Shown here: positions 1-46,627 of the stretch, in pieces
How the letters are laid out: every line of letters starts with the position of its first letter
How positions within the stretch are numbered: position 1 is the stretch's first letter
NCBI GenBank assembly: GCA_019084245.1
Contig: JAHRFE010000018.1
Location: 1 to 46,627, forward strand
Reading direction: 5' to 3'
DNA: 46,627 bases
Source: Hoeflea sp.
GTDB lineage: Bacteria; Pseudomonadota; Alphaproteobacteria; Rhizobiales; Rhizobiaceae
Translations under genes and position numbers: made by a program
Notes under the pieces: generated by a model
What the model was told of the DNA's origin: nothing
The model's database searches: none
What the model saw: only the letters and a program-made list of their open reading frames with translations

Positions 1-138
1 GATCGAAAACTACTTCGGAAAACTCAAGGAAAACAGAGGCATCGCCATGCGTTCGTGCAAAACCGACCAGAGCTTCGCCGCCTTTGTCTCGCTAGCCGCA
101 GCCGTCATTCAACTTAGATAAACGTCAACAGGCCCTAA
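1..138 (+). mobile_element. Right end of an IS5-family insertion sequence (partial)
   Basis: Only the 3' end of the element is in the window: the transposase tail plus a short non-coding end. The sequence after the stop codon (ACGTCAACAGGCCC, 122-135) looks like the terminal inverted repeat. It is followed by TAA (136-138), consistent with a short T-A type target. The left end and target duplication lie outside, so the boundary is inferred. The element lies 90 bp beyond the end of pleD. Confidence 0.6.
2..121 (+). CDS. IS5-family transposase, C-terminal fragment (runs off window)
   Basis: Thirty-nine codons are open from the window edge to TAA. The peptide begins IENYFGKLKENRGIAMR and ends in an alanine-rich FAAFVSLAAAVIQLR. 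This is the standard C-terminus of IS5-family DDE transposases, in which the last catalytic Glu lies in the R-x-E-N-x-F-x-x-L-K-x-x-R-x-I-A helix and is followed by an alanine-rich tail. Here the visible E is the second residue. Family recognition is from motif memory. Whether the whole enzyme is intact cannot be judged because the rest is outside the window. Confidence 0.8.
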   Translation: MENYFGKLKENRGIAMRSCKTDQSFAAFVSLAAAVIQLR

Positions 139-228
139 TGAGTTGGCCAGCGGAGACGAAATGCCGCAGACCCGGTCCGACGATGGGAAACCACCGGGTA
201 GCGATTTCGAAATGGCGAGCTGACGCGT

Positions 229-1602
229 TCAGGCGGCCTGGCCGACGACACGATTGCGACCGTCATGCTTGGCCTGGTAGAGCGCCCTGTCGGCGCGTCG
301 GAGCAGCGAATCAGCGCCCTCTCCGTCTTTATCCAGCGTCGCAATGCCGACAGATGTGGTCACCTGCACCATGGCTCCTGACGCCGAAACCTTGAACGGC
401 GAACCGGCCACGGCATCGCGCAGCCGTTCGGCGACATGCGCGGCAATCTCCGCAGGCGTGTCGGGCATCACCACCACGAATTCCTCGCCGCCATAGCGGC
501 AGGCAAGGTCGGCGCCGCGCACGGCGCCCCGGATGCGGCGGGCGAATTCACGCAGAACATCATCGCCGCCCTCATGGCCATGGGTGTCGTTGAAGGCCTT
601 GAAATGATCGATATCGGTAATCAGAACGGACAGGGGCCGGCCACGACGATGTGAGCGATCGACCAACGTCGCCATATGGGTGTCGAGATAGCGGCGGTTG
701 TTCAGGCCGGTGAGCGCGTCGGTAACCGCGAACTCGACCGATTCCGTCAGGCTGGCTCTGAGCCGGTCGGTGTAGCGCTTCCGGCGGATCTGGGTCACGC
801 TGCGGGCGACCAGCTCATTGGGATCAAGCGGCCGCAGCAGATAATCATTGACGCCGAGCTCCAGCGCACGGATCACAAGATCTTCTTCACCCTGCTCGGC
901 AACCACCAGCATGGGAATGAAACGGGTCCGCTCCAGCGAACGCAGTTGCGAGCACAGCCTCAAGGGATCGTAATTGTCGAGCGAGGACGACACGATCACC
1001 AGCTCATAGGGCTTGTCGGCCGCCTCGAACAATGCCGCCTGCGGGTCGCCAATGGCGGTCACCTCGGCAACTCCCTTGAGCGCCCGGTTCATGCGCTCCT
1101 GGGAGTTGGCGCGACTGTCGACCAGCAACACCATGCCCGGCTCTTCCAGCTGGCCCTGATGCGGCGCCAGAAGCGCCTCCAGGCCAAGATTGCGCGCAGT
1201 CTCGGCTCGAAGCCGAAGTTCATCGCTCAAGGCCTTGAAACGAATCAGGCTCTTGACCCTGGTCATGAGCTGCAGATCATTGACCGGCTTGGTCAGGAAA
1301 TCATCGGCACCGGCCTTGAGACCACGCACGCGGTCCGCCGGCTGATCCAGCGCCGTCACCATGACGACCGGAATATGGGCGGTGCGCGGATTGTGCTTGA
1401 GGCGGTGACAGACCTCAAATCCATCGATACCGGGCATCATGATGTCGAGCAGGATGAGATCGACCGGGGTCTGGTCGCAAATATCCAACGCGGTCATGCC
1501 GTCGGCAGCGGTCAGGACTTCAAAATACTCGGCCATCAGCCGGGCCTCGAGAAGCTTCACATTGGCCGGAATGTCATCAACCACCAGGATGCGCGCGGTC
1601 AT
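229..1602 (-). CDS. pleD: PleD-type response regulator / diguanylate cyclase
   Basis: A 457-residue cytoplasmic protein that makes c-di-GMP from GTP when its receiver is phosphorylated. REC1 covers about residues 3-118, with acidic pair D9/D10, phospho-acceptor D53 (LLDIMMPG) and K105. A second receiver-like domain (about 155-270) has no aspartate at the matching place (VIVSSSLDN), as expected for the adaptor REC of PleD. The GGDEF domain (about 292-455) has an intact GGEEF at 371-375 and an inhibitory I-site RGAD at 362-365, five residues upstream, so both catalysis and product inhibition should work. It lies 15 bp downstream of divK on the same strand, almost certainly co-transcribed. In Caulobacter the DivJ/PleC kinases phosphorylate both proteins. 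The gene downstream has been replaced by an IS5-family end. Confidence 0.97.
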   Translation of the reverse strand: MTARILVVDDIPANVKLLEARLMAEYFEVLTAADGMTALDICDQTPVDLILLDIMMPGIDGFEVCHRLKHNPRTAHIPVVMVTALDQPADRVRGLKAGADDFLTKPVNDLQLMTRVKSLIRFKALSDELRLRAETARNLGLEALLAPHQGQLEEPGMVLLVDSRANSQERMNRALKGVAEVTAIGDPQAALFEAADKPYELVIVSSSLDNYDPLRLCSQLRSLERTRFIPMLVVAEQGEEDLVIRALELGVNDYLLRPLDPNELVARSVTQIRRKRYTDRLRASLTESVEFAVTDALTGLNNRRYLDTHMATLVDRSHRRGRPLSVLITDIDHFKAFNDTHGHEGGDDVLREFARRIRGAVRGADLACRYGGEEFVVVMPDTPAEIAAHVAERLRDAVAGSPFKVSASGAMVQVTTSVGIATLDKDGEGADSLLRRADRALYQAKHDGRNRVVGQAA

Positions 1603-1617
1603 TTTGTCCCTCCGCCC

Positions 1618-1989
1618 TCAAGCATCGCCAAGATAGGTCTTGATGGTTTCGATGAATCGGGGAACCGAAATCGGCTTGGAGATATAGGCTTCACAGCCGC
1701 CCTGGCGGATGCGCTCCTCGTCACCCTTCATGGCGAAGGCTGTCACCGCAATCACCGGGATCATGTGCAGGTCATCATCCTGCTTGAGCCATTTGGTGAC
1801 TTCAAGGCCGGAGACCTCGGGCAACTGGATGTCCATCAGGATGAGATCGGGACGGTGAAGGCGGGCGAGATCCATCGCCTCCAGTCCGTTGCGGGTCTGG
1901 ATCGTCTTGTAACCTGACGCTTCGATCAGGTCCCGGAAGAGTTTCATGTTGAGTTCATTGTCCTCAACAATCATCACCTGCTTTGTCAT
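1618..1989 (-). CDS. divK: DivK single-domain response regulator
   Basis: A stand-alone receiver of 123 residues that moves phosphate signals between the polar kinases DivJ/PleC and the DivL-CckA-CtrA pathway in alphaproteobacteria. Visible residues are the acidic pair in [13 protein letters not shown] (E9, D10), phospho-acceptor D53 in [10 protein letters not shown], the T of [12 protein letters not shown] and K of YISKPIS. The start at 1989 gives the usual length of 123 and the family N-terminus [11 protein letters not shown]. An in-frame ATG four codons upstream (2001) is less likely, because GGGAACG at the right spacing serves 1989. First gene of the divK-pleD operon. DUF3572 is divergent about 220 bp away, an arrangement I remember from other Rhizobiales. 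Confidence 0.97.
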
Positions 1990-2208
1990 GACCGTTCCCA
2001 TCCCCGATCCGGCCAGGTCCTATGCCTGCCGGATTGCGTTGCTGCTGGCAGCAGGAGATGTAAATCACCTGCATTGCGCCGTATTTGGTTGCGACAACTC
2101 CGGTCCGCAATGCCAGCCAACACACGCACCTTAGTTCCATTAGGTTGAAAAAGTGGTAATCCGACATTTCGAATGCGGATCAAGTCCATCTCAAGGAGCA
2201 CACTCGCC

Positions 2209-2472
2209 ATGGCAGACGCGGAAGACACAGCGATTGCGGTTCTGGTCTGGCTTGCCGGCGAGCCTGAACTGATGGGCCGTTTCCTGGCGCTGACCGGGCT
2301 TGAAGCCAGCAATCTGCGCGAAGCCGCACGCGAGCCCGGGTTTCTCGTGGGCGTCTTGAGCTTCCTGATGAACCACGAGCCGACCCTGATGGATTTCTGC
2401 GCCGCCAGCGGCACCAGGCCCGAAGAGGTGTCGCGCGCCTTCCATGCCCTTGGCGGAGCGGGCGAGACGTGA
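2209..2472 (+). CDS. DUF3572 family protein
   Basis: An 87-residue acidic protein of the alphaproteobacterial DUF3572 family, function unknown. It is recognised by the body AIAVLVWLAGEPELMGRFL and the helix-rich remainder, with a typical ending on a Gly/Ala stretch. The start at 2209 is chosen because AAGGAG lies ten bases upstream. A longer reading from 2173 would add a 12-residue basic stretch not usual for the family. The stop overlaps the start of the next gene (TGATG at 2470-2474), so the two are translationally coupled. Divergent from divK. Confidence 0.85.
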   Translation: MADAEDTAIAVLVWLAGEPELMGRFLALTGLEASNLREAAREPGFLVGVLSFLMNHEPTLMDFCAASGTRPEEVSRAFHALGGAGET

Positions 2473-3128
2473 TGTTGCTGATCCCCGACGCCGAACATGA
2501 CGATCTGCTGCTCGGCGAGCGGCCGCTGATTGTCTGCGACATCGACGAGGTGGTGCTGGAATTTGTCACGCCGTTCCAGGCATTCCTCAAGCACAATGGC
2601 CATGAGCTGCGCCCCACCTCGTTCCGGCTCAACGGCAATGTGTTCAGCCTTGCCGATAGTGGCGAAACACCGGAAGAGGAGGTGGCGCGGCTGCTGGAGG
2701 CGTTCTTTGCCGCACATGACGACTGGCAGACGCCGGTGCTTGAGGCCGCCCAAAGTCTCGAGCGGCTGTCCGATGTGGCCGACATCGTGTTTCTGACGGC
2801 GATGCCGCCCCGCCACCGCCCGGTGCGGCGCCGGCTGCTCTCGCGCCATGGCTTCGATTTCCCGATGATCGCCACCGAAGCCGCCAAGGGCCCCGCCGTC
2901 CTGGCGCTGCACGGCGCGCGATCCCACCCGGTGGTGTTCATCGATGATATCTTCGTGAACCTCCAGTCGGTGCGCCAGCATGTGCCTGAAACCCTGCTGC
3001 TCAACCTGATCGCCAATGACGTGTTTCGCGGGCTGGCGCCGCATCCTGGCGATGGCGTCGATATCGCCACGGATTGGCCTCACGCCGAGAAACTGATCCG
3101 GGCCCATTTCGCCTCGTTTGCGCCCTGA
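2472..3128 (+). CDS. HAD-superfamily-like hydrolase, substrate unknown
   Basis: A protein of about 218 residues with HAD signatures in order: motif I ICDIDEVVLEF near residue 20, motif II VFLTAMPPRH near residue 105, a lysine in EAAKGPAV near residue 140, and motif III VVFIDDIFVNL near residue 155. Most HAD phosphatases carry DxDxT/V in motif I. Here it is D-I-D-E-V, so both aspartates are present. The spacing between motifs I and II holds a helical cap-like insert. Substrate cannot be read from the sequence. It overlaps the DUF3572 stop by one base. A GTG one codon earlier (2469) is the alternative start. Convergent with the GNAT gene that follows. Confidence 0.75.
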   Translation: MLLIPDAEHDDLLLGERPLIVCDIDEVVLEFVTPFQAFLKHNGHELRPTSFRLNGNVFSLADSGETPEEEVARLLEAFFAAHDDWQTPVLEAAQSLERLSDVADIVFLTAMPPRHRPVRRRLLSRHGFDFPMIATEAAKGPAVLALHGARSHPVVFIDDIFVNLQSVRQHVPETLLLNLIANDVFRGLAPHPGDGVDIATDWPHAEKLIRAHFASFAP

Positions 3129-3157
3129 CCGCCGCGCAGTATCTGCTTGCAGGCGGT

Positions 3158-3736
3158 TCACGCCAACACCATTCGCATCAGCGGCCGGCCAATCTTGCGT
3201 TCGATGACGGTCTGGAAGCCGGCCTTCTCGAAGATCGAGACCGAGCCCACGAACAGACCGACCGATTTCGACTGCTTGGCCTTTTTCATCGGGCAGGCCT
3301 CGATCACCCTCGCCCCATTGTCCTTCGCATGGGCGACCGCCGCATCGACAAGAACATGGCTGATCCCCTGCCCGCGCAGTCCGGGCTGGATGAAGAAGCA
3401 GGAGATGGCCCACAGACCCGGATCGGCCGGATCATCTCCGTCAAGCGGCCTGGACACCGTCCGGTCGGTGTTCCACCGCGGCACATGGGCGCGCGGCGTC
3501 ACCTGCACCCAGCCCACCGGCACGCCATCATCCAGCGCGATCAGTCCCGGCGCAAGCGGGGCCTCGGTCGCCTGCTTCAGAAGCGCCTTCTTGTCGTCTC
3601 TGGACAGGGCTTCGCGCTGCTTCGGCGCCAGCCGGAAGTGGCTGCACCAGCAGCCGTAGCAAGCGCCCTGCGGCCCGAACAGGGTCTCGAGTTGCGGCCA
3701 GAGAGCCGAAGTGACGGGGTGGATGGTCAGAGGCAT
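3158..3736 (-). CDS. GNAT-family N-acetyltransferase
   Basis: A 192-residue cytoplasmic protein with a GNAT core in its second half. The acetyl-CoA pyrophosphate-binding loop is Q-P-G-L-R-G-Q-G-I-S at about residues 121-130, preceded by the beta strand WAISCFFI and followed by an alpha helix. A C-terminal LFVGSVSIFEKAGF matches the usual last helix and strand. The N-terminal half has a Cys-rich CYGCWCSHF segment. This architecture is common among GNAT proteins of unknown substrate. Its promoter is divergent from dinB and overlaps a LexA box (see 3767-3816), so SOS control is possible. Confidence 0.85.
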   Translation of the reverse strand: MPLTIHPVTSALWPQLETLFGPQGACYGCWCSHFRLAPKQREALSRDDKKALLKQATEAPLAPGLIALDDGVPVGWVQVTPRAHVPRWNTDRTVSRPLDGDDPADPGLWAISCFFIQPGLRGQGISHVLVDAAVAHAKDNGARVIEACPMKKAKQSKSVGLFVGSVSIFEKAGFQTVIERKIGRPLMRMVLA

Positions 3737-3766
3737 GCGTTGCTCGATCCCAAGGAAATGGCAGGC

Positions 3767-3816
3767 TTGTGAGTCGAAAGATTATTGCGTAATCTGCCAA
3801 TGTTCAACCTTTGTTC
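3767..3816. promoter_or_regulatory. Divergent GNAT/dinB promoters with a LexA box and a shared palindromic -10
   Basis: A perfect alphaproteobacterial LexA operator, GTTCAACCTTTGTTC, lies at 3802-3816. A plus-strand promoter reads TTGTGA (3767-3772), 17 bp, TAATCT (3790-3795), which puts transcription start near the first base of the LexA box. A minus-strand promoter reads TTGAAC (3807-3802), 17 bp, TAATCT (3784-3779), and its -35 overlaps the first GTTC half-site. Both -10 elements are the arms of one perfect palindrome, AGATTATTGCGTAATCT (3779-3795). LexA bound here should block both genes. The spacings are read directly; regulation is inferred. Confidence 0.8.
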
Positions 3817-3828
3817 TCTCGCGACAAG

Positions 3829-5148
3829 ATGATGATCCACGCGCCTCCGCATCCCGATCCGGTTCCCGGGTTCTGCCGCGACTGCCTGGCCCCCGCCCGC
3901 GCGGAGGCGCGGCGCTGCCATGCCTGCGGCAGCCCCCGGCTGATCCGCCATCCGGAGATCCACGCGCTGACACTCGCGCATGTGGATTGCGACGCGTTTT
4001 ATGCGACGGTGGAGAAGCGCGACAACCCGGAGCTCGCCGACAAGCCGGTGATCATCGGCGGCGGCAAGCGCGGCGTGGTCTCGACCTGCTGCTATATTGC
4101 GCGCATCCACGGCGTGCGCTCGGCGATGCCGATGTTCAAGGCGCTCGACGCCTGTCCCGAGGCTGTGGTGATCAAGCCCGACATGGAGAAATATGCGCGT
4201 GTTGGGCGCGATGTGCGGCGCATGATGGAGGAGCTGACACCGCTGGTGCAGCCGATCTCGATAGACGAGGCATTTCTCGATCTGGCGGGAACCGAGAGGC
4301 TGCACAAGGACACCCCGGCGCGCACCCTGGCGCGCTTTGCCGCCCGGGTCGAGGCGGAAATCGGCATCACCTTGTCGGTCGGGCTGTCCTACTGCAAGTT
4401 TTTGGCCAAGGTGGCGTCGGATCTCGACAAGCCGCGCGGGTTTTCGGTGATCGGCAAGCAGGAGGCGCTGGCCTTTCTGGCGCCACGCCCTGTGACTCTG
4501 ATCTGGGGCGTCGGCAAGGCCTTCGCCACCACGCTCGAGCGCGACGGCATCCGCACGATCGGCCAATTGCAGACCATGGAGGAAACCGCGCTGATGCGCA
4601 GCTATGGGGTGATGGGCAAGCGGCTCTATCATCTGGCGCGCGGCGAGGACGAGCGCACGGTGCATCCCAATGAGGGAGCCAAGAGCGTGTCGGCCGAGAC
4701 CACCTTCAACACGGACCTGTCGGAGGCCAAGGATCTGGTGCCGGTGCTCCGGCGATTGTCCGAAAAGGTCTCGGCCCGTCTCAAGGCGTCGGGCATTGCC
4801 GGGCAGACCGTGGTGCTCAAGCTCAAGACCCCTGACTTCAAGAGCAGGACGCGCAATTTCAAGCTCGAAGACCCCACCGTGCTCGCCGACCGGATCTTCC
4901 GCACGGGCCTGCATCTGCTCGAGCGCGAACTCGGCCATGACCGGTTCCGGCTGATCGGCATCGGGGTCACCGATCTCACCGACGCGGCGCGCGCCGACCC
5001 ACCCGATCTGGTCGACCCGGCAGCGGCGCGCCGGGCTGTGGCCGAGAGTGCGATCGACAAGGTGCGGCAGAAATTCGGCCGCGACATCGTCGAAACCGGT
5101 TATACTTTCGGCACGTCGCGAAAGATCAGGCAGGCGGACGAGGACTGA
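3829..5148 (+). CDS. dinB: DNA polymerase IV (Y-family) with N-terminal zinc ribbon
   Basis: An error-prone translesion polymerase. The N-terminus holds a Cys4 motif, CRDC (C16, C19) and CHAC (C30, C33), ahead of the polymerase. The palm has [12 protein letters not shown] (catalytic D53) and SIDEAFLDL (D147, E148). The thumb and little-finger domains follow, with [15 protein letters not shown] see no clear beta-clamp motif at the C-terminus. Length is about 439 residues against roughly 350 for E. coli DinB, the extra lying mainly in the zinc ribbon and tail. ATG 3829 (or 3832) is preferred over TTG 3811, because TTG lies inside the LexA box and only about nine bases from the predicted transcript start. 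SOS induction is expected. Confidence 0.95.
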
Positions 5149-5237
5149 TTGACATAACCTGTGATTGAATGAAACTGCTAGAGCGCAGTGATTTTACCGC
5201 CGATCCAGGGGGATAGGCGAAGGGGGCATTCGAGACC

Positions 5238-6443
5238 ATGACAACACCTTCCTTGCGCGAGCGTCTGCTGCTTCCGGCCGGAGCGCTGCTCGCCCTGTTG
5301 CTGGTGACGGCGCTTGTCTATGCCGCGTTCACCGAAGCAGGTGGAAGCAACTCCGCGGCCCTGATCGCGGATGGTTTTCTCAAGGGCCGGCTGTGGGCTG
5401 AAACCTGTTTCGATCTCGATTGCGCCATCCTCGATGGCCGGACCTATGTGGTGTTTCCGCCGTTCCCCGGGATCGCTGCGCTGCCTCTCGTGGCTCTCGG
5501 CGGTGTGACAACATCCGGCTTTATCCTCTTGACCCTGCTGCTTTTTGTGGGATCGCTGCTGATATGGCGTCGGATCTTCTCGCAGCTGGGCGTGGGCTCC
5601 TCCCATCTCTATTGGCTGCTGCTGGCGATCGGCTTTTCCAGCCCTTTGTTCTTTGTCACCATCCGCGGCGACGGCATCTGGTTCTTCGCCCAGGCGCTGG
5701 CCTTCCTGGCGACCAGTCTCGCCATTCACGAGGCCTTGGCGGGCCGCCTGGTCACGGCGGGAATTGCCATCGGCTGCGCCTTTCTCAGCCGCCAGATGAG
5801 CATTTTCTACGTGCCGTTGCTGCTCATCCTTTCGCTTCGCACGGACGCGCGGCTGTGGTCGGCGATGGGTGACAAGATCGTGCGGTCAGTGAAACTGGGG
5901 CTGCCGGTGCTGGTCGCGATCGGGCTTTATCTCGCCTACAATCATGCGAGGTTCGGCTCGCCGTTCGAGACCGGCTACATCCATATCGACTACCCGCCCG
6001 GTGTCCTGAAGGAGCGGCTCGACGCCCATGGCCTGTGGAGTTGGAAATATGTTCCGTTCAACCTTTACCACGCACTGGTGCAGGGGTTTCATGCGCGCTT
6101 CGAGGGCGTGGGGCAACTGGACCTGGTCGGGATCGACCGCTTCGGCACAGCGTTCCTGGTCGCCAGTCCCTGGCTCGCCATGCTGTTCTTCACCCCGGTC
6201 AACCGGCGCACGGTGGTGTCGGGGCTGCTGGTGGCGGGACTGGTCACGGTCATGCTGTTTTACCATTCCAACGGCTTCACCCAGTACAATGTCCAGCGCT
6301 ACATGCTCGACTGGCTGCCCGCGGCGCTCGTGATGCTGGCCTATGCGGTGCAGCGCCACGCAACACCGCTGTTTCCGATTGCCGTGCTATGGGGGATGGG
6401 CCTGAACGCGGTGACGCTCGCCACCATGGCGGTCGTGCTGTAA
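5238..6443 (+). CDS. Polytopic membrane protein, GT-C glycosyltransferase-like
   Basis: A 401-residue inner-membrane protein with about ten hydrophobic segments. The first loop after TM1 contains the pattern FLKGRLWAETCFDLDCAIL followed by DGRTYVVFPPFPG. It resembles the first periplasmic loop of GT-C and PMT-like enzymes, where acidic residues bind a polyprenyl-phosphate sugar. This suggests a transferase using a lipid-linked sugar, but the acceptor is unknown and the fold assignment is by pattern only. Preceded by AAGGGGGC upstream of the ATG. Lies convergent with dnaE (15 bp between stops) and 89 bp after dinB. No signal peptide apart from TM1 (about residues 9-30). Confidence 0.6.
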   Translation: MTTPSLRERLLLPAGALLALLLVTALVYAAFTEAGGSNSAALIADGFLKGRLWAETCFDLDCAILDGRTYVVFPPFPGIAALPLVALGGVTTSGFILLTLLLFVGSLLIWRRIFSQLGVGSSHLYWLLLAIGFSSPLFFVTIRGDGIWFFAQALAFLATSLAIHEALAGRLVTAGIAIGCAFLSRQMSIFYVPLLLILSLRTDARLWSAMGDKIVRSVKLGLPVLVAIGLYLAYNHARFGSPFETGYIHIDYPPGVLKERLDAHGLWSWKYVPFNLYHALVQGFHARFEGVGQLDLVGIDRFGTAFLVASPWLAMLFFTPVNRRTVVSGLLVAGLVTVMLFYHSNGFTQYNVQRYMLDWLPAALVMLAYAVQRHATPLFPIAVLWGMGLNAVTLATMAVVL

Positions 6444-6458
6444 GCCTCGAGAGGCAAC

Positions 6459-9400
6459 TCAGACCAGTTCGACGTCGAGCACGCCGGGTGCGGCCTTGAG
6501 CGCCGAGGCGATCTGCGGCGAGATCTTGTAGCGGTCGGACAGCGTCACTTCGATCTCGCGGCGGCCATCATCCTTTATCATGACAAAGGACACCTGCCCC
6601 TCCCCATGCGCCTTCAGATGGGTCGAAACCGAATTGAGCGGACGGGCGTCGCGCATATAGACCCTGAGCGCCGACTGGCCGCGGGAAGCGCGGTCCTCGA
6701 GCGAATCCGCGGTCTGGATCCTGAGCCCGATGCCTTCAGGCCGCTCCTCGGCAGTGACCGTGATGACGATCGACTTGCCCGGTTCGAGCAGTTCCCGGTA
6801 GAGCGCCAGGCCTTCGGAAAACAGCACCGCTTCATACTGGCCGGAGCTGTCGGAAAAGGCCACGATCCCCATCTTGTTGCCGGTGCGCGTCTTGCGCTCC
6901 TGCTTGCTGGTCACCGTGCCGGCTAGCCGTCCGGCGGTGGCGCCGGCCTTGACCGCAAGCGAGAAATCCGCCCAGGTCTGCACCCGCATTTTCGCAAGAA
7001 GTTCGTTATAGGAATCAAGCGGATGCGCGGACAAATAAAAGCCCAGCGCCTGGTATTCGCGGTGCAGTTTTTCCGCCGGCAGCCAGGGCGGAGCGGCAGG
7101 CAGATGGATGGATTCGGCCCCCTCCTCAGAGGCCCCCGCGCCGAACATGTCGCTCTGGCCGCTGATGCGGTTTTCCTGGGCACGCTGGGCAAAGCCGAGG
7201 ATCCGGTCAAGTCCGGCGCTGAGCGCCGCCCGGTCCTGGCCGAAACAATCGAGCGCGCCGGCGGCGATCAGGCTTTCGAGCACCCGGCGGTTGACCTGGC
7301 GCGGGTCGATCCGCACACAAAAATCCTCGAGCGAGGCGAAGGGCGTGTCGCCGCGCATCTCGACGATATGCTCGACGGCCGCGTCGCCCACGCCCTTGAT
7401 TGCGGCGAGCGCATAATAGATCCGGTTGTCGCCGGTTTCGAAATGGCGGAAGCTGGTCTGCACCGAAGGCGCCGCAACCTCGATCCCCAGCCGCTTGGCG
7501 TCCTGGCGGAAATCATTGAGCTTGTCGGTGTTCGACATATCGTAAGTCATCGAGGCGGCGAGGAACTCGACCGGATAATGCGCTTTAAGATAGGCCGTCT
7601 GGTAGGAGACGATGCCATAGGCCGCGGCGTGGGACTTGTTGAAGCCGTAATTGGCGAATTTCGCCAGCAGATCGAAGATCATGTCGGCCTGCGGCTTGGA
7701 GACGTTGCGCTCGACTGCGCCCTCGACAAAGCGGGCGCGCTGCTGGTCCATCTCCGCCTTGATCTTCTTGCCCATGGCGCGGCGCAGCAGATCGGCTTCG
7801 CCGAGCGAGTAGCCTGCCAGGACCTGGGCGATCTGCATCACCTGTTCCTGATAGACGATCACCCCTTGGGTTTCGGCCAGCAGGTCGTCGATCTTCGGGT
7901 GGATGGAGGCCAGTTCCTCCTCGCCATGCTTGCGGGCGTTGTAGACCGGGATGTTCTCCATCGGACCCGGGCGATAGAGCGCCACGAGCGCGATGATGTC
8001 TTCGATGCGGTCGGGCCGCATGCCGATCAGCGCCTTGCGCATGCCCGCCGATTCAACCTGGAACACGCCGACGGTCTCCCCGCGCGACAGCATCTCATAG
8101 GTGAGCTTGTCATCGAGCGGCAGCGCTTCGAGGTCGATGCTGACGCCGCGCTTGGCGATGAAATCGACCGCGGTCTTGAGCACCGTCAGCGTCTTGAGGC
8201 CCAGAAAGTCGAACTTGACCAGGCCCGCCTGCTCCACCCATTTCATGTTGAACTGGGTGACCGGCATGTCGGACCGCGGATCGCGGTACATCGGTACCAG
8301 TTGCGACAAAGGCCGGTCGCCGATGACGATGCCTGCGGCGTGGGTGGAAGCGTGGCGGTAGAGCCCTTCGAGCTTCTGCGCGATGTCGAGGAGCCGGGCG
8401 ACGGCGGGTTCCTTGTCGGCCTCCTCCTGGAAGCGCGGCTCCTCCTCGATCGCCTTGTTCAAGGGCGTGGGGTTGGCCGGGTTGTTGGGCACCAGCTTGC
8501 AGATCCGGTCAACCAGCCCGTAGGGCATTTCCAGAACACGGCCGACATCGCGCAAAGCCGCACGCGCCTGCAGGCTTCCGAAGGTGATGATCTGCGCCAC
8601 CTGTTCACGGCCATATTTGGCGACCACATAGCGGATCACCTCGTCGCGGCGATCCTGGCAGAAATCGATGTCGAAGTCGGGCATCGAGACGCGGGCGGGA
8701 TTGAGGAAGCGCTCGAACAGCAGCGAGAAGCGCAGCGGATCGACATCGGTGATGGTGAGCGCATAGGCCACCAGCGATCCGGCGCCGGAACCGCGGCCGG
8801 GACCGACCGGAATGCCCTGCCCCTTGGCCCACTGGATGAAGTCGGCCACGATCAGGAAGTAGCCGGGAAATTTCATCGACTCAATAATGTCGAGCTCAAC
8901 CTGAAGCCGCTCGCGATAATCGGATTCAGTAAATCCTTCGGCCATGCCGATCCGGGCAAGCCGGCGCTCCAGCCCCTCGAGCGACTGACGCCGAAGTTCA
9001 GCGGCTTCGGCGGCGAGCGCTGCCTCCGGGTCGTCCTCGCCGCCGCCGGTAAATCGCGGCAAAATCGGCGCGCGGCTTTCGACGATGGCGCTGCAGCGCC
9101 GGGCAATCTCGACGGTGTTGGCGAGCGCTTCGGGAATGTCGGCAAACAGCGCCATCATCTCGGCGCGGGACTTGAGACAATGGTCGACGCTCAGCCGCGG
9201 CCGCCGGTCATCCGACATCACGGCGTTGCAGGCCACCGCCATCAAGGCATCATGGGCCTCGAAATCATCGGGCGTCGGGAAAAACGCTTCGTTCGCCGCC
9301 ACCAGCGGCACTTCGCACTCATAGGCGAGCGCTATCAACTTGGCCTCATGGGCACGATCATAGCCGCGCTGGCGCTGCAATTCGAGATAGAGCCGGTCGC

Positions 9401-10019
9401 CAAACACCGATTTGAGCCGCTCCAGCCTGGCCTTGGCAAGGTCGGGATGGCCTTCGCGCATGGCCTGATCGACCGGCCCGCCGCCTGCGCCTGTGAGCGC
9501 GATCAGGCCGCCGGCGTCTTCGTCTAGCCAGGACAGTTCGATATGCGGCCGGTCGGACGTGTCACCGCCGAGGTAGGCCTGGCTGACGATCGCCACCAAT
9601 CGGTCATAGCCCGCAGGGGTCGCGGCATACACTACAATATGCGGCGCCTTCTGCAGGTGATCCCGGTGCGAGCGGCGATCGCCGGTCTGGCCGTCCTGCA
9701 TGTCGATATCGAGCTGACATCCGATCAGCGGCTGAATTCCCGCTTCCATGGCCTTGACCGAAAATTCGAGCGCCCCGAACAGATTGTTGGTGTCGGTGAT
9801 AGCAAGCGCCGGCTGATCATCGGAGACGGCCCGCTTGATCAGGGTCTTGATCGGCAGCGCGCCCTCAAGCAGCGAATAGGCCGAATGCACGCGCAGATGC
9901 ACGAAACCCGGCCAGGCGCCCGGCCCGCGGTCATCACCATGCCTGTCACGCCCGCGTGCCTGCTCGGTGCCCGCCGCCAGATTGGCCAGCAGTTTGGCTG
10001 ACTTGTTGTCCCGCGCCAT
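6459..10019 (-). CDS. dnaE: DNA polymerase III alpha subunit (replicative)
   Basis: The main chromosomal replicase, 1186 residues, close to the usual 1160-1180. A PHP domain starts at HLRVHSAYSLLEGA (about residue 42). The catalytic centre has GPGRGSGAGSLVAYAL and MPDFDIDFCQDRR (aspartates near residues 442-446), then a third acidic site further on. A fingers region carries GVIVYQEQVMQIAQVLAGY, then the (HhH)2 segment AIKGVGDAAVEHIVE. A C-terminal OB domain starts near TWADFSLAVKAGATAGRLAG. The first 40 residues are a charged extension rich in Gly and Arg, poorly conserved in the family. The length and OB domain mark DnaE1 rather than the ImuABC-linked DnaE2. A LexA-controlled peptide gene lies 226 bp upstream on the same strand. 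Confidence 0.97.
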   Translation of the reverse strand: MARDNKSAKLLANLAAGTEQARGRDRHGDDRGPGAWPGFVHLRVHSAYSLLEGALPIKTLIKRAVSDDQPALAITDTNNLFGALEFSVKAMEAGIQPLIGCQLDIDMQDGQTGDRRSHRDHLQKAPHIVVYAATPAGYDRLVAIVSQAYLGGDTSDRPHIELSWLDEDAGGLIALTGAGGGPVDQAMREGHPDLAKARLERLKSVFGDRLYLELQRQRGYDRAHEAKLIALAYECEVPLVAANEAFFPTPDDFEAHDALMAVACNAVMSDDRRPRLSVDHCLKSRAEMMALFADIPEALANTVEIARRCSAIVESRAPILPRFTGGGEDDPEAALAAEAAELRRQSLEGLERRLARIGMAEGFTESDYRERLQVELDIIESMKFPGYFLIVADFIQWAKGQGIPVGPGRGSGAGSLVAYALTITDVDPLRFSLLFERFLNPARVSMPDFDIDFCQDRRDEVIRYVVAKYGREQVAQIITFGSLQARAALRDVGRVLEMPYGLVDRICKLVPNNPANPTPLNKAIEEEPRFQEEADKEPAVARLLDIAQKLEGLYRHASTHAAGIVIGDRPLSQLVPMYRDPRSDMPVTQFNMKWVEQAGLVKFDFLGLKTLTVLKTAVDFIAKRGVSIDLEALPLDDKLTYEMLSRGETVGVFQVESAGMRKALIGMRPDRIEDIIALVALYRPGPMENIPVYNARKHGEEELASIHPKIDDLLAETQGVIVYQEQVMQIAQVLAGYSLGEADLLRRAMGKKIKAEMDQQRARFVEGAVERNVSKPQADMIFDLLAKFANYGFNKSHAAAYGIVSYQTAYLKAHYPVEFLAASMTYDMSNTDKLNDFRQDAKRLGIEVAAPSVQTSFRHFETGDNRIYYALAAIKGVGDAAVEHIVEMRGDTPFASLEDFCVRIDPRQVNRRVLESLIAAGALDCFGQDRAALSAGLDRILGFAQRAQENRISGQSDMFGAGASEEGAESIHLPAAPPWLPAEKLHREYQALGFYLSAHPLDSYNELLAKMRVQTWADFSLAVKAGATAGRLAGTVTSKQERKTRTGNKMGIVAFSDSSGQYEAVLFSEGLALYRELLEPGKSIVITVTAEERPEGIGLRIQTADSLEDRASRGQSALRVYMRDARPLNSVSTHLKAHGEGQVSFVMIKDDGRREIEVTLSDRYKISPQIASALKAAPGVLDVELV

Positions 10020-10153
10020 GGAAATCCTCTGCCGATTGCTCCGCGGTCAGGTCGATTGGCGTGACCGCAGACTCAAACGTCAATTGTGAGGACCAGGACC
10101 GCAAAGTCCAGAGGCAGGGAACGAAAATACGGCGGCTACACAACCAAGCAAGA

Positions 10154-10173
10154 GGCGGGCAGGAAGACCCGCC
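10154..10173 (-). other. GC hairpin between the small membrane peptide gene and dnaE
   Basis: GGCGGG (10154-10159) and CCCGCC (10168-10173) form a six-base GC stem with an eight-base loop. There is no T-tract on the minus strand, so it is a weak terminator at best and read-through into dnaE remains possible. No other gene is visible between 10020 and 10245. Confidence 0.35.
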
Positions 10174-10245
10174 CATGGAGAGTCCGCCAGGCCGAGCGGC
10201 GGCTTCTCCGCTTCATCAGGCAGATATCAGCGGTTGACGCAAAAC

Positions 10246-10332
10246 TCAGAACGCGAGCGCCAGAACGGCGAAGCTCGCCACGAACAGCGACATGGAGACG
10301 AATGCGGCAAGGTCACGGGCAAATGCAGTCAT
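10246..10332 (-). CDS. 28-residue hydrophobic membrane peptide, SOS-controlled, SidA-like
   Basis: A small gene of 28 codons starting ATG at 10332, with GAGGAG six bases upstream, and stopping at 10246. The product begins MTAFARDLAAFVSM and continues as one uninterrupted hydrophobic helix to the C-terminus (about residues 9-28, rich in Phe, Val, Leu, Ala), with Arg6 and Asp7 at the cytoplasmic side. That makes a single-pass inner-membrane peptide. Its promoter holds a perfect LexA box between -35 and -10. Caulobacter SidA is a 29-residue SOS-induced membrane peptide that inhibits division through FtsW, and this gene matches it in size, topology and control. I cannot assert sequence homology. 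It lies 226 bp upstream of dnaE on the same strand. Confidence 0.8.
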   Translation of the reverse strand: MTAFARDLAAFVSMSLFVASFAVLALAF

Positions 10333-10362
10333 GATCAACTCCTCAATTCACTCTGTGTTTCT

Positions 10363-10391
10363 TTTATGTTCACTTATTGTTCTTTTGTCAA
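10363..10391 (-). promoter_or_regulatory. Sigma70 promoter with LexA box in the spacer
   Basis: On the minus strand TTGACA (10391-10386) is followed after exactly 17 bp by CATAAA (10368-10363). A perfect LexA box (plus strand GTTCACTTATTGTTC, 10368-10382) fills the spacer and touches the -10, the classical position for repression. The predicted transcript start is near 10356, giving a leader of about 24 bases that contains the GAGGAG ribosome site of the 28-residue peptide. Confidence 0.85.
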
Positions 10392-10452
10392 GCGCATTTG
10401 ACCCAAATTCTCATCGTCCCATGTGGAGCACCGGATCCCCCACCCACGGCAT

Positions 10453-10482
10453 AAAAAAAACCCGGACGCTAACGCCCGGGTT
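10453..10482 (-). terminator. Rho-independent terminator after hupB
   Basis: AACCCGG (10459-10465) and CCGGGTT (10476-10482) form the stem, with extra CG pairs possible in the loop. On the minus strand it is followed by a run of eight T (plus-strand A-run at 10453-10460). It lies about 30 bases past the hupB stop. Confidence 0.85.
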
Positions 10483-10511
10483 CGATGTGTTGAATGTTTC
10501 AAACGGACAGC

Positions 10512-10784
10512 TTAGTTGCAAGCGTCCTTGAGGCCCTTGCCGGCAGAGAACTTCGGCACGTTGCGGGCAGGAATATCAACTTCCTTGCCGGTCTGCGGAT
10601 TGCGGCCCTTCGAGGCTTCGCGACGCGACACGGTGAAATTGCCAAAACCGATGAGGCGAACGTCGCCACCATTCTTCAGCTCACCTGTGATGGTTTCAAA
10701 AACCGCCTCGACAGCCGATGTAGCGTCTCCCTTGCTGATGCCCGATTTCTCGGCCACAGCGGCCACGAGTTCATTTTTATTCAT
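10512..10784 (-). CDS. hupB: HU family DNA-binding protein
   Basis: The 90-residue nucleoid protein HU, which bends and compacts DNA as a dimer. It begins MNKNELVAAVAEKSGISK. The beta-arm signature GFGNFTVSRREASKGRNPQTG lies at about residues 46-66 and the end is FSAGKGLKDACN, slightly unusual because most homologues end near LKDAVN or LKDRVN. A longer in-frame reading to 11069 is rejected: AGGAAAGGG lies just upstream of ATG 10784 and family length is 90. It sits downstream of lon on the same strand with its own terminator. Lon-hupB order is common in Rhizobiales. Confidence 0.96.
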   Translation of the reverse strand: MNKNELVAAVAEKSGISKGDATSAVEAVFETITGELKNGGDVRLIGFGNFTVSRREASKGRNPQTGKEVDIPARNVPKFSAGKGLKDACN

Positions 10785-10918
10785 TTTCGTCCCTTTCCTG
10801 GCGTTATGTCGACTCAGTCTGTTCGATGCGGTGATCCTACGCATCTCGCGGTTCGGTGCAACCAAACTCCCCGGATTACCGCGCTTTTTACGCGGTTTAC
10901 ACAGCGAGACTCGCGAAA

Positions 10919-10943
10919 ACGGGCGGGAAATTTCCCCGCCCGT
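10919..10943 (-). terminator. Probable terminator of lon
   Basis: ACGGGCGGG (10919-10927) and CCCGCCCGT (10935-10943) form a perfect nine-base stem with a seven-base loop. On the minus strand the 3' arm is followed by TTTTCG (plus-strand GAAAA at 10914-10918), a short T-tract. It lies about 150 bases past the lon stop and ahead of hupB, which would separate the two transcripts. Confidence 0.65.
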
Positions 10944-10985
10944 CCAATTCATGGCTTTTGATCGGCCAAATGCTGGTGGTCTGGC

Positions 10986-11081
10986 CGAAACAGATGGTTC
11001 CCATCTGTTTCGAGAGGTCAGCCCGCAAGCTATTTGACTGGTTGGGCGATTTGTCCAGACAGATGGCAACCATCTGCCTGG
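10986..11081. repeat. Tandem pair of related hairpins sharing CAGATGG-N3-CCATCTG
   Basis: Copy 1 (10986-11012) has perfect 12-base arms, CGAAACAGATGG and CCATCTGTTTCG, with a TTC loop. Copy 2 (11055-11081) has arms CCAGACAGATGG and CCATCTGCCTGG with a CAA loop and one imperfect pair. The core of seven bases per arm is the same in both, while the outer parts differ. They lie in the 306-bp lon-hupB gap, immediately after lon. No T-tract follows either copy. They could be 3'-end stabilisers of lon mRNA, a protein-binding palindrome, or a small repeat family. Confidence 0.75.
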
Positions 11082-11090
11082 ATCGCACCA

Positions 11091-13523
11091 CTAGTGCGCG
11101 ATTGCTGCACCGGCCTCATCGCCTGCCTCGGCCGCGATGGCGGCTTCCGGCTTGGCATCAGGATCCCAGGTGATGGCCTCGGGCATCCGGACCAGCGCAT
11201 GGCGCAGCACGTCACCCATCTTCGCCACCGGAATGATTTCCAGTCCATTCTTCACATTGTCCGGAATCTCGGGGAGATCCTTGGCATTGTCTTCCGGAAT
11301 CATCACGGTCTTGATGCCGCCGCGGAGCGCAGCGAGCAGCTTCTCCTTGAGCCCACCGATCGGCAGGATCCGGCCACGCAGGGTTATCTCGCCGGTCATG
11401 GCGACATCACGGCGCACCGGAATGCCGGTCATGGTCGACACGATCGCCGTCGCCATGGCGACGCCGGCCGACGGGCCGTCCTTCGGGGTGGCGCCTTCAG
11501 GCACGTGGACGTGGATGTCGCGCTTGTCGAACATCGGCGGCTCGATGCCGAAATCGACCGCACGCGAGCGGACATAGGATGCCGCCGCCGAAATCGATTC
11601 CTTCATCACGTCGCGCAGATTGCCGGTCACCGTCATCTTGCCCTTGCCGGGCATCATGACGCCTTCGATGGTCAGCAATTCGCCGCCCACTTCGGTCCAG
11701 GCAAGTCCTGTGACCACGCCGACCTGGTCGTCGAACTCGGCTTCGCCATAACGGAACCGCGGCACGCCCAGGTAATCAGCCAGGTTTTCAGCATCGATGC
11801 TGACCGATTTCACCCCGGTCTTGAGGATCTCGGTCACGGCCTTGCGCGACAGTTTCATCAACTCCCGCTCGAAGTTGCGCACACCGGCTTCGCGCGTGTA
11901 GGTGCGGACCACCTGCAACAGCGCCTCGTCGGTGATCTCGAACTCCTCCGGACGCAACGCGTGGTCGCGCACGGCCTTGGGCAGCAGATGCCTGCGGGCG
12001 ATCTGCAGCTTCTCGTCCTCGGTGTAGCCGGCGATGCGGATGATCTCCATCCGGTCCATCAGCGGTGCCGGGATGTTGAGCGTGTTGGCCGTGGTGATGA
12101 ACATCACGTTGGACAGATCGTACTCAACCTCAAGATAATGGTCCATGAAGGTCGAATTCTGTTCCGGATCCAGCACCTCAAGCAAGGCCGACGACGGATC
12201 GCCGCGGAAATCCTGACCCATCTTGTCGATCTCGTCGAGAAGGAACAGCGGGTTGGTCTTCTTGGCCTTCTTCATCGACTGGACGACCTTGCCGGGCATC
12301 GAGCCGATATAGGTACGGCGGTGACCACGGATCTCGGCCTCGTCACGCACGCCGCCAAGCGCCATGCGCACATATTCGCGGCCGGTCGCCTTGGCGATCG
12401 ACTTGGCGAGCGAGGTTTTGCCGACGCCGGGAGGGCCGACGAGGCAGAGGATCGGTCCCTTGATCTTGGAGGACCGGGCCTGGACCGCCAGATATTCGAT
12501 GATCCGCTCCTTGACCTTCTCCAGGCCGAAGTGATCGATCTCGAGCACCTGTTCGGCGGCATTGAGGTCGATCCGGATGCGGGATTTCTTGCCCCAGGGC
12601 AGACCCAGAAGCCAGTCGAGATAGTTGCGCACGACGGTGGCCTCGGCCGACATCGGGCTCATCTGCTTGAGCTTCTTGAATTCGCCATCAGCCTTTTCAC
12701 GGGCTTCCTTGGACAGCTTGGTCTTGGCGATGCGGCTTTCGATCTCGGCCATCTCGTCGCGGCCGTCCTCGCCGTCGCCAAGTTCCTTCTGGATCGCCTT
12801 CATCTGCTCGTTCAGATAATATTCGCGCTGGGTCTTCTCCATCTGCCGCTTGACGCGGGAGCGGATGCGCTTTTCGACCTGCAGCACCGAAATCTCGCCT
12901 TCCATGAAGCCGAGCGCCTTTTCAAGGCGGCCCTTCACGGAAATCGTCGAGAGCATGTCCTGCTTCTCGGGGATCTTGATCGACAGATGCGATGCCACCG
13001 TGTCGGCGAGCTTGGAATAATCGTCAATCTGGCTTGCGGCGCCCACAACCTCCGGAGAGATCTTCTTGTTGAGCTTGACGTAGTTTTCAAACTCGGAGAC
13101 CACCGAGCGCGACAGCGCTTCGATTTCGACCGGATCTTCCTCTGGCTCCGCCAGTTCCACCGCGCGGGCTTCGTAGTACTCCTCGCGGTCGGTGTAGGCG
13201 ATGACTTCGGCGCGCGCACGACCTTCGACCAGCACCTTGACGGTGCCATCGGGCAGTTTCAGCAGTTGCAGCACATTGGCAATGGTGCCGATGTCGTAGA
13301 TGCCCGACGGCTCGGGATCGTCATCGCTGGCGTTGATCTGGGTGGCAAGCATGATCTGCTTGTCCGAGCCCATGACTTCCTCCAGCGCATGGATCGACTT
13401 TTCACGGCCGACAAACAGCGGCACGATCATGTGCGGGAATACGACAATGTCGCGCAGCGGGAGGACGGGGTAGATACCTGCCTCTTCGGGCGAGCGTGAT
13501 GAACTCACTTTTTTATCCGGCAT
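11091..13523 (-). CDS. lon: ATP-dependent protease Lon
   Basis: An 810-residue cytoplasmic AAA+ protease that degrades misfolded and regulatory proteins. The N-terminal substrate domain (YPVLPLRDIVVFPHMIVPLF) starts near residue 18. Walker A GPPGVGKTS starts at residue 363, Walker B follows as LFLLDEIDKMG, and the proteolytic serine is S685 in KDGPSAGVAMATA, with the partner lysine in GGLKEKLLAA about 43 residues later. The C-terminal tail is Ala-rich. RpoH-type promoter elements lie upstream (13632-13662). In most Rhizobiales lon lies directly beside clpX; here a 1.7-kb gene in the opposite direction separates them. Confidence 0.98.
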   Translation of the reverse strand: MPDKKVSSSRSPEEAGIYPVLPLRDIVVFPHMIVPLFVGREKSIHALEEVMGSDKQIMLATQINASDDDPEPSGIYDIGTIANVLQLLKLPDGTVKVLVEGRARAEVIAYTDREEYYEARAVELAEPEEDPVEIEALSRSVVSEFENYVKLNKKISPEVVGAASQIDDYSKLADTVASHLSIKIPEKQDMLSTISVKGRLEKALGFMEGEISVLQVEKRIRSRVKRQMEKTQREYYLNEQMKAIQKELGDGEDGRDEMAEIESRIAKTKLSKEAREKADGEFKKLKQMSPMSAEATVVRNYLDWLLGLPWGKKSRIRIDLNAAEQVLEIDHFGLEKVKERIIEYLAVQARSSKIKGPILCLVGPPGVGKTSLAKSIAKATGREYVRMALGGVRDEAEIRGHRRTYIGSMPGKVVQSMKKAKKTNPLFLLDEIDKMGQDFRGDPSSALLEVLDPEQNSTFMDHYLEVEYDLSNVMFITTANTLNIPAPLMDRMEIIRIAGYTEDEKLQIARRHLLPKAVRDHALRPEEFEITDEALLQVVRTYTREAGVRNFERELMKLSRKAVTEILKTGVKSVSIDAENLADYLGVPRFRYGEAEFDDQVGVVTGLAWTEVGGELLTIEGVMMPGKGKMTVTGNLRDVMKESISAAASYVRSRAVDFGIEPPMFDKRDIHVHVPEGATPKDGPSAGVAMATAIVSTMTGIPVRRDVAMTGEITLRGRILPIGGLKEKLLAALRGGIKTVMIPEDNAKDLPEIPDNVKNGLEIIPVAKMGDVLRHALVRMPEAITWDPDAKPEAAIAAEAGDEAGAAIAH

Positions 13524-13631
13524 ATGATTTCCTTTCCTGGCCCCACCGGGCCGATTGGCAACGCGGGGCGCGGCCCCGGCTCATCCAGCAACCGCCATTC
13601 GCGTCCTTATAGGGCATGTACCCTGTTCATT

Positions 13632-13662
13632 CTAATTGGAGAACCAGCAGCCCGGTTTCAAG
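13632..13662 (-). promoter_or_regulatory. Candidate heat-shock (RpoH) promoter of lon
   Basis: On the minus strand CTTGAA (13662-13657) is followed after 17 bp by CCAATT (13639-13634). The rhizobial RpoH consensus is roughly CTTGAA-N16/17-CCATAT, so the -35 is perfect and the -10 partial. It is about 110 bp from the lon start. The rest of the 406-bp gap (13524-13929) shows no gene, and I see no strong promoter for the plus-strand gene apart from a GGTTAATG motif at 13856-13863. Confidence 0.45.
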
Positions 13663-13929
13663 ACAGACCAGCACGGCATTTGCTCCATCACCGATTCGTG
13701 ACGATATTAGAGAATGAAAGTGGCGGGAAGCTGGAGCCAAGCGAAAAGCGGGCAAAACACCAGCCGTTACGTTTCTGGAAAATCAGCCCCTGGTCGCAGC
13801 AGCCGAGCCAGTTCCGATTATCAGATCCTCACGCCCCATGAAGGCTGTCCGTTAGGGTTAATGTCTCATTGCGTTGGGATCCGGCGTCCAGAAATGCTCT
13901 TACTCCCCTTTCAATACCGGAGCATCAGC

Positions 13930-15612
13930 ATGACGCTGCTACAGAAGACGTCAAAACTTGTCCTCAATCCCATTGCCGTTGTTGTGGCGACGCTCCTGTG
14001 TATGGCTCTCCTTTACCGGCTCGAACAGCAGGCCGGGCACATGCCCTTCGTCATGCTCTGTGTGGCGGGGATTGCGGCTGTGCTGTTTCTGGCAAGCCGG
14101 CGGTGGAAATTCTCTATCTACGCAGCGCTGACATTCGTCACGCTGATCGCCATCGCCTCAACGCTGAAATATCGGACCAAAGGTTTCGACCTTCATATCT
14201 ATGACGTCGTCTTCACCGGCGCCGATCCGAAGGCCTTCGCCTTTCTGCTCAATGAATTTACACTCTATGTCGTCCCCTTTGCCGGGCTCCTGCTGTGCGG
14301 GCTTGCCGGGCTGTCGGTCATTTTTTCCCGCGATCGCACCAGCGCCGTCTCTACTCCACGGCGGATCGGGCTGCTGGTGTTCACATTTGCAGCGATCCCG
14401 ATCAGTTATCCGCTGAAAGCGGATGAACCGCGATATTTTCACTATCTGGGCGGGTACAACGCATCGGCGTTTTTCATTTCCTTTCTGGATATCCGGGATG
14501 CGGCACTGGGCCATGGAATTGCCGATCGCTTCGCCAACACCTTGGCGGCCGAACCATTCGCACCGTCTCAGACGTGCGAAGCGACGGGACAGAAACCGGA
14601 TCTTTTTATCGTCCTCTCGGAAAGCCAGACAGATCTCAGCCGGCTAAACCGGTACGGACTTGACGAGAAATTCTCTGGCAACTTCAAATCCGACGATGGA
14701 AAGAGGCGCGCATTGCAGGTGGAAACTTTCGGCGGCGGCACATGGATCACCAACTTCTCGCTGATGACAGGGATGTCCAGCCTCGATTTCGGCTGGCGCG
14801 CTCCGTATCTGACCACGGCCATGGAAGGCAAGATCCATCGGTCGCTCGCAACGGAACTCGCGCGGTGCGGCTACCGGACAGCTGTGCTGATGCCGATGGA
14901 ACACGGGTTCGTCAATGAGGGACCGTTTCTCGAATCCATCGGCTTTGATGAGGTCCTTGACTACAATCGCATCGGCGCCAGCAAATACGCCCATCGCGAC
15001 CGGTTCTATTTTGAGGCCGCCCGGGAGTTCATTTCCGAGCACCGGAGAACTGATGGACGGCCGCTTTTCCTGCAGGTGCAAACGATGTTCGCACATTCGC
15101 CTTATTCGGAGAAACTGGCGGAAACTGGCTCCGATAAAATCGGAACAAGCGGTATCCGCGACCTCGACGAGTATGTCCGGCGCGTTGCCCAGTCACAAAG
15201 AGACTTTGACTGGTTTCTCGACCAGATCAGGGTCAATGAAAACTCCCATCCCTCCATTGTCCTGGAATTCGGCGATCATCAATCCTTCGCGACAAGTGAT
15301 CTGATTGAACGCCTTTACCCGGACTTTGCCATCGATGATCTCTCGTCCTCGGCCTACCGCAGCTATTTCACGCTTCACGGAATCGGAACTTCGGTGGACA
15401 TGCGCCCGTTCGATTTCCCCAAGCTCGACATTGGCTATCTCGGTGCGTCCCTGCTTGAAGCCGCGGGCCTGGCCAAGTCGTCGCCCATGCTCGCCGATCT
15501 CGTGGCGCTGAGGAACCATTGCAACGGCCGCCTGCACGCTTGCGACGATCGCGCAGCGGTCGACCGGCATCTCCAACGCCGTATCGCATCGGGCTATCTG
15601 GACATCAACTGA
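13930..15612 (+). CDS. LTA synthase/sulfatase-family phosphotransferase, membrane-anchored
   Basis: About 560 residues: four or five N-terminal transmembrane segments (about 12-160) followed by a large periplasmic alkaline-phosphatase-like domain. Motifs are LFIVLSESQTD (metal ligand near E231), GGGTWITNFSLMTGMS (expected nucleophile T271) and LEFGDHQSF (metal ligands D, H near residue 445). This layout is shared by LtaS and OpgB, which transfer glycerol-phosphate or other phospho-groups to envelope glycans. In a Gram-negative a periplasmic glucan, LPS or capsule is the likelier acceptor. ATG 13930 is preferred because GGAG lies seven bases upstream. A longer reading to 13714 would put about 72 residues with no family resemblance in front of TM1. 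It interrupts the usual lon-clpX neighbourhood. Confidence 0.8.
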   Translation: MTLLQKTSKLVLNPIAVVVATLLCMALLYRLEQQAGHMPFVMLCVAGIAAVLFLASRRWKFSIYAALTFVTLIAIASTLKYRTKGFDLHIYDVVFTGADPKAFAFLLNEFTLYVVPFAGLLLCGLAGLSVIFSRDRTSAVSTPRRIGLLVFTFAAIPISYPLKADEPRYFHYLGGYNASAFFISFLDIRDAALGHGIADRFANTLAAEPFAPSQTCEATGQKPDLFIVLSESQTDLSRLNRYGLDEKFSGNFKSDDGKRRALQVETFGGGTWITNFSLMTGMSSLDFGWRAPYLTTAMEGKIHRSLATELARCGYRTAVLMPMEHGFVNEGPFLESIGFDEVLDYNRIGASKYAHRDRFYFEAAREFISEHRRTDGRPLFLQVQTMFAHSPYSEKLAETGSDKIGTSGIRDLDEYVRRVAQSQRDFDWFLDQIRVNENSHPSIVLEFGDHQSFATSDLIERLYPDFAIDDLSSSAYRSYFTLHGIGTSVDMRPFDFPKLDIGYLGASLLEAAGLAKSSPMLADLVALRNHCNGRLHACDDRAAVDRHLQRRIASGYLDIN

Positions 15613-15648
15613 AAGGCGCCGGGCGCAAGCCCAGGTGCCTGACAACGA

Positions 15649-15684
15649 AAAACCCTCCGGGCTGAACTGAGCCCGGAGGGTTTT
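15649..15684. terminator. Strong bidirectional terminator
   Basis: Perfect 15-base arms AAAACCCTCCGGGCT (15649-15663) and AGCCCGGAGGGTTTT (15670-15684) enclose a GAACTG loop. The A- and T-runs at the outer ends allow it to stop both the plus-strand LTA-synthase-like gene (stop 15612) and the minus-strand clpX (stop 15717). Confidence 0.93.
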
Positions 15685-15716
15685 GATGCGTCAGGCCTGC
15701 GGTTTGCCGCCGGCTA

Positions 15717-16997
15717 TCAGGCCGAAGCCGAGCCCTTGGTGTCGCCGTCACGCTCGGCATAGATGTAGAGCGGACGGGCATTGCCGATCACCACGTCGTC
15801 GGAAATCACCACTTCGCGCACGCCCTCGAGTTCCGGCAGCTCGAACATGGTGTCGAGCAGGATCTTCTCCATGATCGAGCGCAGGCCGCGGGCGCCGGTC
15901 TTGCGGATGATGCCGCGCTTGGCGATTTCGATCAGCGCGCTTTCGTGGAAGGTGAGTTCCACATCCTCCATCTCGAACAGGCGCTGATACTGCTTGACCA
16001 GAGCGTTCTTGGGCTCGGTCAGGATCTGGATCAGCGCTGCCTCGTCAAGGTCTTCGAGCGTGGCAAGCACCGGCAGACGGCCGATGAATTCGGGGATCAG
16101 GCCGAACTTGACCAGATCCTCGGGCTCGAGTTCACGCAGCACTTCGCCGACGCGACGTTCGTCTTGGGCGCGGACATTGGCGCCGAAGCCGATCGAGGTC
16201 TTTTCGCCGCGCGCCGAGATGATCTTGTCGAGACCGGCGAAAGCGCCGCCGCAGACGAACAGGATGTTGGTGGTGTCGACCTGCAGGAATTCCTGCTGCG
16301 GATGCTTGCGGCCGCCCTGCGGGGGAACCGAGGCCACAGTGCCTTCCATGATCTTCAAGAGCGCCTGCTGCACGCCCTCGCCCGAAACGTCACGCGTGAT
16401 TGACGGATTGTCCGACTTGCGGCTGATCTTGTCGACCTCGTCGATGTAGACGATGCCGCGCTGGGCGCGTTCGACGTTGTAGTCCGCCGACTGCAGGAGC
16501 TTGAGGATGATGTTTTCCACATCCTCGCCGACATAACCGGCTTCGGTCAGCGTCGTGGCGTCGGCCATGGTGAAAGGCACATCGATGATGCGCGCCAGGG
16601 TCTGGGCCAGATAGGTCTTGCCGCAGCCGGTGGGGCCGACGAGCAGGATGTTGGACTTGGCCAGTTCCACTTCGCCGGACTTCGACGAGTGGTTGAGACG
16701 CTTGTAGTGATTGTGAACCGCCACCGAGAGGATCTTCTTGGCCTGTCTCTGGCCGATCACATACTCATCGAGCGTGGCGATGATTTCCTGCGGGGTGGGG
16801 ACGCCATCGCGCGACTTCACCATCGAGGATTTGTTTTCCTCGCGGATGATGTCCATGCACAATTCCACGCATTCATCGCAGATGAACACCGTGGGACCGG
16901 CGATGAGTTTGCGCACTTCATGCTGGCTCTTGCCGCAGAAAGAGCAATATAGGGTATTCTTGGAATCGCCGCCGTTGCTGCCGCTGACCTTGCTCAT
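15717..16997 (-). CDS. clpX: ClpX, ATPase subunit of the ClpXP protease
   Basis: A 426-residue AAA+ unfoldase that selects substrates and feeds them to ClpP. The zinc-binding domain has CSFC (C18, C21) and CDEC (C40, C43). Walker A GPTGCGKT is at 121-128, Walker B is [13 protein letters not shown], the pore loop is GYVGEDVE, and the ClpP-docking IGF-type loop appears as TSIGFGANV. The C-terminal domain has the typical [16 protein letters not shown]. Length is normal. It lies 314 bp downstream of clpP on the same strand, separated by a clpP terminator and several hairpins. In alphaproteobacteria ClpXP also clears CtrA, the regulator downstream of DivK. Confidence 0.98.
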
Positions 16998-17130
16998 TTC
17001 ACTTTCCTTCCCGCAATCCCGGCTTCAAGCCCGGATGTATGGCGCCTCTCACCTTACAACGCCGTGACGTTGAGGCATACAGGCAATCTCGGGGTACAAA
17101 TCCGAACCTCAGGTAAACACCCTCAAGGCT

Positions 17131-17247
17131 CGGGGCAACGAATCCCCGTCATTCTGACGATGCTACGCCAGAGAATTTGAACATAGACTTAACATCCATC
17201 TTAGCGCGCTCAAGCGCGCACGCCACCCCAACCACACGAAAACGTGT
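17131..17247 (-). other. Hairpin-rich clpP-clpX spacer
   Basis: The 314-bp region (16998-17311) has no gene. It holds CGGGG-N8-CCCCG (17131-17148), a perfect GCGCGCT-CA-AGCGCGC palindrome (17204-17219) and a short ACACG/CGTGT hairpin around 17236-17247, in addition to the clpP terminator. A separate clpX promoter must lie here or clpX depends on read-through; I could not fix a convincing one. Confidence 0.5.
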
Positions 17248-17292
17248 TGCAGGAGTAGCGCAATGGCCGTGAAAAGCCGCTTCGTTCAAGAC

Positions 17293-17327
17293 AAAAACCC
17301 GAAGCCTGAGCCTATGCCGGGGCTTCG
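17293..17327 (-). terminator. Terminator overlapping the 3' end of clpP
   Basis: On the minus strand CGAAGCC (17327-17321) pairs with GGCTTCG (17306-17300) and is followed by GGTTTTTG. The upstream arm lies inside the last codons of clpP (stop at 17312), so translation to the end of clpP would cover part of the stem. Confidence 0.7.
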
Positions 17328-17938
17328 ATGTACTCACGCTTGTCGATAACCCGGTCGATCAGGCCGAAGCCGAGCGCCTCGTCCGCCGTCAAGAAATGAT
17401 CGCGGTCGAGCGTCTTCTCGACGGTCTCGTAATCCTGGCCGGTGTGCTTGACATAGATTTCATTGAGCCGGCGCTTCATCTTGATGATGTCAAGCGCATG
17501 GCGCTCGATGTCGGAGGCCTGGCCCTGGAAGCCGCCCGAGGGCTGGTGAACCATCACGCGGGCATTGGGCGTGGCAAACCGCATGCCCTTTTCACCGGCG
17601 CACAACAGCAGCGATCCCATCGAAGCGGCCTGACCGACGCAGAGTGTCGACACCGCGGGTCGGATGAACTGCATGGTGTCGTAGATCGCCATGCCGGCGG
17701 TGACGACGCCACCGGGCGAATTGATGTAGAGCGCGATTTCCTTCTTCGGATTCTCGGCTTCAAGAAACAGAAGCTGGGCGCAGACCAGCGTCGCCATCTG
17801 GTCCTCGACCGGACCCGTGATGAAAATGATCCGCTCCTTGAGAAGCCGCGAAAAGATGTCGTAGGACCGTTCGCCTCGGTTTGTCTGCTCAACGACCATG
17901 GGCACCAGGGCCATGGCGGTATCGACTGTATTTTTCAT
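17312..17938 (-). CDS. clpP: ClpP, proteolytic subunit
   Basis: A 208-residue serine protease forming the two-ring chamber of ClpXP/ClpAP. The catalytic triad is visible: S106 in [13 protein letters not shown]131 in [12 protein letters not shown] and D180 in [12 protein letters not shown]. The N-terminal [20 protein letters not shown] is typical and includes the short processed leader. No internal oddity was seen. An RpoH-like promoter lies about 70-100 bp upstream. A terminator overlaps the stop, so clpX is probably expressed mostly from its own start. Confidence 0.98.
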
Positions 17939-18006
17939 TGCGCTTCCCTTGTCAAACGGCCCGGCAGACGCATGGCCCGCAGGGAATCAGTCTTATTGAA
18001 CCCACT

Positions 18007-18036
18007 ACATAGAGTGTGCCCCCCCGCCGCTTCAAG
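18007..18036 (-). promoter_or_regulatory. Candidate heat-shock (RpoH) promoter of clpP
   Basis: On the minus strand CTTGAA (18036-18031) is followed after 18 bp by CTATGT (18012-18007), close to the rhizobial RpoH pattern CTTGAA-N16/17-CCATAT. The spacer is unusually G-rich. The rest of the 389-bp clpP/secreted-protein gap (17939-18327) shows no gene. Confidence 0.5.
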
Positions 18037-18327
18037 ACGCAAGGCGGCGAAAGGGCTTGGGCGTGTTGTTCACCAGTCGCGTTAAATTGAGGTTACGGTT
18101 TCGGATTTGTCTGCAATCCGCCGTCGTTTCCTGTGGATGCGCACCGGCCGCGTGCCGAATCTGGAACCGATCGAGCTTCCTTGATCATCATGCAGCGCCA
18201 GCCCATGCTTATTGCATTGACGGCTGATTAAGGCTTTACTTGATTGGTTACATGGTGCGGCACACTTGTTTCAACAAGACGCGAAGGCGATGGTTCAAAC
18301 ATCGCGCGCGCTGCCGGGGAGCGTATC

Positions 18328-18921
18328 ATGTTCGAGTTCTTGCCCTTTCGACGGGGAATCCTTGCCGCCGTTCTCGCCTTTTCCGTTGCCTCTCCAGCCA
18401 TTGCCGGCGGTAAGACGCTCGCCTGCTATCAGCAGGTGCATCAGCCAGCGGTTTACAAGACGGTGCATCAGCAGGTCGTAGTCAGACCCGGCGGCGTGAT
18501 GCACGAGACGATTCCGGCACGCTACGGAAAAGTGACCGAAAAAGTTCTTGTCGAACCCGAGCGGCTCATTGCCCGGCACATCCCGGCGGTGGTCAAGACC
18601 GTGCATCAGACGGTCATGGTGCGGCCAAAATCGATCGGCTGGGAATGGCGCCACGTCCATGGCGTCAAGACGCTGTGCAAGGTGGTGCATCCTGCCCAGT
18701 ACGCCACCCAGGCCCGGACCGTGGTCGTGCACCCGGCTCGCACCGTGCATGAACGGGTGCCTGCCCGCTATGCGCACCGGACCCGCACGGTGATTGTCGA
18801 ACCCGCCCGCACCATCTCGCGGCAGGTGCCGCCGGTGATCAAGACCGTTGCGCGCCAGGTCGAAACCCGACCTGCTACCTCCGGCTGGATACAGGTTTCC
18901 GGCAAGTCGCGCTGTCATTGA
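18328..18921 (+). CDS. Secreted protein built from repeated PA-Y-V-P units
   Basis: A 197-residue protein with a signal peptide (about 1-26, hydrophobic core ILAAVLAFSVASPAIAG). The mature part is two copies of a roughly 75-residue block, each of three units of about 22 residues with the pattern P-A-x-Y-x-x-V-x-x-x-V-x-V-x-P. Examples are PAVYKTVHQQVVVRP, PARYGKVTEKVLVEP and PARYAHRTRTVIVEP. Each block begins with a Cys (CYQQVH, LCKVVH) and ends in a Trp segment (GWEWR, GWIQV), and the protein ends RCH. It is rich in His and Val, which suggests stacked beta strands. Similar units occur in some OmpA-like or peptidoglycan-binding proteins, so an envelope-structural role is possible. The start is set by GGGGAG seven bases upstream of ATG 18328. 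Confidence 0.8.
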   Translation: MFEFLPFRRGILAAVLAFSVASPAIAGGKTLACYQQVHQPAVYKTVHQQVVVRPGGVMHETIPARYGKVTEKVLVEPERLIARHIPAVVKTVHQTVMVRPKSIGWEWRHVHGVKTLCKVVHPAQYATQARTVVVHPARTVHERVPARYAHRTRTVIVEPARTISRQVPPVIKTVARQVETRPATSGWIQVSGKSRCH

Positions 18922-18939
18922 AGACAGGCTGAGCGCGCT

Positions 18940-19629
18940 TTAGCTCTCGCGCTGTGCCGGGAGATACCGAAGCAGGGCTTGCAAAAGCAACCCGACCATA
19001 ACGCCGTTCAGGATATGCCACATGAAATGCGTGCCAATTCCGGTTGCCGCACAGGTCATCAGGTCGATGGTTCGAAACCCGAGCGACACCAGGAAGATGA
19101 TCGCGGCGGCGGTTACGTAAACACGCGCCGGGTGGCGATGCACCCACGTTGCAGCCGCAAAGACCATTAAGGCCAACAGGGCCGGCAGGTATTGCAGAGA
19201 CCCGTTCAGATATCCCGGTCCTGACGCCTCACCGGTTGTGACATCGCCCGATGTGAACCAGAAAACGACGCCGATGCTTCCAACCACAATCAACGCGATA
19301 CGGGCGGTCGCCCAGATGTTCTCGCCCGTCAGGCGATGGATCGTCACCAGGACGAAGATCGACACGAACGTCCAGATCGGGATCACATCCGCCATTTCCG
19401 ACCACCCGTTTGCGAAAGTATGGAACAGAAACGAGCCGATTCCGATCGCTGCGGCCAGAATGATCACGATCAGATCCGGCGCATCGTGCCTGCCCCTGCG
19501 CGCATAGACACGCCATGCAAGCCAGGCGGCGACCAGAAAGGCCGCATTGCTGAGCGCATTGATCGGCTCGTTCCAGAGCCCGGGCGCCGTGCGTTCGCAA
19601 TAAAGGTCAATGTAGTCAGGCAGGGTCAT
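18940..19629 (-). CDS. Ceramidase-family (CREST) membrane hydrolase
   Basis: A 229-residue protein with about seven transmembrane segments and the metal-site pattern of the alkaline ceramidase/CREST family. The N-terminal DLYCERTAPGLWNEPINALSN is followed by GSFLFHTF (S66, H70), D81 in EMADVIPIW and GTHFMWHILN (H201, H205). Ser, Asp and three His form the zinc site in known members. Bacterial members may act on other lipid amides. No sphingolipid synthesis genes are visible in the window, so the substrate is open. It is divergent from the P450 gene and converges on the secreted repeat protein with an 18-bp gap. Confidence 0.85.
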   Translation of the reverse strand: MTLPDYIDLYCERTAPGLWNEPINALSNAAFLVAAWLAWRVYARRGRHDAPDLIVIILAAAIGIGSFLFHTFANGWSEMADVIPIWTFVSIFVLVTIHRLTGENIWATARIALIVVGSIGVVFWFTSGDVTTGEASGPGYLNGSLQYLPALLALMVFAAATWVHRHPARVYVTAAAIIFLVSLGFRTIDLMTCAATGIGTHFMWHILNGVMVGLLLQALLRYLPAQRES

Positions 19630-19766
19630 ATCAAGTCTTCATCGAAAGCAATTCACGGCGTCGCTGGCATGTAAATTTGGGTGGTCGTGCCAATTATCCC
19701 CCGTGAAATCAAGCTGCAGGCACGCGCCGGATTTTCCTTAAGCCCGATCCACGATACACCTCAGCC

Positions 19767-20975
19767 ATGACACTCAAGCAACTCTCCGTTTCGCAAGACC
19801 CACATGATCCCGGCTTCGTCCAGGACCCCTACCGGTTCTACGCCGAAAGGCATCATGCCTCGTCCGTTTTCTTCTGGGAGGACTACGGCCTGTGGTGCGT
19901 TGCGGGCTATGACCAGGTCAATGCGCTCCTGCGCGACCGGCGGCTCGGCCGCGAGAACCGCTGGGGCGCGCCGCTCAATCCGGTCGAGCGACGCGGGCAT
20001 CTCACGGATTTTGACCGGATCGAAAGCGGCTCGCTGCTTGAACGCGAACCGCCGGCGCATACGCGTTTGAGAACGCTGGTCAACCGCGCCTTCGTTTCGC
20101 GTTCGGTCGAAAGGCTCAGGCCGCGTATCAGCGCGCTTGCAGATGACCTTATTGACGCCCTGCCCGCTGGTGAAGCTTTCGATCTGCTGCCGGCGTTCGC
20201 CACACCGATCCCGCTGACGGTGATCTGCGAATTGCTCGGCGTTCCGGTGGGCCGCGCCGATGATCTGCTCGCCTGGTCGCATGCCATGTGCGAGATGTAT
20301 GTGCCGCACCGGTCGCGGGACACCGAGGAGCGGGCCAACCGCGCCTCGGCCGAGTTCGGTGCGTTCCTGACCGCCCATATTGAAGATCACCGTCACAACG
20401 GCGCAGACGATCTGCTCTCGGCGCTGATTGCGGTGCGCGACACCGGTGAAAAGCTCTCGGACGCCGAGCTGATCTCGACCTGCGTGCTGCTGCTCAATGC
20501 CGGGCACGAGGCCACCGTGCACCAGACCGGCAATGCAGTGAAGACCATCCTTGACCAGGGCGGCGATCCGCGGCGGTTCTTTCAAACGCCGGAGCTTGCG
20601 GCTGCGAGCGTCGAGGAGGCGCTGAGGTTTGACGCGCCGCTGCACATGTTCACGCGCTATGCCTATGAAGCCGTCGACCTGGGCCCCGTCACGCTGAAGC
20701 CGGGCGAACAGGTGGCGCTCCTGCTGGGCGCCGCCAATCGCGACCCGTCCGCCTTCGAGGCGCCGCACGAGTTTCGCCCGGGACGGGCCGACCAAAAGAA
20801 TGTGAGCTTCGGCGCGGGCCTGCATTTCTGCATCGGCGCGCCGCTGGCCCGGCTCGAAATGCAGCAATCGCTGACGGTACTGTTTTCGCGTCGTCCGGAA
20901 CTCCACCTTGAGCAAGCGCCGCGCTATCGCGACAGCTACCATTTTCATGGGCTCGAAAGCCTGATCGTTCGGTAG
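19767..20975 (+). CDS. Cytochrome P450
   Basis: A 402-residue soluble bacterial P450 that hydroxylates an organic substrate using electrons from a ferredoxin partner. The I-helix has AGHEAT (245-250, the oxygen-activation site), the K-helix ExxR is E284-R287, and the heme loop is FGAGLHFCIGAPLARLE with heme ligand C355. Length and motifs match class I enzymes of CYP107-like type, though the subfamily cannot be fixed by eye. No ferredoxin or ferredoxin reductase is adjacent, so partners must be encoded elsewhere. Convergent with bciA, 12 bp between stops; divergent from the ceramidase gene. Confidence 0.95.
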   Translation: MTLKQLSVSQDPHDPGFVQDPYRFYAERHHASSVFFWEDYGLWCVAGYDQVNALLRDRRLGRENRWGAPLNPVERRGHLTDFDRIESGSLLEREPPAHTRLRTLVNRAFVSRSVERLRPRISALADDLIDALPAGEAFDLLPAFATPIPLTVICELLGVPVGRADDLLAWSHAMCEMYVPHRSRDTEERANRASAEFGAFLTAHIEDHRHNGADDLLSALIAVRDTGEKLSDAELISTCVLLLNAGHEATVHQTGNAVKTILDQGGDPRRFFQTPELAAASVEEALRFDAPLHMFTRYAYEAVDLGPVTLKPGEQVALLLGAANRDPSAFEAPHEFRPGRADQKNVSFGAGLHFCIGAPLARLEMQQSLTVLFSRRPELHLEQAPRYRDSYHFHGLESLIVR

Positions 20976-20987
20976 CCATTTGACGGC

Positions 20988-22037
20988 TCAGAACACCGCG
21001 TGATCGCCGCGCTCCACCTTGGCTTCGCCGCGGATCAGCTCTCCATAGAAGTCAAACAGCGTGTCGGACCCGGTGGACGGCGTGGCGGCGGCGTCATAAC
21101 GGCCGGTCTCGGGATTGAGCACCAGCATGGATTCGGTGGCGTAGTAGCGCCCGATCCGCGCGAGTTCCGCCTTGGCCCGAAGCCGCGGCGACAGGCGCCC
21201 CAAGAGTCCGAGCGTGAGAATGATGGTGTCCAGCAGCGCCACCGGCACGTGCTTGAATTTCGGCTCGCGCCCGAGAAGGCGGAACAGGCATTCGCCCTGC
21301 TCGCGCGGCGTGATCGCCTCTCCCGGTCCGCCGATCGGCAGGATCCGGTTCTGACAGTCGGGATCATCGAGACATTTGGCAATGAACGCGCCAAGATCGC
21401 GATCGCTGATCGGCTTGCAGGCGGTCAGTTCGCCATTGCCGAAGATCAGAAACGGCTTGCCGCGCCTGACCCGGTCGACCTGGCCCGAGAGCGACTTGAA
21501 GAAGGCGGTCGGCCGGACGATGGAATAGGTCATCCCCGATGCGATCAACTCCGCCTCGAAGGCGAGCTTGGCTTTCTGGAATTCGAGCAGCGGCTTCTGC
21601 ACGCAGATCGCCGAGAGCAGCACCATATGCTCGACGCCGTCGGCCCTGGCCGCCTTCAACGCATGGCAATGCGCCTGGTAGTCGATGGCCCAGGCATCGG
21701 CCGGCGCGCCGGTGCGCGATGCCAGGCACGACACCAGGACGTCAAACTTCTCGCCGTGGAAACCATCCGCGTCGATCGACGCAGGATCGGTCACATCGCC
21801 GAACCGAAGGGCCGCGCCGTGAAGCAGCCTGGACCTCTCGTCGGGTTCATGGTCGACGCCAAATCCGGCTTTGGTGCGCAGAAAACACACCACCTCATGG
21901 CCGCGATCGACCAGCGCCTTGACGGTTGCGCGGCCTATGGTTCCGGTCGCCCCGAGAACCAGGACGCGCTTGGAATGAGGTGATTTTTCGGAAGGCGGGA
22001 TCAGTGACACAGATAACACTCTACACTTTGATGACAT
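20988..22037 (-). CDS. bciA: Divinyl chlorophyllide 8-vinyl-reductase, BciA type
   Basis: A Rossmann-fold NADPH enzyme that reduces the 8-vinyl group of (proto)chlorophyllide in (bacterio)chlorophyll synthesis. The nucleotide motif is VLVLGATGTIGRATV. Family blocks shared with plant DVR are VSCLASRTGAP, LLSAICVQKPLLEFQKAKL, YSIVRPTAFFKSLSGQV, ACKPISDRDLGAFI and LPIGGPGEAITPREQGECLF, then YYATESMLVLNPETG near the end. I consider the match strong. The start is uncertain: ATG 22037 overlaps the upstream cupin gene by 17 bp, GTG 22010 is an alternative, and a longer reading to 22097 is unlikely. No other photosynthesis gene is in the window, as also holds for bciA of Rhodobacter, which lies outside the photosynthesis cluster. 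Confidence 0.9.
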   Translation of the reverse strand: MSSKCRVLSVSLIPPSEKSPHSKRVLVLGATGTIGRATVKALVDRGHEVVCFLRTKAGFGVDHEPDERSRLLHGAALRFGDVTDPASIDADGFHGEKFDVLVSCLASRTGAPADAWAIDYQAHCHALKAARADGVEHMVLLSAICVQKPLLEFQKAKLAFEAELIASGMTYSIVRPTAFFKSLSGQVDRVRRGKPFLIFGNGELTACKPISDRDLGAFIAKCLDDPDCQNRILPIGGPGEAITPREQGECLFRLLGREPKFKHVPVALLDTIILTLGLLGRLSPRLRAKAELARIGRYYATESMLVLNPETGRYDAAATPSTGSDTLFDFYGELIRGEAKVERGDHAVF

Positions 22038-22365
22038 AGTCCTTGCGAGTCGTTTCAAGGACTTCCCAGCTTCCCTTGAAGCCGGGCCTGAGAACAAAGC
22101 TGTCGCCGGCCTTTACCGTCACGGCGTCGCCGCCGTCCTCCGAGATCACCGAGACGCCTTCGAGGATCCGGCAATATTCCCATTCGTCGTAGGCAATGCT
22201 CCATTTACCCGGGGTCGATTGCCAGATGCCGCAATAGAGCCCGTCGCGCTCTTCCAGGTTCCAGGTGGTGTGCACCGGATCTCCGGAGATCACCTTGCCG
22301 GCGTCCGGTCTGGAGACCTCCGGTTCGACCGAGGGGGCGACGGGAAGGATATTCTTGTTGGCCAT
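22021..22365 (-). CDS. Cupin-domain protein (DUF861/EutQ-like)
   Basis: A 114-residue single-domain cupin. The core holds GIWQSTPGKWSIAYDEWEYCRILEG followed by AGDSFVLRPGFKGSWEV, the arrangement of the DUF861 (Cupin_3) family. Here the usual metal-binding His residues are mostly replaced, leaving only Glu and Asp side chains (D-E-W-E-Y), so metal binding is uncertain. Function in the family is not fixed; some members act in ureidoglycolate or ethanolamine metabolism. Immediately upstream of bciA on the same strand and overlapping its likely start, so the two are probably co-transcribed. Divergent from the DUF6653 gene with only about 40 bp between. Confidence 0.8.
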   Translation of the reverse strand: MANKNILPVAPSVEPEVSRPDAGKVISGDPVHTTWNLEERDGLYCGIWQSTPGKWSIAYDEWEYCRILEGVSVISEDGGDAVTVKAGDSFVLRPGFKGSWEVLETTRKDYVIKV

Positions 22366-22405
22366 GATAACTCGCACTCGCTGGAATTGATCTGTAGAAT
22401 GGACA

Positions 22406-22894
22406 ATGCGCATCGACAAGGCAATTGAAAGCTCGATGAGCATGGATGACGCCACCTGGGCGCGCCATGCCAATCCCTGGAGCGTCTGGACCCGGGTTCC
22501 TTTGCTGGCCCTGCTGGCGCTCGCCATCTGGAGCCGGGTGTGGATCGGGTGGTGGTGCCTCATTCCCATCGCCGCTTTGATCGCCTGGGCGCTTTACAAT
22601 CCGCGCGCCTTCCCGCCGCCCGCCTCGCTCGACAATTGGGCGTCCCGGGCGGTGCTGGGTGAGCGCCACTGGCTGGCCCGCAAGACCAGGCCCATCCCCG
22701 CACATCACGCGCGCTGGGCCATGATCCTGTCGATCCTGTCGGCTGCATCCATCCTGCCGCTCGCCTATGGCCTTTGGGTGCTCGATCCCTGGGCGGCCTT
22801 CGCAGGCGCCATGCTGGCTTCGGTTTTCAAGCTGTGGTTCTGCGACCGGATGGCGTGGCTGGCGACTGACATGGCCACCCGGACAGACCCATGA
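22406..22894 (+). CDS. DUF6653-family membrane protein
   Basis: A small integral membrane protein of up to 162 residues. It has the recognisable WARHANPWSVWTR at the N-terminus, then two closely spaced transmembrane segments (about 32-68), a charged loop and one or two more hydrophobic segments (about 105-150) ending in WFCDRMAWL. I recall this pattern as DUF6653; no function is known. ATG 22442 (or 22436) may be the real start, since it begins just before the conserved WARHANPW block and leaves room for promoters in the very short gap to the divergent cupin gene. It ends four bases before the stop of the next, convergent gene. Confidence 0.7.
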   Translation: MRIDKAIESSMSMDDATWARHANPWSVWTRVPLLALLALAIWSRVWIGWWCLIPIAALIAWALYNPRAFPPPASLDNWASRAVLGERHWLARKTRPIPAHHARWAMILSILSAASILPLAYGLWVLDPWAAFAGAMLASVFKLWFCDRMAWLATDMATRTDP

Positions 22895-22898
22895 TCTC

Positions 22899-23195
22899 TC
22901 AACAGACCTGGACGCCGCATTCGCTGATGGTGAATTCTTCGGCAGGCTCGATCCGCGAACCGTCGAACTGACGGCCATCGGCGCATTGTGCGCGCGCCTC
23001 GAATGTCAGCCGTCCGGCAAGCTGGCCCTCCCGGATGTTGAGATAATACTCGACCGCGCAATCCTCCTGGAGGGCCAGTTGATCCGACAGCCGGTCAAGC
23101 CAGGCCGGATCGGCTGATTGGGCGAACGATGCCTGAACCATGCCAAGCAGAAGGGCTGCAGACAGGGTAATGGATCTCGAATAGGCTCGGAACAT
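22899..23195 (-). CDS. Small secreted protein of unknown function
   Basis: A 98-residue protein with a clear signal peptide (RSITLSAALLLGMVQASFAQ, cleavage probably after AQ near residue 25). The mature part of about 73 residues has four Cys (DCAVEYY, AQCADG, SECGVQVC), suggesting disulfides in the periplasm. I do not recognise the family. The start is at 23195 because GGAGG lies six bases upstream. Longer readings to 23327 lack a signal. The mature part begins with a helix (LDRLSDQLALQEDC) and then strand-like segments. Convergent with DUF6653. Confidence 0.75.
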   Translation of the reverse strand: MFRAYSRSITLSAALLLGMVQASFAQSADPAWLDRLSDQLALQEDCAVEYYLNIREGQLAGRLTFEARAQCADGRQFDGSRIEPAEEFTISECGVQVC

Positions 23196-23296
23196 GGGGG
23201 CCTCCAACAGATGAGTTATGCCAGAGCCTAGCGTGTCGCGATCCGGTGTTCGTTGCGGCAGATCAAATGAGGCCGAAGTCAGAAGCCCAGAACGAC

Positions 23297-23327
23297 TTGA
23301 GGCCCGGCAGCGTATACCGGGCCTCAA
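23297..23327 (-). terminator. Hairpin after metY
   Basis: TTGAGGCCCGG (23297-23307) and CCGGGCCTCAA (23317-23327) form a perfect 11-base stem with a nine-base loop, 25 bases past the metY stop. There is no T-tract on the minus strand, so it may terminate with Rho or only stabilise the mRNA end. Confidence 0.55.
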
Positions 23328-23351
23328 TCGATGATCAGCGGGTTTTAGCGA

Positions 23352-24635
23352 TCAGGCCTTGGCCAGCGCCTGTTCGAGATCGGCGATGATGTCCTTGACG
23401 TCCTCGATGCCGACCGACAGGCGCACCACGTCCGGGCCTGCGCCGGCGGCCACCTGCTGCTCGGGGGTGAGCTGGCGGTGGGTGGTCGAAGCCGGGTGGA
23501 TGACCAGCGAACGGGTGTCGCCGATATTGGCCAGATGGGAGAACATCTCCAGTCCTTCGACGAACTTGACGCCGGACTCGTACCCGCCCTTCAAGCCGAA
23601 GGTGAAGACCGCGCCGCCGCCCTTCGGGGCGTAGCGCTGCTGCAGCGCATGGTTTTCGTGCTCGGGACGCCCGGCATAGGACACCCAGCTGACCTTGTCG
23701 TGCTTGGCCAGCCAATTGGCGACCTCAAGCGCGTTGTCGGAATGGCGCTGCATGCGAAGCGCCAGGGTCTCGACGCCGGTCAGGATCATGAAGGCGTTGA
23801 ACGGCGAGATCGCCGGGCCGAAATCGCGCAAGCCCAGCACCCGGCAGGCGATGGCGAAGGCGAAATTGCCAAAAGTTTCATGCAGCACCATGCCGCCATA
23901 TTCCGGGCGCGGCTCGGACAGCATCGGATACTTGCCGGACTTGGACCAGTCGAACGAGCCGCCGTCGACGATCACGCCGCCCATCGAATTGCCGTGGCCG
24001 CCGATGAACTTGGTCAGCGAATGCACGACGATGTCGGCGCCATGGTCGATCGGCTTGGTCAGGTAGGGCGAGGCCATGGTGTTATCGACGATCAGCGGCA
24101 GGCCGTGCTTGCGGGCGACTTCGGCGATGGCATTGATGTCGACGAAGGTGCCGCCCGGATTGGCGAGGCTCTCGATGAAGATCGCCTTGGTGCGGTCGTC
24201 GATCTGGCTCTCGATGCTTGCCATGTCGGCGGGATCTGCCCAGCGCACGTGCCAGTCGAAGGATTTGAAGGATTGGCCGAACTGGTTGATCGAGCCGCCG
24301 TAGAGCCGGTTGGCGGCAACGAAATTGTCACCCGGGCTCATGATCGTGTGGAACACCAGAAGCTGGGCGGCGTGGCCGGACGCCACGGCAAGCGCCGCGG
24401 TGCCGCCCTCAAGCGCTGCCAAACGCTCCTCGAGCACGGCCTGTGTCGGGTTCATGATGCGGGTGTAGATGTTGCCGAAGGCTTTCAGGCCGAACAGCGA
24501 GGCCGCATGATCGGCATCGTCAAACACGAAGCTGGTGGTCTGGTAGATCGGCGTGGCGCGGGCGCCCGTTGCCGGATCCGGCTTGGCCCCCGCATGAATC
24601 GCAAGCGTATCAAAACCTGGCTGATTGTTCGGCAT
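23352..24635 (-). CDS. metY: O-acetylhomoserine sulfhydrylase
   Basis: A PLP enzyme of the Cys/Met metabolism family that makes homocysteine from O-acetylhomoserine and sulfide (direct sulfhydrylation in methionine synthesis). Length 427 is typical of MetY, longer than MetB or MetC (about 390). The PLP lysine is K209 in [13 protein letters not shown], the ring-stacking Y112 lies in [12 protein letters not shown]184 in [11 protein letters not shown] contacts the pyridine, and Y57 and R59 (IYTRIMNPT) bind phosphate across the dimer. The family-specific N-terminus [20 protein letters not shown] is present. I looked for a SAM-II riboswitch upstream and did not see one. Confidence 0.94.
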
Positions 24636-24852
24636 GGACCTCTCCCCTTGTGCCCGACATGAATGTGGAAGCGGTTATCCCGCATGTCTGCGCCAGGGTC
24701 AAAGAAGAATTTTGCGCGCAAGGCGCTCGCAAGGCTTGAGGCGAGCTTCTCTGAGACAATGCCGAGGAAGAATTTTCCGCCGATGACAGAAATCGGATTG
24801 CCAGCGAACCCCGCCCTCAGCGCATGGGCGCGAAGGCCTCCGCTCCGGTGCA

Positions 24853-25332
24853 TCAGCCTCGCTCCTCCGGGATCTCCAGACCCGGATCGATCGTATCGCA
24901 CCTCGGCATGCGCGCCAGCAGCCAGTCCTTCGAGGGACGCACCTGCTCGGGCAGATCCTGCAGGACATCGTCGATCACCTCGGCGGAGATCTGGCTGACC
25001 TCGCAGCTGTAATCCTCAACATCGCCCTCCGGGTTTTCCTCTTTCCATTCGAGATAATCCTCCCGCTCAAAGGCAACGGCAGCGGCCACACCGGCAATCG
25101 GCAATATGACCAATGCCCGGCGCAGCCTCGCCTTCGCCTTGGTTCGGGCGACGGCGGCGGCAATCGCCTTGCGATTTGCGATGGCCGTAGCGGCGGCGCT
25201 CGCCGTCATGGTCGTGACCTGGGCGGTGAGCGATATCGCCCAGATCCCCATGCTGACTGCCGTGGTCGCCAGGGACACGATCAGCACCGCGACGAAGGCG
25301 GTGGTGCGCATAAGCCTGAATAATCCGATCAT
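24853..25332 (-). CDS. Membrane protein of unknown function with acidic C-terminal domain
   Basis: A 159-residue protein I do not recognise. The N-terminus has one long hydrophobic helix (about 10-40, TTAFVAVLIVSLATTAVSMG), then an alanine-rich basic stretch (AIANRKAIAAAVARTKAKARLRR), a second hydrophobic segment (ALVILPIAGVAAAVAF) and an acidic soluble tail of about 70 residues. The tail has two Cys (YSCEVSQ, MPRCDTID) that could bond if it is periplasmic. The basic stretch between the segments suggests a cytoplasmic loop, so both ends may face the periplasm. It stands alone, with about 220 bp to metY. Nothing is seen in 24636-24852 beyond the metY leader. Confidence 0.6.
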   Translation of the reverse strand: MIGLFRLMRTTAFVAVLIVSLATTAVSMGIWAISLTAQVTTMTASAAATAIANRKAIAAAVARTKAKARLRRALVILPIAGVAAAVAFEREDYLEWKEENPEGDVEDYSCEVSQISAEVIDDVLQDLPEQVRPSKDWLLARMPRCDTIDPGLEIPEERG

Positions 25333-25484
25333 GCGGGTTCACCGGAAGGTTTCATTGAATGGCTCCCGACCATTGCAAGGGCGATCCGCCCCGAAAGGAG
25401 ATCTGCGCTATGCACCGGAAGTGTGGCGTCAAATCGGCGCGCCACGTCGGCGGAAACGAAATGCCGTGATGCGAAGCTCGCGCC

Positions 25485-26024
25485 TCAGTCGCTGTCGTCT
25501 TTCGGGTTTGCGCGCAAGCCGTAACTCTGAAACCCGGCCCGCATTACCGGCTTGCGCGACGACAGCACGCCCGAATTGACCCCGTTCCAGCCGATTTCGC
25601 CCGACAGCCGCGCATATTCGATCTTCGGGCAGCGGTTCATCACCACCTTGATCCCGGCGGCCTCCGCACGCGCCGCCGCCTCGTCATGGCGCACCGTCAG
25701 CTGCATCCAGATCACGTTGGGCAGAGGATCGAGCGCCAGCACTTCCTCGACGATGGCCGGCACGGCGTCGGGCGCGCGAAAGATGTCAACCATGTCGATA
25801 GCGACAGGAATATCGCTCAGCCGCGCATAGGTCATCTGGCCAAGGATCTCGCGACCGGCCTGCCCGGGATTGACCGGAATGACCGTGTAGCCCTTGTCGA
25901 GCATGTATTTCATCACGAAATAGCTTGGCCGCACATCATTGGCCGAGGCTCCGACCACCGCGATGGTCTTGACCGAGTGCAGAATGCCGGAAATGTAGGA
26001 ATTGTCGTACTGGTCGTGGTTCAT
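25485..26024 (-). CDS. CoA-binding protein (YccU-like)
   Basis: A 179-residue protein of the CoA_binding family, a Rossmann-like domain related to the N-terminal part of succinyl-CoA synthetase alpha. The nucleotide loop is KTIAVVGASANDVRPS, followed by VIPVNPG, then DMVDIFRAPDAV and MQLTVRHDEAAARAEAAG, and the conserved VVMNRCPKIEYARL. The ligand is thought to be CoA but the physiological role is unknown. ATG 26024 (with GAG eight bases upstream) gives the family N-terminus; the reading to 26138 adds unrelated sequence. Homologues are widespread single genes in proteobacteria. Divergent from the next gene with 139 bp between. Confidence 0.85.
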   Translation of the reverse strand: MNHDQYDNSYISGILHSVKTIAVVGASANDVRPSYFVMKYMLDKGYTVIPVNPGQAGREILGQMTYARLSDIPVAIDMVDIFRAPDAVPAIVEEVLALDPLPNVIWMQLTVRHDEAAARAEAAGIKVVMNRCPKIEYARLSGEIGWNGVNSGVLSSRKPVMRAGFQSYGLRANPKDDSD

Positions 26025-26163
26025 CGGCGGCTCACTCGATTTTGCTGGACCGGTTGTCGCAATGGCGGGTGGTCGCGTCAAGCCGCGGGTCTTGCCGTTG
26101 ATCAAACCTGCGACACATTGCGGGGTTAGTCTCTTCATTCAATGTTTGCCAGAGGAACCTGCC

Positions 26164-26535
26164 ATGTCCACAATTCTCAAATTCAGCACAGCGCTCCCTG
26201 TCGCAGCGCTTCTCGGTGTCATGCTGGCTGCAACAAGCGGCCCGGCGAACGCCATCAGCCGCATCGAGACCACGAAAACCCAGTGCAGCGCCATTCGCGC
26301 CGCCCTGATTCGCGAGGGCGCTGCGATCCTGCGCCACACGTCCAAGCGAGGCCTGCCGATATATGACCGCTATGTCAGCTCGTCGCGCCTGTGCCCGGGC
26401 AATACGGTTGGCGTCTGGGCCACAGTGCCAGCGCGCGACACCAATGCCTGCCGGGTGATCGCCTGCGATGCCACTCCCATCGACGACGATGATGATATAT
26501 TCCGGTTTCGACCGCTGCTCAGGATCACGCAGTAG
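26164..26535 (+). CDS. Small secreted protein of unknown function
   Basis: A 123-residue protein with a signal peptide (ALPVAALLGVMLAATSGPANA, cleavage near residue 30). The mature part begins ISRIETTKTQCSAIRAAL and has four Cys (QCSA, RLCPG, NACRVIACD), compatible with two disulfides. It ends with a run of aspartates and a basic tail. I do not recognise a family, although this Cys pattern recurs in small rhizobial periplasmic proteins. ATG 26164 is set by AGAGGA seven bases upstream; the longer reading to 26002 has no signal. Convergent with the GNAT gene. Confidence 0.75.
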   Translation: MSTILKFSTALPVAALLGVMLAATSGPANAISRIETTKTQCSAIRAALIREGAAILRHTSKRGLPIYDRYVSSSRLCPGNTVGVWATVPARDTNACRVIACDATPIDDDDDIFRFRPLLRITQ

Positions 26536-26560
26536 CCAAAAGAACGGAACTGTTCTCCAA

Positions 26561-27301
26561 TCATGGCTGCGGCTGACGCATGTAAGTATAGTCGAACAAC
26601 TCAGTCGAGAACCCGAGCGAGCGGTAGAGTGCGCGCGCCGGCTCATTTTCGGTTACAACCTGCAGCACCACCGCATCGACACCTTGCGACGCTGCCCAAT
26701 TCAGCAGGGATTTCACGGTATTGCGGGCAAGGCCCCTGCTCCTATGGGCCGCGTCAGTGGCAACGGCTTCAATGACCAGAAGTCCATCGACGATAACCCC
26801 ATAGGCGACCGACTGGATTGTCCCATCAACTTCAACGCCGGAAAACAGTTTCGGGCCTTCGATCATTTCGAGCATCGAGCGAAATATGGCTGGATCGGAA
26901 GCCGCAATCCGGTTCCGGGCGGTGAGCCAGTCCTGATTTGGCTCCGGCCAGACGCTCACACCCTGTTCGGACGCGCGTCCGGTGCTGTCGATTTCCGCGT
27001 GGAGCGTCGTGGTGGCGCCTTCCTGGCTGTAACCGCGTTTGGACAGCGCCGTGGAGGAAGCGCCTGCAAACGACATGACGCGCACCAGCGCAGGCTGCCC
27101 GAAGCCAGCATAATGCTCCTCGACCTGATCGATCAGCCTGTCGTCGATCGCCTGAGAGTCCGGCAACTGGTTGAGTGAATTGACGCGCCGGATCGAGCCG
27201 CCGCTGCGGCGCGCGACCCAGCCGCGGACGTCTGACTCCTGTTCTGCCGGCCATGCAGCGCGGCAGGCCATTTCCGCACGCCAGAGCAGATCGAGATCCA
27301 T
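26561..27301 (-). CDS. GNAT-family N-acetyltransferase (second gene of an SOS-type operon)
   Basis: A 246-residue acetyltransferase. The N-terminal half is a degenerate GNAT-like domain. The second half holds the CoA loop in VIEAVATDAAHRSRGLARNTV, near residues 165-185, and the typical end NEPARALYRSLGFS. This two-half layout occurs in N-acetyltransferases of unclear substrate and also in antibiotic-modifying enzymes. ATG 27301 follows GAGGAGGGG. It starts 33 bp after the stop of the VOC gene and likely shares its LexA-controlled promoter. Substrate cannot be read from the sequence. Confidence 0.85.
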   Translation of the reverse strand: MDLDLLWRAEMACRAAWPAEQESDVRGWVARRSGGSIRRVNSLNQLPDSQAIDDRLIDQVEEHYAGFGQPALVRVMSFAGASSTALSKRGYSQEGATTTLHAEIDSTGRASEQGVSVWPEPNQDWLTARNRIAASDPAIFRSMLEMIEGPKLFSGVEVDGTIQSVAYGVIVDGLLVIEAVATDAAHRSRGLARNTVKSLLNWAASQGVDAVVLQVVTENEPARALYRSLGFSTELFDYTYMRQPQP

Positions 27302-27334
27302 CGTCACACCCCTCCTCACCGCTTGATCCTGATC

Positions 27335-27769
27335 CTAGTCCGGCAGCATCATGTGGCCATCCTCGCCCAGCGGCATGAACGGATTGTGCGCCAGTTCCCA
27401 CAGATGCCCGTCGGGATCGGCGAAATAGCCAGAGTAGCCGCCCCAGAACACCTCGTGCGGCTTCTTGACCGGGTTCGCTCCGCACTGAACCGCAAAGTCC
27501 CAGGCCGCATCGACTTCGTCGCGCGAAGCCAGATTCTGGGCCAGCGCCATGCCCTCGAAAGCCTGCGGACGGGTGGGGGCAAGCCCCGCATCGGCCGCCA
27601 GAGAGTCACGGCCGAACAGCCCCAGCACGGTGCCGCTCATGTGAAAGAAGCTGGCGCTGTCATTGGAGGCGGAGGATCGCTTGAACCCCAGCTTTTCATA
27701 GAATGCCGTGGACACTGCGACGTCAGCGACGCCGAGCGTGATCAGGGTGATGCGCGCGGCAAGAGCCAT
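27335..27769 (-). CDS. VOC-family (glyoxalase/bleomycin-resistance-like) protein
   Basis: A 144-residue vicinal-oxygen-chelate fold protein with two beta-alpha-beta-beta-beta modules. The start is RITLITLGVADVAVSTAFYEKLGF and the second module ends YFADPDGHLWELAHNPF, where the Glu is the usual metal ligand. The first-strand ligand position holds Thr rather than His, so it may not be a metal enzyme but a binding protein of the bleomycin-resistance kind. AAGGAG precedes ATG 27769. A LexA box overlaps the -10 of its promoter, which ties the gene to DNA damage. It is followed by the GNAT gene, so the pair may act on one toxic or DNA-damaging compound. Confidence 0.88.
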   Translation of the reverse strand: MALAARITLITLGVADVAVSTAFYEKLGFKRSSASNDSASFFHMSGTVLGLFGRDSLAADAGLAPTRPQAFEGMALAQNLASRDEVDAAWDFAVQCGANPVKKPHEVFWGGYSGYFADPDGHLWELAHNPFMPLGEDGHMMLPD

Positions 27770-27831
27770 GAAATCTCCTTGTCTGACCGGTCGCGGGGCA
27801 GCGGCGCGGTTGTCAGGTGAAACGGATTGAA

Positions 27832-27872
27832 GAACATATCACGAACATAATGGGCGACCTGGCGCCTGTCAA
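27832..27872 (-). promoter_or_regulatory. LexA-controlled promoter of the VOC-GNAT operon
   Basis: On the minus strand TTGACA (27872-27867) is followed after exactly 17 bp by TATGTT (27849-27844). A perfect LexA box (plus strand GAACATATCACGAAC, 27832-27846; minus strand GTTC-N7-GTTC) overlaps the last bases of the -10 and the transcript start. Leader about 68 bases. Spacings are direct observations; LexA control is inferred from the known alphaproteobacterial operator. Confidence 0.85.
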
Positions 27873-27910
27873 TCAGCGGATCATTGCGTCGCCCGCTCGA
27901 ATTCGGGCGC

Positions 27911-28735
27911 TTACTCCCCGGTCCATTCCGGCTTGCGCTTGCCGATGAAGGCGCCGATGCCTTCCTCGGCGTCGCGGGCCATCATGTTCTCGACCATCAC
28001 GGCTGCGGTGTATTCATAGGCGTCCTGAAGCGACATCTCGGCCTGGCGGTAAAACGCCTCCTTGCCGATCTTCACCGTCAAAGGCGATTTGGAAGCAATG
28101 ACTTCGGCGTATTTCATGACAATCTGATTCAGGTACTGGCGCGGCATGATGCGGTTGATCAGCCCGAATTCCCGCGCCGTCGACGCATCGATGGTCTCGC
28201 CGGTGAGCAGCATCTCCATCGCCTGCTTGCGGTGGACATTGCGGGAGAGCGCCACCATCGGCGTCGAGCAGAACAGGCCGATATTGACGCCGGGCGTGCA
28301 GAAGGTGGAGGTGTCGGTGCACATCGCCAGATCACAGGAGGCGACGAGCTGGCAGCCGGCGGCGGTGGCCAGTCCATCGACCTCGGCGATGACTGGCACC
28401 GGCAAATGCACGATCGTCTGCATCAGTTCGGCGCAGAGCTTCATGGTGCGCGCGAAGAACGCCCTGCCCCGGTCCTCATCGGCGCGGTGCAGCGTGAGTT
28501 CCTTGAGATCGTGGCCGGCGGAGAACAATTTGCCAGGGGTCGCCGAGGCGATGATCACCACACGGATGGTCGGGTCCTCGCGGGTGGCGTCCAGCGCTTC
28601 CTTGAGCGCCTGCATCATGGCGACCGACAAGGCGTTGGCGGGCGGATTGTTCATCTCCAGGCGCAAGACATTGCCCAGCCTTTGCGTCTTGACCAAACCG
28701 CCCGATGCTTCCTGCTTCAACTCAACCACGTTCAT
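27911..28735 (-). CDS. ECHDC3-like enoyl-CoA hydratase/isomerase-family protein
   Basis: A 274-residue crotonase-fold protein. Oxyanion-hole parts are FSAGHDLKEL and EVDGLATAAGCQLVASCDLA. The two glutamates used by classical hydratases are absent: the first site is AAGCQL (Gln instead of Glu) and the second FCTPGVNIGLFCSTP (Gly instead of Glu). The block TPGVNIGLFCSTP and the C-terminus with IGAFIGKRKPEW match the ECHDC3 subgroup, whose reaction is not settled. ATG 28735 has AGGGTGTG upstream. A much longer open reading to 29257 is an artefact antisense to the next gene. Shares a divergent promoter region of 216 bp (28736-28951) with the thioesterase. Confidence 0.85.
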   Translation of the reverse strand: MNVVELKQEASGGLVKTQRLGNVLRLEMNNPPANALSVAMMQALKEALDATREDPTIRVVIIASATPGKLFSAGHDLKELTLHRADEDRGRAFFARTMKLCAELMQTIVHLPVPVIAEVDGLATAAGCQLVASCDLAMCTDTSTFCTPGVNIGLFCSTPMVALSRNVHRKQAMEMLLTGETIDASTAREFGLINRIMPRQYLNQIVMKYAEVIASKSPLTVKIGKEAFYRQAEMSLQDAYEYTAAVMVENMMARDAEEGIGAFIGKRKPEWTGE

Positions 28736-28951
28736 CAGTTCACACCCTTTCATGTTTGCACACAGTCTAGCGCGAGAGCCGGGTCGCGGGAAGCCCGGGA
28801 CGGCGTTGACCCGCCCGTCAATTTCCGCAACGTTGCCGTCAGAACGAGTCTGGAGGGGAGCGCCTGCGGATGGCGGCACTGCCATCAGAAGCGTGCGGGC
28901 TGTTTCCCGCCCCTTTACCCCAGGCTCACGCAGCAGACCTAGCCAGGAACC

Positions 28952-29395
28952 ATGCCCATGCCCGCACCGGCCACACCCGTGATGACCGCCCCCGAGGTCT
29001 CCGCCTATCTCCAGGAGGTGTTTCCGCAGATCAAGGCCAATGGCGATGACATCAGGGTGCTTGATGTCACGCCCGGACTGGCGCGCGTCAGCCTTCATGC
29101 CGACGAGAAGCATCTCCGGCCCGGCGGAACGGTCAGCGGGCCGACGATGTTCACGCTGGCCGATGTCGCCGCCTATGCGGTGATCCTCGCCCATATCGGG
29201 CGCGTGGCGCTGGCGGTCACGACAAACCTCAACATCAATTTCCTGATGAAGCCGCAACCGGGGCCGCTCGAAGCGTCAGCGACGATCCTCAAGCTGGGGA
29301 AACGATTGGTGGTGACCGATATCGCCATCTCGGATTCGGGCGGAGAACTGGTGGCTCACGCCACCGCCACCTACTCGATTCCGCCCCGCAGCTGA
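28952..29395 (+). CDS. PaaI-family acyl-CoA thioesterase
   Basis: A 147-residue hotdog-fold protein. The hotdog helix and active-site region are seen in RPGGTVSGPTMFTLADVAAYAVILAHIG, followed by the beta strands LAVTTNLNINFLMKPQPG and LVAHATATYSIP. In PaaI-like enzymes the acidic residue is in the helix; here it is D71 in TLADVAAYA. They hydrolyse acyl-CoA thioesters, often phenylacetyl-CoA-type or medium-chain ones. The position opposite the crotonase-like gene suggests a role in acyl-CoA handling, but no pathway is clear. Several in-frame ATGs lie near the start; 28952 has AGGAACC upstream. Confidence 0.85.
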   Translation: MPMPAPATPVMTAPEVSAYLQEVFPQIKANGDDIRVLDVTPGLARVSLHADEKHLRPGGTVSGPTMFTLADVAAYAVILAHIGRVALAVTTNLNINFLMKPQPGPLEASATILKLGKRLVVTDIAISDSGGELVAHATATYSIPPRS

Positions 29396-29490
29396 CGCGC
29401 TCGCGAGCCGATTTATACGGTGTTATAATACCTCATTGTCAAGCCATTGTTTTCCCTTGCCTATTTCGAGCTGCATCCGATCTCTGCTGC

Positions 29491-29519
29491 TTGACGGCAT
29501 TTTGCGCCTCGCCTATAAG
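29491..29519 (+). promoter_or_regulatory. Promoter of the rplM-rpsI operon
   Basis: TTGACG (29491-29496), 17 bp, TATAAG (29514-29519): near-perfect sigma70 elements. The leader to rplM is about 130 bases and could hold a regulatory fold, but I see no known r-protein leader motif. Confidence 0.8.
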
Positions 29520-29653
29520 CACGCAGCGTCGCAATCCGTAAGAAAACGGCGCGTCCGTTGGTTCGGGATTATCTTCCGGAACAACCCAAGCAACAAGAAA
29601 CGTCCGGCTTTGGCCTTCTGGCGATCCCGGATCCTGAATGAAGAGAGAACTCC

Positions 29654-30118
29654 ATGAAAACCTTTACGCAGAAGCCTGCAGAGGTTGATAAGAAGTGGGT
29701 GATTATCGACGCGACAGATCTCGTCGTCGGCCGTCTCGCCACCATTATCGCCAACATCCTGCGCGGCAAGAACAAAGTCACCTACACCCCTCACGTCGAT
29801 GACGGCGACAATGTCGTGGTCATCAACGCCGAGAAGGCTGTCCTGACCGGCAACAAATATGCCGACAAGAAATATTACTGGCACACCGGCTATCCCGGCG
29901 GCATCAAGGAGCGCACCGCGCGCCAGATTTTCGAAGGCCGCTTTCCCGAGCGGATCATCGAGAAGGCTGTCGAGCGCATGGTTCCCCGCGGTCCGCTCGG
30001 CCGTCGCCAGATGAAGAACCTGCGCGTTTACGCCGGGTCCACGCATCCGCACGAAGCTCAGCAGCCGACCGTTCTCGACGTCGCTTCGCTGAACACCAAG
30101 AACAAAAGGAGCGCCTGA
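29654..30118 (+). CDS. rplM: 50S ribosomal protein L13
   Basis: A 154-residue 23S rRNA-binding protein, one of the first to join the large subunit. Recognised by [19 protein letters not shown] at the N-terminus, [17 protein letters not shown] in the middle, and the signature [22 protein letters not shown]. Length is normal for alphaproteobacteria. A promoter lies 135 bp upstream and GAGAGAACTCC precedes the ATG. It is followed two bases later by rpsI in the universal L13-S9 pair. Confidence 0.98.
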
Positions 30119-30120
30119 TC

Positions 30121-30600
30121 ATGGCTGAACTCAATTCGCTTGAGGAGCTCGGCGCATCCGTGACCGCAGCAGCCGAGCCGGCAGCACCGGTGCACGTGCG
30201 CAAGGTCGATGACCTTGGCCGCTCCTACGCAACCGGCAAGCGCAAGAACGCAATCGCCCGCGTCTGGATCAAGCCGGGCACCGGCAAGGTCACCGTCAAC
30301 GGCCGTGATTTCGTCACCTACTTCGCCCGCCCCGTGCTGCAGATGGTTGTCCAGCAGCCGGTCATCGCGGCTGCCCGCCAGGGTCAGTTCGACGTCGTCT
30401 GCACCGTCACCGGCGGCGGCCTTTCGGGCCAGGCCGGCGCTGTGCGCCACGGCATCTCCAAGGCGCTGACCTATTACGAGCCGGGCCTGCGCGCGGTTCT
30501 CAAGAAGGGTGGCTTCCTGACCCGCGACAGCCGCGTTGTCGAACGCAAGAAATACGGCAAGGCCAAGGCCCGCCGCTCGTTCCAGTTCTCCAAGCGTTAA
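30121..30600 (+). CDS. rpsI: 30S ribosomal protein S9
   Basis: A 159-residue small-subunit protein whose C-terminal tail reaches the P-site tRNA. The family core [21 protein letters not shown] and [20 protein letters not shown] are present, and the tail ends [11 protein letters not shown], with the invariant final Lys-Arg. The first 30 residues are an Ala/Glu-rich extension usual for alphaproteobacteria. Starts two bases after the rplM stop, with GGAG (inside AAAGGAGC) just upstream, and ends at a strong terminator. Confidence 0.98.
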
Positions 30601-30630
30601 TTCGCCCGGACGGCACTGCGAACCACTTTG

Positions 30631-30656
30631 GACGGGGCTTCGGCCCCGTCTTTTTT
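30631..30656 (+). terminator. Rho-independent terminator of rplM-rpsI
   Basis: GACGGGGC and GCCCCGTC form an eight-base stem with a TTCG tetraloop, followed by six T (30651-30656). Textbook shape, 30 bases after the rpsI stop. Confidence 0.95.
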
Positions 30657-30741
30657 GCCTGCTTGTCTCTCCGGCTTGAAGTCCGGGTCCCGGCCGCTAT
30701 CTCCCGGCACATTACGATGCCGTCCTTTCAGGAGAACAGCG

Positions 30742-31146
30742 ATGCAGGGACACATAACGCGACGCGGGCTTCTGGCGGCTGCGGCCCTGATGGTCCTCGC
30801 CCCCGGCCAGTCATTGGCCGCCGGCGGATTGCGGGACGTCACACCGCAGGACGCCTTTGGCGCGCTCCAGACCGATCCCTCGATCCTCGTTCTCGATATC
30901 CGAACGCTGCGGGAATTCGCCGCCGGCCATCTCGAGGGAGCGATCCACATCAATTACTACGACAGGGATTTCGCCCATAGGATCCGGGCGCTGGATTCGA
31001 CGCGAACCTATGTGATGTATTGTCAGGCAGGCGGCCGGAGCCATGCCCTGATGCGCGCGTTCTCGCAGTCGCCGTTCCGCAATGTGATGCACATCCCCGC
31101 GGGTTTCTCCGGCTGGCGGCGCCAGGGCCTGCCATTCGTCAAGTGA
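30742..31146 (+). CDS. Periplasmic rhodanese-like sulfurtransferase
   Basis: A 134-residue single rhodanese domain. The catalytic loop is YCQAGGRS with C94, after IRTLREFAAGHLEGAIHINYY, the usual CH2 element. The N-terminus is a signal sequence (TRRGLLAAAALMVLAPGQSLAAG), with Arg-Arg before the hydrophobic core, which hints at Tat or Sec export. The start at 30742 has AGGAGA seven bases upstream; a reading to 30628 would run through the rpsI terminator. Sulfane-sulfur donor and acceptor cannot be told. Convergent with the acyltransferase gene, 7 bp between stops. Confidence 0.88.
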   Translation: MQGHITRRGLLAAAALMVLAPGQSLAAGGLRDVTPQDAFGALQTDPSILVLDIRTLREFAAGHLEGAIHINYYDRDFAHRIRALDSTRTYVMYCQAGGRSHALMRAFSQSPFRNVMHIPAGFSGWRRQGLPFVK

Positions 31147-31153
31147 AAGCCGT

Positions 31154-32353
31154 CTATTCCGCGGGATCCCTGGCTGCGCCATGTGTACCCACGGCGTGCG
31201 GCGGGCGGCGCAGCTTGTCCAGAACCCAGGCTGACAGCGGCCTTTCGACAAGCCTGTTGTAGATCCCTGCCGTGGCAAACACGGCCACCGTAATGATCAG
31301 GTAGTGCGCCGGCCAGGGCAATTCTATCATGGCGTCCGAAGGGATCACATGCTTGATGTACAAGGTGATCACAAACAGGTGCGTGAGGTAAAGCGCATAG
31401 GACCAATCGCCCAGACGCGCCAGCCACGCGGACCTGAAGGTCAAGGTGCCGAGCCCGCCATACAACACCGCAGTGGCCGGCACGCCCCAGTAGAACGCCC
31501 GCCAGTCGACCAGCGGCCTTTCCCACTGCAGGACAAGCAGCAGGGCGCCAAGGGAAAAGACCGCCACCGGCGCGAAACTCAGCCCCTCGCTTCCGGTCCG
31601 TCTCCAGGTCCGGAAGACCAGGATGCCGAAGACGAATTCCAGCAGGATCGGGTTGGTGTAGAAGTTCAGGCTCGGATGGGTGGGGTTGAACACAATGCCG
31701 GCCAGCACGAGAGCGATGATCACGCCTGATGTACCAAGCAACCGCCGGTCGGAAAACAGCCCGGCGGTCACGGCGACGATGGCGTAGAAGAAGACCTCGT
31801 AGTTCAGCGTCCAGCCGACAACCAGCAGTGGCACTGTCGAGCCGTTGCCGGTGTCGACCGCGAGGAAGAGCAGCGATGTCGCAAGCGCCGGGATATCGGC
31901 GGTCGTTGAGTTGAACAGGCTCGGCGCCGCCGCCGCCAGGGCGAAGACAAAGCAGGAGATGACCCAATAGGCCGGTGCGACCCGCGCGATCCGCCTTATC
32001 CAGAAGTCCCGGCCATCAAATCTGCCGGGGCGGTCGACGATCATCGCCATGATGAAACCGGAAATCACGAAGAACAGGTCAACGCCCGCGGCGCCGACAT
32101 AGTCCACCCGTCGCGGATCAAGCCCCCAGGTTTCCTGGGAGAGGACCGAGACATGGAACAGCATCACCACAAGGGCCGCCGCCGCACGCAGATATTGCAC
32201 GGGGTAGAGTGTTTCGGGATGAGGCGCAGGCACCGGTGAAGTCCTCAAGATCCATCTGTAGTCGGTCCCTGATATCACCCTGCCGCCGCCCTGCGGCTTT
32301 AATCCCCATTTAACCTTAATGGCGGCCCCGGGCGGGCCACGCGGCTTTATCAT
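31154..32353 (-). CDS. Acyltransferase-3 family membrane protein (OafA/YrhL-like)
   Basis: A polytopic protein with about ten transmembrane segments that transfers acetyl or similar groups to sugars of surface glycans. Family motifs are YLRAAAALVVMLFHVSV (the catalytic His lies in MLFHV), VDLFFVISGFIMAM and FWIRRIARVAPAYW. The start is uncertain: ATG 32353 gives 399 residues but its first 25 codons cover an AT-rich, promoter-like stretch including TTAACC (32310-32315). GTG 32278 or a later start is at least as likely. Possible acceptors include the LPS or the polysaccharide from the 36-44 kb locus, but no link is shown. Divergent from speB. Confidence 0.88.
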   Translation of the reverse strand: MIKPRGPPGAAIKVKWGLKPQGGGRVISGTDYRWILRTSPVPAPHPETLYPVQYLRAAAALVVMLFHVSVLSQETWGLDPRRVDYVGAAGVDLFFVISGFIMAMIVDRPGRFDGRDFWIRRIARVAPAYWVISCFVFALAAAAPSLFNSTTADIPALATSLLFLAVDTGNGSTVPLLVVGWTLNYEVFFYAIVAVTAGLFSDRRLLGTSGVIIALVLAGIVFNPTHPSLNFYTNPILLEFVFGILVFRTWRRTGSEGLSFAPVAVFSLGALLLVLQWERPLVDWRAFYWGVPATAVLYGGLGTLTFRSAWLARLGDWSYALYLTHLFVITLYIKHVIPSDAMIELPWPAHYLIITVAVFATAGIYNRLVERPLSAWVLDKLRRPPHAVGTHGAARDPAE

Positions 32354-32409
32354 GCCAGGCCAATGCGCTAGAAGGTCTGGCAGTCAAATCTCGCGTCGGG
32401 AACCAGATC

Positions 32410-33360
32410 ATGGCCAACCACTCCATCGACCACGCCTTCACCACCCGTTCGTTGACGGACCGGGCCACCGACCCGACCCATGCAGGCGCGCTGTCGTTCA
32501 TGCGGCGCAAATACACCAAGTCACTTAAGGGCGTTGATGCCGTGGTCTGGGGCATTCCGTTCGACGCGGCAGTCTCCAACCGGCCCGGCGCCCGCTTCGG
32601 CCCGCAGGCAATCCGCCGGGCCTCGGCGATCATGGACAACGACCCGCAATATCCGTTCGAGCGCGACCTGTTCGAGGCGATGGCGGTGATCGATTACGGC
32701 GACTGCCTGCTCGACTATGGCAACCACCAGAAGACGCCGGCGACGATTGAACGCGAAGCGGCGAAGATCCTGGCGTCCGGCGCGTTCCTCTTGAGCCTGG
32801 GCGGCGACCATTACGTCACCTGGCCGCTGCTCAAGGCCCATGCGGCGAAACACGGGCCGCTGGCGCTGGTCCAGTTCGACGCGCACCAGGACACCTGGTT
32901 CGATGACGGCAAGCGCATCGATCACGGCTCCTTCGTCGGCCGCGCGGTGCGCGACGGTGTGATTGATCCGACCCGGTCGATCCAGGTCGGGATCCGAACC
33001 CATGCGCCCGAGGATTGCGGCATCCGCATCATCTATGGCCATGAGGTCGAGGACATGACCGCAACCCAGATTGCGCAAACGATTCTCGATCATGTTGGCG
33101 ATATGCCCTGCTACGTCACCTTCGACATCGACTGTCTCGACCCGGCATTTGCGCCTGGCACCGGCACTCCGGTCGCGGGCGGCCCGTCCAGCGCCCGGAT
33201 GCTGTCGGTGCTGCAGAAGCTCGGGGCACTTGATATCAAGGGCGCAGATATTGTAGAAGTCGCTCCAGCCTATGATCACGCGGACATCACCGCGATAGCC
33301 GGAGCCGCCGTCGCCATGCATTATCTGGGACTCCTCGCAGAACGCCGCTCGCGACGATAG
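32410..33360 (+). CDS. speB: Agmatinase/arginase-family ureohydrolase
   Basis: A 316-residue enzyme with a binuclear Mn site that releases urea from agmatine (to putrescine) or a related guanidino compound. Metal ligands: H134 in [13 protein letters not shown]157, H159 and D161 in FDAHQDTW, and D239 and D241 in [19 protein letters not shown]. The substrate loop DHGSFVGRA differs from the more usual DHGTMF, so the specificity could be agmatine or a related guanidino acid. I assign agmatinase because the rest follows the SpeB pattern. It lies just ahead of argC, so arginine-related genes are together. Confidence 0.9.
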
Positions 33361-33446
33361 ACGCCCGAGCATCTTCTCAAGCTTCAGCGATTGAGTCCGA
33401 AGCTCTGCGCAAGTCCCTGATATTCAAGCACACACGGAGAAGCCCG

Positions 33447-34370
33447 ATGGCTCCCAAGATTTTCATTGACGGCGAACACGGCACCACCGGCCTGCAGATC
33501 GTCTCGCGGCTGCAGGACCGGAGCGACATCGACCTGATGTCGATGCCGGCCGAACAGCGGCGGGACCCGGAGGTGCGGACGAAGTTTCTGCGCGAGGCCG
33601 ATGTCGCCATTCTGTGCCTGCCCGATGATGCGGCGCGCGGAGCCGTGGCGCTCGCATCAGACGCCGGCACCCGCTTCATCGACGCGTCCACCGCACACCG
33701 GACCGATCCCGCCTGGGCCTTCGGCTTTGCCGAGCTGTCGGACGGCCAGGCAGCGCGTATTGCTGCCGCGCAATTCGTTTCCAACCCAGGCTGCTATTCG
33801 ACCGGCGCCATCGCGCTGATCGCTCCCCTGATCGCGGCCGGACTGCTGCCGACGGATTACCCTGTGACGATCAACGCCGTCTCGGGCTATACCGGCGGCG
33901 GCAAGCAGATGATCGCCCAGATGGAAGACGCATCGCGGGACGACGCCATCACCGCCGCCTACTTCGCCTATGCGCTGACGCTTGCGCACAAGCATGTGCC
34001 GGAAATCATGCGTCACGCAGGAATCACGCGGCGGCCGGTCTTCACCCCCGCTGTTGGCCGCTTCGCGCAAGGCATGCTGGTCAATGTGCCGCTGCATCTC
34101 GATCTGACGGACGCTTCGTCGGTCGCGGAGATCCATGCGGCGCTGGACATCCACTATGGCGGCAGCGAGATCGTCAACGTGGTTTCGCTTGCGGATGGAG
34201 CCCCGCCCCGGCTTGACCCTGAGGAATTGGCGGGGACGGACCGGATGAAACTCTATGTCTGCGGGCTCGAAGGCTCGGGCCAGGTCAATCTGGTGGCGTC
34301 GCTCGACAATCTCGGCAAGGGCGCCTCGGGGGCTGCGGTGCAGAACCTCGATCTGATGATCGGCGGCTGA
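33447..34370 (+). CDS. argC: N-acetyl-gamma-glutamyl-phosphate reductase, class 2
   Basis: The third step of arginine synthesis, reducing N-acetylglutamyl phosphate with NADPH. Length 307 and the N-terminus [15 protein letters not shown] mark the short class-2 type common in Rhizobiales. The nucleophile is C116 in [11 protein letters not shown], and the catalytic His lies in [14 protein letters not shown]. In-frame ATG 33447 is the only sensible start, with ACGGAGAAG upstream. It follows speB by 86 bp on the same strand, and an operon is possible though no shared promoter is proven. Convergent with ctaA, 57 bp between stops. Confidence 0.95.
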
Positions 34371-34427
34371 TCCGGACGCAAAGCTCCCCGGCAACCTTTG
34401 CCCATCCTGTCGGATGCGCGGCGCTTG

Positions 34428-35579
34428 TCAGGTCCTGACTTCCACTGCGGTCTGCAAGGGATAGGCCCCGTAAAAGCCGCGCCAGTGGGCAACCGCGAAG
34501 CCAAGCACGATCACGGCCCAGCCCTGATGGGCAAGCGCCCAGCCAACGGGGACCTGGGTCAGGATCGTAACAATCCCGATCAGCGCCTGAATGGTGACAA
34601 GCGCAAACAGAATAATGGCGCGGCGGCAATGGGTGCTGCCCGCGCCGTGCTGGATCGAGGCCGCCATGTGCCACAGCGCCACCACGAAGATCAGATAGCC
34701 GCCAATACGGTGGACGAACTGCACGGTGAGTTCGTTTTCGAAGAGATTCCGCCAGGCAGGCATCAGTTCCAGCAATCCCGATGGAACCAGAGCGCCGTTC
34801 ATCAGCGGCCAGGTGCTTGAGGCCAGTCCGGCATTGAGCCCGGCGACGAGGCCACCCAGATAGATCTGCACCAGCACCAGCACCGTGAGAACCCCTGCCC
34901 CGCGCTTGAGCCCCGGGCTTGGGACCGGATCGGCGGAATGCGGCGCGAGCCCGCGCATCACCCAGACAATCGCGGCAAAGATCACACAGGCAAGTGTCAG
35001 GTGCGCGGCGAGCCGGTACTGGCTCACATCGACACGGTCGACAAGGCCGGACGCCACCATCCACCAGCCGAGCGCGCCCTGCAGCCCGCCCAGCACCAGA
35101 AGCCCGAAGAGAGGCCAGCGCAGGCGTTTTTCGATGCGGCCGGTCGCCAGGAAAAACAGAAACGGCACGCCGAACAGGACGCCCACTCCGCGGGCCAGCA
35201 CCCGGTGCGCCCATTCCCACCAGTAGATCGTCTTGAACTCGTCGAGACTCATGCCCTTGTTGATCAATTGATATTGCGGGATCTGGCGGTAGAGCTCGAG
35301 TTCCTCCTGCCATTCTGCCTCGCTCAACGGCGGGATAACGCCGTGGATCGGCTTCCATTCGGTGATCGACAGACCGGAATCGGTAAGTCGCGTCGCACCG
35401 CCGACGATGATCAGGGCAAAGATGGCGAGAAGCACCACGGCAAGCCAGCTGCGCTGCGCCGTGCGATTGCGATGAACAGTCTGCACAGCCGCAATCACAG
35501 AGCCCATGTCCGAAGACGCCTTGCCTTCGGCTTCGATGGTCTGATCAGGGGAGCGCGTCAGGGATGAGCTGGCAGTCAT
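34428..35579 (-). CDS. ctaA: Heme A synthase (CtaA/COX15 type)
   Basis: An inner-membrane enzyme that converts heme O to heme A for aa3-type cytochrome oxidase. About 383 residues and eight transmembrane segments. Heme-ligand His appear in WWEWAHRVLAR, AAHLTLACVIF, QFVHRIGGYLIF and ALAHQGWAVIVL. The conserved VGGATRLTDSGLSITEWKP follows TM1. ATG 35579 has AGGAAG nine bases upstream and is preferred to 35621. An N-terminal cytoplasmic extension of about 40 residues is present, typical for Rhizobiales. The sequence implies an aerobic respiratory chain with heme A. Confidence 0.95.
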   Translation of the reverse strand: MTASSSLTRSPDQTIEAEGKASSDMGSVIAAVQTVHRNRTAQRSWLAVVLLAIFALIIVGGATRLTDSGLSITEWKPIHGVIPPLSEAEWQEELELYRQIPQYQLINKGMSLDEFKTIYWWEWAHRVLARGVGVLFGVPFLFFLATGRIEKRLRWPLFGLLVLGGLQGALGWWMVASGLVDRVDVSQYRLAAHLTLACVIFAAIVWVMRGLAPHSADPVPSPGLKRGAGVLTVLVLVQIYLGGLVAGLNAGLASSTWPLMNGALVPSGLLELMPAWRNLFENELTVQFVHRIGGYLIFVVALWHMAASIQHGAGSTHCRRAIILFALVTIQALIGIVTILTQVPVGWALAHQGWAVIVLGFAVAHWRGFYGAYPLQTAVEVRT

Positions 35580-35750
35580 CGGCGGTTTCTTCCTTTGGAC
35601 TTCTGCGGACATGTGCACCACACCTCACTGCAAGGCAAGAGCTGTGGCTTTGCGGCATGCGGTCGCGGCGGCGGACGCAACTGCCGCCTGCCCTTGCGTT
35701 CGGCGGCAAAGCAGCTATTCAGGATCCGAACCTGAAAAGAAGATCCGATC

Positions 35751-35969
35751 ATGCCTGTCCGCCTGAGAAAATTCATCGGCACGTTCATCATCCTGGCTTT
35801 GGTGGTGCTCTATGCGCTTGTCGCGACAACAGTCGCGACCTATCAACTGGCCGAGTCCGCCTGGTATGTGCATCTGCTCTATTTTCTGTTCACCGGACTG
35901 CTCTGGGTGGTGCCGGCCATGTTCGTCATCCGGTGGATGGAAGGCCCAGCCAAGAAAAAGCCCTTGTAA
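35751..35969 (+). CDS. DUF2842 family membrane protein
   Basis: A 72-residue protein with two transmembrane segments (about 9-30 and 41-62). It begins MPVRLRKFIGTFIILALVV and has WYVHLLYFLFTGLLWVVPAM in the second half, ending in a basic tail KKKPL. This is the DUF2842 pattern, found beside ctaA in many alphaproteobacteria. Function unknown; an accessory role near the oxidase is a guess. AGAAG precedes the ATG. Confidence 0.85.
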   Translation: MPVRLRKFIGTFIILALVVLYALVATTVATYQLAESAWYVHLLYFLFTGLLWVVPAMFVIRWMEGPAKKKPL

Positions 35970-36124
35970 AAGCCAGCTTCCGGCGATGCCTTCCAACCCT
36001 CTATTCACGCTGCATTAACCGCGTGATTGGCTTTTTGTCGCCAAAGCGGCGGATTTACCTTGATATTGACAGACCCACGTCATGCTGCCCGCCACAGACA
36101 TGAAATCCCGCGGGCATCGATACC

Positions 36125-37354
36125 ATGGCGAACACGCACGACATCACAGTTCCGATCGTACGGCCCACCGCTTCAAGACGCCCAAGTCCGATATCAATCC
36201 GATTGACGGCGCATTCGACCCCGGATCTGAAGGCTGTCAAGGCGCTGTGGCAGCGGCTTGAAGCCGAGCCTGCGATGTCGTTTCATCAAAGCCGCGCCTG
36301 GGTCGATTCATGGACGAAGGGAACGAGCACGCCGCTCGCCGTCGTCACGCTCGAGCAGGATGGCGTTGCCTACGCGCTGCTGCCGCTCGAAATCAAACGC
36401 ATCGGCGGCTTGAGGATCGCTCAATTTGCCGGAACCGCATTTTCCAACGAGAACACCGGATTGATCGATCTTGGCGTGCTGGAGGGCGTTGCCGCGGCCT
36501 CACCCGCAGACCTTGCCGCAGCCCTGTCGCAGGCGGGCCTCGATGCCGACATCGTGCTTTTCGACAAGATGACGCCGGAAGCAGCCGCTCGGCCGCCATT
36601 TTCCGCCCTGCCACGCGTGTATCACCAGAATCCAAGCTTTCAGCTGCCGCTCGGCACCGATTTCAATGCGGTACTGGCGCAGGTCAATGGCAAGCGCCGC
36701 CGCAAGAAATTCCGGGTCTCAGAACGCCGGCTTGAAGCCATCGGCGGCTATCGGCACATCACCGGCGAGGATGACGCGCAAGCGCTGCGCCTGCTCGACA
36801 TCTTCCTGGCGCAAAAGCCGGCCCGGCTTGCGTCCCAGGGCCTTCCGAATGTATTTGCCGGTCGCGAGATCCGCGCCTTTCTGGCCGAACTCGCCACGAC
36901 ACGGAATGCTGCAGGCTGCCCGGCGCTTGAGCTTCACGGCATCGAGCTGACCGGCGGCGACCATGCGGGAGCGATCATCGCGGTCGCCGCACTCACCATC
37001 AAGGACCGGCACGTCACCTGCCAGTTCGGCTCCATCGATGAAAACATCGCCGGAGATGCGAGCGCCGGGGAATTGCTGTTTTACCGGATGATCGAACGGG
37101 CATCGGCCGCTGGCCACGAAGTCTTCGATTTCGGTGTCGGCGACCAGCCCTACAAGCGCTCGTGGTGCCCGCAGCGCACCGAACTGGTCGATTGCTATGC
37201 GCCCCTCAATCTCAAGGGACGGCTTGCCGCGCCGCTGATTTCCGGCATGATCCGCCTGAAGCGGGCCATCAAGACCTCACCGACGCTGCACAGGAGCGTG
37301 GCCTGGCTGCGCGGGTTGATGGTGCGCAAACCCGTGGCGCCTGAGCGCGACTGA
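36125..37354 (+). CDS. GNAT-like (BioF2/CelD-type) acetyltransferase of the polysaccharide locus
   Basis: A 409-residue cytoplasmic protein with two GNAT-like halves. The C-terminal half (about 170-350) matches the Acetyltransf_6/BioF2 family: KRRRKKFRVSERRLEAIGG, then GDHAGAIIAVAAL, and the ending GHEVFDFGVGDQPYKRSW, which is highly characteristic. Members occur in cellulose (CelD), UPP and holdfast-like loci, where they are thought to acylate sugars. The first gene of the 36.1-44.4 kb locus by position, but transcribed towards exoP, with which it converges (33 bp between stops). A TTAACC motif lies at 36015-36020 upstream. Confidence 0.82.
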   Translation: MANTHDITVPIVRPTASRRPSPISIRLTAHSTPDLKAVKALWQRLEAEPAMSFHQSRAWVDSWTKGTSTPLAVVTLEQDGVAYALLPLEIKRIGGLRIAQFAGTAFSNENTGLIDLGVLEGVAAASPADLAAALSQAGLDADIVLFDKMTPEAAARPPFSALPRVYHQNPSFQLPLGTDFNAVLAQVNGKRRRKKFRVSERRLEAIGGYRHITGEDDAQALRLLDIFLAQKPARLASQGLPNVFAGREIRAFLAELATTRNAAGCPALELHGIELTGGDHAGAIIAVAALTIKDRHVTCQFGSIDENIAGDASAGELLFYRMIERASAAGHEVFDFGVGDQPYKRSWCPQRTELVDCYAPLNLKGRLAAPLISGMIRLKRAIKTSPTLHRSVAWLRGLMVRKPVAPERD

Positions 37355-37387
37355 TGGCGTCAATCGATCGTGTTGACGCGCCATCTG

Positions 37388-39487
37388 TTAGGCTGCGGAA
37401 CTGCGTTGTCCAAACGGGCTCGACGGCTGGCCGGGGGTCATCAGCAATACGTTCTCAAACCCCTGCGCGTTGAATTCCGCGAGGAATCCTGCCACTTCGG
37501 CCTCACCCGACCGCAGGATCGACAGCACGATCTCGCCTCCGTCAGCGCGGGCGATGCGGGCAACAGAGGCAGCGTCGGCCGCCCCGCATTCAACGATCAC
37601 CAGATCATAGGCCTCGGTCAGCGCGTCAATGACCATTGGCAGACGGTCGATGGCGCGCATGGCGCGGCGTGCATTGGCATTGCCGCGCGGAATGATATGG
37701 GCCGATGACAGCCGATCAGGGTGGATCGAATCCGCGATGGCGATGTCGCCGCACATCAGGTCGGTCAGACCTGGCAATCGCCTGGATTCCGCCATCAGTT
37801 CGGTCGGACAGGCCGACCCGGTGAGATCGATCAGCAAGGTCTGAAAACCGTCGCCGGCCACGGTGCGCGCCAGCATGACCGCTGCCGCCGACCCTTCGTC
37901 GCCCTCCGGCGAGATGCAGACCGCCACCGGCGTTCCATCGGTGACGAGTTGTTCGGCGACCGCTTCAACGCTGAAATCATCGGCGTCATTGGCAATGGCC
38001 GGCATCGCTGCCACCACTTCGGGGGCGATGGCCGGGGTTGCCGCAACAGTTTCGGGCTGTTCGGCGGATGGTTCGCGGATCAACCCGGATGACGGCCGCA
38101 GAGCCCGCCCGGAGAACAGTTCCCCCAGCATCACGCCGATCGACGCCAACAGGAAGGTCGCCAGCGCCGAAACAACGATGATCGGAATAGTTTTCGGGTA
38201 AAACGATTCGGACGCGGGGACGGCACGGGAAATCACCCGAGCATCAGCGGGCAGCGCCTTGGGTTCGGAGCGCGATGCGGCTTCGCGGTAGCGGCCCAGA
38301 TAGGTCTCCAGAAGATCGCGCTGGGCGGCGGCTTCGCGTTCCAGCGAGCGCAGTTCGACCGCTTCCTCGCCTTCGCGGCCCGACCCGACCTTGAGTGCAT
38401 TGAGCTGGGCTGTGAGTTCCTGTTCCCGAAGTCCCGCAACCCGAGCATTGCTTTCGAGGCTCGACAGCACCTTGCGGATTTCGCCGCGGATCTGGATTTC
38501 AACATCGCTCAATTGCGCCCGCAGGCCCTTCATGCGCGGGTGCGCCTCAAGCAGGGTCGTCGACAGATCGGCGATCTGGGCGCGGATATTGCCTTCGCTT
38601 TCGCGCAGGCGCTGAACCACCGGCGAACTCAACACATCCGAGACCGCATCAACGGCCTGCCCGTTCTCGAGCGCGTTGCGCACCGACTGGGCGCGGGCTT
38701 CCGCATCGGCGCGTTCGGCGCGCACGCGGCTCAGTTCCGTCGAAATATCGGACAATTGCTTGGCGGCGATCGTATCCTGCTGATTGACCAGCAGCAAACC
38801 CGATTGAGAGCGGTACTCCGCAACCTTTGCTTCCGATTCACGGACCTTCTCACGCAGCCTGGCGATTTCAGGTTCAAGCCAGGCGCTGGCATCGGTGTTG
38901 GTCTCCCGTTTCGCCCCTGACTGGAAGGCAAGATAGGCATTGACCAGCGCATTGGGCACCGCGGCGGCAAGGCTTGCGTCTTCGGACGAAAATTCGATGC
39001 CGATGACCCGCGATCCGGGCACGGCGTAGACTTCGAGCTTGCTGTAGAACTCCTTGAGCACGCGCTCCTCGGCGGGCACCTCCAACGGGTTCTTCTTGAG
39101 GCCGAGCATCACCAGCACATCGCCAATGGCGGAGGGATTGGCGGCCGGGTCAAACTCGCCGCGCGACGAAAGGTCGAGCTCGCGGGCTACCTGTTTGATC
39201 AGATCCGTCGACCGGAGGATTTCCACCTGGCTGGTCACCGCGCGTTCATCAAGCACGGAACCATCCGTTTGTGACGTCTGGTCGCTCGAATAGACCGGCT
39301 CCCGGGTTTCGATCAGCAGCCGGGTTTCCGACTTGTAGAGGGGGTTGATGAGACCTGTCACAACGAAGGCCAGACCCGCCGCTGCGGCGGTCAGACCTGC
39401 GACGAGCGCTTTCTTCTCCCACACTGCTGTGAGCAGGCGGCCGAGATCAATATCCACATCCGGTTGCGGCATCGGTGAGACAGACAT
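37388..39487 (-). CDS. ExoP-like polysaccharide co-polymerase with a degenerate kinase domain
   Basis: A 699-residue inner-membrane protein. An N-terminal Wzz domain with TM1 at about residues 29-48 is followed by a long periplasmic coiled coil (about 180-400, ISTELSRVRAERADAEARAQ) and TM2 near 430-455 (IPIIVVSALATFLLASIGVM). A C-terminal cytoplasmic domain resembles BY-kinases, but its Walker A is replaced by SPEGDEGSAAAVML, which lacks the lysine of GxxxxGK[ST], and Walker A-prime is LLIDLTG without the usual acidic pair. There is no tyrosine cluster at the end. Catalysis is therefore doubtful; a chain-length scaffold is more likely. ATG 39487 (GGAG upstream) replaces a longer start. Divergent from the Wza-like gene. 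Confidence 0.88.
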   Translation of the reverse strand: MSVSPMPQPDVDIDLGRLLTAVWEKKALVAGLTAAAAGLAFVVTGLINPLYKSETRLLIETREPVYSSDQTSQTDGSVLDERAVTSQVEILRSTDLIKQVARELDLSSRGEFDPAANPSAIGDVLVMLGLKKNPLEVPAEERVLKEFYSKLEVYAVPGSRVIGIEFSSEDASLAAAVPNALVNAYLAFQSGAKRETNTDASAWLEPEIARLREKVRESEAKVAEYRSQSGLLLVNQQDTIAAKQLSDISTELSRVRAERADAEARAQSVRNALENGQAVDAVSDVLSSPVVQRLRESEGNIRAQIADLSTTLLEAHPRMKGLRAQLSDVEIQIRGEIRKVLSSLESNARVAGLREQELTAQLNALKVGSGREGEEAVELRSLEREAAAQRDLLETYLGRYREAASRSEPKALPADARVISRAVPASESFYPKTIPIIVVSALATFLLASIGVMLGELFSGRALRPSSGLIREPSAEQPETVAATPAIAPEVVAAMPAIANDADDFSVEAVAEQLVTDGTPVAVCISPEGDEGSAAAVMLARTVAGDGFQTLLIDLTGSACPTELMAESRRLPGLTDLMCGDIAIADSIHPDRLSSAHIIPRGNANARRAMRAIDRLPMVIDALTEAYDLVIVECGAADAASVARIARADGGEIVLSILRSGEAEVAGFLAEFNAQGFENVLLMTPGQPSSPFGQRSSAA

Positions 39488-39711
39488 GCGCGGGTTACTC
39501 CATACTTGCACTCGCATGGAAGAGTAAACGAACATGGTAACGCAAGGGTTAAGGCCCCGGTGACACATCCTTTACCTTTTGACATCCCTGCCCCGAACAA
39601 TCTCATTCAAGCTCCGCACAGAATAATTCTCAGGAGTTTTACCGCCCGTTAACCCTAATGGATCGATAACGGTCAGCGAATTTGCACGTTTCGCGTGGAG
39701 CAGGAAAAAGC
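39488..39711. promoter_or_regulatory. Divergent region between exoP-like and wza-like genes
   Basis: A 224-bp gap with no gene. It holds two TTAACC motifs, one on each strand (GGTTAA at 39547-39552 and TTAACC at 39649-39654), and an 11-base palindrome AGAATAATTCT at 39620-39630. These are candidates for regulator binding, but no regulator can be named. Confidence 0.4.
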
Positions 39712-40287
39712 ATGACACCCGCCAAGTCCAAAGCGTCACTTCTGCTGGCGGCCGCCATGACCTCGGTCATGCTGGCGGGCTGTTCGGGATATCATCCGGC
39801 GCCCAAGGCATTTCATGAAGCCGTGATGCAGCCCTACAGGGTTGATGCCGGTGACAGACTTCGCATCACCGTTTTCGAACAGACCGGACTGACCGGAACC
39901 TACGCGATCGACCAGGCAGGCTATATCGCCTTCCCGCTGATTGGCGCCGTGGCGGCGCGCGGACGCACCCTGCAGGAACTGGAAGGCAGTATTGCCGCAA
40001 GCCTCAGACAGGGCTATCTGCGTGATCCGGACGTGTCGATTGAAATTGACCGGTACCGCTCGTTCTTCATCATGGGTGAAGTCGGCCAGGCCGGGCAATA
40101 CTCCTACGTTGCGGGCATGACCGTACAAAAGGCCATCGCCATTGCCGGCGGATATTCGCCAAGGGCGCATCAGCGCGATGTCGACATCACCCGCACGATC
40201 AACGGCGAGATCCTGACAGGCAGGGTCCGGATCACCGATCCGATCCTTGCGGGCGACACGATCTATGTCCGCGAGCGGCTGTTCTAA
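39712..40287 (+). CDS. Polysaccharide export lipoprotein (Wza/ExoF-like)
   Basis: A 191-residue outer-membrane-linked export protein. The signal peptide ends in lipobox LAGC with C24, so it is a lipoprotein. The Poly_export domain has YRVDAGDRLRITVFEQTGLTGTY and IDQAGYIAFPLIGAV; an SLBB-like segment follows (SFFIMGEVGQAGQYSYVAGMTVQKAIAIAGG). It is shorter than E. coli Wza (about 380) and lacks the C-terminal amphipathic helix, as is usual for rhizobial members, so another protein must form the outer-membrane pore. ATG 39712 has GGAGCAGGA upstream. GT4 starts four bases after its stop. Confidence 0.92.
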   Translation: MTPAKSKASLLLAAAMTSVMLAGCSGYHPAPKAFHEAVMQPYRVDAGDRLRITVFEQTGLTGTYAIDQAGYIAFPLIGAVAARGRTLQELEGSIAASLRQGYLRDPDVSIEIDRYRSFFIMGEVGQAGQYSYVAGMTVQKAIAIAGGYSPRAHQRDVDITRTINGEILTGRVRITDPILAGDTIYVRERLF

Positions 40288-40291
40288 CCTC

Positions 40292-41473
40292 ATGGCTAAA
40301 TCACCCCCCCTGCGGATCATTCATTGTTTCCGGTCGCCGGTCGGCGGGATTTTCCGCCATGTCCGGGATCTGGCGGAAGAACACGCCAAGGCGGGCCACC
40401 AGGTCGGAATCCTGTGCGATTCCACAACCGGCGGCGCCTATGAGGACGCCCTGTTCGACAGCATCACGCCGCATCTGGCGCTGGGGCTCACGCGGCTGCC
40501 CATGCAGCGGTCGCTGGGTCCTGCCGATATCACTACAGCGATCAGAACCTTTCGCGAAATCAAGAGTTTGCAGCCGGATGTCTTGCACGGACACGGCGCC
40601 AAGGGTGGCGCTTTCGTGCGGCTTGTCGGCTCACAGTTACGGGTATCCCGGTCTTGCGTTGCCCGTTTATATTCACCCCATGGCGGAAGCCTGCACTACG
40701 ATGAGAGGACCCTGCGCGGTCAGGCCTATTTCGCCATCGAGCGTCTGCTCGAGCGCTGGACCGACAATCTCGTGTTTGTCTCCGATTACGAGCGACGGGC
40801 CTATACGGACAAGATCGGCGAACCGCGCGCACCCTGGCGGCTGATCCACAATGGTCTGCGCGATCATGAATTCGAGCCGGTCGGCACCGCGCCCGATGCC
40901 GTCGATTTTCTCTATATCGGCATGATGCGCGATCTCAAGGGACCAGACGTGTTCATCGAGGCACTGCGCCGGGCCGAACAACTGGCCGGGCGGCCGCTGC
41001 ACTCCGTCATGGTCGGCGATGGAGATGACAAGCCGCGCTATCAGGCGCGCCTCGATGCGCTCGGCATGGGCGGCAGGGTCGCCATGCACGACGCCATGCC
41101 CGCACGGCAGGCCTTCGCGATGGCCCACACAGTGGTGATCCCGTCGCGCGCGGAATCGATGCCCTACATCGTCCTGGAAGCGGTGGCAGCGGGCAAGCCG
41201 GTGATCTCGACACGGGTCGGCGGCATTCCCGAGATCCTTGGATCGGACTTTACCGGTTTTGTCCCGCCTGGAGATTCCGAAGCGCTGGCCGAAGCCATGT
41301 CCAAGGATATCCTTGAGCCGAACTGGCTGCGTGCCGCGATGCCCGACATGGATGCTTTCCGCAGCCATTTTTCTGCCCGAACCATGGCCGAGCGCATGGC
41401 GTCGCTCTACCAGGACTGCCTCGCCCGCAAGATGCGGGACACTTCGCCCCGCACGGTGTCAAGCCTTTCTTAG
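40292..41473 (+). CDS. Glycosyltransferase family 4
   Basis: A 393-residue GT-B glycosyltransferase. N-terminal FRSPVGGIFRHVRDLA holds the glycine loop. The C-terminal domain has FLYIGMMRDLKGPDVFIEAL, VGDGDDKPRY and the EX7E motif in SRAESMPYIVLEAVAAGKPV. It probably adds one sugar to a lipid-linked repeat unit on the cytoplasmic side. Donor and acceptor cannot be told. ATG 40292 is four bases after the wza-like stop; readings upstream (40247) lie inside the preceding gene. The following gene starts 47 bp later and its ribosome site is in a hairpin that this gene's terminating ribosome could open. Confidence 0.9.
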   Translation: MAKSPPLRIIHCFRSPVGGIFRHVRDLAEEHAKAGHQVGILCDSTTGGAYEDALFDSITPHLALGLTRLPMQRSLGPADITTAIRTFREIKSLQPDVLHGHGAKGGAFVRLVGSQLRVSRSCVARLYSPHGGSLHYDERTLRGQAYFAIERLLERWTDNLVFVSDYERRAYTDKIGEPRAPWRLIHNGLRDHEFEPVGTAPDAVDFLYIGMMRDLKGPDVFIEALRRAEQLAGRPLHSVMVGDGDDKPRYQARLDALGMGGRVAMHDAMPARQAFAMAHTVVIPSRAESMPYIVLEAVAAGKPVISTRVGGIPEILGSDFTGFVPPGDSEALAEAMSKDILEPNWLRAAMPDMDAFRSHFSARTMAERMASLYQDCLARKMRDTSPRTVSSLS

Positions 41474-41487
41474 GGTGCACGTGATAT

Positions 41488-41512
41488 CCCGGGAACAAGA
41501 GTTTCCGGGGAG
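41488..41512 (+). promoter_or_regulatory. Hairpin sequestering the ribosome site of the sugar-phosphate transferase gene
   Basis: CCCGGGAAC (41488-41496) pairs with GTTTCCGGG (41501-41509) around an AAGA loop, with one G-U pair. The 3' arm contains the first half of the GGGGAG (41507-41512) that serves the GTG start at 41520. The hairpin begins 15 bases after the GT4 stop, within reach of a terminating ribosome, which suggests translational coupling. Confidence 0.55.
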
Positions 41513-41519
41513 ATTTGCC

Positions 41520-43085
41520 GTGAACAAGATGGACCGCGACAGCGCATTCAATCCAAAGGCCATTCGCAAGGCCATGGCGGAGATTGACGTCAAACCAAGC
41601 CTCAAGGGCCAGGACGGGGAGACCGCCGTGGAGTTGAGCCGTCTGGCACACCAGACAGCCAACCGCCTGTCGGAGGAAAACCTGTCTCCAACAATGATCA
41701 TCGGCACGTTGCGGATCACCGAATTCGCCCTGCTGGCGCTCACCGGTTTCCTGGTCTACGCGCTCTATGTCGGCATGAGCTGGGAACTCACGGCGCTCTA
41801 CTACGGTCCGGCCATTCTCTCCGGATCGGCGCTGACGGTGTTGCTGATCCAGATTGCCGACGGCTATCAGGTTCCCGCTCTCAGAAGCGCGCTCAGAACC
41901 CTGCCCAAGGTGCTGACGGCCTGGGCCGTGGCCTTCGCGCTGATCGCGCTCGCGGCATTCTTCCTGCAATACGGCCTGGCGTTTTCGCGGGTATGGTTCG
42001 CCGCCTGGTTCGTCACAGGCGCGGTTTCCCTTGCGGTTGGCCGCAACATTGTCGCCTATGGCATTCGCCGCTGGGCGCGCAACGGTGTCATGGAACGCCG
42101 TGCAGTGATCGTCGGCGGCGGCGACATCGCCAAGGCGCTGATCCGCTCCATCGAGCAGGATCCCAACAACGATATCCGCATCTGCGGTATCTTCGATGAT
42201 CGCGACGAGCGCCGCTCGCCGGCGATGGTGGCCGGTTACCCCAAGCTCGGCAATGTCGATGCGCTGGTGAAATTCGCCCGCATGGCGCGGATCGACATGC
42301 TGATCATCGCCATGCCGCTGAATGCGGAATCGCGGGTTCTGCAACTCCTGAAAAAGCTCTGGATCCTGCCGCTGGACATCCGCCTTGCGGCGCATGCCAA
42401 CAAGCTCCGCTTCCGGCCGCGCGCCTATTCCTATGTCGGCGCGGTGCCGATGCTCGACATTTTCGACCGGCCGATCACTGACTGGGATTCCGTCGCCAAG
42501 CGGATCTTCGATGTCTTCTTTTCACTGCTGGCGATCGCGCTGCTGTGGCCGGTCATGATTGCCACCGCCATCGCCATCAAACTCGATTCCAAGGGGCCGG
42601 TCCTGTTCATGCAGAAGCGTCACGGCTTCAACAACGAGGTCATCGAGGTCTTCAAGTTCCGCTCGATGTACACCGACCAGTGCGACCCCGCCGCCCGCGT
42701 CGTCGTGACCAAGGGTGATCCGCGCGTGACCAAGGTCGGAAGGTTCATCCGCAAGACCTCGATCGACGAACTGCCGCAGTTCTTCAATGTGCTGCGCGGC
42801 GACCTGTCCCTGGTCGGCCCCCGCCCGCATGCGGTTGTCGCCGTGGCGCAGGACCGGCTTTTTGCGGAAGTCGTCGACGGCTATTTCGCCCGGCACCGGG
42901 TCAAGCCGGGCGTCACCGGCTGGGCGCAGATCAATGGCTGGCGCGGCGAGATCGACAATGACGAGAAGATCAAGCAGCGCACCGCCTGCGATCTCTACTA
43001 TATCGAGAACTGGTCGCTGCTGTTTGATCTCAAGATCCTGTTTCTCACGCCGATTCGGCTTTTGAATACGGAACATGCCTATTGA
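41520..43085 (+). CDS. Undecaprenyl-phosphate sugar phosphotransferase (WcaJ/ExoY family)
   Basis: A 521-residue membrane enzyme that loads the first sugar-phosphate (probably glucose-1-P) onto undecaprenyl phosphate. Four N-terminal transmembrane segments (about 60-180), a CoA-binding-like domain with VIVGGGDIAKALIRSIEQ, one more membrane segment (KRIFDVFFSLLAIALLWPVM), and the sugar-transferase core: EVFKFRSMY, TSIDELPQFFNVLRGDLSL, VGPRPH and VKPGVTGWAQING. The GTG start at 41520 is chosen because GGGGAG lies seven bases upstream; the ATG at 41529 is an alternative. It ends overlapping the next gene by four bases (TTGA). As the initiating enzyme, it is the anchor of the whole locus. Confidence 0.93.
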   Translation: MNKMDRDSAFNPKAIRKAMAEIDVKPSLKGQDGETAVELSRLAHQTANRLSEENLSPTMIIGTLRITEFALLALTGFLVYALYVGMSWELTALYYGPAILSGSALTVLLIQIADGYQVPALRSALRTLPKVLTAWAVAFALIALAAFFLQYGLAFSRVWFAAWFVTGAVSLAVGRNIVAYGIRRWARNGVMERRAVIVGGGDIAKALIRSIEQDPNNDIRICGIFDDRDERRSPAMVAGYPKLGNVDALVKFARMARIDMLIIAMPLNAESRVLQLLKKLWILPLDIRLAAHANKLRFRPRAYSYVGAVPMLDIFDRPITDWDSVAKRIFDVFFSLLAIALLWPVMIATAIAIKLDSKGPVLFMQKRHGFNNEVIEVFKFRSMYTDQCDPAARVVVTKGDPRVTKVGRFIRKTSIDELPQFFNVLRGDLSLVGPRPHAVVAVAQDRLFAEVVDGYFARHRVKPGVTGWAQINGWRGEIDNDEKIKQRTACDLYYIENWSLLFDLKILFLTPIRLLNTEHAY

Positions 43086-44398
43086 CCAGCGCCGCCCTCC
43101 CCGGATCCGTCATTTTTCAGCCGCAACGCGCGGCGATTTCCATGCTGGCCTCGCTGTGCGTGGCCTTTGGCGTTTTCCTGTCGGGGTTTGTCATCAACGA
43201 GCCGGCGCCCTATGAGCTGTTCCTGGTGGTTCTGATTGGCGTCTGGGCCGTTTTCGGGCTGAAGCTGTCCCGGCATATCGCGCCCCTCATAGCCCTGTAC
43301 GTGATCTTCAACATTGGCGGCATGTTCTCGATCCTGACCATGGACGAGGTCAAGGGTACGCCGATGTATATCGCTGTGTCGCTGTTTCTGGCGTTCACAT
43401 CGATGTTCTTCGCCGCCATCATCGAAGCTGACCAGCGCCGGTTGCGCCTGATCTTCCATGCCTATCTGGCGGCCGCGATCATCACTGCGCTGCTCGGAAT
43501 CCTGGGCTATCTCGGCCTCCTGCCAGGAGGCGAAATCTTCACCCGTTATGGCCGAGCGAAAGGCGCGTTTCAGGATCCAAATGTGTTCGGGCCCTATCTG
43601 GTCCTGCCCGCGCTCTATCTCATGCACGGGCTTCTGACCGGCACGCTCAAGGCGGCGCCACTCAGGATCGCCGGATTGCTCATCCTGGCTCTGGGCGTGT
43701 TCTTCTCCTTCTCCCGCGCCGCCTGGGGCCTTCTGGCAATCTGCATGATGATGCTTGTCATGATCATGCTCATCAAGGAACGCACCGGCGCCTTCCGGCT
43801 GAAGATCCTGGTCATGACCCTGATTGGCGCGCTTCTGCTCGTCGGGGCGATTGTCGTGGCGCTGCAGTTCGACCAGATCGCCGATCTGTTCTCGGACCGG
43901 GCCAAGCTGGTCCAGGCCTACGACGGCGCCCGGCACGGCCGGTTCGAGCGGCATGCGATCGGATTCCTGATGGCGATGGAGCATCCGCTGGGCATCGGCC
44001 CACTGGAATTCGGTCTGATGTGGGGCGAAGACACCCACAATATCTGGCTCAAGGCGCTGATGGACTATGGCTGGCTGGGCTTTGTCAGCTACGTCGCGCT
44101 GATCATCTGGACGCTGGTGCTGGGCTTCCGCTTCCTGTTGCGTGACCGGCCGTGGCAACCCTATCTGATGCTGTCCTACATCGTTCTGCTCGGGCACACG
44201 ATCATCGGCGGTGTGATCGACACCGACCACTGGCGGCATTTCTATCTGCTGATGGGCATTGTCTGGGGATGCATCGCGCTCGAAATGCGCTGGCAATCCA
44301 GCCTTCGCAGCCAGGCCCATGCGCGCGCTCACGCGAGTTCCGCCGTCGCGCCGCAGGCCCGACACGGGCGTCAAACTGGCGCCGCCCGCGGGCATTGA
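43082..44398 (+). CDS. Wzy-like polymerase / O-antigen ligase family protein
   Basis: A 438-residue inner-membrane protein with about eleven to twelve transmembrane segments. The Wzy_C-like periplasmic loop lies at about residues 275-320 and includes GRFERHAIGFLMAMEHPLGIGP, then DTHNIWLKALMDYGWLG, where H and N are typical of the family. It polymerises lipid-linked repeats or ligates a finished chain. It starts with TTG at 43082, overlapping the preceding stop (TTGA), a coupled start; no ATG occurs for about 20 codons. The C-terminal 40 residues are Ala/Arg/His-rich and disordered. No Wzx flippase is visible in the window. Confidence 0.88.
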   Translation: MTSAALPGSVIFQPQRAAISMLASLCVAFGVFLSGFVINEPAPYELFLVVLIGVWAVFGLKLSRHIAPLIALYVIFNIGGMFSILTMDEVKGTPMYIAVSLFLAFTSMFFAAIIEADQRRLRLIFHAYLAAAIITALLGILGYLGLLPGGEIFTRYGRAKGAFQDPNVFGPYLVLPALYLMHGLLTGTLKAAPLRIAGLLILALGVFFSFSRAAWGLLAICMMMLVMIMLIKERTGAFRLKILVMTLIGALLLVGAIVVALQFDQIADLFSDRAKLVQAYDGARHGRFERHAIGFLMAMEHPLGIGPLEFGLMWGEDTHNIWLKALMDYGWLGFVSYVALIIWTLVLGFRFLLRDRPWQPYLMLSYIVLLGHTIIGGVIDTDHWRHFYLLMGIVWGCIALEMRWQSSLRSQAHARAHASSAVAPQARHGRQTGAARGH

Positions 44399-44433
44399 GC
44401 CAACGGCTTCTGAAAACCTGATTTTTACTGAAA

Positions 44434-44510
44434 TGGTCGGAGCGGCCGGATTCGAACCGACGACCCCTTGTCCCCCAGACAAGTGCGCTACCGGGCTGCG
44501 CTACGCTCCG
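44434..44510 (-). tRNA. tRNA-Pro (anticodon GGG)
   Basis: A 77-base cloverleaf on the minus strand. Acceptor arms are CGGAGCG (44510-44504) and CGCTCCG (44444-44438), with discriminator A and an encoded CCA (44436-44434). The anticodon stem is CTTGT/ACAAG with loop CTGGGGG, giving anticodon GGG (codons CCC, CCU). The T arm has GGTTCGAATCC. It lies 35 bp after the Wzy-like gene, facing it. Confidence 0.95.
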
Positions 44511-44793
44511 ACTTGGGACAAGGCCTTAGAACATCAGGATTTTGCGGGCAAGGGCAAAATGGCCGGACTGGGAGAAAAACAGGAGAAAGCCAGGCCGGTG
44601 GGGAATTGGCGGTGAAAAGTCCCACGAGATGGTCACGCTTGAGGCAGCGTGGCCACAGCTTCCCCATACGGCTCAATTGCCGCGTAAAGGCTCAATTCCA
44701 GGGAATATATGGCGATAGATACATATGTTCAGGTATTAGCAACATATAATTTATGATTGCAGCGTAAATTCCGTTGATAATCAGGAGCAATCC
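44511..44793. other. AT-rich intergenic region before the TadG-like gene
   Basis: A 283-bp gap with no gene. The part from about 44690 to 44780 is strikingly AT-rich for this genome and holds TATAAT at 44745-44750, a good -10, with no convincing -35 at 17 bp. A spacer-dependent activator or another sigma factor is possible. Confidence 0.5.
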
Positions 44794-46494
44794 GTGGCGA
44801 AAAAGGTCAAATCAAGAGCCGGGCATCGTCACTCGGGAATAAACCAAAACAAGTCAGGATCGGGATCCATGCGTCAGTCAGTTGACATTTTCAAAGACAC
44901 ATCCGGGAATTTCGGAGTTATGTTTGGGATTCTCGCCGTGCCCGTGATGCTCGCGGGTGGGCTTGCCGTCGATTATATCGGGTTGAGTGTTCAGAAAAGC
45001 GAACTGCAGAACGCGACCGATGCGGCGGCACTGGCGGTCGCCCGCGAGGGAAAGATCACGGGCGCCGAAGCGCTGGAACTCGCACGGCAAACCATTGCAG
45101 CCAATTATGGCTTCACCGCCGCGCAGGTGAGCGTCACCATGAATGACGGCGTTGCGAGCGTGAATGCCGTCATCGACAAGCCACTGGTGTTTGGCGGCTT
45201 CATGGGCAAGAAATCCTCGCCCGTCTCCGTCAACGCGGAAGCCACGTTCGCCTATACCAAATATGAGATCGCGCTGGTGCTCGACACCACCGGCTCCATG
45301 GCAGGTGGCAAGCTGGTGTCGCTGCAGAATGCGGTGATCGGGCTTGTCGACGGCATGGAGGCGCTGGGACTGGAAAAGGAACAGATCAAGTTCTCCCTGA
45401 TTCCCTATGCCGGCTTTGTCAATGTCGGCCCAGAATACGGCCCAAATATTAGCGGCACGGGCCTGATAACAAAGCCCGGCGCCGCGTGGCTAGATCAGGA
45501 CGCCAAGGCTTCTGTGCCGCAGTCGGATCTTCCGTCGCAGTTCAGCCGGTTCGCCCTGTACAAACACCTCAACGCCAAATGGCCCGGCTGCGTGGAAACC
45601 CGCATACCGACCGGCAAGGCCCTGCATGACGTGAACGATACCGTGCCGGATCCCACCGATCCGAACTCGCTGTTCACGCCGTTCTTCGCCGTCGATGAGC
45701 CGGATACCGCCTGGAAATACCCTAATTCCTACCTGCCTGACGGCGGAACGCCGTTGAAAGGCAAAGGAGCAACGGAGGCAGACAAGGAAGGCCAGCTCGC
45801 GCGCTACGGGCAGACCGGGAAATACAAGACACCATCGGGAGCGGCTGACGCGATTCTCCAGACCTTGACCTGGAAGAAGCCCAAAATGGACAATTCCCCT
45901 TCCCGCTTCTATTCCAACAAGAATGATCCCAAAGGGCCGGGCTTCGGCTGTGAAGTCGAGCCTCTGGTGCCGCTGACGACAGACTTCAAGGATATCAAGA
46001 AAACAGTAAAGAAACTCGAGGCGAATGGCTCGACCAACATGCTCGAAGGCGTGATGTGGGGTTGGCGGGTTCTGTCGAGCCGCGAGCCTTTCACCGATGG
46101 CGCCAGCGAAAGCGACAGCTCGGTCGAGAAGATCATGATCTTCCTGACTGACGGCCAGAACTCCTTTGGAAATCTCAACAATGCTCTCGGTTCGGGCTAC
46201 ACCAGCATGGGCTACCTTGTGGACGGTCGTCTCGACAATTTGACCGCGGCGTCGAGCGGCCAGACCAACAAGGCGCTCGACAAGAAAACCCTGGCGGCCT
46301 GCACCAACGCCAAGGATGACGGCATCGAGATCTATACAATCCGCCTCGAAGAGCCGGACATGGCCACCGGAAACCTGCTTTCGCAGTGCGCTTCGAGCAA
46401 GAGCCACTATTTTGACGCGCCGTCGCGCAATCAGCTGGCGCCGATCTTTGACGCGATCAAGAAGGGCGTCGTGAAACTGCGGCTGACATCCTAA
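44794..46494 (+). CDS. TadG-like pilus-associated protein with von Willebrand A domain
   Basis: A 566-residue protein. An N-terminal Tad domain has one transmembrane segment (about 39-62, NFGVMFGILAVPVMLAGGLA) followed by QKSELQNATDAAALAVA. A VWA domain starts near residue 158 with the MIDAS motif LVLDTTGSMAGGK (D164, S168) and has IFLTDGQNSFG later. Such proteins are linked to Flp/Tad pili or surface attachment and are membrane-anchored with a large periplasmic part. A GTG start at 44794 has AGGAG six bases upstream; ATG 44869 is an alternative giving a more usual short N-terminus. An insert of about 150 residues, rich in Pro, Lys and Asp, lies inside the VWA domain. Its TAA stop touches the probable end of an IS630-family element. 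No other tad genes are in the window. Confidence 0.88.
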   Translation: MAKKVKSRAGHRHSGINQNKSGSGSMRQSVDIFKDTSGNFGVMFGILAVPVMLAGGLAVDYIGLSVQKSELQNATDAAALAVAREGKITGAEALELARQTIAANYGFTAAQVSVTMNDGVASVNAVIDKPLVFGGFMGKKSSPVSVNAEATFAYTKYEIALVLDTTGSMAGGKLVSLQNAVIGLVDGMEALGLEKEQIKFSLIPYAGFVNVGPEYGPNISGTGLITKPGAAWLDQDAKASVPQSDLPSQFSRFALYKHLNAKWPGCVETRIPTGKALHDVNDTVPDPTDPNSLFTPFFAVDEPDTAWKYPNSYLPDGGTPLKGKGATEADKEGQLARYGQTGKYKTPSGAADAILQTLTWKKPKMDNSPSRFYSNKNDPKGPGFGCEVEPLVPLTTDFKDIKKTVKKLEANGSTNMLEGVMWGWRVLSSREPFTDGASESDSSVEKIMIFLTDGQNSFGNLNNALGSGYTSMGYLVDGRLDNLTAASSGQTNKALDKKTLAACTNAKDDGIEIYTIRLEEPDMATGNLLSQCASSKSHYFDAPSRNQLAPIFDAIKKGVVKLRLTS

Positions 46495-46627
46495 AGCGTG
46501 TCGCATCTATTGTGCCTCATAGCCTGCAGCCTTGAAGAAGTTTCGGCATTCGGTGACAGAGAAGAGGTCCACGATTTCGCCGAGCGCCGTGCTGATGGCG
46601 TCGAAGCTGCGGGCAGCGTGCTTTCGC
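46494..46627 (-). mobile_element. End of an IS630-family insertion sequence (partial)
   Basis: The transposase tail begins 12 bp after the TadG stop. IS630 elements target TA dinucleotides; the TA of the TAA stop (46492-46493) could be the target, with the terminal repeat starting AAGCGTGTCGC. The other end lies outside the window, so the boundary is inferred. Confidence 0.45.
46507..46626 (-). CDS. IS630-family transposase, C-terminal fragment (runs off window)
   Basis: Thirty-nine codons are open on the minus strand from the window edge to TAG at 46507. The end reads EIVDLFSVTECRNFFKAAGYEAQ in part, a pattern typical of IS630-family transposases, whose tails commonly have a LxxxFxxxEC-x-N-F/Y-F-x-x-A-G-Y ending. 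The catalytic DDE residues would be outside the window. Convergent with the TadG-like gene. Confidence 0.75.
   Translation of the reverse strand, partial: RKHAARSFDAISTALGEIVDLFSVTECRNFFKAAGYEAQ

Follow-up and report, generated by a model that had tools for sequence, protein, structure and literature searches.

The closest described system to the gene reported here is SidA of Caulobacter. SidA is a 29-residue, SOS-induced peptide of the inner membrane that acts on FtsW; it blocks division, interacts with both FtsW and FtsN, and is suppressed by changes in FtsW or FtsI, as described in PMC4211646. The same paper describes DidA, another small damage-induced membrane inhibitor of the FtsW/FtsI/FtsN complex in Caulobacter, which is SOS-independent and binds FtsN. 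Other damage-induced membrane proteins that block late division are YneA in Bacillus, SosA in Staphylococcus, and ChiZ in Mycobacterium; a LysM domain is present in YneA and in ChiZ (PMC13396833). FtsW TM7 was proposed in 2026 as the common contact for the TM helices of YneA, SosA, ChiZ, and SidA; with the exception of the work on YneA, the authors themselves say that these models are not of high confidence (PMC13396833).

A gene resembling sidA was found in the window, the whole stretch of 46,627 nucleotides of DNA analysed here. Recognized by direct reading, by its conserved frame, and by homology to SidA, it lies on the minus strand (10246..10332) with its start ATG at 10332 and its stop codon at 10246-10248, and its product is MTAFARDLAAFVSMSLFVASFAVLALAF. 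The peptide is like SidA in its size (28 vs 29 residues), its single hydrophobic helix, its predicted LexA control, and its position directly upstream of dnaE; the helix is a prediction from a best 17-residue Kyte-Doolittle mean of 2.3. Compared by description, the gene differs from didA in having a LexA box and from the genes of YneA and ChiZ, whose products carry the LysM domain. The sequence-only reading had described a 28-codon gene with GAGGAG at good spacing and a TTGACA-N17-CATAAA promoter with a perfect GTTC-N7-GTTC in its spacer, and direct reading of the letters bears out both descriptions. All of these signals are on the minus strand. The ribosome-binding site GAGGAG (10339..10344) stands 6 bases 5' of the ATG. 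The -10 element CATAAA (10363..10368) and the -35 element TTGACA (10386..10391) enclose a spacer of 17 bases, most of which is taken up by the LexA box GAACAATAAGTGAAC (10368..10382; GTTC-N7-GTTC on the plus strand), a feature that is also conserved and that shares one base with the -10 element. A TTGAC-like element is present upstream of many relatives (uncounted). A sigma-70 consensus scan did not have the window promoter among its results, because the scan requires the second hexamer to end in T and CATAAA ends in A.

The minus-strand order of the region is clpX, lon, hupB (HU), a terminator-like hairpin, the peptide gene, and dnaE. The hairpin scan placed the first hairpin, of 11 pairs followed by a T run, 3' of hupB and before the peptide gene (10458..10483, minus strand). 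It placed another terminator-like hairpin in the interval between the peptide gene and dnaE (10156..10175, minus strand), which is considered weak because the segment 10000-10900 holds two hairpins where 1.3 are expected by chance. The downstream neighbour dnaE (6459..10019, minus strand) encodes the DNA polymerase III alpha subunit in 1186 codons.

Is the gene conserved? When 199 genomes from its own family were searched with the peptide, 88 gave a match at E <=1, and 30 loci were read, consisting of the window and the 29 best-matching relatives out of these 88. The ORF is kept in all 30 loci and is 28 residues long in 27 of them. The box is perfect in 28 loci, the window included, and has one mismatch in two; it starts 46-52 bases 5' of the ATG in 28/30. 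In other words, frame and LexA box, whose absence from relatives the sequence-only reading had named as refuting, are both kept in the loci read. All 30 peptides differ from one another. Divergence by codon position was 0.24/0.08/0.42 among the 27 ORFs of 28 codons, and the codon-substitution analysis that had been proposed gave a dN/dS of ~0.20 (13 disjoint pairs from the same 27 sequences). As judged from these codon measures, the peptide frame is under purifying selection. The ORFs of the three other loci (L004, L005, and L013) have 33 residues owing to a five-residue N-terminal extension (e.g. MLEFAPAGFARD...); thus, the N-terminal end tolerates growth.

A profile built on the 30 rows matched 104 of the 199 family genomes at E <=0.01, a figure that is not independent since the profile derives from the same genome set. 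The remaining 95 genomes had no profile match at E 0.01, and absence there may reflect loss or divergence. Across the order, 184 of 397 genomes searched had a match at E <=1, many of them weak. Among the best 21 of the order loci outside the family, 20 had dnaE downstream together with a box of 0-1 mismatch (perfect in 16), and one (L050) had neither; the peptides in these loci are 29-36 residues long.

Caulobacter sidA occupies the same place. Named Caulobacteraceae genomes were found via the beta clamp, and the region upstream of dnaE was read in 15 of them. A 29-30-residue single-helix ORF occurs just before dnaE in 15/15. A perfect box is present 29-64 bases 5' of the ATG of this ORF in ten; the other five (L172, L182, L184, L185, and L186) have no perfect box, and near-boxes such as GAACAAAACGGGAAT occur at L172, L182, and L184. 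Along its entire length, the 29-residue ORF of C. vibrioides matches the NCBIfam model NF033228, named 'cell division inhibitor SidA' (2e-20, 72.4 bits, cut-off 35), and it is flanked by dnaE on one side and by a gene for an inosine-uridine nucleoside hydrolase on the other. In the literature, sidA is CCNA_02004 (PMC10769358), CCNA_02005 is an inosine-uridine nucleoside hydrolase (PMC3667746), and dnaE is CC1926 in the older numbering (PMC1839093); the start codon of C. crescentus sidA was corrected through ribosome profiling (PMC4117421). The neighbours of the C. vibrioides ORF fit CCNA_02004, CCNA_02005, and CC1926, and therefore sidA and the window gene share one place.

The two sets of peptides also resemble each other in sequence. 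When the rhizobial and Caulobacter sets are aligned Met-to-Met, the register is ungapped and R6, D/E7, A10, S13, F17, and V18 are in common. The summed similarity exceeded that of column permutations (p 0.0007), and p was 0.0034 when columns could change places only with others of the same region (N-terminus or helix), a restriction that limits the effect of hydrophobicity. The rows of this permutation test were 10 of the 15 Caulobacteraceae, with L173 and L174 (30 residues) and the near-duplicates L181, L185, and L186 left out. On the order side, 10 rows were taken from the 14 that entered the one-sequence test described below. Alignment of the rhizobial and Caulobacter profiles by hhalign gave a P of 2.4e-5 over 19 columns, and none of 300 column-shuffled versions was as good (best shuffle 0.0011). 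In the one-sequence test, which is stricter, peptides were scored one at a time against shuffles. All 14 rows from other families of the order scored at p <=0.015; these were 14 of 22 order rows, without L043, L048, L050, L053, L055, L056, L057, and L059. A p<0.05 was obtained for 7 of 13 Caulobacteraceae rows (13 of the 15, without L181 and L186) and for 2 of 22 chosen rows from the more distant class.

Family models gave a different picture. At E <=10, NF033228 gave no match to the window peptide or to the 30 rows of the alignment, and its curated 35-bit cut-off was not reached. Pfam assigned no family to the window peptide, nor to five relatives, one of which was SidA. In PHROGs, two unnamed families were weakly matched by 2/30 and 1/30 rows (best E 0.01 and 0.067), and four individual peptides had no match. 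Because NF033228 misses all 30 rows and the one-sequence test is weak for Caulobacteraceae, the window gene is placed outside the curated equivalog; it is very likely a diverged SidA orthologue. The earlier proposal of a functional counterpart of SidA is thus supported by size, single helix, LexA box, dnaE position, and ungapped alignment, and it becomes one of probable orthology. A search that covered open-access papers, and so is no proof of novelty, found no publication describing relatives of SidA beyond Caulobacter.

How would such a peptide act? The explanation that we regard as probable overall is that a diverged orthologue of Caulobacter SidA acts in the following way, in which expression, membrane insertion, target, and phenotype are what we infer. 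In an undamaged cell, LexA sitting on the spacer box would block RNA polymerase, as the position of the box suggests. Upon damage, RecA would become active, LexA would cleave itself, and the 28-residue peptide would be made. As a single helix, the peptide would insert in the inner membrane, and its short N-terminus with the conserved R6-D7 is predicted to lie in the cytoplasm. As with SidA, the helix would then bind the late divisome (FtsW, FtsI, and FtsN) and septal wall synthesis would be held inactive until repair is done. The genome of the window has one FtsW/RodA-family match, which could be either protein.

The target itself may have changed. Residues that are invariant in an alignment of the same 10 Caulobacteraceae rows as in the permutation test (including R3, W19, M20, and C22) are absent from the window peptide, and without them the contact with the target may differ. 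This opens the way to an unlikely reading, in which the peptide is truly related to SidA but has come to act on a different divisome protein, such as FtsN, the target of DidA. The loss of W19, M20, and C22 speaks for such a move, as does the description of DidA as binding FtsN even though some FtsW and FtsI changes suppress both inhibitors (PMC4211646). However, the best-matching residues R6, D/E7, A10, S13, F17, and V18 are mostly near-invariant in the rhizobial set, which favors an unchanged target.

The size class and the predicted SOS control of the peptide are equally those of DinQ and TisB, which are SOS-controlled single-helix peptides. DinQ and TisB act on the membrane and not on the divisome, and an antisense RNA partner is usual for toxins of this type. 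A peptide acting like TisB or DinQ would disturb the membrane and slow metabolism rather than inhibit the divisome. We consider this improbable for the window gene, whose product, in contrast, is similar to SidA and encoded at the same locus.

How far does the arrangement extend? Among 29 listed loci with rhizobial-profile matches besides the own genome, just two had dnaE downstream together with a box: L062, from outside the order, and L076, from the same order. Profile matches outside the order are no proof alone, and therefore the class was surveyed by dnaE synteny. Of 387 class genomes, 365 gave a DnaE match. From these, 130 were read, namely the 30 that ranked highest, with the own genome among them, and a further 100 listed places. 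Sampling by rank makes the survey lean to DnaE sequences like that of the window. In 27 of the 130 upstream regions, a hydrophobic ORF of 24-55 residues is preceded within 110 bases by a perfect box; these 27 include the own genome and one member of the family. On the opposite strand of the same regions, which served as a control, the combination occurred in 0/130 with a perfect box and in 2/130 with up to one mismatch. Allowing up to one mismatch, box and ORF were found together in 30/130, of which L248 and L298 look spurious; the remaining 100 regions fall in neither group. Eight survey regions had a perfect box without a qualifying ORF. Three regions (L272, L274, and L199) were short at a contig end, and L199 had no perfect box in its 192 upstream bases. 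The D before the helix is kept in 14 of 17 aligned class rows. For many class rows, the case for a relation to SidA comes from place and box and not from the sequence. A wider sidA-dnaE arrangement to which the window gene belongs is very likely.

The dnaE link is the constant part of the neighborhood. dnaE is downstream on the same strand in 30/30 loci, the window included, and HU and Lon are upstream in just 7/30. Since dnaE is constant while the upstream gene varies, the link to dnaE is the conserved one. The estimated gap between the peptide gene and dnaE is 226 nt in the window and reaches 280 nt among the 27 survey loci. At two loci (L189 and L278), the peptide gene ends an estimated 26-28 nt before a plausible dnaE start; because this gap is so small, dnaE may be co-transcribed and SOS-induced there. 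Such an arrangement raises a further, quite improbable, reading, namely that the ORF serves as a leader (an upstream ORF) of a dnaE transcript induced by the SOS response, and that its translation, not the peptide, tunes the supply of DnaE after damage. It has on its side the invariable dnaE downstream in the 30 loci, the same neighbor in 15/15 Caulobacteraceae (a set anchored on dnaE), and the short gaps at L189 and L278. A leader would, however, leave its residues free, and the dN/dS of ~0.20 shows that residue identity is constrained. The peptide also resembles SidA, a proven effector, and the longer gaps argue against a leader too, including that of the window, where the weak hairpin lies between the two genes.

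What does the LexA box contribute? GTTC-N7-GTTC has 138 matches genome-wide against 118 for the reversed pattern, and for this reason a perfect box by itself is weak evidence. Its value rests on position, the AT-rich spacer, and conservation. Random 110-nt stretches from the same 30 loci contained a perfect box at a rate of ~1%, as compared with 28/30 upstream of the ORF; the computed rate was 0.87%, whose denominator is all draws including skipped ones, so that ~1% is closer. The own genome encodes LexA, and a box of the same type is found ~65 bases upstream of the lexA ORF (C30:261010-261024); another box, GTTCTTTATTTGTTC, lies between ssb and uvrA. lexA, ssb, and uvrA are classical SOS targets. 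A chance ORF beneath a chance box, for which the near-chance frequency of the bare pattern might speak, is ruled out by the conserved frame, box, and dnaE synteny, the codon-position bias, the dN/dS of ~0.20, and the opposite-strand control of 0/130, and its probability is negligible.

Other boxes were also noted. The window holds five GTTC-N7-GTTC in all where 1.2 are expected by chance, and the other four are at 3802-3816, 23124-23138, 27832-27846, and 38614-38628. Elsewhere in the own genome, a DUF4747 gene of unassigned function is preceded, at a distance of ~110 bases, by the consensus-like LexA box GAACAAAAAGAGAAC (C24:39460-39474; L342 1961-1975), which makes this gene a possible SOS target. 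Another consensus-like LexA box, GAACAAAAATAGAAC, is located inside the frame of a DarT-type ADP-ribosyltransferase (C30:220659-220673; L341 2060-2074) and may be due to chance.

Some family genomes showed a second match in the profile search, and four such places away from dnaE were read. Second SidA-like peptides (e.g. MRDLLHDIASFVAVSTFIATFAVWAGYLAEKV) are encoded at L347 (1201-1296, plus strand) and, on the reverse strand, at L349 and L351. The 120 bases 5' of these three peptides contain no box of 0-1 mismatch, and their neighbors are of PHROG type (exonuclease VIII, a transcriptional repressor, and an exonuclease). Each of the three genomes also retains a copy beside dnaE, under a perfect box (L348, L350, and L352). 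Judged by these surroundings, L347, L349, and L351 look like prophage copies. The fourth place, L353 (~1201-1341, plus strand), is a second profile match in genome G163; it has no dnaE nearby, and its 46-residue ORF (MPDLIRDLASFVVIVAF...) is accompanied by a one-mismatch box. A tblastn search of phage records gave no match for the prophage-type peptide of L349, a tblastn search of plasmids gave none for the window peptide, and a profile-based scan of IMG/VR confirmed 0 of 33 pattern matches.

These observations can be joined in a broader model, for and against which we see the scales as evenly balanced. In this model, LexA box, sidA, and dnaE would form an ancestral alphaproteobacterial SOS module in which division arrest is coupled to the replicative polymerase, and for much of the class the missing SOS inhibitors of division would be SidA-type peptides. 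Box-less copies would have been captured by some prophages, which would use them to arrest host division on their own schedule. If the link to SidA holds, a likely SOS checkpoint gene has been named for a large group of alphaproteobacteria, and FtsW-directed arrest is suggested to be old and not peculiar to Caulobacter. It would also provide a search rule for genes too short for routine annotation, which is to look just upstream of dnaE and under a LexA box. Diverged natural variants would help to map the contact between the peptide and FtsW.
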